Part shown: piece after piece, positions 1 to 64,000 of the stretch
How positions within the stretch are numbered: position 1 is the first letter of the stretch
How the letters are laid out: each line of letters opens with the position of its first letter
Source of the DNA: Brevibacterium pigmentatum
GTDB taxonomy: Bacteria > Actinomycetota > Actinomycetes > Actinomycetales > Brevibacteriaceae
Reading direction: 5' to 3'
Assembly: GCF_011617465.1 (NCBI RefSeq)
Contig: NZ_CP050153.1
Span: 62,001-126,000, forward strand
DNA length: 64,000 nucleotides
The notes under the pieces: model-generated
Database searches by the model: none
The model's input: the letters and a program-made list of their open reading frames with translations, nothing else
Told to the model about the DNA's origin: nothing
Made by a program: the position numbers and the translations under genes

Positions 1-229
1 CGACGGCACCTACCCGGCGACCGCCTCGGGGCCGGTGTTCGCCCGCCGAGCCCACCTCGTCTTCTTCCTCCATGACGAGGTCATCGTCCATGCCCCGGCC
101 GAACAGGCCGATCAGGCGGCGGAGGCGATCAGGGCGGCGGCCGCCTCGGCGGGTCGATTGCTGTTCGGGGATGCCCCCGTCGATTTCCCGCTCGACCTCA
201 GCATCGGTGAGCGGGCGATCAAAGAATAA
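1..229 (+). CDS. Family A DNA polymerase (PolA-like), C-terminal fragment
   Basis: The frame is open from base 2 and ends in TAA at 229, so only the last ~75 residues of a gene entering from the left are present. The stretch LVFFLHDEVIVHAP carries the HDE(L/V) motif C of family A DNA polymerases, and the following helix-rich tail (AGRLLFGDAPVDFPLDL) looks like the end of the actinobacterial 'bifunctional 3'-5' exonuclease/DNA polymerase' proteins. Its role would be DNA repair synthesis in the cytoplasm. The family call rests on the palm motif alone; whether an exonuclease domain is present cannot be seen here. Confidence 0.75.
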   Translation, partial: DGTYPATASGPVFARRAHLVFFLHDEVIVHAPAEQADQAAEAIRAAAASAGRLLFGDAPVDFPLDLSIGERAIKE

Positions 230-311
230 GTCCATGTGCATGGAATAGACTGCGAGCCGCAGGCGCTGGACGATGTGGCCCAGCAACGGACACGGAATCC
301 AAGGAGAGCAC

Positions 312-1394
312 ATGAGCATCAGCGTCAAGGCACTGCAGAAGACCGGACCGGACCAGCCGTTCCGCGTGGCCACGATCGAACGCCGGGATCCCCGACCCGA
401 TGACGTCGTCATCGACATCAAGGCCGCAGGCATCTGCCACAGCGACATCCACACCATCCGCAACGAATGGGGCGAGGCGCACTTCCCGCTCACCGTCGGC
501 CACGAGATCGCCGGCGTCGTCGAGGCAGTCGGTTCCGATGTCACTGATTGGAAGGTCGGCGACCGCGTGGGCGTGGGCTGCATGGTCAACTCGTGCGGCG
601 AATGTGAGGAATGCCGGGCCGGTCAGGAGCAGAACTGCCTGAACGGCAGCGTCGGCACGTACAACGTCGAAGACGTCGACGGCACGATCACCCAGGGCGG
701 ATACGCGCAGAAGGTCGTCGTCAACGAACGCTTCGTCTGCCGGATCCCCGATGCGCTCGACTTCGACGTCGCCGCCCCGCTGCTGTGCGCGGGCATCACC
801 ACCTATGCACCGCTCAACCGCTGGGGTGCCGCTGAGTTGAAGAACGGTGCTCCCAAGCAGGTCGCCGTGCTCGGACTCGGCGGACTCGGCCACATGGGTG
901 TCCAGATCGCCGCGGCCATGGGCGCGCAAGTCACCGTGCTCTCGCGCACGCTGAAGAAGGAAGCCGCGGCACTGGAACTCGGTGCGCAGCGGATGCTCGC
1001 CACCACCGACGAGAACTTCTTCTCCGACCACGCCGGCGAGTTCGACCTCATCCTCAACACCATCAGCGCCGACATCCCCGTCAACCGCTACCTGCGACTG
1101 CTCAAGCCGCGCGGGGTCATGGCCGTCGTCGGGCTGCCGCCGGAGAAGCAGGAGTTCTCCTTCGGTGCCGTCATCGGCGGGGCCAAGGCGATCGCCGGAT
1201 CGAACATCGGCGGCATCGCCGAGACACAGGAGATGCTCGACTTCTGCGCCGAGCACGGCATCGCCGCGAAGATCGAGACGATCCCCGTCACCGAGGCGGA
1301 CGCCGCCTATGATCGAGTCGTGGCCGGAGATGTGGTCTTCCGCGTCGTCATCGACACGGCGAGCTTCGACGACGTCGAGGCCGTCGCCGTCTAG
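312..1394 (+). CDS. Zinc-dependent alcohol dehydrogenase (CAD/YahK-like)
   Basis: A 360-residue medium-chain dehydrogenase/reductase that should interconvert alcohols and aldehydes with NAD(P)H. The catalytic zinc ligands are seen at Cys42 (GICHSD) and His64 in the GHE motif. The structural zinc cluster is Cys95, Cys98, Cys101 and Cys109. A Rossmann nucleotide-binding motif (GLGGLGHMG) lies near residue 185. The overall pattern matches the cinnamyl-alcohol-dehydrogenase-like branch that includes E. coli YahK. I start at 312 because AAGGAGAG sits 5 nt upstream; an in-frame ATG at 273 lacks such a site. The preferred substrate cannot be told from sequence. Confidence 0.9.
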   Translation: MSISVKALQKTGPDQPFRVATIERRDPRPDDVVIDIKAAGICHSDIHTIRNEWGEAHFPLTVGHEIAGVVEAVGSDVTDWKVGDRVGVGCMVNSCGECEECRAGQEQNCLNGSVGTYNVEDVDGTITQGGYAQKVVVNERFVCRIPDALDFDVAAPLLCAGITTYAPLNRWGAAELKNGAPKQVAVLGLGGLGHMGVQIAAAMGAQVTVLSRTLKKEAAALELGAQRMLATTDENFFSDHAGEFDLILNTISADIPVNRYLRLLKPRGVMAVVGLPPEKQEFSFGAVIGGAKAIAGSNIGGIAETQEMLDFCAEHGIAAKIETIPVTEADAAYDRVVAGDVVFRVVIDTASFDDVEAVAV

Positions 1395-1410
1395 TCGGTC
1401 AGGGCAAGCG

Positions 1411-1878
1411 ATGACGGGTGCGAGGCGACAGCTGCGGACGGTGCCGTTGGCGCTGCTCATCCTCTACACGGTCTGCATCGGCTTCGTCACGCTCACGCCC
1501 AACCAGATGGACACGGGTCCCGGCTCGTTCATCGCGGGCCTGCTCGAGTTCCTCGCCTCCCACCGGGTGACCGCGTGGATCGACTACGACATCCTCGAGA
1601 AGCTCGCCAATGTCGGAATGTTCATCCCCTTCGGTCTGCTCGTGGCTCTCCAGTGCGGCCGAAGCCGCTGGTGGGTCGGCTGGGTCGCGGGCATCGCGTT
1701 CACGTGCCTCATCGAGGGCGCTCAGGCGACCCTGCTCTCACCCACGCGCTTCGCCACGGTCAGCGATCTCGTCACGAACAGCCTCGGCGCGGGAATCGGA
1801 GCGGTGGTCGGCCTCATCGTCATGACGATCTGGCCGCCGAGGATGGACCGGGTTCCCGTCGATCACGAGGTCCGGTGA
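1411..1878 (+). CDS. VanZ-family membrane protein
   Basis: A 155-residue hydrophobic protein with about four membrane segments. It shows the VanZ-family landmarks NVGMFIPFG (near residue 70) and an acidic IEGAQ segment in the third helix. VanZ proteins are small integral membrane proteins; some confer low-level teicoplanin resistance, most have no known role. It begins 16 nt after the alcohol dehydrogenase stop, so it is probably co-transcribed. No strong ribosome-binding site precedes the ATG, so the start is chosen from the hydrophobic domain boundary. The reading frame stays open far upstream, but that part lies over the dehydrogenase and is spurious. Confidence 0.8.
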   Translation: MTGARRQLRTVPLALLILYTVCIGFVTLTPNQMDTGPGSFIAGLLEFLASHRVTAWIDYDILEKLANVGMFIPFGLLVALQCGRSRWWVGWVAGIAFTCLIEGAQATLLSPTRFATVSDLVTNSLGAGIGAVVGLIVMTIWPPRMDRVPVDHEVR

Positions 1879-1914
1879 GGCCGGGTCCCGGTGACGGCCG
1901 TGTGCCGCCGGCCC

Positions 1915-2388
1915 TCAGCCGCCCTCCGACTCCTCGAGCGCTGCGATGCACTGGCCGAGCGCCTCGGTGACCATCGTCCGAGTCTCTTCATCGAGCGGTG
2001 AGACCATGCGAGCCGTGACCACCTCGACGCGGGAGACGGCCTGATCGAGCGCCTCAACGCCTGCCGGGGTGAGGCGAGTGGGCAGGATGCGACCGGAGTC
2101 CGCCTTGGCCGGTCTCGTGATCAGCCCCCGTTCCTGGAGTCCGCGCAGAAGCGTATTCATCGTCTGCCGGGTGACGAAGGCGCCGCGGGCGAGCTCGGAA
2201 TTCGACGCTCCCGGCCGTCGCCGCAGCTGCTCGAGGCAGTTGTACTGCGGCGTGGTCAGCTCCAACGGTCGGAGCGTCTCATCCATTCGGGACCGCAGCG
2301 CCGACTGCAGATGTTTGAGCTGATAGCCGAGCAGCGACTCGAGCCTGTCCTCTCCGACGGCTTCTCCAGCTTTAGTCTCTTGACTCAT
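1915..2388 (-). CDS. MarR-family transcriptional regulator
   Basis: A 157-residue winged-helix regulator. The helix-turn-helix (GASNSELARGAFVTRQTMNTLL) spans about residues 60-82 and is followed by the wing (ITRPAKADSGRILPTRLTPAG). Flanking helices would form the dimer typical of MarR proteins, which usually repress until a small phenolic or oxidant ligand binds. It is divergent from a VOC-family gene starting at 2487, and the gap holds repeated TGACAT words that are a plausible operator for both genes. The ligand is unknown. Confidence 0.88.
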   Translation of the reverse strand: MSQETKAGEAVGEDRLESLLGYQLKHLQSALRSRMDETLRPLELTTPQYNCLEQLRRRPGASNSELARGAFVTRQTMNTLLRGLQERGLITRPAKADSGRILPTRLTPAGVEALDQAVSRVEVVTARMVSPLDEETRTMVTEALGQCIAALEESEGG

Positions 2389-2398
2389 GTAAGCATTC

Positions 2399-2432
2399 TG
2401 ACATACATGTCTGATGTCAGGTTACTGACATA
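2399..2432. promoter_or_regulatory. Putative MarR operator between divergent genes
   Basis: TGACAT at 2399-2404 faces ATGTCA at 2414-2419 as an inverted repeat, and a second TGACAT follows at 2426-2431. The cluster lies 11 bp upstream of the marR start and about 55 bp upstream of the VOC start, where an autorepressor would sit. The assignment is inferred from position and symmetry only. Confidence 0.5.
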
Positions 2433-2486
2433 AGACGAGAGCGGGTCCTGCCATGCGGCGGGATGCCGAAAGAGAAGGAGAACACC

Positions 2487-2861
2487 ATGAATGCGTCAGT
2501 GAGCGGTCCGGACTTCATCGCCTTGCAGGTGCGCGACGTGGAAGCGGCCGCACAGTTCTACGAATCGCAGCTCGGGCTGACCCGAGCCCCGGCCGCCCCG
2601 CCCGGAGCGGTCGTGTTCACGACCTCGCCGATCCCCTTTGCCGTGCGCGAACCGCTGCCCGGCGTCGACCTCGACTCCGGCGATCGCCCGGGAAACGGAG
2701 TGGCGCTGTGGCTGAGGTGCGATGATGCGCAGACACTGCATGATTCCCTCGCCGAGGCGGGGGTGGAGATCCTCCGTGCGCCCGCACCCAGCCCCTTCGG
2801 GCTGACCTTCACGTTCACCGATCCCGACGGCTATGCGGTGACCCTGCACGACGCAGGGTGA
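2487..2861 (+). CDS. VOC-superfamily protein (glyoxalase/dioxygenase fold)
   Basis: A 124-residue single-copy vicinal-oxygen-chelate protein. The opening FIALQVRDVEAAAQFYESQLGL and the ending FTDPDGYAVTLHD are the hallmark first strand-helix and last strand of the fold. Members act as lyases, dioxygenases or resistance proteins that sequester small molecules; nothing here picks one. Start ATG 2487 follows AAGGAG at 2475-2480. An upstream ATG at 2463 is less well placed. The gene is divergent from marR, which suggests it is the regulator's target. Its stop abuts the stop of the next, convergent gene. Confidence 0.82.
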   Translation: MNASVSGPDFIALQVRDVEAAAQFYESQLGLTRAPAAPPGAVVFTTSPIPFAVREPLPGVDLDSGDRPGNGVALWLRCDDAQTLHDSLAEAGVEILRAPAPSPFGLTFTFTDPDGYAVTLHDAG

Positions 2862-3293
2862 TCAGCGCAGCGAATCGACGATCTTTGCGATCCGGCGATC
2901 TCGGGTCTCCTCGGCCTTCGCCGAGGTCACCTGTCGCACATGCTCTTTGCGCTTCGACGGAGCGAGCGCATCGAAAGCCGCGCGGACATCCGCGGCGGCG
3001 AGAGCCTCGGCGAGGGAATCGGGAACCGGGGTCTCCCGGTTCGAGGTGTCGTGAGTCAGCGTCACCTCGTGGGTCTCACTGCCGGCGACCCCGATCTTCT
3101 CCCGGTGTTCCTTGGCCAGCGGGAGCAGGTACTTTCCGCCCATCACCGCGGTCGTCGAGGGATAGGAATAGCCTTCGATCGTGACGATGACCGGGACCCG
3201 CTTGCCCACGCCGAAGCCGAGGACGATGTCCTCGGGAACCTCGATGCCGACATTGTTGCCCAGAGCGAGAAGTTCGGTGGTGAACGTGACCAT
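2862..3293 (-). CDS. DUF1905/YdeI-type protein
   Basis: A 143-residue protein of two parts. The N-terminal half (FTTELLALGNNVGIEVPEDI, then VPVIVTIEGYSYPSTTAVMGGKYLLPL) resembles DUF1905. The C-terminal half (VPDSLAEALAAADVRAAFDAL, then SKRKEHVRQVTSAKAEETRDRRI) is a bacteriocin-protection/YdeI-like helical tail. Such proteins are common, small and cytoplasmic, with no firmly known biochemical activity. The gene ends directly against the convergent VOC gene with no intergenic base, and no terminator is visible between them. Confidence 0.75.
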   Translation of the reverse strand: MVTFTTELLALGNNVGIEVPEDIVLGFGVGKRVPVIVTIEGYSYPSTTAVMGGKYLLPLAKEHREKIGVAGSETHEVTLTHDTSNRETPVPDSLAEALAAADVRAAFDALAPSKRKEHVRQVTSAKAEETRDRRIAKIVDSLR

Positions 3294-3338
3294 GGGGCCT
3301 CCTCGGTGAGTGGTCGTTCTCAGCCGAGCGTAGGCCGA

Positions 3339-4308
3339 TCAGTCCTCGTCGACAAGGTCGGGAGACGATTCGGCGGTCGAGAATGTCGGCCACCAGCAGC
3401 GCACCCGCTTGGCGTAGTCGCGGTATTCGTCACCGAAGCGTTCGATGAGGTCGGCCTCCTCGTGGGGGCGGATGAGCCAGTTCCACAGCAGCGAGCCGAT
3501 GAGTGCGTACACGACGACGAGCCACGAACCGATGAGCAGACCCATCGACACGCCCTGGACGATGCCCGCAATGGCCATCGGGTTGCGGACGAACGCATAG
3601 GGTCCGCGATTGACCAGGTGATGGGCCATCTGGGAGGGCAGCGGGGTGCCGGAGCCGAAGTTCGCGATCGCTCGGGCCCGACCAGACGCCGACGCTGGAG
3701 AGGGCGAGCAGGGCGAAGCCGACGACGACGAGGAGGATCGGGAACTTGTAGGCCAGATTCCACCGGTCTTCGAAGGCTTTGATGATGACGGGGATGATGA
3801 CGAGGAAGATGCCCCAGAAGACGACGATCTGAATCGTCGTGTGCACGAGCACGCGAGAACGCACTCGAGTATGGGAGCTGTGGAATGCGAAGGGTCCGAC
3901 CAGGAGCTTCTCGGTGGGGATGCGGCCGAGGAGCATGAGCACACCGGCGAAGACGCTGCCGATCGCGGCGAAGATCATGAGGACGGCACCGAGCCCCGCC
4001 TCGGTGGTGGCAGTGGCATAGATGACCATGACCAGGGCCACGAGCACGGTCCAGCCGGTGGCGATCCACACGGCCCAGCGGAAGTTGAGCGCGGCCAGGG
4101 CGGAGCCGATGACGAAGAGGGGGATGTCGACGATCGCGATGAGCAGCGGATTGATCCCGCCGAGCGTCGCGTCCGCCACGGTCGGCATCAACGCGGTGGC
4201 CAGCCACCACGCCGCACCGGCCAGTGCCTGGAGGGCGAAGTACATGCGGCCGTGGAAGATGCGCAGCCGCTTCTTCGGCTTGTTCGCTTCGGTGAGATGT
4301 CGATTCAT
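3339..4308 (-). pseudogene. Frameshifted membrane methyltransferase (isoprenylcysteine carboxyl methyltransferase-like)
   Basis: Two reading frames together make one plausible membrane protein. The first frame, from ATG 4308, encodes several transmembrane helices up to FALLALSSVGVWSG. The protein then continues in another frame with RAIANFGSGTPLPSQ, then NRGPYAFVRNPMAIAGIVQG, and ends after RYDYAKRV-like residues at 3339. The second part carries the NRGPYxxVRNPM signature of the ICMT/PEMT methyltransferase family. The switch falls at the GGGCCC run near 3673-3682 and is best explained by one missing base. It may be a true pseudogene or a sequencing/assembly error. The start codon overlaps the phzF-like stop by 4 nt (ATGA), so the two were translationally coupled. 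Confidence 0.75.
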
Positions 4309-5210
4309 GTGTGCACCGTCCCGCGGACGCAGATGGACGTGGCTCCGCCGACCCAGATCTCGTCAGCTTCGGCCGTGATGGAGATGACTCCGGAGCGGCC
4401 GAGCGCGGTCCCCTGAGTCGCGGTGTAGCTGTTCGGGGCCAGGTTCTCGCTGATGAGCCATTGGGCGACGGAGGCGTTGAGGCTGCCAGTCACCGGATCC
4501 TCGGCGACGCCGACTCCGGGCACGAAGGCGCGGATCTCGTATTCGTGGTCCGCGCCGTCCGGGTGGGCGCCGAGAACGCCGAGCTTCGCATCGGGGATCG
4601 CCGAGAAGTCGGGGTTGAGAGCGAGAACCTGTTCGGCGCTGGCCAGCCGCACGGCCGCCCAGCCGGGTCCGTTGTCGGCCCACTGGTGATCGAGGATCTC
4701 GGCGCGATCGACGCCGAGGGCGGTCGCGATCTGGTCGACGTAGGTTTCGTCGAGCGGACCCGAGCGCAGGCGATCGGGGGCGGCGAAGGCGAGGGTCTCG
4801 GAGAGTTCGACGGTCGGGTCGGTCTGGTTGGTCAGGTCGGTTGTTTGGGTCGGGCCGCCTCGGCGAGGGGATCTGCGGATGTCGACGAGGCCGGCACCGC
4901 ATTCCTGGACGATGCGGTCCTCGTGCTTCGGGGCGCCGCCGGCGTCGAGCCAGGCCGCGGCCGAGCCGAGCGTGGGGTGGCCGGCGAAGGGCAGCTCCCG
5001 GTGCGGGGTGAAGATGCGCAGGCGGTAGTCGGCCCCGGGATCGTCGGGTGGGAGGACGAAGGTGGTCTCGGACAGGTTCGTCCAGTTCGCAATGCGGGCC
5101 ATCTGCGTCTCATCGAGGCCATCGGCGTCGACGATGACCGCGACGGGGTTGCCCTGGAAGGGCACGGCAGAGAAGACATCGACCTGGGCGAAACGACGGT
5201 GCTGTGACAA
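4305..5210 (-). CDS. PhzF-family isomerase/epimerase
   Basis: A 301-residue member of the PhzF/diaminopimelate-epimerase-like fold. Diagnostic segments are FAQVDVFSAVPFQGNPVAVI at the N-terminus, the catalytic-acid region NLSETTFVLPP, the FTPHRELPFAGHPTLGSA motif, and EDPVTGSLNASVAQWL near the C-terminus. These enzymes isomerise small metabolites; the substrate here is unknown. I choose TTG 5210 because AAGGAG lies 5 nt upstream; the frame is open further up but without support. A 20-residue polar insertion (around RRSPRRGGPTQTTDLTNQTD) follows the first domain and contains one copy of the GCCGAGGCG word. It overlaps the downstream methyltransferase start by 4 nt. Confidence 0.85.
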   Translation of the reverse strand: MSQHRRFAQVDVFSAVPFQGNPVAVIVDADGLDETQMARIANWTNLSETTFVLPPDDPGADYRLRIFTPHRELPFAGHPTLGSAAAWLDAGGAPKHEDRIVQECGAGLVDIRRSPRRGGPTQTTDLTNQTDPTVELSETLAFAAPDRLRSGPLDETYVDQIATALGVDRAEILDHQWADNGPGWAAVRLASAEQVLALNPDFSAIPDAKLGVLGAHPDGADHEYEIRAFVPGVGVAEDPVTGSLNASVAQWLISENLAPNSYTATQGTALGRSGVISITAEADEIWVGGATSICVRGTVHT

Positions 5211-5353
5211 TGACACTCCTTCGCATGATGCGGACCACGCTGCGAGCGGGGGACTGCGCGGGCGCTTCTCACAGTGTAAAGGCCCAGGCCGGAGCGTCGG
5301 TGGATTGGCCCCTGTTGGCGCGGGGGTGTCAGCTGCGGAGGGCGGCGGTTCGG

Positions 5354-5383
5354 TCGACTCGGTGCGACCGGTGATTGCATAAT
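5354..5383 (+). promoter_or_regulatory. Promoter giving a leaderless transcript
   Basis: A CATAAT -10 box (5378-5383) with a weak -35 TCGACT (5354-5359, 18-bp spacer) ends only 5 nt before the ATG at 5389. Transcription would start at or next to the first codon. No ribosome-binding site precedes that ATG, which agrees with leaderless initiation. Confidence 0.6.
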
Positions 5384-5388
5384 GAGGC

Positions 5389-6495
5389 ATGCACTCAGGT
5401 GACACTGCGCGGGGACGAGGTCCTCGCATCGGAATGCTCGGCGGCGGGTTCATGGGCCGCGTCCACAGTCGAGCCGCACGTTCGGCCGGAGCCGTGCTCG
5501 ACTCGGTCGCATCGTCGCGGCCGGAGAGATCGGCACAAGCGGCGGCGAATCTCGGCTTCGAGAATTCGACTGCGCCCGACGAACTGCTCGGCCGCACCTT
5601 CGACGCAATCCACATCTGCACGCCCAACGACGTCCACGCGGCACAGTCCCTGCAGGCGCTGGACGCGGGGTCGAACATCATCTGCGAGAAGCCCTTGGCC
5701 ACTGATTCGGCCGCCGCGCGTGCCGTGTTGGCCCGCGCCGACGAGGCGGGTCTGCTTGGGACCGTTCCGTTCGTCTATCGCTACCACCCGATGGTGCGCG
5801 AGGCCCGCGCCCGATTCCGCGAGGGGCAAGCCGGGACGCTGCTGACCGTCGACGCCGGATACCTCCAGGACTGGCTGCTCGGCTCGGGCGACGAGAACTG
5901 GCGAGTCGACTCCGAACGCGGCGGCCCCTCGCGGGCCTTCGCCGATATCGGCTCCCACCTCGTCGACCTCATCGAGTTCATCGTCGACGACCGGATATCG
6001 TCCCTGGTGGCGACCATGAGAACCGTTCACCCTCGCCGAGGCGGCACCACGGTGACCACGGAGGACACCGTGGCTGCAACCGTCGAGTTCTCCGGCGGCG
6101 CCATCGGTTCGCTGCTGGTGTCCCAGCTGGCTCCCGGACGCAAGAACGGACTGACCGTGGAGATCGCCGGCACCGAAGCGAGCATGCGCTTCGAGCAGGA
6201 GCAGCCCGAGCAGCTGTGGTTCGGCAAGCGCGCTGACAGCCGCCCCCTCGTCCGCGATCCCGACTCTCTGTCCGCCGATGCCGCGCGTCTGTGTATGGTC
6301 CCGGCCGGCCATCCGCAGGGATACCAGGATGCGTTCAATGGCTTCGTCGCCGACTCCTATGCCTACTTCGCCGGCGAGCGACCCGAAGGTCTGCCGACTC
6401 TGCGAGACGGGGTGCGAGCCGTGCTCGTGACGGAGGCCGTGCTGCGGTCGGTACACGAACGTTCTTGGGTCGATGTCGAGTCGCTGGCCGTCTAA
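5389..6495 (+). CDS. Gfo/Idh/MocA-family oxidoreductase
   Basis: A 368-residue NAD(P)-dependent dehydrogenase, probably acting on a sugar, inositol or similar polyol. The N-terminal Rossmann motif is IGMLGGGFMGRVHS (residues 14-27). The conserved EKPLA motif, whose lysine is catalytic in this family, lies near residue 103, and the C-terminal domain contains the family DIGSHLVDL histidine segment near residue 188. The gene stands alone and appears leaderless: a CATAAT box lies 5 nt before the ATG. A short variable loop (HPRRGGTTVTTEDT) carries the over-represented GCCGAGGCG word in a frame other than AEA. The substrate is not predictable. Confidence 0.88.
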   Translation: MHSGDTARGRGPRIGMLGGGFMGRVHSRAARSAGAVLDSVASSRPERSAQAAANLGFENSTAPDELLGRTFDAIHICTPNDVHAAQSLQALDAGSNIICEKPLATDSAAARAVLARADEAGLLGTVPFVYRYHPMVREARARFREGQAGTLLTVDAGYLQDWLLGSGDENWRVDSERGGPSRAFADIGSHLVDLIEFIVDDRISSLVATMRTVHPRRGGTTVTTEDTVAATVEFSGGAIGSLLVSQLAPGRKNGLTVEIAGTEASMRFEQEQPEQLWFGKRADSRPLVRDPDSLSADAARLCMVPAGHPQGYQDAFNGFVADSYAYFAGERPEGLPTLRDGVRAVLVTEAVLRSVHERSWVDVESLAV

Positions 6496-6598
6496 GCGCC
6501 GTGACCTCCGGCACCATGGGCACCCCGACTGCCCGAACCATGGGCACCGTGACCTCCTGAGTCATCGGAGCCCCGACCTCCTGAATCGCTGAGGAGGT

Positions 6599-6617
6599 CC
6601 TGAGGGTCCCGCTCAGG
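6599..6617. terminator. Small stem-loop after the Gfo/Idh gene
   Basis: CCTGAG (6599-6604) pairs with CTCAGG (6612-6617) across a 7-nt loop. It lies within a 145-bp gap that also holds imperfect direct repeats (ACCATGGGCACC twice, CCGACCTCCTGA-like words). It could be a weak terminator; there is no T-tract. Confidence 0.4.
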
Positions 6618-6640
6618 AGCGGTTCGTACACTGGGCCGCT

Positions 6641-7390
6641 ATGGACTTCAAGCAGGCAACGGCGACGTGGTGGGACGCTATCACCTCGGGCTTCGGGCGA
6701 CAGGACGGACTCGAGCTCGACGTCCTCGGGCTCGTGCTCGTCATCGGAATTCCCCTGGTCGTGACCGTGACTCCGGGGATCTGGAGGTTCTTCGGACTGT
6801 TCGTGACCTTCGTCCACGAGCTCGGTCACGCTTTCGCCGCCCTGATGACGGGGCGCGTGGTCAAAGGGATCTCGCTGAACTTCGACCATTCGGGGCAGAT
6901 GAACTCCTTCGGCCGAGTCGGCTTCTCAGCCACCTGGGCGGGTTTCTGGGGATATCCGGCACCGGGCGTGCTCGGACTCGTTCTGGCCACCTCGGCGGTC
7001 TTCGGTTGGGCCCCCTTGGCCCTGTCGGTGGGTGCGCTGATCCTGTTGGTCGCACTCATCTTCATCCGGAACCTCGCCGGTGCGATCATCGCCGTGATCA
7101 CGGCGATCGCGGCGCAGCTCGTCGTCGTGTTCCTGCCGTTGGAATGGATCTCGGTCTTCGTCGCAGCACTCGGCACGGCGCTGACGATCGGATCGCTCAA
7201 GGACCTCGTCAAGGTCATCCGCGTCCACACCCGCAGACGCCATGTGCAGCAGTCCGATGCCTATATCCTCGCCCAGGGCTCGTCGTTGCCCGCCGGTGGC
7301 TGGCTGACGCTGTTCGCGCTGGTCATCATCGTCTGCGCGCTCGCCACAGCGCGGGTGCTGTACACGGCGGTGTCGGTCGGCGCGGTGTGA
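6641..7390 (+). CDS. M50-family membrane metallopeptidase-like protein
   Basis: A 249-residue integral membrane protein with about six helices. The zinc-binding HELGH motif (VTFVHELGHAFAALMTG, about residues 56-72) sits in the first helical region, as in M50/M50B proteins. Members are intramembrane proteases or protease-like proteins, but in this short branch no substrate is known. A second metal-binding aspartate motif is not obvious, so catalytic activity is uncertain. A TACACT -10-like box (6627-6632) lies 8 nt before the ATG, so the transcript is leaderless or nearly so. Confidence 0.8.
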   Translation: MDFKQATATWWDAITSGFGRQDGLELDVLGLVLVIGIPLVVTVTPGIWRFFGLFVTFVHELGHAFAALMTGRVVKGISLNFDHSGQMNSFGRVGFSATWAGFWGYPAPGVLGLVLATSAVFGWAPLALSVGALILLVALIFIRNLAGAIIAVITAIAAQLVVVFLPLEWISVFVAALGTALTIGSLKDLVKVIRVHTRRRHVQQSDAYILAQGSSLPAGGWLTLFALVIIVCALATARVLYTAVSVGAV

Positions 7391-7503
7391 TCGCGGGGTT
7401 CCCGGGGATTATTGGGTTCCCGGGGTCCTGAGCTGGTGGGGCGAAGGAACCGTGAACCGGCGGGCCGTGATTCCGTGTCAGTGGCGGATGGCAGAATCGG
7501 AGC

Positions 7504-8181
7504 ATGGCCCCACATCCGAAATTCTCCGCTGTCCTCTTCGATTGTGACGGGGTCCTCGTCGACTCCGAAAGCATCACGAACGGCGTGCTCCACCAGATGC
7601 TGCAGGAACTCGGCTGGCAGCTGACCGCCGAGGAGTGCATTGCGCGATTCGTCGGCAAGATGCTCCGCGACGAGGCCGACGTCATCGAGGAACACACCGG
7701 CTTCCGCATCGACATGGAGTGGATGAACGAGTTCCGCCGACGGCGCAATGCCCAGCTCGAGGCTTCCCTCAAGGCGATTCCGGGCGTCGTCGACGCGGTT
7801 CACCGCATCGCCGGGATCTACCCGGGCAGAATCGCCTGCGCCTCGGGAGCCGACCGTCCGAAGATCGAGCTGCAGCTGCGCAAGATCGGCCTCTTCGATG
7901 CCTTCGACGGCCGGATCTTCTCCGGCCTGGAACAGCCGAATTCGAAGCCCGCCCCCGACGTCTACTTGGCTGCCGCCGAATCGTTGCAGATCAACCCCGC
8001 CGAGGCGGCCGTGGTCGAAGATTCCCCGACCGGCGTGATCGCTGGTGCCGCGGCCCGATCCCATGTGCTCGGGTTCTGCCCGGATTCTCCCGTGCATCAG
8101 AGCGCGGAGACGCTGTTGGCTGCGGGAGCTGCCGAGACCTTCAGCGCGATGGCGCAGCTGCCTGCGCTGTTGACCGACTAG
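7504..8181 (+). CDS. HAD-superfamily hydrolase (phosphatase, subfamily IA)
   Basis: A 225-residue cytoplasmic phosphatase-type enzyme. Motif I FDCDGVLVDSE (residues 11-21) supplies the nucleophile and acid aspartates. Motif II is the serine in CASGADRPK, motif III the lysine in NSKPAPDVYL, and motif IV is VVEDSPTGV. This set and length match the beta-phosphoglucomutase / 6-phosphogluconate phosphatase group, which dephosphorylate or isomerise sugar phosphates. A CAGAAT -10-like box ends 6 nt before the ATG, again suggesting leaderless transcription. The exact substrate is unknown. Confidence 0.88.
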   Translation: MAPHPKFSAVLFDCDGVLVDSESITNGVLHQMLQELGWQLTAEECIARFVGKMLRDEADVIEEHTGFRIDMEWMNEFRRRRNAQLEASLKAIPGVVDAVHRIAGIYPGRIACASGADRPKIELQLRKIGLFDAFDGRIFSGLEQPNSKPAPDVYLAAAESLQINPAEAAVVEDSPTGVIAGAAARSHVLGFCPDSPVHQSAETLLAAGAAETFSAMAQLPALLTD

Positions 8182-8327
8182 CTGTCTGGTCCGGAGGGAT
8201 GCCATTTCAGGCGCCAAGAGGACCGAGTGCTTGATTCACGACGGGGAACCGAACCGTTTCAACAAACTGCATCAAACATAAGTGAAAATGAGTGACGATC
8301 GGTTTGTTATCGAACTGTAACATTCAT

Positions 8328-8348
8328 TTCTACTTTTTGATAGTAGAA
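8328..8348. promoter_or_regulatory. AT-rich hairpin upstream of the HNH gene
   Basis: TTCTACT (8328-8334) and AGTAGAA (8342-8348) form a perfect 7-bp inverted repeat. It lies in a ~110-bp AT-rich tract (8240-8350) that contrasts with the rest of the window and ends ~35 bp before the HNH start. It may be an operator or an mRNA hairpin. The AT-rich tract is also the likely promoter. Confidence 0.45.
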
Positions 8349-8382
8349 TAGAACTAAGGCATTCACATCGACGTGAAAGGCG

Positions 8383-10704
8383 GTGAGACCGATGAAGGAT
8401 CCTCAGGATCCAGGCGACAGCGGTCTCGAGCCTGCCTCGAATGAATCCGTTTCGGGTTCCCCCGCGTCTTCAACGGAACCCGCTTCCACGCCGCAGGTGT
8501 CTCTGATCGGCCCCGACTCGCCCCGTCGTCTCGACGTCGATCCTGATTCGCCTATGGCCGTTGTCGTCAGCCTGGCTCACTTGAGCACGGGCGTTCGTCT
8601 CGCCGAGTTCCAGGCCGTCGCCGGTCTGTTTCTGTCCGATGCGATCGAGAAGCTCCGCTACGCCGCGGGTGACAAGATCTACTACCACGCCACGTTCACC
8701 CAGACGGCCAATCGTTTCCTCACGGCACGCGACGGCCTGCTCCCCGAAAAGGACGATTTCGTGGATCCCTGGGAGTGCACTGGCTTCGTTTTCGATGACA
8801 GCGCCCTCGATGAATCTGACGACGCCGACCCAATCGCTGACGATTCCGCTGAAGCGGGAGCCGAAACAGACGACGCCGATGCCGCAGCTGTCCCTTCGGC
8901 ATCAGCTGAGGTTGTTGCCGACGAAGACGGCAATGATGTTGCCGAAACTGGCGGTGCTGCTGACACGAGCACCGATGGCGGCGCCGACGATGACACCAGT
9001 GCTGATGCAAGTGCGGACTCCGGCGCCGCGGATAGCGCCGCTGAGCAGTCGCCGGCTCCGACGGTGAGATCGCTTCCGAATTTCCCCAAGTTCGGGCTGC
9101 ACAAGTCCTTCAACAGCTGGGTCCATGACCTTGCCACGCGTGAAGAGATCGCCGAACTGACCACGGTCCTCGGCTCGACGAGCGACGGCGCCTACAGCGA
9201 GATCGCGAACGCCGTCACGCTGTCATTCGGACTGCCGAAGTTCCTGCAGCGCTGCCTCGCCGGTGAGTTCACGCTCGAACATGTGCTTGCCGCGACCCGG
9301 GCCATCAAAGACGTCGCCTTCGAGTACCTGCCTCGCCTCGATTCCTACCTGGGTGACCGCCGTGCTGATATCACGCTCGAGACCTTCAGGAAGTCGCTCA
9401 ATCTCAAGATTGCGGCGCTCGTGCCCGTCGATGACCGGGCCGAACTGGCAGCCAAGCGCCGCCGGGTCGACATCATGACCTATCCCGATGGCACCGCCTC
9501 GGTGACTCTGTCCGGACCCGCCGTGGAACTCAACGCCTTCTACCTGCGCATCGAGGCTTTTGCACGAGCGATCCGCAACGGCAACATCTCGGCGCTCACC
9601 GACGAGAACACCGCTGGCTTCGAGGTTGCCGATCAGAACAGCATCGCCGCCCTCATGTTTGATATCGCCACGCGGGCAACACCTCAGATGGCCATTGCCG
9701 TGACGACGCACGACACGTCGACCGGTGAGACGACAACCAAGGAAATCGCCCTCGAAGCTGCAGACGACCCGACAGTTCCGATCACTGCGGCCGAGGTCGA
9801 TCGCACCGCGCAGGCTGCGCAGCGTGAAGCCGAAGCGGCCGCCGGCACCGGCCTCGACGTGAAGACCACCATCAAGCTCGTCATGCCCACCCACGGACAG
9901 TGGGTGCGAGAACAGGCGAAGATGATGGTGACGGTTCCGTATCTCACTGCGGTGGGAAAGTCGGAGCTGCCGGGAACGTTCTCAGACGGCACTCCGGTGC
10001 CGCCGGATGCAGCTCGGGCCCTCGCGGGTGAGTGCCCCACTTGGCACCGGATACTCACTGATCCCGCTACCGGGACACCGATCGATGCTCGTTCACGCAG
10101 CTACTACATTCCAGCAGACGTGCGTGCGCCCTTGACCGGAAAATGGCAGTCCTGCACTGCTCCGGGGTGCAACCGACGGGCAGAGACCTCGGAAGTTGAC
10201 CACATCATCCCCTTCGACCACGCAGATCCGGCCCGGGGCGGTCAGACGACGTTCGAGAATCTCCACCCACTGTGCAAACCCGACCACCAGGCAAAGACCG
10301 ACCGCAAGTTCTCGATCCGAATGACCGAGGACGGGACGGTGGAGTATTCCTTCACCCGTGGGGTTGTCGCACGAATGTATCCGCCGGACAATCCGATCAA
10401 CTCCGAGCACGCTCGGCAGGTGGAGAACTATGCCCAACTGCCGAATCTGCTTGGCGAGCGGATCGCCGACGACGTTGAGCGGAGCTCCGACGACGTTGAA
10501 GTGACTTCCGACGACGCTTTCGGCTGCTTTGCGGTCGATGACTCGTGCCGGCCCGAGAGTGACGGGCAGCTGAACCCGGCTGGTCATCGTGAGGTCGCAG
10601 ATCCATCACCCAGTCCCGAACGAGGGGACCAGTGTGCCCCGACGGACAGCCGGAAGCCGCCGTGGAACGACTATTGGGACTCCGGAGACCCGCCCCCGTT
10701 CTGA
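8383..10704 (+). CDS. DUF222/13E12-repeat HNH endonuclease-like protein
   Basis: A 773-residue protein of the 13E12 family, common in multiple copies in actinobacteria and related to the REP13E12 sequences of mycobacteria. After a ~90-residue start comes an acidic, Ala/Asp-rich linker (about residues 140-225), then the DUF222 helical domain, and near the C-terminus an HNH nuclease motif: two cysteines in CTAPGCNRR, EVDHIIPFDH, and ENLHPLCKPDHQAK with the last zinc cysteine. These residues look intact, so metal-dependent DNA nicking or cutting is plausible but unproven. Start is GTG 8383 or ATG 8392, both downstream of GAAAGG. The acidic tail contains a repeated SSDDVE-type unit. The stop codon falls inside the first unit of a tandem repeat. 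Confidence 0.85.
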   Translation: MRPMKDPQDPGDSGLEPASNESVSGSPASSTEPASTPQVSLIGPDSPRRLDVDPDSPMAVVVSLAHLSTGVRLAEFQAVAGLFLSDAIEKLRYAAGDKIYYHATFTQTANRFLTARDGLLPEKDDFVDPWECTGFVFDDSALDESDDADPIADDSAEAGAETDDADAAAVPSASAEVVADEDGNDVAETGGAADTSTDGGADDDTSADASADSGAADSAAEQSPAPTVRSLPNFPKFGLHKSFNSWVHDLATREEIAELTTVLGSTSDGAYSEIANAVTLSFGLPKFLQRCLAGEFTLEHVLAATRAIKDVAFEYLPRLDSYLGDRRADITLETFRKSLNLKIAALVPVDDRAELAAKRRRVDIMTYPDGTASVTLSGPAVELNAFYLRIEAFARAIRNGNISALTDENTAGFEVADQNSIAALMFDIATRATPQMAIAVTTHDTSTGETTTKEIALEAADDPTVPITAAEVDRTAQAAQREAEAAAGTGLDVKTTIKLVMPTHGQWVREQAKMMVTVPYLTAVGKSELPGTFSDGTPVPPDAARALAGECPTWHRILTDPATGTPIDARSRSYYIPADVRAPLTGKWQSCTAPGCNRRAETSEVDHIIPFDHADPARGGQTTFENLHPLCKPDHQAKTDRKFSIRMTEDGTVEYSFTRGVVARMYPPDNPINSEHARQVENYAQLPNLLGERIADDVERSSDDVEVTSDDAFGCFAVDDSCRPESDGQLNPAGHREVADPSPSPERGDQCAPTDSRKPPWNDYWDSGDPPPF

Positions 10705-10812
10705 CGGCGGGCCTGATCTGACACTGGGCCCGATCTGACGGCGCCCCCGTTCTGAACGCGGGCTCGATCTGACAGCGGGTCCGACCTGACGACCCGGCCC
10801 GACCTGACGGCA
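10691..10812. repeat. 51-bp degenerate tandem repeat at the HNH gene end
   Basis: Unit A (10691-10741) and unit B (10742-10792) match at about 42 of 51 positions by eye, and a partial third unit follows to about 10812. Each unit is itself built of ~17-bp modules ending in CTGAC. The HNH stop codon (10702-10704) is part of the first CTGAC. The repeat therefore begins in coding sequence and extends into the intergenic space. Confidence 0.75.
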
Positions 10813-10828
10813 ACTCTGAAACACACGA

Positions 10829-10867
10829 GGCCCCGGACGCGCGCCTCCGCAGGCGGCGGCCGGGGCC
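10829..10867. terminator. Bidirectional terminator between convergent genes
   Basis: GGCCCCGG (10829-10836) pairs with CCGGGGCC (10860-10867), and a smaller stem CGCCT/AGGCG lies inside the loop. It separates the HNH gene from the convergent nucleobase permease gene. Confidence 0.7.
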
Positions 10868-10904
10868 CAAGCGGTGTAACCGAGCCTAATTGGCGTATCC
10901 GGTT

Positions 10905-12515
10905 TTAGGTCCCGTCCTCGGCGATGAGGCGGCGGACGTCTTCCTGGGTGCGCACCTCACCCTTCTGGGCGGCGTCGACGACCTTCTCATGCTGCTCCTC
11001 GGTGACGACGGGAACTTCTTCACCGTTGCAATCGACGATCTTGCCGTCCTTGACGGTATCGCCTTCATAGAGGATGGCTTCGTTGTCGATGAGGCGCTGC
11101 AGCTCTTCCTTGCGGATGACCCGTCCGGTGCCGGCCACGAAGACCGATCGGTCGGAGCGATCCTTCGTCTTCACACCGATGTGGTTGAAGATGAGGTTGA
11201 GCAGCACGGCCATGAGAGTGGCCGAGGAGATGCCCGAGTGCAGGATGATGCCGACCCAATCCGGGAAGGCGTTGTAGAAGTCGGGCTCGACGACCGGGAT
11301 GATGCCGAAAGCCAGCGAGACCGCCACGATGATCATATTGAGGTTACCCTCGTACTCGACCTTCGACAGCGTGCGGATGCCCGACGCGGCGACCGTGCCG
11401 AACAGGACGATGCCCGCGCCGCCGAGAACCGGAGTCGGCACTGCGGCAATCAACCCGCCCATCACCGGCAGCAGACCGAGCACCACGAGGATCGCACCGC
11501 CGGCAGTGACGACGAAGCGCGACTTCACTCCCGTGATAGCGACCAGACCGACGTTCTGCGCAAAAGCCGACTGCGTGAAGGAGTTGAAGATCGGCGAGAC
11601 CGCCGAGGACAGCATGTCAGCGCGCAGACCCGAAGCGATGCGCTTGGAGTCGACCTTCGTATCGACGATCTCTCCGACGGCGATGATGTCCGCAGTCGTC
11701 TCGGCGAAGGTGACGATGATGACGATGAACATCGAGATGATCGCCGCGGCCGAGAATGTCGGCATACCGAAGGCGAACGGCTCGGGGAACGCGAAGATGC
11801 CGCGATCGAGTACATGGGAGAAATCGGCCCAGCCGAAGATGAGGCAGCCGATGGTGCCGATGATGATGGCCAGCAGAATCGACAGCTGGGAGATCATCGC
11901 GACGGGAATCCGGCTGAGGATGAGCACGATCGCCAGGGTGACCACGGCGATGAGGATATTGCGCGCGCTGCCATAGTCGGCGGCCTCGGCGTCCCCGCCC
12001 ATGGCCCAGCCTGCGGCCACGGGCATGAGTGACAGACCGATCGTGGTGATGACCGTTCCGGTGACCACCGGCGGGAAGAACTTCACGATGAGTGCGAACC
12101 CCGGAGCGACGATCAGACCGATCACCGAGGCGACCAGCACCGATCCGAAGACCGCAGGCAGACCGTCGCCGCCGGCCAGAATGGACGTCATTGTGGCGAC
12201 ACCGGCGAACGAGACGCCCTGGACCAGCGGCAGCTGCGAGCCGAAGAACGGCACACCGACCGACTGCAGAATCGTTGCGAGACCACCGACGAACAGACAG
12301 GAGGCGATGAGGAGGCTGATGCCGTTGCCGTCGAGACCGGCGGCATTGCCGATGATGAGGGGAACGGCGATGATTCCGCCGTACATGGTGAGTACGTGTT
12401 GCAGACCGTAGGCGAACGAGCTGCCGACGGAAAGCCGTTCGTCCTCCGGACGGGCCGGCTTGCTCGCGGCCGCGGACTTGCGGTCGTTGCTGGGTGACTG
12501 ATGGGATACCGACAT
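10905..12515 (-). CDS. NCS2 nucleobase:cation symporter (purine/urate permease)
   Basis: A 536-residue transporter with about 12-14 membrane helices. The NAT/NCS2 signature is seen as QSAFAQNVGLVAITGVKSR, and an ETTADIIAVGE segment lies in the preceding substrate-binding helix. The Q-N-x-G form of the motif favours purines such as xanthine, urate or guanine over uracil. The divergent neighbour at 12965 is a guanine/8-oxoguanine-type deaminase, so import and deamination of a purine are probably linked. A ~70-residue charged cytoplasmic tail (EEVPVVTEEQHEKVVDAAQ...) follows the last helix. The intergenic region contains a palindrome likely to control both genes. Confidence 0.88.
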   Translation of the reverse strand: MSVSHQSPSNDRKSAAASKPARPEDERLSVGSSFAYGLQHVLTMYGGIIAVPLIIGNAAGLDGNGISLLIASCLFVGGLATILQSVGVPFFGSQLPLVQGVSFAGVATMTSILAGGDGLPAVFGSVLVASVIGLIVAPGFALIVKFFPPVVTGTVITTIGLSLMPVAAGWAMGGDAEAADYGSARNILIAVVTLAIVLILSRIPVAMISQLSILLAIIIGTIGCLIFGWADFSHVLDRGIFAFPEPFAFGMPTFSAAAIISMFIVIIVTFAETTADIIAVGEIVDTKVDSKRIASGLRADMLSSAVSPIFNSFTQSAFAQNVGLVAITGVKSRFVVTAGGAILVVLGLLPVMGGLIAAVPTPVLGGAGIVLFGTVAASGIRTLSKVEYEGNLNMIIVAVSLAFGIIPVVEPDFYNAFPDWVGIILHSGISSATLMAVLLNLIFNHIGVKTKDRSDRSVFVAGTGRVIRKEELQRLIDNEAILYEGDTVKDGKIVDCNGEEVPVVTEEQHEKVVDAAQKGEVRTQEDVRRLIAEDGT

Positions 12516-12638
12516 CTATCTCTCCATTGAGTGCGTCCTCGGGCGAAGACCTCACGGTGACTGACCGACCTCAGTGGCCGGTGTAGCGTGCGAGCGGGCA
12601 TCAGATCGACCGAGGGATCGGTTGCATAATTCCGTTAT

Positions 12639-12661
12639 GCGAAAGGAAATTTCCTTATCGC
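12639..12661. promoter_or_regulatory. Palindromic operator in the purine gene divergence
   Basis: The 14-bp palindrome AAGGAAATTTCCTT (12643-12656) is flanked by GCGA and TCGC arms (12639-12642 and 12658-12661), with a nearby GCATAA/TTATGC inverted repeat at 12624-12639. The ~450-bp gap between the permease (12515) and deaminase (12965) is AT-richer around this site and has no gene. A regulator gene is not adjacent. Confidence 0.55.
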
Positions 12662-12964
12662 AAAACTCTAAAGGAATACCATTTGCGCCGCAAGCCATTT
12701 TAGTGACCCGCCGCACATGTTAGAGTTCACGGCAGTCGTGTACCCATCCCTCGACAATCTACTGATCGTTCGCTCAGTTCGATGGTTGTGCATCATCGTA
12801 CCGTCTCGCCGACCAGTGGGTACAGTCGGGGATCCCGGATGGGATACCGACCGGCGGAGCAGCAGACGCCGGAAAACCTGAGCTGGTGGCGTCGGCCCCA
12901 GTTCTGTCGCCACTGACCAATAGTGCGCGCTCGTCGCGCACGGTTCAAGAGGAAAGGCGACACG

Positions 12965-14545
12965 ATGACCGACATCAACAAAACCGGCACACCGTCAGCA
13001 GGAAGTTTCTCGGCTCCAGGGAGCTTCTCGGCACCGGGAAGCTCCCTGACTACGGGAGACCGCGCATCGAGGAACTCCCAACTGTCAGGGAACTCCCCGC
13101 GGCCGGGGGACCCTCCGGCGTCCGCGAACTCATCGACAGCGCGACTGTGGCTGCGCGATCCGCTGGCAGTCCACCTCGGTGTCGGTGTCGATCCGAACCG
13201 GGCGGCGCGGGGAATCGTCATCGATCGGACAACAGGGACCATCGTCGAACTCGTCCCGGCCGGTGGTGAACCCACCTCCTGCGGAGCCGAAGGGACCGCG
13301 GCCTCCGGGGAGAATCTCGAAGTCATCGACGCCTCAGCGCATGTCATCACGCCCGGGCTGATCAATACGCATCATCACTTCTACCAGACGCTGACCCGTG
13401 CATGGGCGCCCGTCGCCGACCTGCCCCTGTTCGGGTGGCTGCAGAACCTCTACCCGGTCTGGGCCAGGCTGACCCCGCGGGCGCTCGAACTCGCCACGAC
13501 CGTGGCGATGGCCGAACTCCTCGAATCCGGATGCACGACCGCCGCCGACCACCACTATCTGTTCCCCACCGGCATGGACGAGGCCATCGACATCCAGGTC
13601 GACGTCGTCCGGAGACTCGGCATGCGCGCCATGCTCACCCACGGGTCGATGTCCCTGGGCGAGGACGACGGCGGACTGCCCCCGCAGCAGACCGTCCAGG
13701 ACTCGGCAGTCATCCTCGACGATTCCCGTCGCCTCGTCGAGACCTACCATCAGCGAGGGCCCGGCGCTCAGATCCAGATCGGCTTCGCCCCGTGCTCCCC
13801 GTTCTCCGTGACCACCGAGCTCATGCGCGAGTCCGCCGCGCTCGCCGCGGAACTCGATGTCCGTCTCCACACCCACCTGGCCGAGACCATCGACGAAGAG
13901 GACTTCTGCCGTGAGACCTTCGGCCTGCGCACCGTCGACTATCTCGAGTCCGTCGGCTGGCTGGGGGAGCGGACCTGGTTGGCGCACGGTGTGCACTTCG
14001 ACGATTCGGAGATCGGCCGCCTCGGCGCCGCCGGGGTCTCCGTCGCCCACTGCCCGACCTCGAACATGCGGCTGGCCTCGGGCATCGCCCGCGCCGTCGA
14101 ACTCGAGGACGCCGGTGTCAACGTCGGACTCGGCGTCGACGGATCCGCGTCGAATGACGCCTCGAACCTCATCCGCGAGGTCCGGCAGGCCCTCTACATC
14201 CAACGTCTGCGCTACGGCGCCGAGGTGGTCACCTGCGACCGCGCCCTCGACTGGGCGACCAAGGGATCGGCGGCGGCACTCGGCCGCGACGATCTCGGCA
14301 CCATCGAGGTCGGAAAGCAGGCCGACCTCGCGATGTTCCGCCTCGACGGCCTCGCATTCTCCGGATCGCACGACCCGATCCCCGCGCTCGTCCTCTGCGG
14401 TGCGGAGAAGGCCGACCGGGTGATGGTCGGCGGTCAGTGGCGGGTCGTCGACGGCCACGCCATCGGCGCGGACGGATACGAAATCGACAAGGAAGCGCTC
14501 ATCGCCGCACATCAGGAGGAGGCGCGCCGCCTCGTGGCGGGATGA
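12965..14545 (+). CDS. 8-oxoguanine/guanine-type deaminase (amidohydrolase)
   Basis: A 526-residue metal-dependent amidohydrolase that should deaminate a purine such as 8-oxoguanine or guanine. Metal-binding and active-site motifs are in order: TPGLINTHHHFYQTLTRA, LHTHLAETIDEE, WLAHGVHFDD, HCPTSNMRLASGIA and LGVDGSASNDASNL. These match the 8-oxoguanine deaminase/hydroxydechloroatrazine hydrolase branch. The ATG at 12965 is preceded by AGGAAAGG. Residues ~10-55 are a repetitive Ser/Pro/Gly-rich stretch (SFSAPGSFSAPGSS...) not expected in the family, and a second short loop (GGEPTSCGAEGTAASGE) interrupts the N-terminal beta sandwich. It is divergent from the purine permease. Confidence 0.87.
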   Translation: MTDINKTGTPSAGSFSAPGSFSAPGSSLTTGDRASRNSQLSGNSPRPGDPPASANSSTARLWLRDPLAVHLGVGVDPNRAARGIVIDRTTGTIVELVPAGGEPTSCGAEGTAASGENLEVIDASAHVITPGLINTHHHFYQTLTRAWAPVADLPLFGWLQNLYPVWARLTPRALELATTVAMAELLESGCTTAADHHYLFPTGMDEAIDIQVDVVRRLGMRAMLTHGSMSLGEDDGGLPPQQTVQDSAVILDDSRRLVETYHQRGPGAQIQIGFAPCSPFSVTTELMRESAALAAELDVRLHTHLAETIDEEDFCRETFGLRTVDYLESVGWLGERTWLAHGVHFDDSEIGRLGAAGVSVAHCPTSNMRLASGIARAVELEDAGVNVGLGVDGSASNDASNLIREVRQALYIQRLRYGAEVVTCDRALDWATKGSAAALGRDDLGTIEVGKQADLAMFRLDGLAFSGSHDPIPALVLCGAEKADRVMVGGQWRVVDGHAIGADGYEIDKEALIAAHQEEARRLVAG

Positions 14546-14584
14546 GGGCTGGGGCGGCGGTCGCCTCGGCGAACCTGATTTGAG

Positions 14585-14621
14585 GGCCGGTCGGGCCTTG
14601 GGCACAGATGGGCGACCGGCC
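14585..14621. terminator. Bidirectional terminator
   Basis: GGCCGGTCG (14585-14593) pairs perfectly with CGACCGGCC (14613-14621) between the convergent deaminase and membrane-protein genes. Confidence 0.7.
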
Positions 14622-14623
14622 GC

Positions 14624-15109
14624 TCAGTCCTCGGGCTTGCGGAACACCTCGCGCAGGTGGTCGCCGGTCAGGAAGTCGCCGACGCCGATCATGACCAGGC
14701 TGAACACGATCTGCTCGGTGATCATCCAGACCGGGTAGAGGCCGGGGATCGCGGCCATGACGAGGGTGATGACGGGGAAGATCTGCGTGAACAGGCGCAG
14801 ACGCTGGTATCCCCAGTAGAAGCCCTTCGTTGCGCGCCAGAAGAAGTAGAAGAGTGTCACGGTCATGCCGAGGACGACGATCGTGCGCATCCACACGGCG
14901 AATGGCACGGGCTCGCCGGCTCTGGCGATGAGCACTGCGTAGACCACGGCTCCGAAGCCGAGCACGAGTTCGAACACGAGCAGCCAGGTGATCCAAGCGA
15001 AGGCGCGTTTCGTCTTCGGGTGTTCGAGGCCGTCCGAGGGCACGACGATTCCGGCTTTCCTGCCGCCGGCGAGGCGGTCGATCTTCGTGAGCAGGTTCTC
15101 CATGGCCAT
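14624..15109 (-). CDS. Uncharacterised membrane protein
   Basis: A 161-residue protein I do not recognise. After a basic cytoplasmic start (MENLLTKIDRLAGGRKAG) it has about four hydrophobic helices: WITWLLVFELVLGFGAVVYAV-like, VWMRTIVVLGMTVTLFYFF, FPVITLVMAAIPGLYPVWM and ITEQIVFSLVMIGVGDFL. The tail ends with a short charged stretch (REVFRKPED). An internal Met two codons in is an alternative start. It is a single gene between two convergently placed neighbours, so context gives no role. Confidence 0.7.
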   Translation of the reverse strand: MAMENLLTKIDRLAGGRKAGIVVPSDGLEHPKTKRAFAWITWLLVFELVLGFGAVVYAVLIARAGEPVPFAVWMRTIVVLGMTVTLFYFFWRATKGFYWGYQRLRLFTQIFPVITLVMAAIPGLYPVWMITEQIVFSLVMIGVGDFLTGDHLREVFRKPED

Positions 15110-15254
15110 GCCACCAGGCTAGCGGGATTGCCGGCTCCGGAACCGATTTTCCGGGCCTCAGGCGCCTGTGTGATGGAACATCATTCGAAAGTTGGGGATG
15201 GAGTTCAATCCTGTGGGTCAGGAAACCGCGCCCGCGCGCTGATGAAGTGGAAGC

Positions 15255-15707
15255 ATGAAGAAGTTATTCAACGCAGCTTTCACGTACATGATCATCGGCG
15301 TCCTCTCAGGACTGTTCTACCGCGAGTTCACCAAGGCCAACGGCTTCCCGTCCGGTGAGTTCACACAGCTCGGCCTCGTGCACACTCACCTGCTCACGCT
15401 CGGTTTCATCGTCCTCCTCATCGTCCTTGCGCTCGACAAGGTGTTCGGACTCTCCGGCACGAAGCTGTTCTCGTGGTTCTTCTGGCTCTACAACTCAGGC
15501 GTGATCCTCACCGCGTCGATGATGGTCTGGCACGGTTCCCTCACCGTCCTCGGCGAGGAGCCGAATGCCATGATCGCCGGAATCGCCGGCCTCGGGCACA
15601 TCGCCCTGTCCGTCAGCCTCGTCCTGTTCTTCCTCGCCCTGCGCAAGAAGGTCGTGGCCGGCAAGGCCGTCACCGGTGGTGCGGAGGCGACTTCGCTGGC
15701 GCGCTGA
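15255..15707 (+). CDS. DUF2871 membrane protein
   Basis: A 150-residue protein with four predicted membrane helices, beginning with MKKLFNAAFTYMIIGVLSGLFYREFTK. The HTHLLTLGF segment (about residues 43-51) and the NSGVILTASMMVWHG segment carry conserved histidines, in keeping with the DUF2871 family, whose layout hints at haem or metal binding in the membrane. No function has been shown. It is monocistronic and followed by a strong terminator at 15737-15774. Confidence 0.8.
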   Translation: MKKLFNAAFTYMIIGVLSGLFYREFTKANGFPSGEFTQLGLVHTHLLTLGFIVLLIVLALDKVFGLSGTKLFSWFFWLYNSGVILTASMMVWHGSLTVLGEEPNAMIAGIAGLGHIALSVSLVLFFLALRKKVVAGKAVTGGAEATSLAR

Positions 15708-15736
15708 CCGGCACACCTTCGCCGAGGCGCGGCTGG

Positions 15737-15774
15737 GGCCCGCACCCAACGACGTCACCGTCGTGGTGCGGGCC
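15737..15774. terminator. Strong bidirectional terminator
   Basis: GGCCCGCACC (15737-15746) pairs with GGTGCGGGCC (15765-15774), extended by an inner ACGACG/CGTCGT stem and followed by TTCTGC. It lies between the DUF2871 and merR-type genes, which converge. Confidence 0.8.
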
Positions 15775-15806
15775 TTCTGCCGTCTGCTTCGGCTGCGCCG
15801 AGGATG

Positions 15807-16619
15807 TCACACGATGATCGGCTGCTGGAGTTCGACGATCCATCCCGCTTGGACGGAGGTGTCGGAGGCGGCGTTGTCCCCCGTTTCGAGATAGATCTCG
15901 CGGCACGGGCCGGTCAGGGAATATCCCTGACTGATGCACCACTCGGAAAGGTGCTGCCAGCTGGCGCCTATGCGGGTCATCGACCCCTCGTGGATGAGAG
16001 GCGCCGCCGTGCACGACTTCAGCTCTGTGACCTGCAGATCCGCAATCCCCTGGGTTGCTTCCGTGCGATACCCGCAGGTGACCTCGGTTCCGTGTCCGGC
16101 GTCCGAGTAGATGCCGACACCGGCCGAGTGTCGAACGCCCGCCTCAGCCAGACGGTCGGCAACGCTGCCGAACAGAGGTCCGATCTCGGAGGTATCGAAC
16201 GGCGGTTCGCCGAGAACGACCGTCTGTCCGAGGACTCTCTCCGGAGGCAGTTCCTTGATGATGCAGTCTGGATGGCTCATGTCTGTCCCTTCGATGAGTG
16301 CCAGCCGAAATTCGACTTCGGCCAGCTTCGCGGCTGCTGCCGACTGTTCGGCTCGTAGTTGATGACGTCGCAGATTGAGCATGCCGGTCAGCTCGGTCGT
16401 GCTGAGGTCGGCATCAAGAAGTTCGGCGATTTTCCGCAGCGGGATCCCTAGGGCGTTGAGCGCCATGATTCTGTTGAGCCGCGGCAGCTGCGCCACTGTG
16501 TAGCTGCGGTGTCCGGTGAACGGGTCGACCGAATCCGGTGTCAGCAGATCCATCGACTCATAGTGGCGGAGCATGCGCACCGACACTTGCCCCAGCTGCG
16601 CGAATTCACCGATCTTCAT
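15807..16619 (-). CDS. MerR-family regulator with GyrI-like effector domain
   Basis: A 270-residue regulator. The N-terminal MerR domain (MKIGEFAQLGQVSVRMLRHYESMDLL...) covers residues 1-70, followed by a coiled-coil helix (RRHQLRAEQSAAAAKLAEVEFRLALIEG). A C-terminal ligand-binding domain of the GyrI/BmrR type spans roughly residues 115-270. BmrR-like proteins sense hydrophobic cations or other drugs and activate from a promoter with an over-long spacer. Just such a promoter lies upstream (16643-16673), so it probably controls itself. Start ATG 16619 is preceded by GAGGAGAGC. The ligand is unknown. Confidence 0.87.
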   Translation of the reverse strand: MKIGEFAQLGQVSVRMLRHYESMDLLTPDSVDPFTGHRSYTVAQLPRLNRIMALNALGIPLRKIAELLDADLSTTELTGMLNLRRHQLRAEQSAAAAKLAEVEFRLALIEGTDMSHPDCIIKELPPERVLGQTVVLGEPPFDTSEIGPLFGSVADRLAEAGVRHSAGVGIYSDAGHGTEVTCGYRTEATQGIADLQVTELKSCTAAPLIHEGSMTRIGASWQHLSEWCISQGYSLTGPCREIYLETGDNAASDTSVQAGWIVELQQPIIV

Positions 16620-16642
16620 GTGCTCTCCTCGTCGTCATCGAC

Positions 16643-16673
16643 AGTCCACCACCTGACATGGTGTCAGGTTCAA
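16643..16673 (-). promoter_or_regulatory. MerR-type promoter with 19-bp spacer and palindromic operator
   Basis: On the minus strand a -35 TTGAAC (16673-16668) and -10 TGGACT (16648-16643) are separated by 19 bp. The spacer overlaps the perfect 19-bp palindrome ACCTGACATGGTGTCAGGT (16651-16669). An over-long spacer occupied by a palindrome is the standard architecture activated by MerR proteins. Confidence 0.78.
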
Positions 16674-16709
16674 GGACAGCTCTCCGACTCATGGAATTCC
16701 GCCCGTTGG

Positions 16710-17516
16710 GTGAGCAGTGATTCCCAGCGCCGCGTGCGCATCCTCGCAATCGAACACGAACGTGGCACCGGAACGCAGCGGTTCGGCGAATGGCTGGTCG
16801 AAGCCGGCGCCGAGGTGGTGGTGACCCGTCCGTACCTCGGTGACCTGATCCCGGCGCTGGGGTCGGCCGATCGTTCGGAGTCCGAGGGGACGGTTGCCGA
16901 GGCGACGGTTGCCGAGGCGACGGGTACCGACGACAACAGCCCGTTCGATGCGCTTATCGTCCTCGGCGGGTCCGCGGGGCCCCTCGATGACGCAGAGAAT
17001 CCCTGGTTCCCCGAGGTCAGGGATCTGCTTCGTCGGTCGATCGACGGGGAGTTCCCCAGCCTCAGCATCTGCCTCGGCGGGGAGATGCTCGCCCTCGCAG
17101 GCGATGCCGCGATCTCCCGGAGGGCGCACCCGCAGATCGGGGTCTACGAACTGAGTGCCACCTCGGAGGGGGAGTCCGACCCTGTGTTCGGGTCGCTGGC
17201 TGGAACGAGGCTGCCGTCCGTGCTCTTCCATCAGGAGGAGATGGCGCTGCCGACCGACGCCGAACTCCTCATCACCGGCTCCGATGCCCCGGTGCAGGCC
17301 TTCCGCCTCGGCGAATTCGCGTGGGGCACTCAGTTCCACCCGGAAACCGATGTCACGCAGATCTCGCGTTGGCTGGACGGCAACGACCTGGCCCTGCCAG
17401 CCGGCAAAACCGAGGATTCGATCATCGCCGAGGTGGAAGCTGACGATTCCGTACTCGTCGACAACGGTCGGCGATTGGCTCGGTCCTTCGTCGAGTTTCT
17501 CGAAAGCCGGCGCTAG
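16710..17516 (+). CDS. Class I glutamine amidotransferase domain protein
   Basis: A ~268-residue GATase1-fold protein. The nucleophile cysteine lies in LSICLGGEMLA, and the His-Glu pair in GTQFHPETD, completing the Cys-His-Glu triad. Stand-alone proteins of this kind hydrolyse glutamine or gamma-glutamyl compounds. The GTG at 16710 is a provisional start: it directly precedes the first strand (VRILAIEHE), but no good ribosome site is visible and another GTG follows at 16731. A linker near residues 55-70 is a tandem copy of VAEAT, encoded by two adjacent GCCGAGGCG words (16896 and 16911). It is divergent from the MerR gene across the shared promoter region. Confidence 0.8.
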   Translation: MSSDSQRRVRILAIEHERGTGTQRFGEWLVEAGAEVVVTRPYLGDLIPALGSADRSESEGTVAEATVAEATGTDDNSPFDALIVLGGSAGPLDDAENPWFPEVRDLLRRSIDGEFPSLSICLGGEMLALAGDAAISRRAHPQIGVYELSATSEGESDPVFGSLAGTRLPSVLFHQEEMALPTDAELLITGSDAPVQAFRLGEFAWGTQFHPETDVTQISRWLDGNDLALPAGKTEDSIIAEVEADDSVLVDNGRRLARSFVEFLESRR

Positions 17517-17667
17517 GCAGGCTGCGCCCTTCAACGTGTGAGAAGCATGTGAACAAGGGGCTTTATCTGAGCGACCGCTGAAAACCAGCGTGGCGATTGT
17601 TACGTTGATCACGGGTGCCGGTCCCGGACCAACCCTCCGGACGAAAAGCAACTACGCGCCCGCAGAT

Positions 17668-19320
17668 ATGACTCCAATAACTGAACATCTCGCCCATTCC
17701 GCCACCGAGACGGATGTCGTCGCCGCCGGAGTCGACGAGGCCATCGAATCCTTCCTCGGACCCGCGGCACAGACCTTCAGCAATATCGTCTTCTTCGAGC
17801 TGCAAGTCGGCTCGCTCGGCATTCCGCTCATCGTCGTGTGGCTCATGGCCGCCGCCGTCTTCCTCACCGTCTACCTCCGCTTCCAGCCGATCACCGGAAT
17901 CCGATACTCCATCGGCATCATCCGCGGCCGCTTCACCCGCAAGACCGACCCGGGTCAGGTCTCGAGCTTCCAGGCGCTCGCCACAGAGCTCTCCGGCACT
18001 GTCGGGTTGGGCAATATCGCCGGTGTGGCCGTGGCGATCACGATCGGTGGACCCGGGGCCGCCCTGTGGATCATCATCTTCGGCTTCTTCGCCATGACCG
18101 TGAAGATGGCCGAGGCGACCCTCGGCGTGAAATACCGACAGATCAATGCCGACGGCAGCGTCTCCGGCGGACCCATGTACTACCTGCGTGCGGGACTGGC
18201 CGAGATCGGACGGCCCAAGCTCGGCAAATTCCTCGCCGGCTTCTATGCACTCACCGCCGTACTCGGCGTCATCGGTGCCGGCAACCTGTTCCAGGCGAAC
18301 CAGGCGGCCGCGATCATCGTTCAGGCCACCGGCAGCGAATCGAGCTTCTTCGCCGACAAACTCTGGCTCATCGGCGCGATCATCGCCGCACTCACCGCTC
18401 TGGTCATCCTCGGCGGGATCAAGAAGATCGGTCAGTGGACGTCGAAGCTGACTCCGCTCATGGCGATCCTCTATTTCCTTTCGATCGCCGTCATCCTCAT
18501 CCTCAATGCCGGGCAGATCCCGCATGCCTTCGTGCTCATGTTCACCGGTGCCTTCAGCCCCGGCGGCGTCGCCGGAGGTGCCGTGGGCGTGGCGATCGTC
18601 GGCATCCAACGTGCGCTGTTCTCCAACGCCGCCGGAATCGGCTCGGCGGGCATGGCCCATGCCGCTTCGAAGACGACGAAGCCGGCCACCGAAGGCTTCG
18701 TGGCGATGTGGGAGCCGCTCATCGACTCCGTCATCATCTGCACCCTGACCTCGTTGGCGATCATCACCACCGGGCTCTACTCCGAGAGCACCGAGGACGG
18801 CATCGGCCTGACGGCGCAGGCGTTCGCCACCGTATCCGGCTGGTTCCCGATCCTGCTCACCATCGCCGTGGTGCTCTTCGCCTTCTCGACGATCCTCGCC
18901 TACGGCTACTACGGACAGCAGGCGCTGGGCTATCTGACGAAGAACTCGAAGGCCGCTGACAAGGCCTACCAGATCTTCTGGATCCTCGGCGTCGTCGTCG
19001 GCGCCTCGATGTCGCTGGAATCGGTCATCGCCTTCTCCGACGCGATCTTCTTCCTCATGGCCTTCCCGAACCTGCTCGGCATCTACTTCCTGGCCCGCAT
19101 CCTGCGCCTCGAGATCCTGCGCCTGCGCACGAGGATCGACGTCGGTGTGATGCAGGAGATCACCCCTGTGGAACTCCAGGTCGGTATGGGTGACCACGAA
19201 CCCACCCAGGAGCAGATCAAGGCCGCCGAGGCGGGGCGGAAGCGCAAACGCGACAAGCTGCGCGAGGTCCGCGATAATCTGCGCCGGAAGAAGCAGGAAC
19301 GGCAGAAGGCCGCGGACTGA
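17668..19320 (+). CDS. Sodium:alanine/glycine symporter (AGCS family)
   Basis: A ~550-residue secondary transporter with about 10-11 membrane helices. AGCS landmarks are the GTVGLGNIAGVAVAITIGGPG motif, the AEATLGVKYR segment, GGPMYYL, and FSNAAGIGSAGMAHAASKT. Family members import alanine or glycine with sodium. An amphipathic N-terminal stretch (EAIESFLGPAAQTFSNIVFFE) precedes helix 1, and the C-terminal 45 residues are a Lys/Arg-rich helix. I use ATG 17668; a GTG at 17590 in the same frame is possible, and neither has a clear ribosome-binding site. The stop codon is the loop of a terminator hairpin. Confidence 0.87.
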   Translation: MTPITEHLAHSATETDVVAAGVDEAIESFLGPAAQTFSNIVFFELQVGSLGIPLIVVWLMAAAVFLTVYLRFQPITGIRYSIGIIRGRFTRKTDPGQVSSFQALATELSGTVGLGNIAGVAVAITIGGPGAALWIIIFGFFAMTVKMAEATLGVKYRQINADGSVSGGPMYYLRAGLAEIGRPKLGKFLAGFYALTAVLGVIGAGNLFQANQAAAIIVQATGSESSFFADKLWLIGAIIAALTALVILGGIKKIGQWTSKLTPLMAILYFLSIAVILILNAGQIPHAFVLMFTGAFSPGGVAGGAVGVAIVGIQRALFSNAAGIGSAGMAHAASKTTKPATEGFVAMWEPLIDSVIICTLTSLAIITTGLYSESTEDGIGLTAQAFATVSGWFPILLTIAVVLFAFSTILAYGYYGQQALGYLTKNSKAADKAYQIFWILGVVVGASMSLESVIAFSDAIFFLMAFPNLLGIYFLARILRLEILRLRTRIDVGVMQEITPVELQVGMGDHEPTQEQIKAAEAGRKRKRDKLREVRDNLRRKKQERQKAAD

Positions 19321-19332
19321 GTCCGCGGCCTT
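19306..19332 (+). terminator. Terminator with the stop codon as its loop
   Basis: AAGGCCGCGGAC (19306-19317) and GTCCGCGGCCTT (19321-19332) form a perfect 12-bp stem whose 3-nt loop is the TGA stop of the AGCS gene. A T-rich GGCCTTTCTGTTTC follows. Confidence 0.85.
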
Positions 19333-19393
19333 CGGGCCTTTCTGTTTCGAAGGTCGGCGCCGCCTCGGTGAGGGGTTCCGCCTCAGCTCAAGG

Positions 19394-20233
19394 TCAGTCT
19401 TCGGCCTTCTTGAGCTTCTGATCGGTGTTGGAGTAGGAGATCGAATCAGCGGTGGAGCCGACGAGCCCCATCGTGACTCGCAGAAGTCCGGGTTCGACGT
19501 CGTCCATGGGCGGAGGGGTCTCCGGCCCGATGGTCAGCGACTTCCCGTCCTTCGTCTGGGCTGTGATCGAACCGATGTAAGTAGTGACATTGCCACTGAG
19601 CGTCATCGTGTCGGCCGTGGTCACCAATCCCTCGTGCTCCTCGGGCGGCTTCACCGTCAGCGAGAATTCCTCGATCGTGATCTCGTCGGCCTGGATCTTC
19701 AGCACCACTATGGACCCGCCGTCAGCGGTGGGCACCGAGACGAACGAAATCCCCTTGAGGCCCTTGAACGACAGGGATTCGGATCCCATCGCAGCCGGAG
19801 TCTCCGTGAAGGTCGGCGCGTTCTCATCCATCTGTGCTTCGGATGGGAACTCTCCGTTGCCTTCTTCCTCCGAGTCCTCGTCCTCGGTCGGGTCGTCACT
19901 GGGCTCATCGAGTCCCAGGCCTCCTCCCGGGTCCGTGGGTTCTTCGGAAGGCTCCTCCGTCGGCTCCTCGCTCGGTTCATCCGTGGGGCCCGGTGCGGGC
20001 AGCGAGGGGTCGGACGTCGGTGGATCACTGGGCTTCACCGGCATGCCGGGAGACAGGTCATCCGCAGGTGCGGGGTCCTGGGTGTTTGCGGAATCCTTGT
20101 CATCGCAGGTGCCCGCGAGTGAGCACAGCGGTGACGATTGGGCGGCTGCAACCGAACCCGCCCCGAGAGTCGTCGGGAGGATCAGGACAGCTGCCGCCAG
20201 GATTGAGGCCGTGCGGCGGCTGGGTGCCCTCAT
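19394..20233 (-). CDS. Secreted acidic Pro/Glu/Ser-rich protein
   Basis: A 279-residue exported protein. A signal peptide (RRTASILAAAVLILPTTLGAGSVAAA) is followed by a short CSLAGTC segment with two cysteines. Residues ~50-130 are a disordered linker rich in Pro, Ser, Asp and Glu, including repeats of EPSEEPTE. The C-terminal ~145 residues look like a beta-rich domain (SLSFKGLKGISFVSVPTADG, TMTLSGNVTTYIGSITAQT). I do not recognise that domain. The gene overlaps the DUF6114 stop by 4 nt (ATGA), so it is the last gene of a three-gene operon and likely works with those proteins at the cell surface. Confidence 0.75.
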   Translation of the reverse strand: MRAPSRRTASILAAAVLILPTTLGAGSVAAAQSSPLCSLAGTCDDKDSANTQDPAPADDLSPGMPVKPSDPPTSDPSLPAPGPTDEPSEEPTEEPSEEPTDPGGGLGLDEPSDDPTEDEDSEEEGNGEFPSEAQMDENAPTFTETPAAMGSESLSFKGLKGISFVSVPTADGGSIVVLKIQADEITIEEFSLTVKPPEEHEGLVTTADTMTLSGNVTTYIGSITAQTKDGKSLTIGPETPPPMDDVEPGLLRVTMGLVGSTADSISYSNTDQKLKKAED

Positions 20234-20844
20234 GCAGTCTCCCCCTCAGCGGCTTCGGACTCCTTCGGCCCGCGCGGTCCCATCCAGGCGACGATGAGGA
20301 TCGCGCCGATGGAGGACAGCAGCATGCCGATGATGAACCCGCCGAGGTTCACTCCGATGAGTGAATAGACTGCGAGGACGAGGGCGATGATCCCGTAGAA
20401 CACGTGATGCGTGGGGCGGAAGATCGACAGCAGAGCGAGGACGACGATGGCGATCGGCAGGACCGTCGCCTGCAGTCCCTCGATGCCGAACTGGATCTGC
20501 ATGTTGCCGAGGTCCAACTGTCCGGAGAAGAACAGCTCGATTCCTCCGAGGACGGCAAGCACTCCTCCGATGAAGGGGCGCTGCCGACGCCAGTGCTTGA
20601 ACCCCTGGCGTTTCTCGGCGCGTTCGCTCATCTCGGCTCCCTCGCTGCTGTCGGCATCCTCGGCCTCCGGCGCCGGGACGGCGAACTCCGCCGTCTCGAC
20701 GCCGGATTCGGAAGAGTCGCTCTGCTCATCGGCGCGTCGACTCCGCCGGGACAGCGCAAGCAGGCTCGTCTTCTGCACGGTTGCCTCCTGATCGGCGGCC
20801 TCCCGTTCATCGGTCGGCTGCCCGTTGGCTGCTGAGTCCCTCAT
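20230..20844 (-). CDS. DUF6114 membrane protein
   Basis: A 204-residue protein with a ~85-residue charged N-terminal cytoplasmic part and a C-terminal block of four helices (RRQRPFIGGVLAVLGGIELFF, LQATVLPIAIVVLALLSIF, THHVFYGIIALVLAVYSLIG, GFIIGMLLSSIGAILIVAW). This membrane block is the DUF6114 domain, which in other actinobacteria sits next to DUF6230 genes; the function is unknown. The ATG at 20844 overlaps the upstream stop as TGATG; a GTG three codons earlier is an alternative. The tail overlaps the next gene by 4 nt. Confidence 0.8.
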   Translation of the reverse strand: MRDSAANGQPTDEREAADQEATVQKTSLLALSRRSRRADEQSDSSESGVETAEFAVPAPEAEDADSSEGAEMSERAEKRQGFKHWRRQRPFIGGVLAVLGGIELFFSGQLDLGNMQIQFGIEGLQATVLPIAIVVLALLSIFRPTHHVFYGIIALVLAVYSLIGVNLGGFIIGMLLSSIGAILIVAWMGPRGPKESEAAEGETA

Positions 20845-21458
20845 CAGTCGCACTGCTCAGATCCGTCGGTGAGCTTCAGCGACATGTCCTTGAGCGTGAA
20901 GACCGAGGCCGTGGTCGACCAGGAATCCTGCTTGAGGTCCTTGATGTTGACGGTATCGGCGTCCTGCGAGAAGTCGCCCTTGCTGCCCTTTTCCTTCGTG
21001 TTGACGTCGGAGGCATCGACGCCGATCCGGATGTTCTTGAACGACGCATCGCCCTCGAGTCCGGTCATGCCGATCTGCAGGTCCTTCGCCGTGGCTGGTT
21101 CGCCCTTGCCGCCAGCCTTGATGAGGATTCCGACCTTGCCCAGGGGAGTTTCCTGCACGGCCGACTGGCAGAGGTTCTCCAGGCTCGCGTTCTTGATGTT
21201 TGCGGTGACGACGGCGTGCTCGGCGCCTTCTGCGTCCTTGGCGACTCCGCTGTACTGGGAGAAGCCGGTTCCATCGAGCTCCGTCGAGGAGATCTTGAAC
21301 TGAGTGCCGGAGATGGCGAACGAGACCGGCACCGCACCCTGGGCTACCCCGCCCATGAGCATGGCTGAGACGACGCCGGTGGGAATCGCGACCATGGCGA
21401 TGCGACCGGCATGAGACGAGACGAGCCTGCGGATGAGGCTGGGGTTGCGGAACTTCAT
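20844..21458 (-). CDS. DUF6230 exported protein
   Basis: A 204-residue protein with an N-terminal hydrophobic signal (MVAIPTGVVSAMLMGGVAQGA) followed by VSFAISGTQFKISSTELDG, typical of DUF6230. The body is predicted beta-rich, with ENLCQSAVQETPLGKVGILIKAG and the ending DSWSTTASVFTLKDMSLKL. The final SEQCD supplies a second cysteine, so a disulphide with the Cys in ENLCQS is possible outside the cell. The protein is the first in an operon with DUF6114 and an acidic secreted protein. AGGAGG lies just before the ATG, and a promoter is seen at 21532-21559. Confidence 0.82.
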   Translation of the reverse strand: MKFRNPSLIRRLVSSHAGRIAMVAIPTGVVSAMLMGGVAQGAVPVSFAISGTQFKISSTELDGTGFSQYSGVAKDAEGAEHAVVTANIKNASLENLCQSAVQETPLGKVGILIKAGGKGEPATAKDLQIGMTGLEGDASFKNIRIGVDASDVNTKEKGSKGDFSQDADTVNIKDLKQDSWSTTASVFTLKDMSLKLTDGSEQCD

Positions 21459-21471
21459 TGATCCTCCTTGA

Positions 21472-21489
21472 CCACCGAAGGCTCGGTGG
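21472..21489 (-). promoter_or_regulatory. 5' UTR hairpin next to the DUF6230 ribosome-binding site
   Basis: CCACCGA and TCGGTGG form a 7-bp stem (21472-21478 with 21483-21489) ending 2-3 nt from the AGGAGG site (21463-21468 region). It may modulate translation or stabilise the message. Confidence 0.45.
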
Positions 21490-21531
21490 GCATCAGCGTG
21501 TGACGTAAGTTACTACGGGGTGTTACCCGAC

Positions 21532-21559
21532 AGTATCGCGGCTGAAGTTTGAGCGTCAA
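21532..21559 (-). promoter_or_regulatory. Promoter of the DUF6230 operon
   Basis: On the minus strand a -35 TTGACG (21559-21554) and a -10 GATACT (21537-21532) are separated by 16 bp, about 75 bp upstream of the first gene. Confidence 0.6.
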
Positions 21560-21961
21560 CATCTTTTGTTGCCGGTGCTCTCAAGGGGGAGAGTTCGGGC
21601 GGCCGTATGACCGCGTGGAAAGCCTACCTGCCAGATCGGGCGTGGCGACATCATTCCAGATCAGATGCTGTATTCGTGGTCTTCGAATCGAGGGTCGGGC
21701 CCGCTTCCAAGGGCCCGGAGGTTCGGACTCGGTCACGAGGAGCGGGCCGGGAAGAGCCGTGAACAAAACTTTCAAAACTCAGCTTTCAGAACTCGTTTCA
21801 GAAGTCAGTCACCCTTGCCGCGCACATCGTCCTGGTGAGCATGGAATCGGCCCTGCCCGGCGCGGCGTCGACCCGGCGTCGACCCGGCGTTGACCAGGCA
21901 TCGGCTGCGGCGAATACCGGAGCGGGCGCGGTCACCGCACTTCAGCGCACCTCAGCGCACC
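21560..21961. other. 400-bp gene-free region with short repeats
   Basis: No convincing gene is seen. The region holds a hairpin CGGGCCC/GGGCCCG (21696-21702 with 21711-21717), three imperfect copies of CTTTCAGAACTC-like words near 21770-21805, a short GGCGTCGACCC tandem near 21870, and three tandem copies of the 10-bp word CAGCGCACCT next to the AbgT-type stop (about 21943-21970). It lies between two operons read in the same (minus) direction. Confidence 0.55.
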
Positions 21962-23506
21962 TCAGCGCACCGGGGCATCGGGACCGAGCGGAATGCCCAG
22001 ACCCCACCACAGGAAGAACAGCAGGCTCCAGCTGATCGTCATGCACACGGCCAGTGGCAGGGTGTGCGAGGCGAGGGTGCCGATGCCGGCGTTCTTCTGA
22101 TACTTCTGCATGAAGCCGAGCGCGAGGATGAAGTACGGGCTCATCGGGGTGATCGCCGTCGAGCCGGAATCGGCGATGCGGAAGATCGCCTGCGAGGTCT
22201 CCGGTGGCACCTCGAGCAGCATGAGCAGCGGCACGATGACCGGGGCCATGATCGCCCACATCGCCGAGCCGGAGGTGATGAGCACGTTGACGACGGAGAG
22301 CACGAGCAGGACGAGGATGAACACCACCCACGTCGGCAGGCCGAGTCCGGTGAAGAGTTCGGACACGGAGACCGAGACGAGCATGCCGATGTTCGTCCAC
22401 TCGAAGTACTCGAGGAACTGGGCGATGGCGAAGAAGAGGACGAGGACCCCGGAGATCGACGCCAGTCCCTGACCCATGAGCTTCGGAACATCGGACCAGG
22501 TCTCGATCGTGCCTTCGCGGAAGCCGTAGACGATGCCTCCGATGCCGAAGAGCATAGCGATGAGGAAGGCGATTCCAGTGAGGAACGGGGACTCTCCGAA
22601 AGGTCCGTCGCCGCGCAGAGGTGCGCCTTCGGGGACGACGAGCACGACGATGGCGATGATCGCGGCGATGACGGCGAACATCGCGTAGCGCAGTGCCTTG
22701 CGCTCCGTGTCGGTGATGACGAGGTCTTCGTGCTCGGCATCCTCGTCGGCTTCGAGGTTGTCGCGCTTCATGAGCACGAGCTCGGTGACGATCGTGATGA
22801 CGATGGCCAGGAGGAAGGAGCTGGCGATGTTGAAGTACCAGTTGCCGATCGGGGTGACGATGTAGTCGGGGTCGATGATGTTCGCTGCGGCGGTCGTGAT
22901 GCCCGCGAAGATCGCGTCGTTCGGCGTCGGGATCGGGCTGGCGTCGTAGCCGGAGGCGATCGAGGTGTAGGCGACGATGACGCCGAGGACTGGGGAGCGG
23001 CCCACGGCCTTGAACACCATCCCGCCGAGCGGCACGAGGATGACATAGGCCGCCGCCGAGGCGACGTGGGAGACCGTGCCCATGAACGCGACCGTGAAGA
23101 CGATGAGTCCGGCCGGGACGCGGGCGATCGAGACCTTCATCGCCGTCGACAGCAGACCGGTGCGTTCGGCCAGGGCCACGCCCATGATGACGACCATGAT
23201 CGTGATGAGCGGGGGGAAGGTCTCATAGGCGTCGAGTGCGGTGCTCACGGCCATGGCGATGCCGTCGCCGCTGAGGAGGTTGTTCACCGGGGTCCAGTCC
23301 CCGGTGCCGGGATCCTCGACTCCCGCGCCGGCGAGGGAGAGGACGAGGCTGAATACGGCGAGGATCGCCGCGAGGATCCAGAACAGCCAGAAGGGGTTCG
23401 GCAGCTTGTTGCCGACGACTTCGATGACGTTGAGGGCGCGGATGACCAGCGGCAGCTTCTCCTGCTCGTCGGTCTGCACGGTATCGGTGGTCTGGGTCGG
23501 TTTCAT
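21962..23506 (-). CDS. AbgT-family transporter
   Basis: A 514-residue membrane protein with about 11-13 helices. AbgT features include the early NKLPNPFWLFWILA segment, GVALAERTGLL, the SGYDASPIPTPNDAIFAGIT region, and the paired re-entrant motif TSGSAMWAIMAPVIVPLLML with STAITPMSPYFILALGF. The family is known for p-aminobenzoyl-glutamate uptake (AbgT) and sulfonamide/drug export (MtrF, YdaH). ATG 23506 follows AGGAGCTCAC; the frame is open 15 codons further but without a site. It lies downstream of an FCD regulator and a creatininase-family hydrolase, so it may carry that enzyme's substrate or product. Confidence 0.87.
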   Translation of the reverse strand: MKPTQTTDTVQTDEQEKLPLVIRALNVIEVVGNKLPNPFWLFWILAAILAVFSLVLSLAGAGVEDPGTGDWTPVNNLLSGDGIAMAVSTALDAYETFPPLITIMVVIMGVALAERTGLLSTAMKVSIARVPAGLIVFTVAFMGTVSHVASAAAYVILVPLGGMVFKAVGRSPVLGVIVAYTSIASGYDASPIPTPNDAIFAGITTAAANIIDPDYIVTPIGNWYFNIASSFLLAIVITIVTELVLMKRDNLEADEDAEHEDLVITDTERKALRYAMFAVIAAIIAIVVLVVPEGAPLRGDGPFGESPFLTGIAFLIAMLFGIGGIVYGFREGTIETWSDVPKLMGQGLASISGVLVLFFAIAQFLEYFEWTNIGMLVSVSVSELFTGLGLPTWVVFILVLLVLSVVNVLITSGSAMWAIMAPVIVPLLMLLEVPPETSQAIFRIADSGSTAITPMSPYFILALGFMQKYQKNAGIGTLASHTLPLAVCMTISWSLLFFLWWGLGIPLGPDAPVR

Positions 23507-23634
23507 TGTGAGCTCCTGAGAGTCCAGGCGGAGTTTTCGGGCAGGGTCCACCAGGGCACGGTGATTACGGCACTGGAATCGGGTGATCGGTGGTGGGGTG
23601 CTCGGCCGGGCGGCCGGTCAGTGAGAAGCGGGTG

Positions 23635-24456
23635 TCACAGTCTCTGCAGCTCCTGACAGTAGGCGACGAGTCGGTCGACGACCTCGCCGAGGATGTCCTC
23701 CCCGGCCGCGGCCGTGGCGGTCCGTGGATCGCCGAGGACGCCGTTGTCGGCGTAGCGATCGAACGTCACCGCTGTTGACGGTGATTTCGTTCGCGAGAGT
23801 CGGGCGCGCGGGTCGAGATCGTCGAGCCGGGTGGCGCCGGGGTTGAGATGGCCAGAATCGACGAGGGATTCGTCTATGGCGAGCATCTGCGAGGTCTCGG
23901 ACTCTCCGCAGTGGCCGCTGACCTCGGTACGGGGAAGGGCGGCAGTCGCCTCGGTGGCCAAGCCGGAGACCGGGGCGTAGGCGAAGACGAAGTCGGGGTG
24001 GGTGGCGAGCAGGGCCTGCTGGACCACGCCGAGGGCTGAGAGGTTGCCGCCGTGTCCGGTGATGACGAGGAGCCGGTCGAATCCGGCATCGGCGAGCTGG
24101 CCCACGATCGAGGTGACGAGGTCGATGAACAGCTGGGGGCCGATGTTGATCGTGCCGGGCAGGAAGCGGTGGTGCGGGGAGACGCCGTAGTCGATGCCGG
24201 GCAGGACGAAGGCACTGTTCTGATCTCCACCGGCGCGTTCATCGAGGACAGACAGTCTGTCGACGACGGCGCGGGCGACATGGGCGGCACGGATGTTGTC
24301 GGTGCCCAGCGGAAGTCCGTCGCCGTGCTGTTCGCAGGCGCCGACGGGAAGGACGAGCAGGCTAGCCCGGTCCTTCGCGAGCTCGACCTCGAGAGAGGTG
24401 AGTTCGGCGTAGCTGCGGATGTGAGGGCGGATCTCCGTGATCGTGGGGCGGGTCAT
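23635..24456 (-). CDS. Creatininase-family amidohydrolase
   Basis: A 273-residue metal-dependent amide hydrolase. Metal-ligand motifs are present: PVGACEQHGDGLPLGTDN (Glu, His and Asp), LVITGHGGNLSALGVV and the later SGHCGESETSQML. The family includes creatininase, the mycofactocin protease MftE and FAPy/formamide hydrolases in flavin pathways, and I cannot choose among them from sequence. The window also encodes creatinase and sarcosine oxidase, which makes creatinine a candidate. The start overlaps the FCD regulator stop by 1 nt (TAATG), and an AbgT-type transporter follows 128 nt downstream. Confidence 0.82.
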   Translation of the reverse strand: MTRPTITEIRPHIRSYAELTSLEVELAKDRASLLVLPVGACEQHGDGLPLGTDNIRAAHVARAVVDRLSVLDERAGGDQNSAFVLPGIDYGVSPHHRFLPGTINIGPQLFIDLVTSIVGQLADAGFDRLLVITGHGGNLSALGVVQQALLATHPDFVFAYAPVSGLATEATAALPRTEVSGHCGESETSQMLAIDESLVDSGHLNPGATRLDDLDPRARLSRTKSPSTAVTFDRYADNGVLGDPRTATAAAGEDILGEVVDRLVAYCQELQRL

Positions 24457-25148
24457 TACTGGGTTCCTTGCGCGGAGTCGGGTTCGTCGGTCCAATCGGC
24501 GAGGACGGCCGCCTTGATCGCTTCGAGGTGCTTGCGAGTGCGGTGGGAGGCTTCGAATCCGTCGCCGCGGCGGATCGCGTCGAGGATGTCCGCGTGCTCG
24601 TCGTGATCGCGCAGTCGGTCGTAGCTCGTGCGTGCCGCCTGTTGGGTGCGGGAGTGGATGGCCAGCAGAGACACGAGCATCTCGTGCAGCGCACGGTTGC
24701 CCGAAGCGCGAGCGAGTTCGACGTGGAAGTGACCGGCCGGGACCGCGGTCTCGACCTGGAGGGCATTGTCGAGCGCGGATTCCATGGAGGCCACGGCATC
24801 GGCTTCCTGCACGGTCGCCGCGAGCTCGGCGATGCCGGGCTCGATGGCGATGCGGGCGTCGAGGAGTTCGATGGCCGCGGCGAGGTCGACGGGCACATAG
24901 TGCGGATTGTCGAGGATGCGGCGGTTGATCGCTTCGCGGACGTAGGTGCCCGAGCCGTGCTTGAGCTCGACCGAACCCGTGGCCTCGAGGCGGCGCAGAG
25001 CCTCCCGGACGGTGGGTACGGTGACCTCGAAGCGGGTGGCGAGGACCTTGGCCGAGGGCAGGGTCTGACCGGGCTGAAGGTTATCGGTGCGGATGGTGTC
25101 GACGATTTCGCGAGTGAGGCGTTCGACGAGTCCGACGGTGGACGTCAT
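24456..25148 (-). CDS. GntR-family regulator (FadR/FCD subfamily)
   Basis: A 230-residue regulator. The N-terminal winged helix (VERLTREIVDTIRTDNLQPGQ, LPSAKVLATRFEVTVPTVREALRRL) spans residues 7-70. The C-terminal all-helical FCD domain has the expected acid/histidine metal site (DARIAIEPG, HFHVELARASGN, HDEHADILDAI). Such proteins repress catabolic operons until an organic acid binds. ATG 25148 follows AAGGAGAGC. An imperfect 25-bp palindrome lies 14 bp upstream (25162-25186), suggesting autorepression. It is translationally coupled to the creatininase-family gene. Confidence 0.87.
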   Translation of the reverse strand: MTSTVGLVERLTREIVDTIRTDNLQPGQTLPSAKVLATRFEVTVPTVREALRRLEATGSVELKHGSGTYVREAINRRILDNPHYVPVDLAAAIELLDARIAIEPGIAELAATVQEADAVASMESALDNALQVETAVPAGHFHVELARASGNRALHEMLVSLLAIHSRTQQAARTSYDRLRDHDEHADILDAIRRGDGFEASHRTRKHLEAIKAAVLADWTDEPDSAQGTQ

Positions 25149-25161
25149 GGTGCTCTCCTTC

Positions 25162-25186
25162 AAGTGTTTAAGTCATCTAATCACTT
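25162..25186. promoter_or_regulatory. Putative FCD operator
   Basis: AAGTG (25162-25166) and CACTT (25182-25186) with matching inner TTA/TAA steps form an imperfect 25-bp palindrome between the exported esterase gene and the FCD gene start. Its position suggests autoregulation of the FCD-creatininase-AbgT operon. Confidence 0.55.
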
Positions 25187-25206
25187 TGGGGTGGACGTGT
25201 CAACGG

Positions 25207-26277
25207 TCACTTCTGGGTCGGGCCTTTGGTGGCGCCCGGGTGGTTGAGGAAGAAGTCCCAGATCGTGTCCGTGGCCGAGAAATCCTCAGTGACATATCCG
25301 CCGCCGCTGTAGACGACCTCACCTGGCCAGACGTGGCCGCCGTCGGCGACGGAGTAGAGCTCGACGGCGGCAGATCCGCCGGGCTTGCCGGGTGAGCGGC
25401 CGCCTTCTTTTCCTTCGCTGCACTGTGCCCACCGGGTGCGCACGACATCTTCGCCCTTGCGGCCGACCTGGCGGTCAGCGGACTTCGTGCAGCCGGAGGC
25501 CCCCGCCCAGGGCTGGATCCATTCGCGCACACCGGGGTAGTCCTCGCCTTGGCGGTGACCTCCCTCGTAGTGCATCGTGGCGTCACCCGTGCCGTGGATC
25601 GCGAGCATCGGCGTGGGTGTCGAGTAGTCGCAGCCCTCTGTCGACTGCGGATAGTAGGCGCCGGCGACGGGAGCGAACGCGGAGAAGCGATCGCGCAGGT
25701 GACAGGCGAGGACGGAGACCATGCCGCCGCCGTTCGACTTGCCGGTGGCATAGACCCGATTGAGGTCGATGCAGTGCTCGGACTCGATCGAATCGAGCAG
25801 CTCGGCGACGAACGCGACGTCATCGGCACCGCTGGCGTAAGGAGCACCCTGCCAGGAACGTTTGCCGTCGCTTTCGTCGCCGTCGGGGAAGACGGTGATC
25901 GCGGGCAGGGTCGGCAGTCCCGTGTAGTTCTGGAATTCGGCACCGTCGGACCCGTTGCCGTGGAACCCGAGGACGAGCGGCAGGGGAGTCTCAAGCTCGT
26001 AGTCGCGCGGGATGTTGATGCGGTAGCTGCGCTCGCCGTCTTCCGTAGGTATCGTCTTCTCATCATTGCCGGGCTTCTGCTCGGTGCCGCAGCCGGCCGA
26101 CGGGGCGGCCGGTATCGTCGATGCCTTCTTGCCGGTGGTGTGAGCGGCGGCAGAATGCGCGGGTGCGGTCTGTGCGGTGGCGGCCATTCCTGGGGCCGCA
26201 GCTGTACCGGTCAGAAGAGCAGCGCTCGCGGCGGTCGCGAGCAGGGTGGTCGTGATGCGTTTCGTCATTGATGACAT
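25207..26277 (-). CDS. Exported PHB-depolymerase-like esterase
   Basis: A 356-residue secreted alpha/beta hydrolase. A signal peptide (KRITTTLLATAASAALLTGTA) is followed by an Ala/Thr-rich linker. The oxyanion segment is LVLGFHGNGSDGAEF, the nucleophile serine lies in ATGKSNGGGMVS, a catalytic Asp may be that in LAIHGTGDATM, and the C-terminal histidine is in VADGGHVWPG. This layout matches the LpqC/polyhydroxybutyrate depolymerase and feruloyl esterase group. ATG 26277 is preceded by AAAGGA. It lies upstream of the FCD regulator in the same direction, but the operator between them suggests a separate unit. Confidence 0.85.
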   Translation of the reverse strand: MSSMTKRITTTLLATAASAALLTGTAAAPGMAATAQTAPAHSAAAHTTGKKASTIPAAPSAGCGTEQKPGNDEKTIPTEDGERSYRINIPRDYELETPLPLVLGFHGNGSDGAEFQNYTGLPTLPAITVFPDGDESDGKRSWQGAPYASGADDVAFVAELLDSIESEHCIDLNRVYATGKSNGGGMVSVLACHLRDRFSAFAPVAGAYYPQSTEGCDYSTPTPMLAIHGTGDATMHYEGGHRQGEDYPGVREWIQPWAGASGCTKSADRQVGRKGEDVVRTRWAQCSEGKEGGRSPGKPGGSAAVELYSVADGGHVWPGEVVYSGGGYVTEDFSATDTIWDFFLNHPGATKGPTQK

Positions 26278-26420
26278 CGTCAGTCCTTTGATCGTCGGTG
26301 ATCGTGGTGAGGACTCTAGCAAAAGTCATCAGAGGACTAAATGAATTGGCTATGACGGTGGCGTCGTCGAGGAGGCAGTGGTGTTGCCGATTCGGAATCC
26401 GCGGTCGGAAGGTGTTCGAC

Positions 26421-27080
26421 TCAGGCCGTCTGCGGCGAATCCCCTTCGATGGTTGACCAGTTCACCTTCGTCAGTGCGACGGTATGCGCATGTTCACCGG
26501 CACGGACGGCGGCGATGATCTCGGTGTGCTGCTCCGGTGAGGCCGATCCCTCCACCGATTCGAAGTGCAGGAACTCCGCTCGGCGCAGAGTGGCGGTGAC
26601 GACCTCGAGGTGATCGGGAATGAGGGGATTGCCGGATCGAGTGAGGGCCACCTCGTGGAAGTCGTCATCGGCCGCAGTCGCCGCCTCGGCATCGCCGGCC
26701 GCGAGGGCCGCGCTCAATCGGCCGTTCGCCTGCTCCATCTCAGCCAGCGCCGCTTCGTCGAGGGCGGGGAAGGCGAGGTCGATCGCCAGACCGTGGAGTT
26801 CGGCGGCGATCTGCCGGGCAGCGAGGATGAGTTCCGGATCCTCTGGGGCCACGCGCGTCATCCGGCCCGGCTCCGCCACGACGAGTCCGGCCTGCGCCAA
26901 CCGTTGGAGTGCCTCGCGCACGGGCGTTCTGGACACCTGGAGCCAGGCGCCGAGCTCCTGATCGCGCAGCTGTTCCCCTGGGGCGAGCTGGCCGCGGACG
27001 ATGGCGTCGCGGATCGACCGATAGACGTCATCGCGCAGCAGGCTGCGCTGCGGGGCGGGGGAATCCGTGGGGATCGGCAC
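26421..27080 (-). CDS. GntR-family regulator (FCD) next to ACC deaminase
   Basis: A 219-residue regulator with an N-terminal winged helix (LRDDVYRSIRDAIVRGQLAPG, VSRTPVREALQRLAQAGLV) and an FCD domain (ARQIAAELHGLAIDLA, DDDFHEVALTRSGNPLI, EQHTEIIAAVRAGEHA). It starts with GTG at 27080, preceded by AAGGTG. It is divergent from the ACC deaminase gene, and a perfect 16-bp palindrome sits between the two. By position it is the likely controller of the deaminase operon, in place of the Lrp-type AcdR known in proteobacteria. Confidence 0.85.
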   Translation of the reverse strand: MPIPTDSPAPQRSLLRDDVYRSIRDAIVRGQLAPGEQLRDQELGAWLQVSRTPVREALQRLAQAGLVVAEPGRMTRVAPEDPELILAARQIAAELHGLAIDLAFPALDEAALAEMEQANGRLSAALAAGDAEAATAADDDFHEVALTRSGNPLIPDHLEVVTATLRRAEFLHFESVEGSASPEQHTEIIAAVRAGEHAHTVALTKVNWSTIEGDSPQTA

Positions 27081-27162
27081 GCTCGGTCACCTTGTCTCTG
27101 AGTTGGTGGTCTCGTCCCGCGGGATGGGACTCGAACTCTGACCCATTGTAACCACCAGCAGA

Positions 27163-27178
27163 ATGCAATATATTGCAT
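27163..27178. promoter_or_regulatory. Perfect palindrome ATGCAATATATTGCAT
   Basis: A 16-bp perfect palindrome in the 177-bp gap between the FCD regulator and the ACC deaminase gene. It is the likely FCD-regulator operator for both genes; size and symmetry fit this family. Confidence 0.68.
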
Positions 27179-27257
27179 CTCACTGGATGCGATCCAGGAC
27201 ACATCGCGCGAGAGAGCGATCGCCCCGAAGCGAACGCTTCTGAGAACAGAGGACATC

Positions 27258-28274
27258 ATGGCCATCACCGAGTTCGAACGCTACCCACTCACCTTCGGGC
27301 CGAGCCCCGTGCACGAGCTCCCGCGACTGAGCGACCACCTCGGCGGGGCCCGTGTCTGGGCCAAACGGGAGGACATCAACTCAGGACTCGCCTTCGGCGG
27401 CAACAAGACCCGCAAGCTCGAGTACATCGTTCCCGACGTCCTCGCCTCGGGCGCGGACACGCTCGTGTCCATCGGCGGCTACCAGTCCAACCACACCCGC
27501 CAGGTCGCCGCGGTCGCTGCCCACCTGGGACTGAAGGCGCGCCTCGTGCAGGAACGCTGGGTCGACTGGGAGGACCCGGTCAACGACAAGGTCGGCAATA
27601 TCGAGCTCTCGCGCATCTTGGGAGCCGACGTCCGCCTCGACTCGGCCGGATTCGACATCGGCATCCGCTCGAGCTGGGAGAACGCCCTGGCCGAGGTCGA
27701 AGAATCAGGCGGCAAGCCCTACCCGATCCCGGCCGGCGCCTCCGAGCACAAGTTCGGCGGACTGGGCTTTGCGAACTGGGCGTATGAGGTCGCCCAACAG
27801 GAGAAGGAGCTCGGCGTCTTCTTCGACACCATCGTCGTGTGCACCGTGACCGGTTCGACGCATGCCGGAATGATCGCCGGCTTCGCCGCCCTCGAAGCCG
27901 ACGGCGGACCGAAGCGCAAGGTCATCGGCATCGACGCATCGGCCACGATCGAGAAGACCCGCGATCAGGTGAAGAGGATCGCGAACACCACTGCCGAACT
28001 CATCGGCCTCGGGCGTGAGATCACCGACGACGACGTCGATATCCGCACCGGCTGGGAAGGCCCGGCCTACGGCATCCCCGACGAGACGACCGTGAACGCG
28101 ATCCGCACCACCGCCCAACTCGAAGGCGTCATCCTCGACCCCGTCTACGAGGGCAAGTCGATGGCAGGGCTCCTCGACCTCGTCGGAGACGGCACGATCG
28201 ACCAGGATTCCACCGTCCTCTACGCCCACCTCGGCGGACAGCTCGCACTCAACGCCTACTCCTCGATCTTCTGA
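27258..28274 (+). CDS. acdS: 1-aminocyclopropane-1-carboxylate deaminase
   Basis: A 338-residue PLP enzyme that converts ACC, the plant ethylene precursor, to 2-oxobutyrate and ammonia. The PLP lysine is Lys50 in [14 protein letters not shown], next come [22 protein letters not shown] and GPAYGIPDE. The substrate-determining Glu in [12 protein letters not shown] and Leu in [12 protein letters not shown] are those of true ACC deaminases rather than D-cysteine desulfhydrases. Length equals that of the Pseudomonas enzyme. The ATG follows AGAGGA. The next gene starts 2 nt after the stop, and an FCD regulator is divergent upstream. Confidence 0.93.
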
Positions 28275-28276
28275 CG

Positions 28277-30700
28277 ATGAGCACCGCACAGGAACCGAGC
28301 GCACAGGACATGGACCGCCACCAATTCGAGACCTCCTTGCAGGTCAGCCCGCCCGGGACGAACGACCGTCCGCTGCGGGCTTCGACCTCGGGAGACGATG
28401 AGATCCTCGACGAGATCGCCCAGCGGGTGCTGTGGCTGGCGACCTCGATCATCGACCGCGCCAACCGCGGCCGAGTCAACCCGGACGGGGTCAAGGTCGG
28501 CGGCCATCAGTCCTCGTCGGCCTCGATGACCGGGATCATGACGGCGCTGTGGTTCACCCGACTGCGCGCGATCGACCGCGTCTCGGTCAAACCCCATGCC
28601 TCGCCGGTCCTCCATGCGATCAACTATCTGCTCGGAGACCTCGGCGAGGAATTCCTCGACACCCTGCGCAGCCGCGGGGGACTCCAGCCCTACCCGTCGC
28701 GGACGAAGGACCCGGACACGGTGGACTTCTCCACCGGATCCGTGGGCATCGGCGCGACCGCTCCCATCTGGGCGGCCCTGTCCCACCGCTACGTCTCCGA
28801 CCGCTTCCCCGAGACCCCCGAAGCCGGCCGGTTCTACTCCCTGCTCGGCGACGCAGAGATGGACGAAGGGGCGGTGTGGGAGGCGATCATCGATCCGGAG
28901 GTGCGCAGCCTCGGTGAGATCGTGTGGATCGTCGATCTCAACCGGCAGTCGCTCGACAGGGTCATTCCCGATGTCCAGATCCGCCGTCTGCAGGGCATGT
29001 TCGATGCCGCCGGGTGGCAGGTGCTCACCTGTCCGTGGGGGCGCCGACTCGAAGCCGTGTTCGCGGCCCCCGGCGGTGAGGCGCTCAAGAATCGGCTCGT
29101 GCAGATGCCCAATCCCGAATACCAGCGGCTGCTGCGCGCCCATCCGTCCGAGATCCACGACCGGCTGCTCGCGGGTCTCACCGACACCGAGGCGGCCGCC
29201 CTGTCCGCGGTCATCGACGGCTTCGACGCGGACGGTCTCGCTTCCCTCATCCGTGACCTGGGCGGACATGACCTCGGCCAACTCGTGTCGACGTTCGACG
29301 CCATCGACGACGACCGGCCGACGGTCGTCTTCGCCTACACGATCAAGGGCAAGGGGCTGGCCACGGAAGGCCATCCCGGCAACCATGCCGCGCAGCTGAC
29401 CGAAGCGCAGATGCGCGAACTCGCTGCCGCCTCGGGGATGGACCTCGATGACCCATGGGTCGCCTTCGCTCCGGACACCCCGGCCGGCCGATTCTGTGCC
29501 GAGACCGCGCAGCGGCTGCGGCGAGAGCCGGTGACCGGCCATGCCGTGGCCGAGGTGCCCGCCGAACTGGGCTTCACCCCGCGTCCGCAGATCTCCACCC
29601 AGGCGGCGCTGGGGCGGTTCCTCTCCGACCTCAAGCACGTCGCCCCCGAGGTGGCCCAGCGCGTTGTGACCCTGTCGCCGGACGTCGCGACGTCGACGAA
29701 CCTCGGCGGATGGATCAACAAGACTGGGATCTGGTCCCCGGCTGGCCGGCATGACTGGTTCTCCGATGACCGGGAACGGGTGCTGCGCTGGCAGGAGGGC
29801 ACGAGCGGACAGCACATCGAACTCGGCATCGCCGAGGTCAATCTCGTCTCCCTGGCCGGAGAGCTCGGGTCCACCGGGCAGCGCTGGGGACAGCCGCTGC
29901 TGCCGATCGCCACGATCTACGATCCCTTCATCAACCGGGCCCTGGAGCCGTGGACCTTCAGCCTCTACGCGGGTGGGCGTTCGATCATGGTCGGCACTCC
30001 CTCGGGTGTGTCGCTCGCGCCGGAAGGTGGGGCGCACCAGTCGTTCAACACACCCTCGGTGACTCTGGAGATCCCGGGCCTGACGAGCTGGGAGCCGGCC
30101 TTCGCCCAGGACCTCGAGTGGACCCTGCTCGAAGCGCTGCGCGAACTCGCCGACCCGGACGGCGACTCCGCCTACTTCCGACTGACGACGAGGCCCGTGG
30201 CCCAGGAGCTCGCGAGCGTGCCCGAGGATCCGCTGCTGCGGGAACGCCGCCGTGACCAGGTCATCGCCGGCGGCTACCGGCTTTCGGCCAGACCGGCTGC
30301 CGAGGACGAGGTCACCCTCGTCGGCGCCGGGGCCATCATGACCGAAGTGATCGCGGCGGCGGCCCGACTGGAATCCCTGGGTGTGCGGGCCGGAGTCGTC
30401 TGCCTCAGCTCACCGTCGAAGGTGTTCCGGTCGGTGCAGGATCGGTCTCGGGTCCGCTCGAGTGTCCGCTCGGCCATCGCCGACGAACTCTTCCCCGCAG
30501 AGCAGCCGGCACCGCTGGTCACCGTCCTCGACGGGCACCCGCACACTCTCGCGTTCCTCTCTGGAGTGCGCGGGGACCGCACACGGAACCTCGGCGTCAC
30601 CGACTTCGGTCAGGCCTCCTCGGTGGGGGAGGCCCACGAGATGCACGGGATCGACACGGACTCCATCGTGCGCGCCGGACTCGACCTCGTGGGGCGGTGA
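28277..30700 (+). CDS. AceE-like thiamine-diphosphate dehydrogenase E1
   Basis: An 807-residue transketolase-fold protein laid out like the homodimeric pyruvate dehydrogenase E1 (AceE). The ThDP motif is seen as LLGDAEMDEGAVWEAI ending in DLNRQS. The N-terminal VGGHQSSSASMTGIMTALWF and the central LGIAEVNLVSLAGELG and EGGAHQSFNTPS segments also correspond to AceE. It is somewhat shorter than AceE (~890). Because it begins 2 nt after acdS, I infer that it oxidatively decarboxylates the 2-oxobutyrate released by ACC deaminase. No E2 or E3 gene adjoins it; the nearest E2 is at 41758. Pyruvate itself remains possible. Confidence 0.8.
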   Translation: MSTAQEPSAQDMDRHQFETSLQVSPPGTNDRPLRASTSGDDEILDEIAQRVLWLATSIIDRANRGRVNPDGVKVGGHQSSSASMTGIMTALWFTRLRAIDRVSVKPHASPVLHAINYLLGDLGEEFLDTLRSRGGLQPYPSRTKDPDTVDFSTGSVGIGATAPIWAALSHRYVSDRFPETPEAGRFYSLLGDAEMDEGAVWEAIIDPEVRSLGEIVWIVDLNRQSLDRVIPDVQIRRLQGMFDAAGWQVLTCPWGRRLEAVFAAPGGEALKNRLVQMPNPEYQRLLRAHPSEIHDRLLAGLTDTEAAALSAVIDGFDADGLASLIRDLGGHDLGQLVSTFDAIDDDRPTVVFAYTIKGKGLATEGHPGNHAAQLTEAQMRELAAASGMDLDDPWVAFAPDTPAGRFCAETAQRLRREPVTGHAVAEVPAELGFTPRPQISTQAALGRFLSDLKHVAPEVAQRVVTLSPDVATSTNLGGWINKTGIWSPAGRHDWFSDDRERVLRWQEGTSGQHIELGIAEVNLVSLAGELGSTGQRWGQPLLPIATIYDPFINRALEPWTFSLYAGGRSIMVGTPSGVSLAPEGGAHQSFNTPSVTLEIPGLTSWEPAFAQDLEWTLLEALRELADPDGDSAYFRLTTRPVAQELASVPEDPLLRERRRDQVIAGGYRLSARPAAEDEVTLVGAGAIMTEVIAAAARLESLGVRAGVVCLSSPSKVFRSVQDRSRVRSSVRSAIADELFPAEQPAPLVTVLDGHPHTLAFLSGVRGDRTRNLGVTDFGQASSVGEAHEMHGIDTDSIVRAGLDLVGR

Positions 30701-31043
30701 GTTCCCCCCCCGCGTGGTGAACCGTTTCGGTCCTCTGGTTCGATGAACTGGGACCGGGGCGGACCCCTCGCCGAGGTGGGAGGTCCCCGATCGAGGCCGG
30801 CGTTCTCTCCTCGCGAGCGCGGTTCGGATTTCGTCGTCACCGATTCGGAATCCGCACCGCCTCGGCGAGAGGACCATGGGCGATCGGGGACAGAGGATTC
30901 CCCCAGGTTTCGGCACTTGTTGCGCGGGTCACGTATTGATAGCGTGGGTGGCAGGCATACGCATTCCGTCGATTCGGGCGGCAAACAGGTATGCAATTGC
31001 TTCAGCGGCGCCAACAGGCGCGCACAAGTCAAAGGAGTCTGGA
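30701..31043. other. Gene-free region before the aldehyde dehydrogenase
   Basis: The region has a run of eight C (near 30705), imperfect inverted copies of the sequence around CTCGCCGAGGTGG (30766) and CGCCTCGGCGAG (30858), and a GTCCCCGATC/GATCGGGGAC inverted repeat (about 30792 and 30878). No credible gene is seen. AAGGAG at 31032-31037 serves the next gene. Confidence 0.5.
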
Positions 31044-32438
31044 ATGAGCAACGTAGGCAGTGCTGCAGGCGGCTACCGTGTCGAGAACCCGGCCACTGGT
31101 GAAGTCGTCGAGAAGTTCGACAATGCCACCGACGAAGAGGTCCAGCAGGTCCTCGAATCCGCACACAAGGGCTACCTGAGCTGGCGCGAGAAGACGATCG
31201 AGGAACGCGCCGCGATTGTCAACAAGGTCGCCGCTCTCTTCGGCGAGCACAAGGAAGAGCTCGCGAAGATCATCGCCGAGGAGATGGGCAAGCCCACCGC
31301 CGAGGGAGAGGAAGAGGCCGAGTTCTGCGAGGCGATCTTCAACTACTACGCCGACAACGGACCGAAGTTCGCCGCCGATGAGCCGATCGAATCGATGTCG
31401 GGTGGCAAGGCCTTCATCCAGCGCCGTCCAGTCGGCACGCTGCTGGGCATCATGCCCTGGAACTTTCCCTACTACCAGGTCGCTCGCTTCGCCGCACCGA
31501 ACCTCGTGCTCGGCAACACGATCATCCTCAAGCACGCGGAGATCTGCCCCCGCTCCTCGGCGAAGATCGCCGAGATCATGAAGGAAGCCGGCATCCCCGA
31601 GGGCGTGTACAACAACATCTACGCCACCCACGACCAGATCGAGACGATCATCGCCGACGACCGCGTCGAAGGCGTGTCCCTGACCGGTTCCGAGCGTGCC
31701 GGATCCGCAGTGGCCGCGACCGCGGGCAAGTACCTGAAGAAGGCCGTGCTCGAGCTCGGCGGTTCCGACCCCTACATCGTCCTCGACACCGATGACATGA
31801 ACGAGGCCGTCGACACCGCGTGGGGCACCCGCCTGTACAACACCGGTCAGGTCTGCAACGCGAACAAGCGGATGATCGTCATGGACGACATCTACGACGA
31901 CTTCGTGTCCGGACTGACCGAGCGTGCCCAGTCCTGGGAGAAGGGCACCCCCGCCGAGGCGGGCGACGGCAAGTACTCGCCCCTGTCCTCGCGTTCGGCC
32001 GCCGAGAATCTGCGCAAGCAGCTCGACCGCGCCGTCGAGCAGGGTGCGACTCTCGTCGGCGGCGAACTCGCCACCGACGGTTCGGCCTATGTCTCGCCGG
32101 CCGTGCTCACCGGAGTCACCTCGGAGATGGACGCCTACCGCGAAGAGCTCTTCGGCCCTGTGGCCACCGTCTACAAGGTCACCAGCGATGACGAAGCCCT
32201 GGCCCTGGCCAATGATTCGCGCTTCGGCCTCGGCGGTGCCGTGTTCGCGAAAGATCCCGAGCGCGCCGCGAAGCTCGCTCAGCGCCTCGATGTCGGTATG
32301 TCGAACGTCAACACCCCGGCCGGTGAGGGCGCGGAGATCCCGTTCGGCGGCACCAAGCGCTCGGGCTTCGGCCGCGAGCTCGGCCCCTACGGCATGGACG
32401 AATTCGTCAACAAGCGCATGTACTACGTGGCTGACTGA
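31044..32438 (+). CDS. NAD(P)-dependent succinate-semialdehyde dehydrogenase
   Basis: A 464-residue aldehyde dehydrogenase. The catalytic cysteine is in NTGQVCNANKR, the general-base glutamate in LELGGSDPYIV, and the nucleotide-binding IMPWNFPYYQVARFAAPNLV and SLTGSERAGSAVA segments are intact. The pattern fits the GabD/SSADH branch, oxidising short-chain aldehydes, most likely succinate semialdehyde. ATG 31044 follows AAGGAG; the frame is open upstream but over the gene-free region. A long hairpin terminator follows at 32476-32517. It stands alone. Confidence 0.88.
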   Translation: MSNVGSAAGGYRVENPATGEVVEKFDNATDEEVQQVLESAHKGYLSWREKTIEERAAIVNKVAALFGEHKEELAKIIAEEMGKPTAEGEEEAEFCEAIFNYYADNGPKFAADEPIESMSGGKAFIQRRPVGTLLGIMPWNFPYYQVARFAAPNLVLGNTIILKHAEICPRSSAKIAEIMKEAGIPEGVYNNIYATHDQIETIIADDRVEGVSLTGSERAGSAVAATAGKYLKKAVLELGGSDPYIVLDTDDMNEAVDTAWGTRLYNTGQVCNANKRMIVMDDIYDDFVSGLTERAQSWEKGTPAEAGDGKYSPLSSRSAAENLRKQLDRAVEQGATLVGGELATDGSAYVSPAVLTGVTSEMDAYREELFGPVATVYKVTSDDEALALANDSRFGLGGAVFAKDPERAAKLAQRLDVGMSNVNTPAGEGAEIPFGGTKRSGFGRELGPYGMDEFVNKRMYYVAD

Positions 32439-32475
32439 CTCGAGGTTGGCCTCAGCCTTCGTCGAGAAACGGGAT

Positions 32476-32517
32476 GGGTGTCGAGAAACGCGTGTGCGCA
32501 TGCGTTTCTCGGCACCC
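32476..32517 (+). terminator. Long hairpin terminator after the aldehyde dehydrogenase
   Basis: A 19-bp stem (32476-32494 with 32499-32517) with a 4-nt loop; the only two non-Watson-Crick positions are G-U wobbles in RNA. A direct copy of TCGAGAAACG sits just upstream at 32462-32471. The following 270 bp to 32785 contain a TATACT -10-like box (32685-32690) but no gene. Confidence 0.75.
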
Positions 32518-32684
32518 AGCCCGTTCTTCGCTGTGCTGGACCTCGGCTAGCCGATTCCAGTGTGCTGGGGTGCTCCCTGCGGGTGGATCTACCTCGAACT
32601 CTGCGCGGATGTCGCGGCGAAGCCATTCGCAGGAGGCACGTCGGCGGAGGACAACCCTGACCCACGGGCCGATCGAGCCGCTCC

Positions 32685-32690
32685 TATACT
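32685..32690 (+). promoter_or_regulatory. Putative -10 box of the ligase-ketosynthase operon
   Basis: TATACT lies about 95 bp upstream of the TTG start at 32786. No good -35 hexamer is seen at 17 bp; CTGACC lies at 22 bp. Weak support. Confidence 0.35.
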
Positions 32691-32785
32691 GAGGATCTGT
32701 GCCCGGGGCAGGCTGACGCCGGCTGAGGAATGGGCACGTGCTGGCCGGAACGGGCCCGCGAGGAACGAGTTCGAGGAGGACGGAA

Positions 32786-34426
32786 TTGCCCATCACGTCG
32801 AGGATCCTCGAGATTGCGGCCGTCGATCCGGACCAGTTGGCCATCGTCGGCGGCCACTCTGGCAGCCCTGCCCCCGATGAGAGCGCCGACCCTGCTGAAG
32901 GCTCACGAGCCCCACGTTCCCTCACCTATGCTCAGCTCGTCCGGGATTCGGCCACGATGTTCGCCGCCGTCGACGCCCTCCACAGTGCCCAGACCGACCC
33001 GCCGAATCCTGCTCCCGAAACCCACGGCACCCCGATCACGGCAGTGAGCCTCACCTCGGCGTTCGAGACCTCCCGCATCATCGCCGGCCTCGCCGGCTTC
33101 CGCGCAGTCTCGGCCACGATCGACCCCCGCTGGCCGCTCGACCATCAGGTCGGAGTCATCACGACCACCGGAATCGGCCTCGTCATCAGCGACTCGACCC
33201 GTCTCGCCGAGGCGCTCGCCGCCGCCGGATGGACCGGAACCGTCATCACCGCGACCGACTTCCGCGCCCGTGAAACCGCCATCGACCCCGCCGATACCGC
33301 ACCGCCGACCGTCCGTGCGGCGTCCGAGCCGTTCCTCATGCTCTTCTCCTCCGGCACGACGAGCAACCCGAAGGCGTTCATCAAGACCCGCCAGCAGTAC
33401 CGCGACAACGTGGCTGTGTCCTCGGCCCACCTCGAACCCTTCGCCGGAGTAGCCAGCCTGGCCCCAGGCCCCGTGTCCTACAGCCTCACCCTCTACGCCG
33501 TCGTCGAAAGCCTCGCCACCGGCGGCAGCGTCCACGTCGCCGACGACTTCGACCCGTTCACCATGGGGTCGCGCATCACCGACGAAGCCATCACCCGCGT
33601 CGTCGCCGTGCCCGCCGTCGTCAAGGCCCTCGCCGAGGCGGCCCGCCGAACACCTGAGAGCTTCCACGGTCTCGACCTCGTCGTCACCGGAGGAGCGAAC
33701 CTGCCCGCTTCCATCCGCTCGGCACTCGCCGACGTCCTCCCTGACACCAGGCTGATCAGCTATTACGGTGCCGCCGAGATCGGATTCATCGGCGACAGCC
33801 GCGACGGCGACGGCACCTGGATCTCGATCTACGACACCATCGGCGTCGAGGTCCGCGACGAATCCGGTGCCCGGCTGCCCGACGGAGAGATCGGCACGGT
33901 CTGGATCAGGGCCGCCGCCTGCTCCGACGGCTATGTCACCGGCACCACCGACGCTCAGCTGCGACGCCCCGACGGCTGGGCCACGGTCGGTGACCAGGGA
34001 CGGATCGAAAACGGACTCCTCCAACTCGCCGGACGGGCCGGTGACATCGCGATCACCGGAGGGCACAAAGTGTCCCTGCCCGAGGTGGAACGCGCCTTCG
34101 AGGAATACGACCGCGAGGATCCGCGGTCGGGGCCGGGCCGCCTCGGCGAGGTCTGCGCGATCGCCTTGCCCGACGACGGTCTCGGCAGCATCGTCGCCCT
34201 CGTCATCGAATCAGGCGCCCTGGGTTCCGGGAGCCATGCCGGGGATGGCGAATCGACTGCGCCCGACAAAGCAGCACTGCTCGACCACGCCCGGGCGGAA
34301 CTGGCCCCGCAGTTCGTGCCAAGACGGTTCTATTCACTCGACCGGCTTCCGCGGACCGTCGGCGGGAAGATTCGACGCCACGAAACCGTTGACCTGGTCA
34401 TGAGCGGAAAGGCACAGCGGTTGTGA
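32786..34426 (+). CDS. AMP-binding acyl/aryl ligase
   Basis: A ~546-residue ANL-superfamily enzyme that should activate a carboxylate with ATP. Core motifs are A3 LMLFSSGTTSNPKAF, A5 YYGAAEIGF, A7 GWATVGDQGRIENG, A8 GRAGDIAITGGHKVSLPEVE and A10 PRTVGGKIRR with the catalytic lysine. The N-terminal motif region is divergent. I select TTG 32786 because GAGGAGGA lies 7 nt upstream. The stop overlaps the next start (GTGA). It opens a three-gene operon with a ketosynthase and an acyl-CoA dehydrogenase, so it probably loads an acyl group for condensation. No acyl carrier protein is encoded nearby. Confidence 0.8.
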   Translation: MPITSRILEIAAVDPDQLAIVGGHSGSPAPDESADPAEGSRAPRSLTYAQLVRDSATMFAAVDALHSAQTDPPNPAPETHGTPITAVSLTSAFETSRIIAGLAGFRAVSATIDPRWPLDHQVGVITTTGIGLVISDSTRLAEALAAAGWTGTVITATDFRARETAIDPADTAPPTVRAASEPFLMLFSSGTTSNPKAFIKTRQQYRDNVAVSSAHLEPFAGVASLAPGPVSYSLTLYAVVESLATGGSVHVADDFDPFTMGSRITDEAITRVVAVPAVVKALAEAARRTPESFHGLDLVVTGGANLPASIRSALADVLPDTRLISYYGAAEIGFIGDSRDGDGTWISIYDTIGVEVRDESGARLPDGEIGTVWIRAAACSDGYVTGTTDAQLRRPDGWATVGDQGRIENGLLQLAGRAGDIAITGGHKVSLPEVERAFEEYDREDPRSGPGRLGEVCAIALPDDGLGSIVALVIESGALGSGSHAGDGESTAPDKAALLDHARAELAPQFVPRRFYSLDRLPRTVGGKIRRHETVDLVMSGKAQRL

Positions 34427-35811
34427 ACGCATCCCGGAGCAATCGGCACCGGACAGACGGCGTGCGCGAGGTCGTCCTCACCGGACTCGGAGCCATCACC
34501 CCGAGCGGCCAGAACCCCGAAACCCTCTGGCAGTCTGTGCGCAGCGGCACCAGCGCCATCGACGTCCTCGCAGGTGAGCAGTTCGACGACCTCGCCGTGC
34601 GAATCGGCGGGCAGATCAAGGACTTCGACGCCGAGGCGGTTCTGCCCCGGGCGCTCGCCCGCCGACTCAGCCCCGTCCAACATTGGGCCATCGCCGCGGC
34701 CGACCAGGCGATGCGCGCAGGCGGAATCGAATCCGCGGCCGACGATCTGCCTTGGGACCGTGACCGCACGGCAGTCATCGCGGCCACCGGCTCCGGACCC
34801 GTCGACGCCATGCAGGAGGCGACGCGTCGCCTCGACGCCGACGGCCCCAGGTCCGTTCCGCTGACCCTGTCCATCCACGGAGCACCGGACTCCGCGGCGG
34901 CGCTCATCAGCCAGCGCTTCGACCTGCGCGGTCCCGGCCAGGGAGTCTCGGCGACGTGCGCCTCCGGGGCGATCGGACTCGGCGAGGCGATGCGCCGCAT
35001 CCGCCACGGCTACGCCGACGCCGTGCTCGTCGTCGGCATGGAGGACTGCCTCGGTCCGGTGAATCTCGCCTCGAATGCGAATATGCGCGCGCTCGCCGCC
35101 GGATTCGAAGACGACCCGACCGCCGCCAGCCGCCCCTTCGACCAGGCCCGCAACGGCTTCGTCATGAGCCAGGGTGCGGCTGCGATCCTCCTCGAATCCG
35201 CTGACTCGGCGGCCTCACGTGGGACGATGCCGCTGGCCGAGCTCGCCGGTTTCGGCGCCGCCAGCGATGCCCACCACCCGACGAACCCGCATCCGCAGGG
35301 ACGGGGAGCCGCCTCGGCGGTGGTCCAGGCTTTGCACGATGCCGGGCTGGAACCCGGCGATATCGACCACATCAACGCCCACGCGACGGGCACACCGGCC
35401 GGCGACCGGGCCGAACTCGCCGCCTTCGACGCGGCCTTGGGGGAGGCTGGACGAACGATCCCGATCTCCGCCACGAAATCGATGACGGGACACCTCCTCG
35501 GCGCATCGGGAGTCGTCGAGGCGATCATCGCGACCCTGACGATGCGTGACCAGACGCTGCCCCCGACGCTCAACCTCGACGACAATGAATTCCCCGACTG
35601 GGACATCGTCGCCGGTCACGCCCGTGAGATGGGTGGTGGGCAGGACCTCGCCGCGGCGGCCGTGGACACCGTCCTGTCAACGTCGTTCGGCTTCGGCGGG
35701 CACAACGGCGCGATCATCCTGCGCCGCATCGCGCAGACCGCGACACCCTCGACAGACGCGACCGACCCCTCGACGGACGCAGACGACCCCTCGACGAAGG
35801 AGAGCCGATGA
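34423..35811 (+). CDS. 3-oxoacyl-ACP synthase (KAS I/II type)
   Basis: A 462-residue ketosynthase. The active-site cysteine is Cys179 (GVSATCASGAIG), with the two catalytic histidines in INAHATGTPAGD and SMTGHLLGASG, and the FGFGGHNGAIIL ending. It should condense a loaded acyl group with a malonyl unit. A 28-residue Thr/Asp-rich tail (TPSTDATDPSTDADD) is unusual for FabF. GTG 34423 overlaps the ligase stop by 4 nt and the stop overlaps the dehydrogenase start by 4 nt. Separation from fab genes suggests a dedicated pathway rather than bulk fatty-acid synthesis. Confidence 0.87.
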   Translation: MNASRSNRHRTDGVREVVLTGLGAITPSGQNPETLWQSVRSGTSAIDVLAGEQFDDLAVRIGGQIKDFDAEAVLPRALARRLSPVQHWAIAAADQAMRAGGIESAADDLPWDRDRTAVIAATGSGPVDAMQEATRRLDADGPRSVPLTLSIHGAPDSAAALISQRFDLRGPGQGVSATCASGAIGLGEAMRRIRHGYADAVLVVGMEDCLGPVNLASNANMRALAAGFEDDPTAASRPFDQARNGFVMSQGAAAILLESADSAASRGTMPLAELAGFGAASDAHHPTNPHPQGRGAASAVVQALHDAGLEPGDIDHINAHATGTPAGDRAELAAFDAALGEAGRTIPISATKSMTGHLLGASGVVEAIIATLTMRDQTLPPTLNLDDNEFPDWDIVAGHAREMGGGQDLAAAAVDTVLSTSFGFGGHNGAIILRRIAQTATPSTDATDPSTDADDPSTKESR

Positions 35812-37013
35812 CCGACCGTGAGACACGCGTGAGCGAGCTCGCCGCGCGGTACCTGCCCGATGATGTGCTCGAACGATTCCGCGAACGAGCCGACGTCTAT
35901 GACCGGGAGAACCGATTCTTCGACGAAGACCTCGCCGAACTGGGGGACCTCGGCTATCTTCAGCTGTTCGTCCCGCAGTCGCATGGCGGGCCAGGGCTGA
36001 GCCTGTTCGAGGTCTCCCGACTTCAGCAACGGCTGGCATCGGCAGCCCCGGGAACGGCGCTGGCCATCAACATGCACCTCATGACCACCGGCGTGGTCAA
36101 GGCATTGAACGACCGCGGGGACGACAGCTTGAACTGGGTGTTCGACGAAGTCATGGCCGGTGAGATCTTCGCCTTCGGCATCTCCGAGCCGTCGAACGAC
36201 TGGGTCCTGCAGGGCTCGAACACCGAGGCGGTGTCGACGGCCGACGGCGGATACGAACTGACCGGGGTGAAGATCTTCACCTCGCTGTCTCCCGTGTGGA
36301 CCAGGCTCATCGTCCACGGTGCCGTGGCCTCCGACGACGACGGGATCGCCGGTCCCGATGCGGACGAGCCGGCCGAAGGTCAGCTCGTCTACGGATTCAT
36401 CGAACGCGATGCACCCGGCATCACGGTCTCCGACGAATGGGATGTGCTGGGAATGCGGGCCTCGCAGTCGCGGGCGACGATCCTCGACCACGTGCCGATG
36501 AAACCCGAACGGGTCTCACGCGTCATCCCCGCCGGCAAGCACCCCGATCTGCTCACCTTCGCGATCACGAGCAACTTCCAGCTGCTCATCGCCGCCGTCT
36601 ATGCCGGAGTCGCGGCACGGGCGCTCGAGCTGGGTGCCGCCGGTCTGCACAAGCGGAAGTCCGCGAAGGCCGGCGTCACCTTCGCCGAAGTGCCCGAAGC
36701 CCGGACCCGCCTGGCCGATGCGCACCTTGACTTCATGCCGGTGACTGCGATGATCGACGCCTACGCTCGGGACTTCGACGACCTCATCGACCACGGCGCC
36801 GGCTGGCCGCTGCGCCTGGTGGGGGCCAGGATCAAATCGGCCGAGGCGGCCCGCCGCAACGCCGAAGTCGCCCTCATGTGCACGAGCGGCAGCGGGTTCG
36901 GCAACAAGCACGAACTCTCCCGCCTCTTCCGCGATGCCACGGCCGGACTCTTCCACCCGCCGAGCGCGGATGCGGCACGTCCGATGTACGCGGCAGCGCT
37001 GCTCGACGGGTGA
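35808..37013 (+). CDS. Acyl-CoA dehydrogenase-family protein
   Basis: A 401-residue flavoprotein of the acyl-CoA dehydrogenase fold. FAD/substrate motifs include FGISEPSNDWVLQGSNTEA, GVKIFTSLSPVW, GMRASQSRATILD and the C-terminal TSGSGFGNKHELSRLFRDA. It would desaturate or otherwise oxidise an acyl thioester, perhaps on the product of the upstream ketosynthase. ATGA overlap and GAAGGAG give close coupling. A catalytic glutamate is not evident at either usual place, so a dehydrogenase, oxidase or monooxygenase-like activity all remain open. A palindromic repeat/terminator follows 9 nt after the stop. Confidence 0.83.
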   Translation: MTDRETRVSELAARYLPDDVLERFRERADVYDRENRFFDEDLAELGDLGYLQLFVPQSHGGPGLSLFEVSRLQQRLASAAPGTALAINMHLMTTGVVKALNDRGDDSLNWVFDEVMAGEIFAFGISEPSNDWVLQGSNTEAVSTADGGYELTGVKIFTSLSPVWTRLIVHGAVASDDDGIAGPDADEPAEGQLVYGFIERDAPGITVSDEWDVLGMRASQSRATILDHVPMKPERVSRVIPAGKHPDLLTFAITSNFQLLIAAVYAGVAARALELGAAGLHKRKSAKAGVTFAEVPEARTRLADAHLDFMPVTAMIDAYARDFDDLIDHGAGWPLRLVGARIKSAEAARRNAEVALMCTSGSGFGNKHELSRLFRDATAGLFHPPSADAARPMYAAALLDG

Positions 37014-37021
37014 GCTCGCTT

Positions 37022-37092
37022 CCGCTCAGTCAACGCGAAACTCGAAAAAGTCGTCGCGAGTGACGACTTTTTCGAGCTTCGAGTTGATCGAG
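37022..37092. repeat. 71-bp palindromic repeat, copy 1 (bidirectional terminator)
   Basis: Identical over 71 bp to 41679-41749. Its core (37030-37087) folds into a 26-bp stem with two mismatches and a GCGAGT loop; the inner CTCGAAAAAGTCGTC arm is perfect and gives A/T tracts on both sides. It lies between convergent gene ends and should terminate both. Confidence 0.9.
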
Positions 37093-37102
37093 GGGCTCGC
37101 AC

Positions 37103-38617
37103 CTACAACGCCGCCGCCTCGGTGCGCGCCTGACGCTGGGCTTTCGGTACCCACCGTGGGTCTGGCTTGACCAGCGTGACCATGACGACCACGATGAGGT
37201 TCGCCGCGACAGCCCAGAGACCGCCGTTGATCCCGAGCAGCGGGTCGAGTCCCGTGTAGTGGAGGGCGACCATGACGACGGAGCCGACGAAGAGACCCGC
37301 AGCTGCTGCCTGCTTGCTCATGCGCGGCCAGTACAGGGACAGCAGCGCGGCCGGCACGACCTGTGCCAGGCCCTCGTAGCTGAGCACGGAGAGCTCGACG
37401 AGCGCATCCGGCATGAGCAGGCTCATGATCAGGGCGATGATGCCGACGGCCAGGCACACCCACTGGGACAGTGTCTTCTGCCGCAGGCCACGTGCGTTCA
37501 GCTGCTCAGGCGTCATCGAGGCGGCGTTCTTCGGTCCGGCCAAGCCGCCGCCCAAGACAGTCCGTCCCCACATCGAACCGATCGAGAGCATGTACACGCT
37601 CATCGGCACGATCGCCGAGAGCGCGCCTGCGACGCCGATGATCGCGACGATCGGCGCGGGCAGGGATTCGATGACCACGGAGAACAGGGCCAGGTCGGCG
37701 TCTCTGAGGGCAGGGACGACGAAGAGTGCAGCCACACCGACCATCATCGGCACGAGGAGCAGCAGCTGATACCACGGCAGAATGATCGAGTTGCGTCGCA
37801 GAGCATTCGCCGAGGTGCCCGACAGGTAGCCGGCTATCGACGTGGGGAACACGGTGATCGTGATCCCGTTGAGGATGATCGTCGAGATGAACCAGGCACC
37901 CCCGTAGATGCCATCGCCTGCACCGGGGAAGGTCAGCCACTGAGATTTCTCACTCACGACGCGGTCAAGCAGGGGAGCCAGGCCGTCGAAATAGTGCAGC
38001 GGTACGTAGATCGCAAGGAACGCGACAGCGAGGATGACCAGTCCGTCCTTGAGGACGCTGACCCAGGCGGAACCGCGCAGTCCGGAGAAGAGGATGAACG
38101 CCTCGGCGACGATGAAGGAGACGATGGCGGCGACCTTGAGGTCGATCGCGCCGTAGCTCATGGCGTTGACGACTGCACCCATGCCCTGAATCTGCAGCTC
38201 GATGTAGGGGACGACGAAGATCGTCGCGAGGACAGCCACGAGGATCGCCAACCCACGCGAGCGGAACCGGTGTTCGACGATGTCGGAGAGACTGACGAGC
38301 TTGTGCCGGGCGGCATAGGTCCAGAACAGAGGGCCGACGAGGTAGGCGACGACGAGACCGATGCTCAGGTACCCGATGAGGTAGAGGATCGGCACACCGT
38401 AGGAGTAGGACCAACCGGCCGTGCCGAGGAACGAAAAGCTCGTATACGTTTCGCCTGCCATGAGCAGCAGGATGAAGACGAAGCCGAGCCCCCGCCCGGA
38501 CACCGACCATTCGTCCAGCGACTTCTCCCGGCCGCGGCCGGACCAGATGCCGATGCCGATGGTCGCGAGCATTGCGAGGCCGAAGATGATGCAGGCGATG
38601 ATCGCGGGGGTGCTCAT
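37103..38617 (-). CDS. Sodium:solute symporter (SSS family)
   Basis: A 504-residue transporter with about 13 helices. Family features are the first helix ACIIFGLAMLATIGIGIWSGRG, LLLMAGETYTSFSFLGTAGW, VSLSDIVEHRFRSRGL and the GLRGSAWVSVLKDGLVIL segment. The substrate is probably an organic acid, sugar or osmolyte. The start overlaps the upstream DUF3311 stop by 4 nt (ATGA); DUF3311 proteins are regular small partners of this transporter group. The stop lies 11 bp from the first palindromic repeat. Confidence 0.87.
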   Translation of the reverse strand: MSTPAIIACIIFGLAMLATIGIGIWSGRGREKSLDEWSVSGRGLGFVFILLLMAGETYTSFSFLGTAGWSYSYGVPILYLIGYLSIGLVVAYLVGPLFWTYAARHKLVSLSDIVEHRFRSRGLAILVAVLATIFVVPYIELQIQGMGAVVNAMSYGAIDLKVAAIVSFIVAEAFILFSGLRGSAWVSVLKDGLVILAVAFLAIYVPLHYFDGLAPLLDRVVSEKSQWLTFPGAGDGIYGGAWFISTIILNGITITVFPTSIAGYLSGTSANALRRNSIILPWYQLLLLVPMMVGVAALFVVPALRDADLALFSVVIESLPAPIVAIIGVAGALSAIVPMSVYMLSIGSMWGRTVLGGGLAGPKNAASMTPEQLNARGLRQKTLSQWVCLAVGIIALIMSLLMPDALVELSVLSYEGLAQVVPAALLSLYWPRMSKQAAAAGLFVGSVVMVALHYTGLDPLLGINGGLWAVAANLIVVVMVTLVKPDPRWVPKAQRQARTEAAAL

Positions 38618-38985
38618 TTCCCGGCCTCCTCGATCTCGTGGTCCTCACCGAATGCGACATCGGAGGGGATGTGCTCGGGCAGATCGTGCCGGTAGTACCG
38701 GTCGCCGCGAGCGGTCATCCACACGAAGAGCCAGGTGAGGATCGTGACCGCGATCGTATAGGTGAGGATGAACGGCAATCCGGCGACGCGCGGCTCGACC
38801 GAGTTCGCCACGACCGGGGTGAGGACGTAGAGGATGACGGGAACGATGAGGAGGACCAGCGAATACCGCCGCCGAGGTGGCCCTGACGTTGGGGCCGAAT
38901 CGTCAGATTGCGATATGAGCGACCTTCTTTCACTCGACACCGGCAGCCGGTCGGCAGCCTCGGCAAGGCTAGTGCCGTGAGTCAC
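38614..38985 (-). CDS. DUF3311 small membrane partner of the symporter
   Basis: A 123-residue protein with two helices (YSLVLLIVPVILYVLTPVVAN and GLPFILTYTIAVTILTWLFVW) flanked by polar ends. DUF3311 proteins are encoded directly before SSS-type symporters and may stabilise or assist them. The GTG start at 38985 is uncertain; a second GTG about 15 codons in (in LPVSSERR) would remove a poorly conserved N-terminus. The 4-nt overlap with the symporter start supports coupled translation. Confidence 0.75.
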   Translation of the reverse strand: MTHGTSLAEAADRLPVSSERRSLISQSDDSAPTSGPPRRRYSLVLLIVPVILYVLTPVVANSVEPRVAGLPFILTYTIAVTILTWLFVWMTARGDRYYRHDLPEHIPSDVAFGEDHEIEEAGK

Positions 38986-39082
38986 AGACGAAATGGCCGT
39001 CCGAAGTGTGGAATCGGAGAGCTATGCTGACGGAGATGACCGAGCAGTCAGCTGACAATGTGGATCCTGGCGCAGCGCAAAA

Positions 39083-39102
39083 GTGTCAGATATAATCGAC
39101 AC
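39083..39102. promoter_or_regulatory. Toxin-antitoxin promoter with overlapping operator
   Basis: A consensus TATAAT -10 (39091-39096) ends 6 nt before the GTG start, giving a leaderless transcript. It is enclosed by GTGTC (39083-39087) and GACAC (39098-39102), an inverted repeat well placed for autorepression by the toxin-antitoxin complex. Confidence 0.65.
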
Positions 39103-39426
39103 GTGGCTGTTGTTCGAACTACCCGAACATTTGATCGTTGGCTCAAGGGCCTCAAGGATGAGAAAGCTCGTGTCCGCATTCTGCTTCGACTGGATCGTCT
39201 TGCGCACGGGAATCCTGGCCAGGTGGCACCGATCGGAAACGGGTTGTCTGAACTCAAGATCAATTCCGGTCCCGGTTACAGGATCTATTTCCTTCAGAGC
39301 GGGTCTGAGTTGATCGTGCTGCTCTGCGGTGGTGACAAATCGACGCAGGGTAAGGACATAGCCGCTGCGAAGAAGCTTGCTGATACTTGGAAGCTGGACC
39401 AGAGGAAGGAGGGTGGACATGACTGA
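39103..39426 (+). CDS. RelE/ParE-family toxin (addiction module killer protein)
   Basis: A 107-residue toxin of a type II system, probably an mRNA interferase. Typical segments are FDRWLKGLKDEKARVRILLRL, APIGNGLSELKINSGPGYRIYF and LLCGGDKSTQGKDIAAAKKLA. This matches the group of short toxins encoded upstream of a HigA-like antidote (toxin first). The GTG start at 39103 directly follows a TATAAT promoter with no leader. The antitoxin ATG lies 8 nt inside the toxin's end, so expression is coupled. All residues of the fold appear intact. Confidence 0.87.
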   Translation: MAVVRTTRTFDRWLKGLKDEKARVRILLRLDRLAHGNPGQVAPIGNGLSELKINSGPGYRIYFLQSGSELIVLLCGGDKSTQGKDIAAAKKLADTWKLDQRKEGGHD

Positions 39427-39727
39427 CGACGTGAAGTATCCGATCTTCGACGCCGCTGATCACATTGCCACTGCCGATGATGCCGCGATCTTGCTGGAGA
39501 CGGCCCTTGAAGATGCCGCGGATGACCCAGGTGCCCTTCCGGCGGCGCTCGGGATCATCGCTCGATCAGGAAATATGAGCGACCTGGCTCGCCGAGTCGG
39601 CATGAGCCGCGACGGCCTCTACAGGGCGTTGTCGGAGGATGGAAATCCGACCTGGTCAACAGTCCTGCAAGTGACCAAGGCGCTGAACCTGCGGGTTGAG
39701 ATCCATCCGGAGCCGCGCTCGGCCTGA
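39419..39727 (+). CDS. HigA-type antitoxin (addiction module antidote)
   Basis: A 102-residue DNA-binding antitoxin. An acidic N-terminal part (MTDDVKYPIFDAADHIATADDAAILLETA) would wrap the toxin, and the C-terminal half is a helix-turn-helix (NMSDLARRVGMSRDGLYRALSEDGNPTWSTVLQVTKAL) for autorepression. ATG 39419 is preceded by GGAGGGTGG. It overlaps the toxin gene by 8 nt. The likely operator is the GTGTC/GACAC repeat around the promoter at 39083-39102. Confidence 0.87.
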   Translation: MTDDVKYPIFDAADHIATADDAAILLETALEDAADDPGALPAALGIIARSGNMSDLARRVGMSRDGLYRALSEDGNPTWSTVLQVTKALNLRVEIHPEPRSA

Positions 39728-39839
39728 TCGTCTGGACCTGGAATGGCTGGAACTTCGACCACACCGCTCGCCCTGTCGTTTGGGACGACTCCGCCAGTGG
39801 CTCGCTGTCCCCGGGACTAATACACAAATATCTCGCTGT

Positions 39840-39845
39840 TAGAAT
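39840..39845 (+). promoter_or_regulatory. -10 box for the ABC-F leader transcript
   Basis: TAGAAT ends 7 nt before the ATG of a 14-codon leader peptide, so the leader is probably translated leaderless. The preceding 25 bp (CTAATACACAAATATC region) are AT-rich compared with surroundings, as seen upstream of WhiB7-controlled promoters; no strong -35 is visible. Confidence 0.55.
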
Positions 39846-39852
39846 TGGTGCC

Positions 39853-39897
39853 ATGAATTTCGGTATGCCCTCCAGAAGGCTCCGCAGCCGCCGCTGA
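39853..39897 (+). CDS. 14-residue regulatory leader peptide (MNFGMPSRRLRSRR)
   Basis: A short reading frame MNFGMPSRRLRSRR followed by TGA, 100 bp upstream of the ABC-F gene. It contains an Arg-Leu-Arg (+X+) motif, the type known to arrest macrolide-bound ribosomes in the ErmDL leader. Its stop codon forms the loop of a GC-rich hairpin (39887-39904). A ribosome paused with Leu10 in the P site would cover the hairpin's 5' arm. This is the classic layout of drug-induced attenuation. The peptide and hairpin are seen; drug response is inferred. Confidence 0.72.
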   Translation: MNFGMPSRRLRSRR

Positions 39898-39904
39898 CGG
39901 CGGC
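39887..39904 (+). terminator. Attenuator hairpin in the ABC-F leader
   Basis: GCCGCCG (39887-39893) pairs with CGGCGGC (39898-39904) around a CTGA loop that includes the leader stop codon. No long T-tract follows, which is common in high-GC actinobacteria. A second hairpin, CCGTCC/GGACGG (39931-39953) with an inner GGC/GCC stem, lies between it and the ABC-F start. Confidence 0.65.
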
Positions 39905-39930
39905 GGGACCCTTCACATCACTCTCGTGCG

Positions 39931-39953
39931 CCGTCCTGGCCCTCGCCGGACGG
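39931..39953 (+). promoter_or_regulatory. Second leader hairpin before the ABC-F gene
   Basis: CCGTCC (39931-39936) pairs with GGACGG (39948-39953), with an inner GGC/GCC step. It may be an anti-terminator partner, a second attenuator stem or a translational control element, ending 43 nt before the ATG. Confidence 0.5.
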
Positions 39954-39996
39954 TGGCTTCATGCTGTCCGGCTCCACGACGAGCTGAAAGACCACG

Positions 39997-41670
39997 ATGC
40001 CGAAATCAACATCTTCATCCCCCGAACTCGACCTGTCCGCAGGATCTGCCGCACACATCCGCGCCGAAGGCATTCACATCATGCGCGGCGACCGCGAGAT
40101 CCTCACTGGTCTCTACCTGACGGTCTCTGTCGGTACGCGACTGGCTGTCGTCGGCGAGAACGGCAGCGGCAAGACGACCTTGCTCCACGTCCTCGCCGGT
40201 ACGCTTCCTCCCGACCAAGGAGTGCTGAGGCGGTCAGGTACCGTCACCCTGCTCGAACAGGCCCTTGACGCCGATGACAACCGCACAGTCGGCGACCTCA
40301 TCAATGAATCCCTGAGCCAGGAGAAGGCCGCATTGGCCGCTCTCGACGCAGCCGGCGAGGCGATGGCACGAGACGAACCCGGGGCAGACGAGGCCTTCAC
40401 CCACGCCCTTGAATGGGCGACCCGCCTCGACGCATGGGACGGTGAGCGTCGCATCGACACGGCACTGTCGGGGCTGTCCGCGTGCTCGGACCGGACGCGG
40501 AGCCTCGCGAGCCTCTCGGTGGGCCAGCGGTACCGGGTGCGTCTGGCCGTCGTCCTCGGCTCGAGCACGGACATCCTGCTTCTCGACGAACCGACGAACC
40601 ACCTCGACGCCCAGTCACTGGCGTTCCTCACCGAGCGACTGCGCACCCGACACGGCGGATTCGCCCTGGTCAGCCATGACAGGGCGCTGCTTCACGATGT
40701 CGCCGACGAATTCCTCGATCTCGATCCGAGTCGCGACGGACGCCACCGGAACTACTCCGGCGGCTACCGCGGATGGGTGGCGGGGAAACGTCGGGACCGT
40801 GAGAAGTGGGAGCAGGACTACCTCGCCGAGGTGGCCGAGCACGCCCGACTGTCCGAAGCCGCCGATGACGCCCGATCCCGATTGAGCACGGGGTGGCGTC
40901 CGCCGAAGGGAACCGGCAAGCACACTCGCGCGACGAGGACCGCCGGCGTCGTGCAGGCCTTCAACCGTCGCGTCGAAGACCTCGAACGGCACGCCGTGGA
41001 AGTGCCCGAGCCGCCTCTGCGTCTGCAGTGCCCGGACGTATCGGAATCCGAGGACGAGCGGTGGGAAGCGGAAGGCGGCTCACTGCTGGCAGCGGAATCG
41101 GTCACCGTTGAAGGGCGGATGAGGCAGACGGTGTCTCTGAGCATCGCTCCCGGCGACCGCCTGCTCATCACCGGCGCGAACGGCACCGGCAAGTCGACGC
41201 TTCTCGACGTCCTCACCGGCCGTCTCGATCCGAGTTCCGGAGAGGTGCACAGACATCCGCAGGCACGGGTCGAGCTGCTCAGTCAGGAGGTGCCCGAATG
41301 GAACGCCGCCGACACCGCCGCCCGTGTGTTCGAGGACTATGCACTACGGTCGTCACTGTCCGGCGACCTTACCCTGCAGGACCTCGGGCTGCTTTCGGCG
41401 GATGACTCGACGATACCGGTTCACCGACTTTCGCAGGGTCAGCAGCGCAGACTCCAGCTGGCGATGTGTCTGGCGGTCGAACCCGACGTGCTCATCCTCG
41501 ATGAACCGACGAACCACCTGTCCGCCTCGCTGGTCGACGAACTCACGGAGTCCTTCGGGACCGCCTCGGCGGCGCTCATCGTCGTCACCCACGACCGGCA
41601 GATGTTGGCGGATCTCGCGGACTGGCCGCGTCTCGACATCGGAAGAGCAGCAGCGCCGCTCGGTGCTTGA
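39997..41670 (+). CDS. ABC-F ATPase, antibiotic-resistance type
   Basis: A 557-residue protein with two ATP-binding domains and no membrane segments. Domain 1 has Walker [12 protein letters not shown], signature [15 protein letters not shown] and Walker [13 protein letters not shown]. Domain 2 has [25 protein letters not shown] and [12 protein letters not shown]. The intervening linker (about residues 255-330) is Arg/Lys-rich, as in ribosome-protecting ABC-F proteins such as Lmr(C), TlrC/OleB-like or Vga-like factors, which displace drugs from the 50S subunit. The leader peptide and attenuator upstream support an antibiotic-inducible role. The first signature is slightly degenerate (LSVGQ). 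Which drugs it protects against is unknown. Confidence 0.87.
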
Positions 41671-41678
41671 GTTCGTCC

Positions 41679-41749
41679 CCGCTCAGTCAACGCGAAACTC
41701 GAAAAAGTCGTCGCGAGTGACGACTTTTTCGAGCTTCGAGTTGATCGAG
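41679..41749. repeat. 71-bp palindromic repeat, copy 2 (bidirectional terminator)
   Basis: Exact copy of 37022-37092 in the same orientation, again lying between convergent gene ends (ABC-F and E2). The stem core is 41687-41744. Confidence 0.9.
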
Positions 41750-41757
41750 AGCGCTCG

Positions 41758-43308
41758 TCAGAGTTCGGGCAGCAGCGAGATCGGGTTCTCGATGCAGTCG
41801 GCCACGAAGGTGAGGAACTCGCTCGGCTCCTGACCGTCGCACGCCCGGTGGTCGAAGACGAACGACAGGTACATCACCTTGCGCACGGTCAGCTCACCGT
41901 CGACGACCCACGGGCGGTCCTTGATCCGGCCGAGGCCGAGCATGGCCACCTCGGGGAGATTGATGATCGGGGCCGAGCCGTCCACGCCGAACGCCCCGTA
42001 GTTGTTCAAGGTGAACGTGCCGCCGGAGAGTTCCGCGGGATCGAACCTGCCCGAGGCGGCCTTCCCGACGGTCTCGGACACGGAGTCGCGCAGCTGCCGC
42101 AGGCTCATCTCGCCGGCCCCGTGGACGACGGGGACCATAAGTCCGCGCGGGGTCTGCGCGGCCAAGCCGAGGTTGATGTCGCCGTGGGTGACGATCTCGC
42201 CGGCAGTCGTATCGATCGACGAGTTGATGATCGGATACTTCTTCAATCCGGCCACGACGAAGCGGGCGACGAGCGACAGCAGCGAATATCTCTCACCGGT
42301 GCGCGCCTCGAGCGAGCGCTTCGTGCCCAGCAGTTCGGTGGCATCGACATCGAGCCAGATGGTCGCCTCGGGGATCTCCTGCCGCGACTTCGTGAGGCGT
42401 TCGGATACGACCTTCCGCAGCCCCGTGATCGGGGTGCGGGTATCGCGGTCGGCGTGGGGGATGGAGGCAGGCACGCTCGCCGAGGCGGCCGTACCGGATA
42501 CAGGCACGCTCGCCGAGCCGGCTGTGCCTTCCGTTCCCACGTGCGGTTGGGCGACCGGGGACGTCCCCGCGGGGACGCGTGTGGCGGCTGCGCCCGCCCC
42601 AGATTCGATGGCGGCAAGCACGTCGGACCTGGTCACGACCCCGCCGGGGCCGGTGCCGGGCAGATGCTTGGCACTGATTCCGTGGTCCTTCGCAAGCTTG
42701 CGCACGAGGGGTGAGGACACGGGGGAGACGCGGTCGGTCGCAACGGTCGAAGAGTCGCCGGCAGGGGCTGGCGTTTCGGTCGGCGGCTGCGGAGGAGCAG
42801 CTGGGATGACGGTCGGAACCGCGGGAGCCACAGTCGGTGCGGCGGTGGATGTCGCGACCGGTGCGGCCGCGTGTTTGCCGCCGAACGAGCGCTTCTTCGT
42901 CGAGCGGGTCTTCGGTTCGGAGGTGCCGTAGCCGATGAGGTTCGCACCGCTCGACTCGGGATGTCCACCATCTGCGCTCGCCGTCGCGTTTACAGCCTCG
43001 CCACCATCCGACGCCGGCGCATCGGCCCCAGCCCCCGCCTCGGCGACGGAGAGCAGCGCCTGACCTGCACTGACGGTGTCTCCGGCGTTCGCGTGAAGGC
43101 TGACGATCCGCCCGGCGTACGGGCAGGGGAGTTCGACGACGGACTTCGCGGACTCGACCTCGACGACCATCTGATCGACGTGGACCTCGTCCCCGATCTC
43201 GACCTTCCAGGAGATCAGCTCCGCCTCGGTGAGGCCTTCGCCGAGGTCGGGAAGGATGAACTCGCGCGTGCCCGTGTCGCGCATACCTGCACTCAGATCA
43301 GCACTCAT
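41758..43308 (-). CDS. 2-oxoacid dehydrogenase E2 (dihydrolipoyl acyltransferase)
   Basis: A 516-residue acyltransferase. An N-terminal lipoyl domain (FILPDLGEGLTEAELISW, then the lipoyl lysine in VEVESAKSVVELPCPYAG) is followed by a Pro/Ala/Thr-rich linker, an E3/E1-binding domain (VSSPLVRKLAKDHGISAKHLPGTG) and the catalytic core ending with FVFDHRACDGQEPSEFL, which has the HxxxDG active site. It is third in an E1a-E1b-E2 operon, most likely the branched-chain 2-oxoacid dehydrogenase. ATG 43308 overlaps the E1b stop as TGATG. E3 is not present locally and may be shared. Confidence 0.92.
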   Translation of the reverse strand: MSADLSAGMRDTGTREFILPDLGEGLTEAELISWKVEIGDEVHVDQMVVEVESAKSVVELPCPYAGRIVSLHANAGDTVSAGQALLSVAEAGAGADAPASDGGEAVNATASADGGHPESSGANLIGYGTSEPKTRSTKKRSFGGKHAAAPVATSTAAPTVAPAVPTVIPAAPPQPPTETPAPAGDSSTVATDRVSPVSSPLVRKLAKDHGISAKHLPGTGPGGVVTRSDVLAAIESGAGAAATRVPAGTSPVAQPHVGTEGTAGSASVPVSGTAASASVPASIPHADRDTRTPITGLRKVVSERLTKSRQEIPEATIWLDVDATELLGTKRSLEARTGERYSLLSLVARFVVAGLKKYPIINSSIDTTAGEIVTHGDINLGLAAQTPRGLMVPVVHGAGEMSLRQLRDSVSETVGKAASGRFDPAELSGGTFTLNNYGAFGVDGSAPIINLPEVAMLGLGRIKDRPWVVDGELTVRKVMYLSFVFDHRACDGQEPSEFLTFVADCIENPISLLPEL

Positions 43309-44426
43309 CACAGCTCCCAATCCCAGGACTCGAGCGCATCGAGCACGCGTTCGATGGTGGGCAAGTAGAACTCCTCGAGCTTCGGCGACGGATACGGCAC
43401 GTCGAACCCGGTGACCCGCAGGATCGGGGCCGACAGATAGGTGAAGTTGCGTTCGGTGAGGCGGGCGGCCACCTCGGCGCCGTATCCGCCGAACTGGGCG
43501 GCCTCGTGGATGATCGCCGCGCGCGAGGTCTTGCGCACAGACTGAGACACCGTCTCGTCGTCGAACGGCGAGAGCGTGCGCAGGTCGATGACCTCGATGG
43601 ACAGTCCGTGCTCGGCTCCCGCCTCGGCGGAATCCAGCGCCGTCCGCACGGTCGGTCCATAGGCGAGCAGGGTGGCGTCGGTGCCCTCGCGGATGACCTG
43701 AGCGCGGTTCATCGGTGCCGTGGACACGGGCAGGCTCAGCGTCTCCTTCATCCAGTACCGCGACTTCGGCTCCATGAACACGACCGGATCGTCGGAGGCG
43801 ATCGACTCCCGCAGCAGCGAATACGCATCGGCCGGATTCGACGGCGTGACGACGGTCAGACCCGGCGTCGACGTCCAATAGGCCTCGGACGAATCCGAGT
43901 GATGCTCGACCCCGCCGATGTCGCCGGCATAGGGAATCCGGATCGTGATCGGCAGGCTGACCCGGCCTTTCGTCCGGTTCCGCATCTTCGCCACATGGGA
44001 CACGATCTGCTCGAACGCCGGATAGGCGTAGGCGTCGAACTGCATCTCGACGACCGGGCGCATCCCGTTCATCGCCATGCCGATTGCGGTGCCGATGATG
44101 CCGGACTCCGCAAGTGGGGAATCCCAAACGCGGTTCGACCCGAATTCGGCCCGCAGTCCTTCGGTGACCCGGAAGACCCCGCCGAGGCGGCCGACGTCCT
44201 CACCGAAGATGAGCACAGTGTCGTCGTCGGCCAGGGAATCGCGCAGCGCGTGGTTGAGGGCCTTCGTCATCGTCACCGATGACGGGGCGGGGCCGGCTTC
44301 GGGGGCCCGCGCAGTGCCGGGTGCGGTGTCGCCCTTCGCCGAGGCGGCCGTGGCTGTTTCGTCGTTCACCGCGGTCGGATCGGTGGTGGGGTCGGTGGTC
44401 GGTTCGGTTCCCGCTTCGACGCTCAT
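43308..44426 (-). CDS. 2-oxoacid dehydrogenase E1 beta subunit
   Basis: A 372-residue transketolase-like E1 beta subunit. Motifs include VLIFGEDVGRLGGVFRVTEGL, FGSNRVWDSPLAESGIIGTAIGMA, EMQFDAYAYPAFEQIVSHVAKM and RIPYAGDIGGVEHHSDSSEAYW, all standard for BCKDH/PDH E1 beta. A 45-residue Thr/Ala/Pro-rich N-terminal extension (TEPTTDPTTDPTAVNDETATAA) is not part of the fold. It pairs with E1 alpha (4-nt overlap upstream) and E2 (1-nt overlap downstream). Branched-chain 2-oxoacids are the probable substrates; pyruvate is possible. Confidence 0.9.
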   Translation of the reverse strand: MSVEAGTEPTTDPTTDPTAVNDETATAASAKGDTAPGTARAPEAGPAPSSVTMTKALNHALRDSLADDDTVLIFGEDVGRLGGVFRVTEGLRAEFGSNRVWDSPLAESGIIGTAIGMAMNGMRPVVEMQFDAYAYPAFEQIVSHVAKMRNRTKGRVSLPITIRIPYAGDIGGVEHHSDSSEAYWTSTPGLTVVTPSNPADAYSLLRESIASDDPVVFMEPKSRYWMKETLSLPVSTAPMNRAQVIREGTDATLLAYGPTVRTALDSAEAGAEHGLSIEVIDLRTLSPFDDETVSQSVRKTSRAAIIHEAAQFGGYGAEVAARLTERNFTYLSAPILRVTGFDVPYPSPKLEEFYLPTIERVLDALESWDWEL

Positions 44427-45529
44427 GCGCAGCCTGCCGCGGCGAGTTCGGTTTCGAGGACCTGCTGCTGTTCGGCAAGGGCCGTGCGCGGGGTCGAATA
44501 TACGTGGGCGAAGAGCTCGCGCGGGTCGACCTCGGCCTCTTGGTTCATCGCATCGCGCACGGACGCGGCCAGGGTCTCGGCTGCCTCGGCGATCTCTGCG
44601 ACTGTCGCATCGTCGAGGGCACCGGTCGTTCGCAGATACTTCTCGAGACGGTCGATGGGATCGAACTGCTTCCAGTGCTCGACCTCTTCGGTGTCACGGT
44701 ACTTCGTCGGATCGTCGGAGTTCGTGTGCGACTCCATCCGGTAGGTGAGGCACTCGATGAGGGTCGGACCGTCCCCGTTCCGACCGCGCGCCAGCGCCGC
44801 CGAGACGGCGGCGAACACGGCGGCGACATCATTGCCGTCGACGCGCAGGCCCGGCATTCCGTAGCCGGCGGCCCGGTCGGCGAGCATCGTCGCGTTCGTC
44901 TGCTCCCGCAGGGGAGTGGAGATCGCGTACTGGTTGTTCTGCAGCACGAAGACCGTCGGGGTCTGCCACACGGAGGCGAAGTTGAATGCCTCGTGGGTGT
45001 CGCCTTCGCTGCTGGCGCCGTCGCCGAGGAAGGTCAGGGTCGCTGCGTCCTCGCCCTTGAGCTTCGCGGCCATCGCGAATCCCGTGGCATGAAGGGTCTG
45101 CGTCGCCAGCGGCGTCGCCGCAGGTGAGGTGTGATATTCGTGCGGGTCGAAACCGCAGTGCCAGTCCCCGCGGAAGGCGGCGAGGATCTCGGCCACGGGC
45201 ACACCGCGGGTCAGCAGCGCTGCCGAGTCGCGGTAGGTGGGGAAGAGCCAATCGTTCGGGGCCAGCGCGGTGGTGGCCCCCACCTCGGCGGCTTCCTGAC
45301 CCGCCGCGGACGGGTAGGTCGCGAGCCGACCCTGCCGGGTCAGATGCGTGACCTGTGCTTCGAACCGGCGGACGAGGACCATCTGCCGGTAGAGACCGGT
45401 GAGGGTGGCATCGCTGGGGATCCGCAGCCCTTCGGTCGGAGTGTCGGTGAGCCGGCCATCTGCGCCGATGAAGCTGATCGGCTGCAGCTGGGGCAGTGAG
45501 CGGCCTGTGGTGGGAACGTCAATGGTCAT
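44423..45529 (-). CDS. 2-oxoacid dehydrogenase E1 alpha subunit
   Basis: A 368-residue thiamine-diphosphate-binding E1 alpha subunit. The ThDP motif is LTFLGDGASSEGDTHEAFNFAS ending in QNNQYAIS, and the phosphorylation-loop-like YRMESHTNSDDPTKYRD segment is present. Together with E1 beta and E2 it forms a branched-chain-type complex feeding acyl-CoA starter units and energy metabolism. It is the first gene of the operon, and an Lrp-family regulator gene lies 2.5 kb away (47987). An inverted repeat, GCCAAACGT/ACGTTTGGC, 63 bp upstream, may be part of its control. Confidence 0.9.
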   Translation of the reverse strand: MTIDVPTTGRSLPQLQPISFIGADGRLTDTPTEGLRIPSDATLTGLYRQMVLVRRFEAQVTHLTRQGRLATYPSAAGQEAAEVGATTALAPNDWLFPTYRDSAALLTRGVPVAEILAAFRGDWHCGFDPHEYHTSPAATPLATQTLHATGFAMAAKLKGEDAATLTFLGDGASSEGDTHEAFNFASVWQTPTVFVLQNNQYAISTPLREQTNATMLADRAAGYGMPGLRVDGNDVAAVFAAVSAALARGRNGDGPTLIECLTYRMESHTNSDDPTKYRDTEEVEHWKQFDPIDRLEKYLRTTGALDDATVAEIAEAAETLAASVRDAMNQEAEVDPRELFAHVYSTPRTALAEQQQVLETELAAAGCA

Positions 45530-45591
45530 GGCCCCATGGTGGCGTGAGCCGAGTCACGATTCCATGGCTTAGGTGCAGGTGAGGACGGGCG

Positions 45592-45654
45592 GCCAAACGT
45601 GTCGCTAACTCGGGACGAAGGGGCCGGTTCCGGCAGGCCGAGTGGACGTTTGGC
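45592..45654. promoter_or_regulatory. Inverted repeat GCCAAACGT/ACGTTTGGC upstream of the E1 alpha gene
   Basis: Two 9-bp arms (45592-45600 and 45646-45654) are separated by 45 bp in the 264-bp gap between the E1 alpha start and the divergent 649-residue protein gene. Spaced arms suit a looping or wrapping regulator such as an Lrp-type protein; this is inference. Confidence 0.4.
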
Positions 45655-45793
45655 TGGACGGTGAAGAAAGGTTGGCGCCGGCCCGGAATGTGATCTCGGT
45701 GAAGCCGCGGGGCCATGCCGGGGCAGTTGTGCGGCCGACGAGGTCTGACTTGTTACCGTTATTGCTTCAGTTCATCCTCGGCAGGAGCAATGC

Positions 45794-47743
45794 GTGTCTA
45801 CTTTCTTCGACGGTCCCGAATTCCACGGAATGGCAGCGGGCGGCAAAATCAGCCACAGCCCCGGCATGGGCGATCGGATGATGCGGGAGCTGGTGCCGTT
45901 CCTCAAGGCCGAAGGCATTGACGTCGATGATCCGAATGCGGACTTCACCGAGGCCGAATTCCACGCAGCCATGGAGAAGGCGCAGGAGGAATACAACCGC
46001 CGCCTGTTCACCCCGGTCGGTGCCCACCGCGGACTGGCTCTGGGGAAGCTGCGGTCGTTCTCCGTGGCCTCTGCCGAAGGCGACATCAAAACCGCCGAGG
46101 CTGTTGTGGCCTCCCTGCCCTCTGACCCCCAGGACTTCAACCCGAGCGTCGCGCAGGTGACCGGGGCAGCGATGGACCTCCTCGACGAATGGTTCACCGA
46201 CGACGTGCACGGACCGAAGCTCGGCGGAGTGATGGCACCGAAGTGGTCGGCGAAGAAGTCCCGCGCCGTGGCCCGCGACATCCTGGCCCTGGCGCATAAA
46301 GGGCGCGTCGTCGACAGCCTCGACCGCCTCATCACCAACAACAGCGGACGCCCCGTCCTCGAAGGGGCCATGCTCGCCGTAGCCGCCGCGGTCGTGCGGT
46401 TGACCAAGCGAAACAAGGTCTCGGGGCAGGAAGTCGTCGACGAGCTCATGCCGCTCGACGGTTATCCGGAGCCGGTGGCCGGCACCTACGGCTCCACCGA
46501 CCGAGTGTTCCAGGACGACCAGGACGTCCAGGACGGCCCTGCCGCAGACCAGGACCTGCCTGAGTGGCTCGGCGGATCGAGCGCCGAGGCGAGCGGACAG
46601 GCGACTCCCAACGCTGATCCGCAGGGCGTCGACGAACGAATGGACGAGGTCGAGAAGACGGTCTACGAGATGCCGCTCTACCAGCGCTTCCGCGACTGGC
46701 TGGCCGAGACCTACGACGACGTCGACGAGGACTCAGAGGTCTTCGACATCGCCCACCTCCTGTTCTGCATCGCCGTGTCCTCCCGCGCAGATATCAACGA
46801 ACCGGAGGGAACCGACGACCTCCTCGACGTCCTTGAAAGCTTCGCAGTCGACGGACAGGAGGAGGCCGAGAAGACCGATGGCGAATCGCCGTCGACGGTG
46901 ATCTTCCTCGACAGCCTCGAAGCTCTCGACAACTATCTCCGCTTCCGCATGGACACCGACGAGAACCCCGAACGCTGGAACGCCGCCCGCGCCCGAGCCG
47001 AGGCCGCGAGCATGCGCACCGACCCGCTGCCCTCGGCCCTGATGGCCGCAGTCGAAGCCAATGCCCTGAGTGAGGAGCAGCTCGCGCAGCCCATGCCGCA
47101 CAATCGCCTCGTCGCCGGTGTAGCCGGCATTCTCGAATGGATCGGCGACTCCCGCCCGTTGACCGGTACGGGACGGGTGAAGCGGGCCGATATCGCCGAG
47201 GCGGCCGAAAAGTTCGGCATCAAAGCCGTCGGAGTTGCGTCGAACGCCCGGTACGAAGACGGCGTGAACTATGCGCGCAGCGCCGATGAGGTGCCCGTCC
47301 TCGAAGCAATGTGGGCCGTGATGCAGAGTGCTGAGATCACCGAGATCACCGGCACCAAGGTCCGCCCGGGAAGCGCCGCCGACGAGTGGAAGAAGGGTGA
47401 GGTGAGCGCGGATACCGCACTGCCGGTCATCGGCGCCTTCATCTACGAGCGGCTGCTCGACGTGATCAACCTCGTTCCCGGAGAGGACTACGGCGCCCCG
47501 GCGATCACGATCGCCCAACGCCTCATCGAGATCCTCACTCCTGACTCGGCACCCGAACGCCCCGACCTCGACCTCGGCGAGGTGCGCGCCGAGCGACTCT
47601 CCACGCTCTTGGCAGACGAGCTGCAGGAGCTCACCGAGCTCGGACTCCTCAAAGCCGACGGTGAAACCTTCTCCGTCGAGCCGGTGTACCGGCGCATCGT
47701 CGCCGGTGCCGGTCTCATGCTGCTTGCGGGACCGGCCGAATAA
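45794..47743 (+). CDS. 649-residue protein of unknown function
   Basis: I do not recognise this protein. It lacks signal peptide and membrane segments. Residues ~1-220 are mixed helix (VGAHRGLALGKLRSFSVASAEGDIKTAE) and include a basic segment (PKWSAKKSRAVARDILALAHKGR). A variable acidic stretch (QDDQDVQDGPAADQD) follows at ~235-280. The rest is alpha-helical, with RVKRADIAEAAEKFGIKAVGV resembling a winged-helix half. GTG 45794 follows AGGAG with a 6-nt gap. It is monocistronic, divergent from the 2-oxoacid dehydrogenase operon and followed by the candidate iron-regulated RNA. Intact codon use argues for a real gene. Confidence 0.7.
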   Translation: MSTFFDGPEFHGMAAGGKISHSPGMGDRMMRELVPFLKAEGIDVDDPNADFTEAEFHAAMEKAQEEYNRRLFTPVGAHRGLALGKLRSFSVASAEGDIKTAEAVVASLPSDPQDFNPSVAQVTGAAMDLLDEWFTDDVHGPKLGGVMAPKWSAKKSRAVARDILALAHKGRVVDSLDRLITNNSGRPVLEGAMLAVAAAVVRLTKRNKVSGQEVVDELMPLDGYPEPVAGTYGSTDRVFQDDQDVQDGPAADQDLPEWLGGSSAEASGQATPNADPQGVDERMDEVEKTVYEMPLYQRFRDWLAETYDDVDEDSEVFDIAHLLFCIAVSSRADINEPEGTDDLLDVLESFAVDGQEEAEKTDGESPSTVIFLDSLEALDNYLRFRMDTDENPERWNAARARAEAASMRTDPLPSALMAAVEANALSEEQLAQPMPHNRLVAGVAGILEWIGDSRPLTGTGRVKRADIAEAAEKFGIKAVGVASNARYEDGVNYARSADEVPVLEAMWAVMQSAEITEITGTKVRPGSAADEWKKGEVSADTALPVIGAFIYERLLDVINLVPGEDYGAPAITIAQRLIEILTPDSAPERPDLDLGEVRAERLSTLLADELQELTELGLLKADGETFSVEPVYRRIVAGAGLMLLAGPAE

Positions 47744-47774
47744 AGGGCCCAGCGAAAAAGTCGGCATCAACCTG

Positions 47775-47815
47775 TTGTGTCCTCCCGGGCCCCGGGTTAG
47801 GATAGCCTATGAGAA
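47775..47815 (+). promoter_or_regulatory. Promoter overlapped by an IdeR/DtxR-type iron box
   Basis: A -35 TTGTGT (47775-47780) and -10 TAGGAT (47798-47803) are separated by 17 bp. TTAGGATAGCCTATGAGAA (47797-47815) matches 14 of 19 positions of the DtxR/IdeR consensus, with the left arm and centre nearly perfect. Such a box over the -10 would block transcription when iron is plentiful. Confidence 0.6.
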
Positions 47816-47940
47816 TTACGCAACGCGGGTCTTTCCAAAGGCAGTTGACACGCTAGCTTGAAGTGTTGGATACGGCGTGCGCGGTTCTCTCTGTTTCACG
47901 TCATGAAGCCCTCGGCGCAAATTCCGGCGCCGGGGGCTTC
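47809..47940 (+). ncRNA. Candidate iron-regulated small RNA
   Basis: A transcript from the iron-box promoter would start near 47809 and end at a strong terminator at 47905-47940, about 130 nt. No downstream plus-strand gene follows (the next gene is on the minus strand), so a stand-alone RNA is the simplest reading. The 5' end could also encode a 15-residue leaderless peptide, MRITQRGSFQRQLTR. A second promoter-like pair, TTGACA (47845-47850) and GGATAC (47868-47873), could give a shorter ~60-nt form. It is comparable in setting to the IdeR-controlled mycobacterial sRNA MrsI, but I claim no sequence homology. Confidence 0.5.
47905..47940 (+). terminator. Terminator of the candidate small RNA
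   Basis: GAAGCCC pairs with GGGCTTC, extended through a U-G wobble by CGGCG/CGCCG, giving a 13-bp stem and a 10-nt loop. A short palindrome GTTCTGTCAGAAC (47941-47953) follows. It also sits 34 bp from the convergent Lrp gene end. Confidence 0.8.
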
Positions 47941-47986
47941 GTTCTGTCAGAACTGAGTGCCCTATCGGGCGGAAGTGCCGCGTTCC

Positions 47987-48442
47987 TCATCCGGCGCCGG
48001 GACGGCGGCCCTCGGCCTCATCGAGGATGAGGAGTGAGCGGGAGGACACGACGCCCGGGACCTCGTGGATGCGGCGCAGGATCACCTGCGACAGCGCAGT
48101 GTTATCCGGGGCATTGACCGTCACCAAGGCGTCGATATCCCCGCTGACGGCTTGGACCTTCTCGACGAATGGAAGGGCTGCCAGGTCGTCACGGACCTGC
48201 GGCCAGGGGCGCTCGCCGATCTTGACGACGACGACCGCGGTCACGGTCATGCCGAGGGCCTCGCGGTCCACCTCGGCGGTGAATTTTCTGATCGCACCCG
48301 ATTCGATGAGGGTGGTGAAGCGCTTATGTGCGGCGGAGCGGGAGATGTGGACACGTTCGGCCAGCTGGCGCACGCTCAGGCGCGAGTCCTCGACGAGGGC
48401 GGCGATGATGCTGCGGTCGATGTCGTCGAGGTCGAATGCCAC
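47987..48442 (-). CDS. Lrp/AsnC-family transcriptional regulator
   Basis: A 151-residue regulator. The N-terminal helix-turn-helix (DLDDIDRSIIAALVEDSRLSV, RQLAERVHISRSAAHKRFTTL) is followed by the RAM ligand domain (TVTAVVVVKIGERPWPQVRDD, FVEKVQAVSGDIDALVTVN). Such proteins sense amino acids. I start at GTG 48442, preceded by GAAGGAG; the frame is open 41 codons further but without support. Likely targets are the adjacent etfBA operon (divergent) or the 2-oxoacid dehydrogenase operon. Confidence 0.87.
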   Translation of the reverse strand: MAFDLDDIDRSIIAALVEDSRLSVRQLAERVHISRSAAHKRFTTLIESGAIRKFTAEVDREALGMTVTAVVVVKIGERPWPQVRDDLAALPFVEKVQAVSGDIDALVTVNAPDNTALSQVILRRIHEVPGVVSSRSLLILDEAEGRRPGAG

Positions 48443-48860
48443 GGGGCGCTCCTTCACCGTTGATGTCTGCGTCTTGCCTGCGACCTCTGCGTTCAACCTG
48501 CCCTGATGCACTCGCGCGGAGAGGCGGCGATGGGCACCGGGAGGAATGGTCGGTCTCCTTCCCATTCTAGGGCCCCGCCTCGGCGAGGAGATGGCTCCGC
48601 GTCGAGGTCCCGTCGTCGACGACAGGGAACCGCCTCGGCGAGGAAAGTCCGCATGGTTGCGGAGTCCGACGCACTGGACAAATTCTGTCGATCGTTCGTA
48701 CAGTAACGGAGATATCTGTGGTGCCTACCACGTACCATGGGTGATGGACATGATCGGTTCTAACCCGGACCCGGTCAACGGACGGAAATCAGCCACCTGT
48801 AGATTATGAGACGAAAGTCTCACGCAGCTGGAACTGCTTCACGAACCTAAGGAGTCATCC
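48443..48860. other. Gene-free region upstream of etfB
   Basis: It holds two copies of CCGCCTCGGCGAGGA-like sequence (48576 and 48631), a TAGATT -10-like box (48800-48805) and a hairpin TGAGAC/GTCTCA (48807-48822) in the likely etfB leader. AAGGAG (48849-48854) is the etfB ribosome-binding site. No other gene is seen. Confidence 0.5.
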
Positions 48861-49637
48861 TTGAAGATCGCGGTGTTGGTCAAAGAGGTCCCGGATACGT
48901 ACGGCGACCGCAAGTTGAACTTGGAAACCGGGCTCGCCGATCGCGGCGCCTCGGAAGCCGTCCTCGATGAGATCGGTGAGCGTGCCCTCGAGGTCGCCCT
49001 GACGCAGAAGGACTCCGATGGCGACACCGAGGTGACCGTCATCTCGATGGCTCCCGATACCGCGACCGCGACGATCCGCAAGGGTCTGGCCATGGGCGCC
49101 GACAATGCCGTGCACGTGGCCGATGAAGGTTTGGCCGGTGCGGATCTGGGCCTGACCGCCGAGGTGCTCGCCGCGGCTCTGCGCCGCGGTGAGTTCGACC
49201 TCGTCGTCACCGGCAACGTCTCCACCGACGGCAATGGCGGAATGATGCCGGCGATGCTCGCCGAGCACCTCGACTACCCGCACGTGACCGGCCTGACGAC
49301 CGTCGAACTGACCGACGGCAAGGTCTCCGGCACCCGCGCGGTCGAAGGCGGCAAGCAGCAGGTCTCGGCCGAACTGCCCGCCGTCATCTCCATCACCGAG
49401 GCGCTTCCCGAAGCCCGATTCCCGAACTTCAAGGGCATCATGGCAGCGAAGAAGAAGCCCTTCGAGGTCATCAGCCTGTCCGATCTCGACATCGATGCCG
49501 AGGACCAGTCCGTGGCTCGCTCGATCATGGTCACCGTCGCCGAGAAGCCGCCGCGCGAAGCCGGCGAGAAGGTCGTCGACGAAGGCAATGGCGGAGTCGA
49601 ACTCGCCGAATACCTCACCAAGAACCGTCTGGCCTAA
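48861..49637 (+). CDS. etfB: Electron transfer flavoprotein beta subunit
   Basis: A 258-residue ETF beta subunit that binds AMP and, with EtfA, carries electrons from acyl-CoA and other dehydrogenases. Typical segments are KIAVLVKEVPDTYGDRKL at the start, the ADNAVHVADEGLAGADLGLTA region and LVVTGNVSTDGNGGMMPAMLAEHL. The TTG start at 48861 is supported by AAGGAG 6 nt upstream. etfA follows 12 nt downstream, and a cytochrome b gene follows etfA, forming one operon. Dehydrogenases in this window, such as the acyl-CoA dehydrogenase family gene, may be donors. Confidence 0.93.
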   Translation: MKIAVLVKEVPDTYGDRKLNLETGLADRGASEAVLDEIGERALEVALTQKDSDGDTEVTVISMAPDTATATIRKGLAMGADNAVHVADEGLAGADLGLTAEVLAAALRRGEFDLVVTGNVSTDGNGGMMPAMLAEHLDYPHVTGLTTVELTDGKVSGTRAVEGGKQQVSAELPAVISITEALPEARFPNFKGIMAAKKKPFEVISLSDLDIDAEDQSVARSIMVTVAEKPPREAGEKVVDEGNGGVELAEYLTKNRLA

Positions 49638-49649
49638 GGAGAATCGCAC

Positions 49650-50627
49650 ATGTCAGAATTCCCGCAGGACTCCATTCTCGTCGTCCTCACCGCCGATGCC
49701 GAAGGCCAGCTGGAGAAGCCGGCCGCCGAACTGCTCGGGGGAGCTGCTGAGATCGGCTCGCCCGTCGCCCTCGTGCTCGCCGCCGGCAGCGCTGACGCCG
49801 CTGCCGAGAAGGCCGCCGAACTCGGCGCCGTGGCGACCCTGACCGCCGCAGCCACCGAGGGCAACCTCGGCACCGCGGCCGTCGACGCCGTGGCCGCAGC
49901 TGCGGAGCTCACCGCTCCCGACGCCGTTCTCGTGCCCAATACTCTCGACGGTCGCGACATCGCCGGTCGCTACGCTGTGCGCAGCGGATCGGCTGTGTCC
50001 GTCGACGCCACCGGACTCGAACGCGACTCCGAGGGCATTGTGGCCAACCACTCCGTCTACGGCGGCGGCTACACCGCCTCCTCGGCCCCGACTTTCGGTG
50101 CCCCCATCGTCACCGTGCGCCTGGGCTCGATCGAGGCTCGCGCCGAAGCGCAATCCGCGAACATGCATGCCCTCGAGGTCGCCGATTCCGGTAAGCGCTC
50201 GGCGGCGATCGATTCGTTCGAAGCCGTCGTCGAAACCTCCTCGCGTCCCGAGCTGCGCGGTGCGCAGAAGGTCGTCTCCGGTGGTCGCGGCGTCGGTTCG
50301 GAGGAGTCCTTTGAGCTCGTCGGCGAATTCGCCGACACCCTCGGTGCAGCCGTCGGTGCCTCCCGTGCGGCCGTCGACGCCGGCTACATCGCCCAGTCGC
50401 ACCAGGTCGGCCAGACCGGTGTGTCGGTGTCCCCGCAGCTCTACGTGGCTCTCGGCATCTCCGGCGCGATCCAGCACAAGGCCGGCATGCAGACGTCGAA
50501 GACCATCGTCGCAGTCAACAAGGACGCCGAAGCCCCGATCTTCGATATCGCCGATTTCGGCGTCGTCGGCGACCTGTTCAAGGTCGTTCCCCAGGCCATC
50601 GAATCACTGAACGAGAATAAGTCCTGA
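49650..50627 (+). CDS. etfA: Electron transfer flavoprotein alpha subunit
   Basis: A 325-residue ETF alpha subunit. The C-terminal FAD domain is clear: [70 protein letters not shown] and [23 protein letters not shown]. The N-terminal domain is Ala/Glu-rich but fits the fold. AAGGAG precedes the ATG. The next gene, a cytochrome b protein, starts 1 nt after the stop, which strongly suggests a physical or functional link to membrane electron transfer. Confidence 0.93.
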
Positions 50628-50628
50628 T

Positions 50629-53085
50629 ATGGCAACCTATTCCAGTTCGCTGCGCTCGGGTCTGCCCCGGGTCGAAGGCGGAGACCCCTGGCCCCCGGAG
50701 GGCACCATCGGTGAACCCTTGGAAGAGGGCGCTTCATGGCTGCCGGAGACTGCCGAGACGGAGGAACTGGATGAAGGTTCCCCCGCCGAGGCGGCCGAGT
50801 CCGATGTGACCGAAGCCGAGGAATCGACGGGGACCGAGGCTTCCGGTGAAGCCGAGGAGCCCGTTGAGGATTCGGTCGAGGAGCCTGCTGAGGCAGTTAC
50901 GTCTGCCGAAGTGCCTCTGCGCCGCGGCCTGCCGCGCGTCGAGGGTGGAGAGCCCTGGCCGCCGGAAGGTCTTGCTCCTGCCGGAGTGAAGGCCACCGGT
51001 GCTTCTGCTGCTCCTGTTGCGTCCGCTGAATCGTCGGCTCCGGAAGAGCCTGCAGTTGAAGAGGATGTTCCTGTCGAGGATTCGACCGAGGACACGGCGT
51101 CCGCTGAATCGGACGAACAGTCTTCGGCTGCCCCGGTTGCCGCTGCCGCGACGGCTGGTGCCGGAGTGGCTGCCGGCGCCGGCGTCGCCGCTTCCGGTTC
51201 GGACGATGAGTCGGCTGCGGCAGAACCTGCCGCCGCCGATGCTGCCGCTGCGGAATCGGCTCCTGCCGCCGAGGTTCCCCTGCGTCGCGGTCTGCCGCGT
51301 GTTGCCGGTGGAGATCCTTGGCCGCCGGAAGGCTTCGCGCCCGCCGGTGCCAAGGCCGCAGGCACTGCTGCTCCGGCCGCGGATGCATCCGCTCGGGCCG
51401 AGAGCACTGCGGAGGAATCCGCTGCTCAGGCAGACTCTGCCGAAACCGCTTCGGCGGATACGTCAGCCGATTCCACGTCTGAAACCTCGTCGGCTGCTCC
51501 TGCAGCCGCCGTAGCTGGCGCGGGTGCTGCCGGTGCCGGTGTGGCTGCGGCAGCCGCGAGCGGTGCGGGCTCCGGAGAGCTCTCCGATGTGCCGCTGCGC
51601 CGCGGCCTTCCCCGCACCGCCGGGGGAGACCCCTGGCCGCCGGAAGGCTTTGCTCCATCACGCGCTGTCAAACCTGCCGCAGGCTCGGCCGCCGCTTCGG
51701 CTCCGGCTGAAGAGAAGGCCGCTGACGCTAAGTCGACCGATGCTGCATCTGCCGAGGCAGACAAGTCGGCCGAGGTGAAGCAGGATGCGAAGCCGGCTGC
51801 AGCTGAGGAATCCGTTGAGAAGAAGCCCCAGGGGCGGCGCACCGGAATCGGCGGCGTCGGTGCCGGTGCGGCAGCCGCAGGTGCGGGAGCCGCCGCCGGT
51901 GCAGGTGCCGCCGCAGCGGGAGCCGCCTCGGCGTCGGAGAAGAAATCTGACGAAGCCGAGAAGAAACCCGCTCAGCGCAAGCCGATGGCGAAGCCTGCGG
52001 TCAAGACCGCGGACAAGCCCGCTCAGCGCAAACCGATGGCGAAGCCCGCCGCGAAGGCCGACGACAAGGCTGCCGCACGCACCGCGGACAAGCCGGTCGC
52101 GAAGTCGGCCCCGGCTGCGAAGGCCACGTCGTCGGGCTCGGGCAGCACCGCCTCGGCGAAGCCTGCAGCGAAGAAGGAACCGGTCATGATCGGTTCGAAG
52201 TCGCTGGGACAGTGGTCCAAGCTCGTCGGACTGGGACTCGGCGGACTCATCGTCGTGGCCGGGATCCTCATCCTCGCCGCGCGCGGTGTCACGACCCTGC
52301 CGGGCGTGCCGGAGTTCCTCGAACGCTACCCGGGCGAATACCACATCCCGGACTTCGTCGATCCCGGCTTCCCGGGCTGGGTGCGGTGGACGCACTTCCT
52401 CAACATTTTCTTCATGGTGCTCATCATCCGGTCGGGTCTGCAGGTGCGTCACCAGCAGAAACCGCCGGCGTTCTACACGCCGAAGAACGGTGGGAAGAAG
52501 ATCAGCATCAACCTCTGGCTGCACACGAGCCTCGATCTGCTGTGGCTGGCCAATGGTGTGGTCTTCGTCGTGCTGCTCTTCGTCTCCGGACACTGGGCAC
52601 GCATCGTGCCGACCAGTTGGGAAGTCTTCCCGAACGCTCTGTCGGCGGCGCTGCAGTACGCCACGATGGAATGGCCGATGGAAGATGCGTGGGTCAACTA
52701 CAACGCTCTCCAGCAGCTGATGTACTTCATAGTCGTGTTCATCGCCGCTCCGCTGGCCGCGATCACCGGTGTGCGGATGAGCGAATGGTGGCCGAAGGAC
52801 GCCTCGACGCTGAACAAGATCTACCCGGCGCCGCTGGCTCGGGCGATCCACTTCCCGACGATGCTGTTCTTCGTGTTCTTCATCCTCGTCCACGTGTTCC
52901 TCGTGTTCACGACCGGACTTCGACAGAACCTCGGGTACATGTTCGCCGGCACGGACGTGGTCGGATGGGCCGGTCTCATCTGGTTCCTCATCGCGATGGT
53001 CGTGGTCGTGGCCGGTTGGTTCGCCGCCAGGCCGCTGCTGCTCGCCCCGATCGCGAATCTCTTCGGACGCGTGTCGAGCAGGTAG
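50629..53085 (+). CDS. Cytochrome b-domain membrane protein with fourfold PWPPEG motif
   Basis: An 818-residue protein in two halves. The first ~510 residues are Ala/Glu/Lys/Pro-rich and disordered, with four copies of a short motif: [17 protein letters not shown] near residue 9, then (V)[16 protein letters not shown] at about 95, 216 and 321. The second half has about five membrane helices of the cytochrome b561/b6 type, with candidate haem histidines in [26 protein letters not shown] and [17 protein letters not shown]. It directly follows etfA, so it may take electrons from ETF to the quinone pool. The motif copies are on the cytoplasmic side and may dock partners. Confidence 0.8.
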
Positions 53086-53102
53086 GCGACACCGCCCGCA
53101 TC

Positions 53103-53144
53103 AGCGAAGCCCCGCACGATCGAAAGGTCGTGCGGGGCTTCGCT
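53103..53144 (+). terminator. Terminator of the etf-cytochrome operon
   Basis: A perfect 17-bp stem, AGCGAAGCCCCGCACGA (53103-53119) with its complement (53128-53144), and a TCGAAAGG loop, 17 bp after the stop. Confidence 0.9.
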
Positions 53145-53246
53145 GTGTCGGGGCGAGTTCAGTTCCAAGGCCCTGTCGGACATGCAGTCCGGCGGGTCCT
53201 TTCGCCTGCCGCTTTCTGATTGCGCGCAGTTCTGAGCAGAAATCTC

Positions 53247-53314
53247 TTGACCGGGTGACCGGGACACAATAACCTTAAATGCAACGCAGTTGTAAAGAAT
53301 GCAACACCGCGTTG
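53247..53314. promoter_or_regulatory. Creatinase operon promoter with two tandem operators
   Basis: A -35 TTGACC (53247-53252) and -10 TAACCT (53270-53275), 17-bp spacer, place the start near 53282. Two inverted repeats follow directly: GCAACGCAGTTG (53281-53292) and GCAACACCGCGTTG (53301-53314), each built on CAAC/GTTG and each preceded by AAT. They are likely sites for the IclR regulator encoded at the end of the operon. Confidence 0.58.
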
Positions 53315-53341
53315 TCACTGTTCACAACGATGGAGAAGACA

Positions 53342-54691
53342 ATGAAGTCCGACCTCGCTCCAGAGGACAACGACGCTGTGAAATCAGATGCGTCGGCGAC
53401 CGCGCAGCCGAATATCGAGCAGAAGCGGACGCTGCGGCGCGTCGTCTCCGCCAGTTTCGTCGGCAACTTCGTCGAATGGTTTGACTACGGCGTCTACGGG
53501 TATTTTGCGACGACCATCGCGATCGTCTTCTTCCCTGAGTCCGAAGACAATCTCGCGCTTCTGTCCACCTTTGCGGTCTTCGCCGTCTCCTTCGTCGTCC
53601 GCCCCATCGGCGGCTTCATCTGGGGTCATATCGGAGACAAGATCGGACGACGTTCCGCACTGTCCGTCTCGATTCTCATCATGTCTGTCTCGACCTTTGC
53701 GATCGGTCTGCTGCCGAGCTTCGCGGTCGCCGGCTTCCTCGCTCCGGTGCTGCTGCTCGTCGTCCGCCTCGTCCAAGGATTCTCTGCGGCAGGCGAATAT
53801 GCGGGGGCCTCGGCGTTCCTCGTCGAATACGCACCACCGCGGCGACGCGGTCTCTACGCAGCCGTCGTTCCAGCCAGCACCGCCACCGGATTGCTATTGG
53901 GATCGGTGCTCGCCGCAGTCCTCTCGTCGACGCTGAGCGATGGACAGCTGGAGAGCTGGGGTTGGAGGCTCCCATTCTTCCTTGCCGCGCCCATGGGACT
54001 GATCGGCCGCTATATCCGGACCCGACTCGAGGACACGCCGGCATTCCGTGAACTCGCTCAGCAGGATGAAGTGATCAAAGCTCCAGTCTTCGCCATGTTC
54101 CGGGACCACTGGCGCCCCCTGCTCATCTCGATGTGCGCAGTGCTGCTCAACGCCGTCGGGTTCTATGTCGTCCTGACTTATATGCCCACCTATCTCACGA
54201 CCGAGCTCGGCTATGGGGCTACTGAATCGTTCGTCGCCACCACCATCGCTCTCGTCACCTATATCGGTTTCATCCTGCTCACCGGTCTGGCCTCGGATCG
54301 GTTCGGTCGCAAGAGGATGCTCATCATCGCCTCAGTCACTTTCATCGTCCTCACGGTGCCGGCCTTCATGTTGCTGGACGCCGGCAGCTTCACGCTCGTC
54401 GTCCTCGTCGAGATCGGACTCGGAGCCATGCTCACCCTCAACGACGGCACTCTGCCGAGCTTCCTTGCCGAGATGTTCCCGACACGTATCCGGTACACCG
54501 GGTTTGCCGTGAGCTTCAACGTGTCGAACGCCCTGTTCGGCGGCACCGCACCTTTTATGGCCACTCTGCTCATCGGCCTGACCAATTCGCATCTTGCCCC
54601 CGGTTGGTACCTCATGGCTGCGGCCGCAATCTGTCTCGGTGCAGTCATCTGCGCCAAGGAGACCTTCCATAAGCCTCTGCGCGACGTCTGA
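53342..54691 (+). CDS. MFS transporter (metabolite:H+ symporter, ProP-like)
   Basis: A 449-residue transporter with 12 predicted helices. The NFVEWFDYGVYGYFA opening, the GGFIWGHIGDKIGRRSAL loop 2-3 motif and GFSAAGEYAGASAFLVEYAP are hallmarks of the MHS group that includes ProP and osmolyte/organic-acid carriers. It is the first gene of an operon with creatinase and an IclR regulator, so creatine or a related guanidino compound is the likely cargo. ATG 53342 is preceded by GGAGAAG; two earlier in-frame ATGs, at 53279 and 53330, fall inside or close to the operator sites. Confidence 0.87.
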   Translation: MKSDLAPEDNDAVKSDASATAQPNIEQKRTLRRVVSASFVGNFVEWFDYGVYGYFATTIAIVFFPESEDNLALLSTFAVFAVSFVVRPIGGFIWGHIGDKIGRRSALSVSILIMSVSTFAIGLLPSFAVAGFLAPVLLLVVRLVQGFSAAGEYAGASAFLVEYAPPRRRGLYAAVVPASTATGLLLGSVLAAVLSSTLSDGQLESWGWRLPFFLAAPMGLIGRYIRTRLEDTPAFRELAQQDEVIKAPVFAMFRDHWRPLLISMCAVLLNAVGFYVVLTYMPTYLTTELGYGATESFVATTIALVTYIGFILLTGLASDRFGRKRMLIIASVTFIVLTVPAFMLLDAGSFTLVVLVEIGLGAMLTLNDGTLPSFLAEMFPTRIRYTGFAVSFNVSNALFGGTAPFMATLLIGLTNSHLAPGWYLMAAAAICLGAVICAKETFHKPLRDV

Positions 54692-54710
54692 AGTCGTCCA
54701 GAACCCCACC

Positions 54711-54739
54711 ACACCGCCGCGGCACCGAGATGGCGGTGT
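54711..54739 (+). promoter_or_regulatory. Intra-operon hairpin before creatinase
   Basis: ACACCGCC (54711-54718) pairs with GGCGGTGT (54732-54739) with a 13-nt loop. It may stabilise the downstream message or attenuate read-through between the transporter and creatinase genes. Confidence 0.5.
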
Positions 54740-54759
54740 CGAACGAATAGGAGAAACCC

Positions 54760-56013
54760 ATGACCACCTTTGCTGACAACGCCTCCGTCGCTGACCTCGA
54801 GCGGCTCAAGGTCCTCCACAACGGGTCCAAGACACCGCTGGCCTTCTCCGATGGGGAGATGGAGCGGAGACTGACCGGACTGCGCGCCATTATGGCCGAG
54901 AAGGAGCTCGACGCAGTGGTCCTCACCTCTTATCACAACATCAAGTACTACTCGGACTTCCTCTTCACCTACTTCGGTCGCTCATATGCCATGGTCGTCA
55001 CGGCCGACGACACGGTGACGATCACCGCGAATATCGATGCAGGCATGCCGTGGCGAACCAGCTACGGGGAGAACATCGTGTACACGGATTGGCGTCGTGA
55101 CAACTACTACTACGCGATCCAGGAGGGCCTGCGTCAGCGCGGAATCGGAAACCCGCGCCGTCTCGGCGTCGAAGACGACAACCTGCCCCTCGAGAATCGC
55201 AACAGGCTCCAAGATGCCTTCCCTGCAGCGGAACTCGTCGACATCTCGAAGGAGTCGATGCGCCAGCGGATGATCAAGTCACCCGAGGAGATCGAGGTGA
55301 TCAAGCACAGCGCTCGAATCGGCGACCTCGGCGGTGAGGCGATCAAGGCCGCCATCACCGAAGGCATCAGCGAGTACGAACTCGCTCTCATCGGCACTGA
55401 GGCGATGACTCATGAGATCGCTAGGACTTTCCCTGACCAGGAGATCCGTGATACCTGGGTGTGGTTCCAATCGGGTATCAACACCGATGGCGCGCACAAT
55501 TGGGCGACGACCCGCAAGATCCGAAAAGGTGACATCCTCAGCCTCAACTGCTTCGCCATGCCGACCGGCTATTACACCGCGCTGGAGCGCACACTCTTCT
55601 ACGGAGAGCCCAACGCTCGGTCGCTCGAGCTGTGGAACGTCAACGTCGAAGTGCACAAACGCGGAATCGAACTCATCAAGCCCGGCGCTGTGTGCAAGGA
55701 CATCGCCGCCGAACTCAATGAGATCTACTTCGAGCACGGACTCTTCGAAAACCGCACCTTCGGGTACGGACACTCATTCGGAGTGCTCAGCCACTACTAC
55801 GGGCGTGAGGCCGGGCTTGAACTGAGAGAAGACATCGACACCGTCATCGAGCCGGGAATGGTCATCTCCATGGAGCCGATGATCACCATTCCCGAGGGGC
55901 AGCCGGGTGCCGGCGGTTACCGCGAACATGACATCGTCGTCGTCGGGGAAAGCGGTTCCGAGGACATCACGAAGTTCCCGTTCGGGGCCGAACACAACAT
56001 CATTCCGGCCTGA
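54760..56013 (+). CDS. Creatinase (creatine amidinohydrolase)
   Basis: A 417-residue enzyme of the creatinase/prolidase (pita-bread) fold that hydrolyses creatine to sarcosine and urea. The segments TSYHNIKYYSDFLFTYFGRSYAMVVT, ANIDAGMPWRTSYGENIVYTDW and FQSGINTDGAHN (catalytic His246) closely follow Pseudomonas creatinase. The same holds for FGYGHSFGVLSHYYGREAGLELRE and EPGMVISMEPM. The prolidase metal ligands are replaced as in true creatinase, so no metal is expected. AGGAG precedes the ATG. The IclR regulator follows 28 nt downstream. The product sarcosine is the substrate of the soxBDAG genes at 58961-64000. Confidence 0.92.
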   Translation: MTTFADNASVADLERLKVLHNGSKTPLAFSDGEMERRLTGLRAIMAEKELDAVVLTSYHNIKYYSDFLFTYFGRSYAMVVTADDTVTITANIDAGMPWRTSYGENIVYTDWRRDNYYYAIQEGLRQRGIGNPRRLGVEDDNLPLENRNRLQDAFPAAELVDISKESMRQRMIKSPEEIEVIKHSARIGDLGGEAIKAAITEGISEYELALIGTEAMTHEIARTFPDQEIRDTWVWFQSGINTDGAHNWATTRKIRKGDILSLNCFAMPTGYYTALERTLFYGEPNARSLELWNVNVEVHKRGIELIKPGAVCKDIAAELNEIYFEHGLFENRTFGYGHSFGVLSHYYGREAGLELREDIDTVIEPGMVISMEPMITIPEGQPGAGGYREHDIVVVGESGSEDITKFPFGAEHNIIPA

Positions 56014-56029
56014 GGCACCGGCTGGCGAA

Positions 56030-56035
56030 TATACT
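56030..56035 (+). promoter_or_regulatory. -10 box giving a leaderless iclR transcript
   Basis: TATACT ends 6 nt before the ATG at 56042, in the short gap after creatinase, so the regulator can be made independently of the operon. Confidence 0.55.
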
Positions 56036-56041
56036 CACACC

Positions 56042-56740
56042 ATGTCCCGACAATCGCCTGACAACCCACGCCGCGGTGCCTCGGTCATCGAAAACACCGT
56101 CGCCATCCTGCGCTGTTTCGCGCCGGACCGACAAGAGCTCGGTGTCACCGAGATCGCACCGCGCGTGGGGCTGCACAAGAGCTCGGTGTCGCGGATTCTC
56201 GCCTCACTCGAGCAGGAGGGGATCGTCGAACAGGCGCCGTCCAGGCGGTATCGGCTGGGTCTGGGAATCATCGCGATCGCGGGCCCTCTGTTGGCCGATC
56301 TTGATGTTCGCAGGGCAGCATATCCCATCCTGCAGGCACTCACGCAGGCCACTTCCGAGACGAGCGCGCTGATGGTGTGGGACGGCGCCGAGGCGGTCAC
56401 CGTCGAACAGGTTCCGAGTCCCGAGCCGGTCAAGCACACGTCGAGTCTGGGGTCGCGATATCGGACGGAGGGAAGTGCCTCGGTGAAGGTGTTCCGCAAC
56501 GCCGGCGACGGCCCGGATCGCGCCGGCGGACCCGCCTATGCACTCAACGATGCCGAAACCTCTCCGCACGAGGTCGGCATCGCCGCACCCGTGCACGACC
56601 ATCGCGGTGAAGTGGTCGCGGCCGTCCTCATCGCCGCACCGAAGTTCCGCACCGATGCGCCCCGCATCGCCGAGCTCGGCAAACACTGCGTTCAGGCGGC
56701 GGAGCGGGTCTCGCTGCGCCTCGGCGGTTCAGGGAGGTAG
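56042..56740 (+). CDS. IclR-family transcriptional regulator
   Basis: A 232-residue regulator. The winged helix (SVIENTVAILRCFAPDRQELGVTEIAPRVGLHKSSVSRILASL) spans residues 14-57, and the C-terminal GAF-like effector domain covers ~75-225. It lies at the end of the creatine operon, pointing to local control. The two CAAC/GTTG palindromes at the transporter promoter are its likely targets. A TATACT box 6 nt before the ATG allows separate, leaderless expression. Effector identity (creatine, sarcosine) is inferred from context. Confidence 0.87.
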   Translation: MSRQSPDNPRRGASVIENTVAILRCFAPDRQELGVTEIAPRVGLHKSSVSRILASLEQEGIVEQAPSRRYRLGLGIIAIAGPLLADLDVRRAAYPILQALTQATSETSALMVWDGAEAVTVEQVPSPEPVKHTSSLGSRYRTEGSASVKVFRNAGDGPDRAGGPAYALNDAETSPHEVGIAAPVHDHRGEVVAAVLIAAPKFRTDAPRIAELGKHCVQAAERVSLRLGGSGR

Positions 56741-56800
56741 TGAATCTGCATCAGTGTGCGATGACGGGACCGTGAAGCGCGGGTCCAGTTCTGGCCGGGC

Positions 56801-57463
56801 TCAGCGCAAGGTGGAGCGGACGGTCTTGTCGAACTCGCGGACGTGCTCGGCGGCGCGGGCGGCCACGGTCTGTTCGTCCCCGTCGAGGATCGCCTCGAGC
56901 AGATCGATGTGCTCGCGGATGTGAGTGATGAGATCCGGAATCCCCGGGATGACGAGGCACCAGATGCGAGTAGCAAGGTCGTCGAGGCGGATGAGCGTCT
57001 CCGATAGGTGCGGATTGTCCACTGAGCTGTAGATGAGGCGGTGGACGTCGAGATCGCGTTCCATGAGGGTCCGCTGCTCGTCGGTCGCCTCGAGTGCCTT
57101 GAGATCGGCGATCGCTGCCGTGAAATCCGCGCGACGCTCCGGCGTGAGGTTGCGAGCCGCGCGCCTGGCGGCGATGGGCTCGAGTGCTTCGCGCATCTCG
57201 GAGATCGTCGACAGATCGGTGAGGTCGACGTTGGTGGCGAAGGTGCCGCGCCGCGGATAGGACACCACGAGATGATCGCGTTCGAGTCGCTTGAGGGCCT
57301 CGCGGATCGGCGTGCGGCCGACCTCGAGCTCGGCACTGAGGGCCGCCTCGTTGATCGGATCGCCCGGAGCGATGTCGAGCATGATGAGGCGGTGGCGGAG
57401 GATCTCATAGGCGTGATTCGCCAAGGACGTCGTCGGTGACGTCGCGTCGGCGGATGTGCTCAT
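56801..57463 (-). CDS. GntR-family regulator (FCD) next to glyA-sox
   Basis: A 220-residue regulator. The winged helix (NHAYEILRHRLIMLDIAPGDP, VGRTPIREALKRLERDHLVV) is followed by an FCD domain (RDLDVHRLIYSSVDNPHL, THIREHIDLLEAILDGDE) with the metal-binding Asp/His pattern. It is divergent from the glyA-soxBDAG operon and a near-perfect 12-bp palindrome lies in the gap, so it is probably the repressor of sarcosine catabolism. The ATG at 57463 is followed by a short Ser/Thr-rich start. Confidence 0.87.
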   Translation of the reverse strand: MSTSADATSPTTSLANHAYEILRHRLIMLDIAPGDPINEAALSAELEVGRTPIREALKRLERDHLVVSYPRRGTFATNVDLTDLSTISEMREALEPIAARRAARNLTPERRADFTAAIADLKALEATDEQRTLMERDLDVHRLIYSSVDNPHLSETLIRLDDLATRIWCLVIPGIPDLITHIREHIDLLEAILDGDEQTVAARAAEHVREFDKTVRSTLR

Positions 57464-57539
57464 GAGAAGACTCCTCCCAATCTCTGCGGGAAACGTATTG
57501 CGCTGGCTGGAATTCTCTGCCTACACTACAGGAACGCAT

Positions 57540-57551
57540 CTGATATATTAG
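57540..57551. promoter_or_regulatory. Putative FCD operator CTGATATATTAG
   Basis: A 12-bp palindrome with one mismatch in the 136-bp gap between the GntR regulator and glyA, overlapping a likely -10 (TATATT). It is the best candidate site for divergent control. Confidence 0.55.
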
Positions 57552-57599
57552 TTGCCGATCAGCCGAAGGAGGCTGGCTGCAGCAGGTCGAAGGAGATCC

Positions 57600-58961
57600 A
57601 TGACAGAGCAACTCGCACACCCCGCCGACGTGGCAGAGGCCTTCCCCAGCCGCGAACCCGTCGAGCTGAGCACCTCGATCGCCGAACTCGATCCGCAGAT
57701 CGCCGGATTCATCGACGCCGAACTGGCCCGGCAGCGCGAGGGCCTGGAGATGATCGCCTCGGAGAACCACACCTCCTCGGCCGTCATGGAAGCTCAAGGG
57801 TCGGTGCTCACGAACAAGTACGCCGAGGGCTACCCGGGTCGCCGCTACTACGGTGGCTGCGAACACGTCGACGAGATCGAACGCATCGCCATCGACCGCG
57901 TCAAGGCCCTCTTCGGCGCCGAACACGCGAACGTCCAGCCGCACTCCGGCGCCCAGGCCAACGCCTCGGTCATGCACGCCCTCATCCGCCCCGGCGACAC
58001 CGTCCTCGGACTCAACCTCGCTCACGGCGGCCACCTCACCCACGGAATGAAGATCAACTTCTCCGGCCGCCTCTACTCGATCGTCCCCTACGGCCTCGAT
58101 GCCGAGACCGGACGCGTCGACATGGTCGAGGTCGAACGCCTCGCCCACGAGCACCAGCCGAAGCTCATCGTCGCAGGCTGGTCGGCCTACACCCGGCAGC
58201 TCGACTTCGCCGAATTCCGCCGCATCGCCGACTCCGTCGGTGCCTACCTCATGGTCGACATGGCTCACTTCGCCGGACTCGTCGCCGCCGGCCTCCACCC
58301 CTCACCGGTCCCGTACGCCCATGTCGTGTCCTCGACGACGCACAAGACCCTCGGCGGTCCTCGCGGAGGCATCATCCTCACCAATGACGCGGACGTCGCG
58401 AAGAAGATCAACTCCGCCGTCTTCCCCGGCCAGCAGGGCGGACCCCTCGAACACGTCATCGCCGGAAAGGCCGTGGCCTTCGGTCTGGCCGCCACCGACA
58501 CCTTCGTCGACAAGCAGAAGCGGACCCTCGCCGGCGCCTCCGAGCTCGCCCGCCGCCTGACCGAAGACGACGTCGCCGAACGCGGAATCTCCGTCCTCAC
58601 CGGCGGCACCGACGTCCACCTCGTCCTCGTCGATCTGCGCAACTCGACCCTCGACGGAGCCCAGGCCGAAGATCTGCTCGCTCAGATCGGCATCACCGTC
58701 AACCGCAACGCCGTCCCCGACGACCCGCGACCGCCGATGGTCACCTCCGGTCTACGGATCGGCACCCCGGCGCTCGCCAGCCGCGGATTCGGCAGCGAAG
58801 CATTCGCCGAGGCGGCCGACATCATCGCCGAGGTGCTCAAGGCCGGCACGGACGAGAGCGGCGCGAGCCCGGAGATCATCGCCGAACTGAGCGAACGCGT
58901 CACCCGACTGGCGAACGACCACCCCCTGTACCCCACCCTCACCGAGATCGGAGCACGCTGA
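57600..58961 (+). CDS. glyA: Serine hydroxymethyltransferase
   Basis: A 453-residue PLP enzyme that interconverts glycine plus 5,10-methylene-THF and serine plus THF. Key segments are [52 protein letters not shown], the PLP lysine in [14 protein letters not shown] and the [20 protein letters not shown] loop. It leads the soxBDAG genes (1-nt TGATG overlap), so this copy is probably devoted to using the glycine and one-carbon unit released from sarcosine. ATG 57600 is preceded by GAAGGAG. Confidence 0.92.
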
Positions 58962-60178
58962 TGGCTGACCAGCTTCCCGAACACCCCGACTTCCTGTGGC
59001 GCAACCCGGAGCCGAAGAAGTCCTACGAAGCCGTCATCGTCGGCGGCGGCGGACACGGACTCGCCACCGCCTACTACCTGGCGAAGAACCACGGAATGAC
59101 GAACATCGCCATTCTCGAGCGCGGCTGGCTGGCCGGGGGCAACATGGCCCGCAATACGACGATCATCCGTTCGAACTACCTCTGGGACGAATCCGCCGCG
59201 ATCTACGAGAAGTCCCTCAAGCTCTGGGAGCAGCTTCCCGAAGAGCTCGACTACGACTTCCTCTTCTCCCAGCGCGGCGTGCTCAACCTCGCCCACACCC
59301 TCCAGGACGTCCGCGAATCCCAGCGTCGGGTGAATGCGAACACGCTCAACGGCGTCGACGCCGAATGGCTGGACCCCCAGCAGGTGAAGGAAGTCTGCCC
59401 GATCATCAACATCGGCGACGACCTCCGCTATCCCGTGATGGGCGGCACCTACCAGCCGCGCGCCGGCATCGCCAAGCACGACCACGTCGCCTGGGCCTTC
59501 GCCCGCAAGGCCGACGAGATGGGCGTCGACATCATCCAGAACTGCGAGGTCACCGGCATCGAACGCATCGGCGACCAGGTCGTCGGCGTGCAGACGAACC
59601 GCGGACCGATCGCCACGGAGAAGGTCGCCCTGGCCGTGGCCGGCGACTCCTCGGTGCTCGCCGACATGGCCGGGATCCGCCTGCCGATCCAGACCCACCC
59701 GCTGCAGGCGCTGGTCTCCGAACTCTTCGAACCCGTGCACCCGACCGTGGTCATGTCCAACCACGTCCACGTCTACGTCTCCCAGGCGCACAAGGGCGAA
59801 CTCGTCATGGGCGCCGGCGTCGACTCCTACAACGGATACGGCCAACGAGGCGGCTTCCACGTCATCGAGGAACAGCTGGCCGCCGCGGTCGAGCTGTTCC
59901 CGATCTTCGCCCGCGCCCATGTGCTGCGCACCTGGGGCGGAAACGTCGACGTCACCCTCGACGCCTCACCGATCGTGTCGAAGACCGAGGTCGACGGACT
60001 CTACGCCAACTGCGGCTGGGGCACTGGCGGCTTCAAGGGAACACCGGCGGCCGGCTTCACCTACGCCCACACCATCGCGAACGATGAACCCCACCCGCTC
60101 AACGCCCCATTCGCCCTCGACCGCTTCGAAACCGGCCACCTCATCGACGAACACGGCGCCGCAGCCGTGGCCCACTGA
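58961..60178 (+). CDS. soxB: Sarcosine oxidase beta subunit
   Basis: A 405-residue flavoprotein subunit carrying the sarcosine-oxidising FAD site. The N-terminal dinucleotide-binding motif is [21 protein letters not shown]. The region around [17 protein letters not shown] and the C-terminal [20 protein letters not shown] are characteristic of SoxB. It works in the heterotetramer SoxBDAG, oxidising sarcosine to glycine and H2O2 with formation of methylene-THF. It overlaps glyA by 1 nt and is followed after 22 nt by soxD. Confidence 0.93.
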
Positions 60179-60200
60179 GCGGAAGGAAAGAGACACCGAC

Positions 60201-60491
60201 ATGCTGCTCATCCACTGCCCGAACTGCGGGCCACGCGACGAAACCGAATTCCACTACGGGGGACAGGCGCACGTTCCCTACCCCGAAGACCCGCACGCCC
60301 TGACGGACAAAGAATGGGCCGAGTACCTCTTCTACCGTGAGAACAGCCGCGGCGCCTTTGCCGAGATGTGGAGCCACAGCGCCGGCTGCCGAAAGTGGTT
60401 CAATGCCGTCCGTGACACGGCCACCTACGACTTCGCGGCGATCTACCCGATCGGCTCGCCCCGTCCCGACACCCAAGGAGAGGTTCGATGA
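60201..60491 (+). CDS. soxD: Sarcosine oxidase delta subunit
   Basis: A 96-residue zinc-binding subunit. The cysteines in [14 protein letters not shown] and the His/Cys pair in [11 protein letters not shown] form the zinc site seen in heterotetrameric sarcosine oxidase. [16 protein letters not shown] is also typical. ATG 60201 follows GGAAGGAAAG. The stop overlaps the soxA start by 4 nt (ATGA). Its size and position between soxB and soxA are standard. Confidence 0.93.
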
Positions 60492-63415
60492 CGAACACCA
60501 CCCGTCTGCACTCCGCGTCTCGACTGTCCTCTGCCACCGGCATCGACACCGCCCGCCCGATCGATTTCACCGTCGACGGACAGTCCTACTCGGGCTTCGC
60601 CGGTGACACGATCGCCAGTGCGCTCATCGCCGCGGGCCGCATCGACTGCGGCAACTCGACCTACCTGGGACGTGCTCGCGGCATCCTCGGCGCCGGCGTC
60701 GAGGAGTCCAATGCGCTCGTCCGCGTGTATTCCCGGTACTCCGGAGACGTCTCCGAATCGATGCTGCCCGCCACCCGTGTCGCCATCGCCGAAGGACTCG
60801 AGGCCGACTACCTCGCCGGACTCGGCATCCTCGACCCCGGCCAGGACGAACTGACCTACGAACACAAGCACGTGCACACCGACGTCCTCATCGTCGGCGC
60901 AGGCCCCGCCGGACTCGCTGCGGCCAGGGAAGCCGGCAAGTCCGGTGCGCGCACCCTGCTGCTCGACGACCAGTCCCTGCCCGGCGGCTCGCTGCTCGCG
61001 GCGGGACCGGCCACGGCCGAAACGATCGACGGCGTCGACGCCCTCGCCTGGGTCGAGTCCACCGTCGCCGGGTTCGCCGAGCACGAAGAGCTCACGTACG
61101 TGAAGAACACGACCGTCTTCGGCAGCTACGACTCGAACTACTTCGTCGCCCTCGAAGACCGCACCGATGCCGTCGCCGCTGCTGGTGGCCGCGGAGTGCG
61201 CCAGAAGGTCTGGCATATCCGCGCCGGTCAGGTCGTGCTCGCCACCGGCGCCCACGAGCGTCCGATCGTCTTCGCGGACAACGACCGACCCGGCATCATG
61301 CTCGCCTCGGCCGTGCGCACCTATCTCGGCCGCTTTGGTGTGGCCGCCGGTGACCAGGTGGCGGTGGCGACGACGAACGACTCCGCCTATGACCTCGTCA
61401 CCGACCTCCACGCGGCAGGCATCACCGTCCCCGCGGTCATCGACTCCCGTCCGACCGCGTCGGCGATCGCCGAATCCGTCACCGCAGCCACGGGCACCCG
61501 GCTCATCCTCGACTCCGCCGTCACCGGCACCGCCGGTGAGGGACCGGCCGGTCGGGTCAGTGCGATCACCGTCGCAGCGCTCGACGATGACGGCGTCGCG
61601 GCTGCTGAGGGTGAGGAGATCGCCGTCGATCTGCTCGCCGTATCCGGCGGCCACTCACCGGTCATCCATCTGCACGGTCAGCGCAAGGGCGCGATCCACT
61701 GGAACGTCGACATTGCGGCCTTCGTGCCGACGACGCCCGTGCGTGACCAGTTCACGGTCGGATCCGTGACCGGGGACTACTCGCTCGAAGCGGCTCTGCG
61801 GCAGGGCGCCGAGGCGGGGAACCAGGCGGCGAACCGCACCGGCTTCCCGGCCGCGCTCACCGTCCCTGCCGCCTCGGCGATGGCGTATGCCCCGGCGCGC
61901 CCATTGTGGCTGGTCACCTCGGCGCAGGACGATCACCAGAACCTGAGCACTCACTTCATCGACTTCCAGCGTGACCAGACCGTCGCCGACGTGCAGCGGG
62001 CGATGGGCGCAGGCATGCGCTCGGTCGAGCACATCAAGCGCTACACCTCGATCTCGACGGCGAACGATCAGGGCAAGACCTCAGCGGTCAACGCCATCGG
62101 CGCGATCGCCTCGGTGCTGGGGGAGGCCGACGACCTCGGCCAGGTCGGGCACACGACCTTCCGCGCCCCCTTCGCACCGGTGCCCTTCGCGGCACTGGCC
62201 GGACGACGCAAGGGCGAACTCTTCGACCCAGCCAGGGTCACCTCGATCCACTCCTGGCACGTCGCCCACGGCGCCGAGTTCGAAGACGTCGGGCAGTGGA
62301 AACGGCCCTGGTACTACCCGAAGCCGGGCGAGGACATGGAGGCGGCGGTGCTGCGCGAGGGCAAGGCCGTGCGCGAATCCGTCGGATTCCAGGACGCCTC
62401 GACGCTCGGCAAGATCGAGATCCGCGGGAAGGACGCCGGAGAGTTCCTCGGCCAGATCTACACGAACGGCTTCAAGAAGCTCAAGGTCGGAAAGGGTCGG
62501 TACGGGCTGATGTGCAAGCCCGACGGCATGGTCTTCGACGACGGTGTGACCCTGCGCGTGGCCGAGGACCGCTACTACATGACGACGACCACCGGCGGGG
62601 CTGCGACCGTCCTCGAATGGCTCGAGGAATGGCATCAGACCGAATGGCCCGACCTCGACGTCGTCTTCACCTCGGTGACCGAACAGTGGTCGACCGTCGC
62701 CGTGGCCGGACCCCGGTCCCGCGACGTCATCGCCAAGCTCGCCCCGAACCTCGACGTGTCGAACGACGCTTTCGAGTTCATGGGCTTCCGCGAGACCACC
62801 CTGGCGAACGGCATTCCCGCCCGCATCTGCCGGATCTCGTTCTCCGGCGAGCTCGCCTTCGAGATCAACGTCGACACGTTCTATGGGCTGGCCGTCTGGG
62901 AAGCCGTCGCCGAGGCGGGCGCCGAGTTCGACATCACCCCATACGGCACCGAGGTCATGCACGTGCTGCGTGCCGAGAAGGGCTTCATCATCGTCGGACA
63001 GGATACCGACGGCACCGTCACCCCGCAGGACGCGGGCATGGAATGGATCGTGTCGAAGGTCAAGGACTTCATCGGCAAACGCTCCTACTCCCGGGTCGAC
63101 ACGGCCCGCGAAAACCGCAAGCACCTCGTCGGGGTGCTGCCCGTCGACGGCACGACCCGTCTCGCCGAGGGCGCCCAGCTCATCGCTGCGGGCACTCCCG
63201 TCACACCGGAGGACGGACCGGTGCCGATGATCGGCCACGTCACCTCGTCCTATATCTCGCCGAGCCTCGACCGGCCGTTCGGACTCGCGCTCGTCGAGAA
63301 CGGCCGCAACCGCGAAGGTGAGATCGTCAAGTCCCCCTTCGGCGACACCCTCGTCGACGTCGAGATCACCTCTCCCGTCTTCTACGATCCGGAAGGAAAC
63401 CGCCGCGATGGCTGA
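60488..63415 (+). CDS. soxA: Sarcosine oxidase alpha subunit
   Basis: A 975-residue subunit of heterotetrameric sarcosine oxidase. An N-terminal 2Fe-2S-like (Fer2_4) domain without an evident cluster is followed by an NAD-binding fold ([20 protein letters not shown], residues ~135-155) and a C-terminal aminomethyltransferase (GcvT) domain starting near residue 600, which binds THF and captures formaldehyde. The [23 protein letters not shown] segment is typical of that domain. It overlaps soxD by 4 nt and soxG by 8 nt, so translation is coupled. Confidence 0.93.
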
Positions 63416-64000
63416 CACCACCTATTCCACCCCTTCGACGGCACAGTCCCCGTCCGCCGCGGCTGCCACGGCAGAAACCGGCACCGCGGGCACCGGGTCG
63501 AGCGGACTCGATGATCTGCGGGTCTCTCCGGCCGCGCACCTGGCCGGGCTGATGTCCGAGGCGAGCGCGGCGGGCGGCCGCAGCGTGGGCTTGCGCGAAC
63601 TGCCCTTCACCGTGCAGATCGGCCTGCGGGCACAGCCGGATTCCGCATCATGGAAGTCGCTCGAGGACACGTTCGGCCTGCGCCTGCCCCGCGGCGTCGG
63701 TGAAGTCACCGGTGACCCGGAGGCCCAGCACGTGCTGTGGCTGAGCCCCGACGAGTTCCTCGCCGTCGACGTCTCCCGCTGCCAGGAGCCCGGTGAGACG
63801 ATCGTCGCCGAGGCGGGACTCGAGGGACTGCCCGGACAGGCCGTCGATCTCTCTGCCAACCGGACGATCCTCGAACTCACCGGTGAGAAGGCCCGCGAGG
63901 TGCTCGAGAAGAGCTGCCGCGCCGATCTCCACCCCCGCGCCTTCGGAGTCGGCACGGCGATCGTCACCGCGCTGGGACCCGTCCCGGTCATCCTCCATCA
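63408..64000 (+). CDS. soxG: Sarcosine oxidase gamma subunit, truncated by window end
   Basis: The first ~197 residues of SoxG, cut by the end of the window. A ~35-residue Ala/Thr-rich start is followed by the family core: [47 protein letters not shown] and [27 protein letters not shown]. SoxG is a GcvT-like structural subunit of the sarcosine oxidase tetramer. The ATG at 63408 overlaps the soxA stop by 8 nt and follows GGAAGGAAAC. More pathway genes may lie beyond the edge. Confidence 0.9.

Follow-up and report, generated by a model that had tools for sequence, protein, structure and literature searches.

A conserved RNA behind a putative iron box in Brevibacterium, apparently traceable to the leader of a siderophore-reductase operon

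Iron-repressed small RNAs (sRNAs) are known in several phyla. RyhB and FsrA are iron-sparing sRNAs of the Fur type, and the Fur-type repressor acting on RyhB, FsrA and IsrR belongs to a different family from DtxR/IdeR. sRNAs derived from 5' leaders and regulatory leaders that sequester the Shine-Dalgarno sequence over a long range form a second general class. IsrR is described as an iron-repressed small RNA (PMC9410917). In mycobacteria, the iron-sparing sRNA MrsI (ncRv11846) is described as an RNA of about 100 nt with an IdeR box in its promoter, which is expressed after iron starvation and acts on hypF and bfrA by means of a 6-nt seed (PMC8628891). For Brevibacterium, growth on cheese is described as iron-limited and genes for siderophore-interacting proteins (SIP) average 3.6 per genome (PMC5719810), and the words small RNA, DtxR and IdeR are absent from the main text of that paper. 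Iron-uptake genes of B. aurantiacum, those for SIP among them, go down when it is grown together with Hafnia alvei, which is taken by the authors to supply iron (PMC6706770). Among the matches listed in our literature search, none dealt with an RNA at the locus described below or with an iron sRNA of Brevibacterium.

Here, we analysed a stretch of 64 kb (the window, meaning this whole stretch) from a 3.91-Mb Brevibacterium genome, in which an earlier note had proposed an IdeR-controlled sRNA. The RNA at this locus is like MrsI in being actinobacterial, of the ~100-nt class and preceded by a promoter with an IdeR-type box. By comparison with the description in PMC8628891, it differs from MrsI, which has a 6-nt seed for hypF and bfrA, in that searches with its linker gave no convincing target, and in that it is an allele of an mRNA leader, whereas MrsI is not described there as one. 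The two may also be set apart by the absence of any Rfam match at gathering score in the window and of any match to our covariance model (R1) outside Brevibacterium in a sample of the order. With RyhB, FsrA and IsrR the RNA would share its way of working, that of an iron-repressed small RNA. It resembles the leader-derived class in that its SIP-bearing allele has a structured leader with a Shine-Dalgarno sequence predicted to be paired, and that the sRNA shares this leader; the difference is that leader and sRNA are here alternative alleles, the long-range helix of one being the 3' hairpin of the other.

The features of the locus are as follows.

45794-47743, plus strand: gene for a 649-aa protein, left flank, no Pfam match
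47775-47803, plus strand: promoter read in the sequence, with -35 TTGTGT (47775-47780), 17-bp spacer and -10 TAGGAT (47798-47803)
47792-47810, plus strand: IdeR/DtxR-type iron box in its conserved register, 13/19 here
47809-47941, plus strand: predicted stand-alone RNA of ~130-135 nt (model R1), with its start placed 6 nt after the -10
47811-47822, plus strand: 5' strand of stem P1, GAGAAUUACGCA, pairing with 47878-47889, with compensatory changes between lineages
47838-47859, plus strand: candidate hairpin P2 with UUGAC loop, very conserved in sequence
47878-47889, plus strand: 3' strand of stem P1, UGCGCGGUUCUC, pairing with 47811-47822
47891-47903, plus strand: single-stranded linker CUGUUUCACGUCA, candidate seed, conserved and predicted unpaired
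47905-47940, plus strand: T hairpin (strands 47905-47918 with 47927-47940), a presumed terminator, from covariation and folding
47987-48565, minus strand: asnC, convergent Lrp/AsnC-family regulator gene, right flank

As the earlier note had said, the next gene lies on the opposite strand: it is asnC, which is followed by an ETF-domain gene. The SIP and FepB genes that follow the RNA in relatives are absent in the window. The neighbouring gene of the RNA locus was found at 85-94% identity in seven named Brevibacterium records. No Rfam family reached its gathering score in the 64-kb window, the best sub-threshold match being His_leader (18.5 bits against 49 needed), which covers the hairpin only. 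A search of plasmid records with the RNA gave no match, so a plasmid origin is unsupported, and no relative of the AsnC protein turned up when viral contigs were scanned with it.

The promoter and the overlapping 14/19 iron box had both been read before from the window, and both readings held. All 31 RNA-bearing genomes (see below) keep a TTG displaced by at most 1 base from the -35 position, and TAGGxT at the -10, while a generic promoter scan of 46500-49500 did not list the promoter at 47775, whose -35 matches 3 of the 6 consensus letters. The box as first read, TTAGGATAGCCTATGAGAA at 47797-47815, fits 14 of the 19 letters of TTAGGTTAGSCTAACCTAA, which we take to be the DtxR/IdeR iron-box consensus. 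With both strands scored, it is the top site in the window; 12 simulated windows with the same dinucleotide make-up contained no site of 14, and sites of 13 averaged 0.33. The second-best site in the window (13/19, 47792-47810) is no separate box but the first one read 5 bp further left, and by alignment this left register, not the first one, is that conserved among relatives. Boxes in the conserved register score 13-17/19 in all 31 RNA-bearing genomes and at least 15 in 23 of them, with 13-16 in genomes that lack the downstream genes ("gene-less") and 13-17 in SIP genomes (at least 15 in 18 of 19). At 13/19 the box of the window is the lowest of the 31, tied with that of L089, and position 47802 is an A only in the window (G in L089, C in the other genomes); the box of this strain thus looks slightly decayed.

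Three genes of the same genome carry an iron-dependent repressor domain, and two other SIP genes there are preceded by box-like sites, ~100-155 bp before the matched region. When a box pattern was run over both strands of this genome, it gave 14 matches against 8 for a reversed control, a weak enrichment, and of these matches we count as evidence only those that precede SIP genes; the box of the window has too many mismatches to be listed by this pattern. Two other readings of the 5' region were rejected. An ATG sits at 47809, where transcription should start, and could open a leaderless mini-gene of 15 codons, which is hardly credible given that in L083 this frame is closed by a stop at codon 7 and that the ATG is missing in 7 of the 31 genomes (L092, L094 and L096-L100). 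Likewise, for a second promoter at a conserved TTGACA (47845), the alignment of relatives shows no hexamer resembling a -10 at a suitable distance.

A covariance-model search of related genomes, which the earlier note had suggested, showed the RNA to be widespread in the genus. While BLAST with the locus DNA matched 21 of 57 genus genomes, R1, built from those 21, found one copy each in 31 of the 57, so that 21 of the sequences found are those used to build it. Across the order sample, 15 of 396 genomes had R1 matches, all of them Brevibacterium. The genus and order searches with R1 used stricter filters, and weak matches may be lost.

The genomic contexts of the RNA were then compared in 30 relatives and the window. 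In 19 of the 31, an iron box is followed by a leader of ~115 nt, a SIP gene, a FepB-like gene and asnC. In eight, the window included, the RNA and its hairpin are followed directly by asnC, with SIP and FepB absent. The remaining four are intermediates, with the leader followed by FepB only (L098, L099) or by a SIP stub (L090, L091). The statement that the transcript has no ordinary gene to serve therefore applies to the window and not to the 19 relatives, where the RNA is the leader of a SIP/FepB operon. All 19 close SIP orthologues (at least 62% identity) have the leader, the next SIP (G032) being 45% identical. Five of the 57 genomes have an orthologous ETF gene (86-88% identity) and asnC, with neither RNA nor operon in the stretch examined, and the remaining 21 have no ETF match above 45% identity.

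The gene-less form occurs in B. linens ATCC 9172, B. epidermidis NBRC 14811, B. permense VKM Ac-2280 and Brevibacterium sp. S111, and the SIP form in B. aurantiacum ATCC 9175, B. sediminis FXJ8.269 and a strain named B. permense Ln26. The FepB of B. aurantiacum ATCC 9175 matches Peripla_BP_2, and the SIP protein of this operon (630 aa, L024:6182-8071) has FAD_binding_9, SIP and O-methyltransferase dimerisation domains, the last of which is unexpected in a ferric-siderophore reductase.

Some genomes show partial forms of the operon. In L073 (G018), the SIP frame is broken near codon 28, and in L100 (G007), SIP and FepB match in pieces, which are further signs of operon loss in places. L090 and L091 keep the SIP start and the complementary codons described below, so that the helix survives with a loop of ~75 nt; their stubs differ from the allele of the window and may represent separate losses. 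L098 and L099 have lost SIP and kept FepB together with the leader helix.

The 3' end of the RNA had been called a strong terminator. The hairpin itself folds strongly, the 137-nt RNA having a predicted energy of -59.9 kcal/mol (z -3.6), a stability that 1 of 200 shuffles attained. T has a 14-bp stem with one G-U and an 8-nt loop. The sequence 3' of it is not U-rich in all relatives, so the U tract is not conserved and termination is not assured, and a terminator scan of 46500-49500 found 1 against 1.6 expected by chance. Moreover, the hairpin has another history: it corresponds to a long-range helix of the leader that has collapsed. In SIP genomes the 3' end of the leader, which contains the Shine-Dalgarno sequence (typically ACCCUCGGAGC), is complementary to SIP codons ~54-58 (typically CGC TCC GAG GGT TTC). 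The offset between the two is 175-176 nt in 19 of 19 SIP genomes, the best site beating the second best each time; it is 83 and 85 in the stub genomes (L090, L091) and 71 in the FepB-only genomes (L098, L099). In the window, the strands GAAGCCCUCGGCGC and GCGCCGGGGGCUUC are joined by 8 nt, an offset of 16 by the same measure. The strands of the T hairpin are, judged by these positions and by their pairing, homologous to the Shine-Dalgarno/codon 54-58 helix of SIP genomes.

Covariation was counted over distinct sequences, identical rows being counted once. Among 23 distinct strand pairs of the T helix, 305 of 345 cells are paired; when partners were swapped, the mean was 294.8 (sd 2.4) and none of 2000 trials reached 305, a comparison somewhat favourable to the observed value because the partner strand is the best complement in each genome. 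Compensatory changes occur in five columns: A-U to G-C in the gene-less allele and also in L100, which has SIP-type sequence; A-U to C-G in the gene-less allele and L098; G-C to A-U in L098 and L099; G-C to A-U, in another column, in L083; and C-G to U-A in L097. There are mismatches too, for example an A of the leader without a partner in L077, L093 and L094; L099 has a mismatch next to the change that it shares with L098.

When the first 330 nt of the SIP mRNAs were folded, the core helix had a mean pair probability of 0.94-1.00 and the Shine-Dalgarno sequence was unpaired at no more than 0.01 in all 19. The leader segment before it (GUUUCA..CGUC) can lengthen the duplex with the SIP coding region; against 100 shuffles, the extended duplex had z values of -1.2 to -5.1 over the 19 genomes and is significant in some and weak in others. 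The SIP codons within the helix vary little (Ser TCC in 18 of 18, Gly GGT in 14 of 18, while GGC is the commonest Gly codon elsewhere in SIP, 117 of 217), and several neighbouring codons vary equally little; these counts use columns with at least 18 of the 19 sequences, since the frame of L073 breaks.

Within the RNA, P1 was chosen by inspection. Its fifth pair differs by lineage and is Watson-Crick in each form (A-U, C-G or U-A), and its end alternates between CGCA/UGCG and GGGA/UCUC. In a set of 28 distinct sequences, P1, P2 and a candidate pseudoknot together had 36 cells changed on both sides against 17.9 after shuffling (0 of 500), with 88.4% of cells paired as opposed to 82.6%, and the pairing was lost once the partner was slid along. 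For two of five measures, the numbers of two-sided pairs and of pair types, the excess over shuffling was not clear (87 and 51 of 500 shuffles reached them), the fifth and eighth pairs of P1 fail in 11 and 13 of the 28 sequences, and RNAalifold on all 31 sequences gave 5 pairs only, none of them of P1. In longer mRNA pieces, P1 had a probability of at least 0.85 in 17 of 23 genomes and 0.61 in two, and was hardly predicted in L095, L096 and L091; L100 was left out of this scoring, its anchor being missing. P1 is thus supported by covariation, though not in every member. P2 is plausible: it has two-sided changes in one pair within the eight gene-less genomes and none across the 31, and one of its pairs is mismatched in the window. 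The pseudoknot between the P2 loop UUGAC and the linker GUCA(A), in which 89.6% of cells pair with almost no variation, is not claimed, its sole two-sided change coming from the badly aligned L100; a UGAAG/UUUCA pairing was discarded, as on inspection it breaks without compensation.

How the RNA evolves where the operon is gone was measured as mean pairwise differences per site among the eight gene-less genomes. The linker and its flank (47884-47903) had 0.027, the T hairpin 0.048, the iron box 0.074, the RNA body (47811-47900) 0.103 and the -35 region 0.209. Fourfold sites had 0.228 in the 649-aa gene, 0.259 in asnC and 0.144 in the ETF gene, and the adjoining spacers, whose alignments are rough, 0.387 upstream and 0.465 downstream. 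A 16-nt variable segment inside the RNA (47868-47883), picked after the alignment had been viewed, had 0.259. Since the value for the body is not far below that of the ETF fourfold sites, the case for selection rests on the linker and the hairpin; with the claim limited to these two, the gene-less RNA seems to be selected without a downstream gene.

These rates bear on the reading that promoter, leader and hairpin are functionless leftovers of a deleted SIP-FepB operon with at most incidental transcription. The locus is clearly that of the operon with the operon itself gone, the box is weakened in the window's genome, and searches with the linker complement gave no target. Against this, linker and hairpin are nearly unchanged in the eight gene-less genomes while the adjacent segment and the spacers have diverged like neutral sites, and the pairing of the hairpin has been preserved through compensatory changes. 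We regard such a relic as unlikely.

In a tree of the RNA, the eight gene-less RNAs form their own clade (support 0.889), whereas in a tree of asnC and ETF the gene-less genomes are mixed with SIP genomes, the gene-less L083 and the SIP-bearing L071 being 0.012 apart. The simplest reading of the two trees is that the gene-less allele arose once and that recombination through flanking sequence later exchanged the alleles. Such exchange, probable from the intermixed alleles, would also suit a translational or attenuation switch conserved solely for the control of SIP, with a gene-less allele that is young, spread by recombination and not yet decayed, and the Shine-Dalgarno sequence is predicted to be locked in all 19 SIP mRNAs. 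Yet the 16-nt segment has diverged like fourfold sites right beside the slow linker, and because a segment inside the RNA has done so, the gene-less allele seems old enough to have decayed. A role in cis alone therefore appears rather improbable.

The linker is predicted to be unpaired with a probability of 0.70-0.94 across the eight gene-less RNAs. In SIP genomes, where it reads TGTTTCATACGTC in many, the corresponding part of the leader is able to pair with the SIP codons that directly follow the helix. When up to 3 mismatches were allowed, a 17-mer complementary to the linker matched, in the window's genome, only the RNA itself and a site near a contig end that we take to be parS-like. The 13-mer complement, searched with at most 1 mismatch in the eight gene-less genomes, yielded no convincing target common to them and also matched the RNA and presumed parS-like sites. 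Two candidates were judged unconvincing: TGACGTGAAACAT, matched in 7 of the 8 gene-less genomes, and TGAAGTGAAACAG, which lies in a coding region in 5 of the 8, the window's genome not among them. TGACGTGAAACAT lies upstream of what we take to be an rpmH promoter in the 6 of these 7 genomes that were inspected; it is kept at one place in at least 6 Brevibacterium genomes (L122, L128, L129, L119, L139 and L140) and is near a contig end in several. These searches used long complements, and pairing through short seeds may have escaped them. RNA duplex energies against the two other SIP genes of the genome had no shuffled control and were excluded from the evidence.

The linker opens with TGTTTCACGT, which is similar to one half of a site that we take to be parS, and the hairpin, which could also serve the convergent asnC, stands between two converging genes. 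The locus might on these grounds be a DNA or 3'-end element, namely a terminator that serves both asnC and the gene upstream, together with a site bound by a regulator. However, the conserved blocks reach ~95 nt past the hairpin on the side opposite asnC, the two strands of P1 change together like those of an RNA stem, and the RNA occurs without the 649-aa gene upstream (that gene lies within 3 kb upstream of it in 14 of the 31 RNA-bearing genomes), while TGTTTCATACGTC of many SIP genomes is not parS. An element of this kind is quite unlikely.

We therefore lean towards the reading that 47809-47941 encodes a stand-alone sRNA controlled by an IdeR-type box, which is an allele of an mRNA leader and probably acts in trans via its linker. 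What the earlier note called a candidate IdeR-controlled sRNA stands to the extent that a gene-less RNA lies behind the box, in a family with members in 31 of 57 genomes, boxes of 13-17/19, a covarying stem and a slow linker and hairpin; the origin from a leader had gone unseen. The homology, the two alleles, the covarying long-range helix or hairpin and the slow evolution of the gene-less RNA are computed results, as is, less firmly, P1. From them we infer that the unit is transcribed, bound by IdeR and responsive to iron, that the Shine-Dalgarno sequence is locked in vivo, that the hairpin terminates the RNA and that the RNA acts in trans, and the step from a conserved RNA to an iron-regulated trans-acting sRNA is likely.

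In the proposed mechanism, a SigA-like promoter would drive the non-coding unit 47809-47941. Under iron-replete conditions a DtxR/IdeR-type repressor would cover the -10 and the start site, and in iron-poor cells the RNA would be transcribed. In SIP strains it would head the mRNA and presumably throttle SIP translation via the long-range helix. In the strain of the window, where the operon is absent and the helix halves are joined by the 8-nt loop, the hairpin would end the RNA, and the freed RNA, made up of P1, P2, linker and 3' hairpin, would expose CUGUUUCACGUCA and pair with other mRNAs in trans.

A bolder form of this proposal is possible, and we put it forward tentatively: the two alleles may be interchangeable and swapped by recombination between species, one a cis leader locking a siderophore reductase and the other a free trans-acting iron sRNA with the helix as its terminator. 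The gene-less, stub and FepB-only forms would then be steps of the birth of an sRNA, and the leader may act in trans too.

To our knowledge, the origin of new sRNAs is an open question with few traceable cases. As far as comparative sequence analysis can tell, the conserved iron-box RNA described here is real and has a traceable origin, with operon-bearing, partly deleted and gene-less forms coexisting at one locus of one genus. Because the covarying helix can be followed through the change, the birth of an sRNA from an mRNA leader may be testable in cheese bacteria, and from the SIP allele it is further predicted that the use of ferric siderophores is under RNA control.
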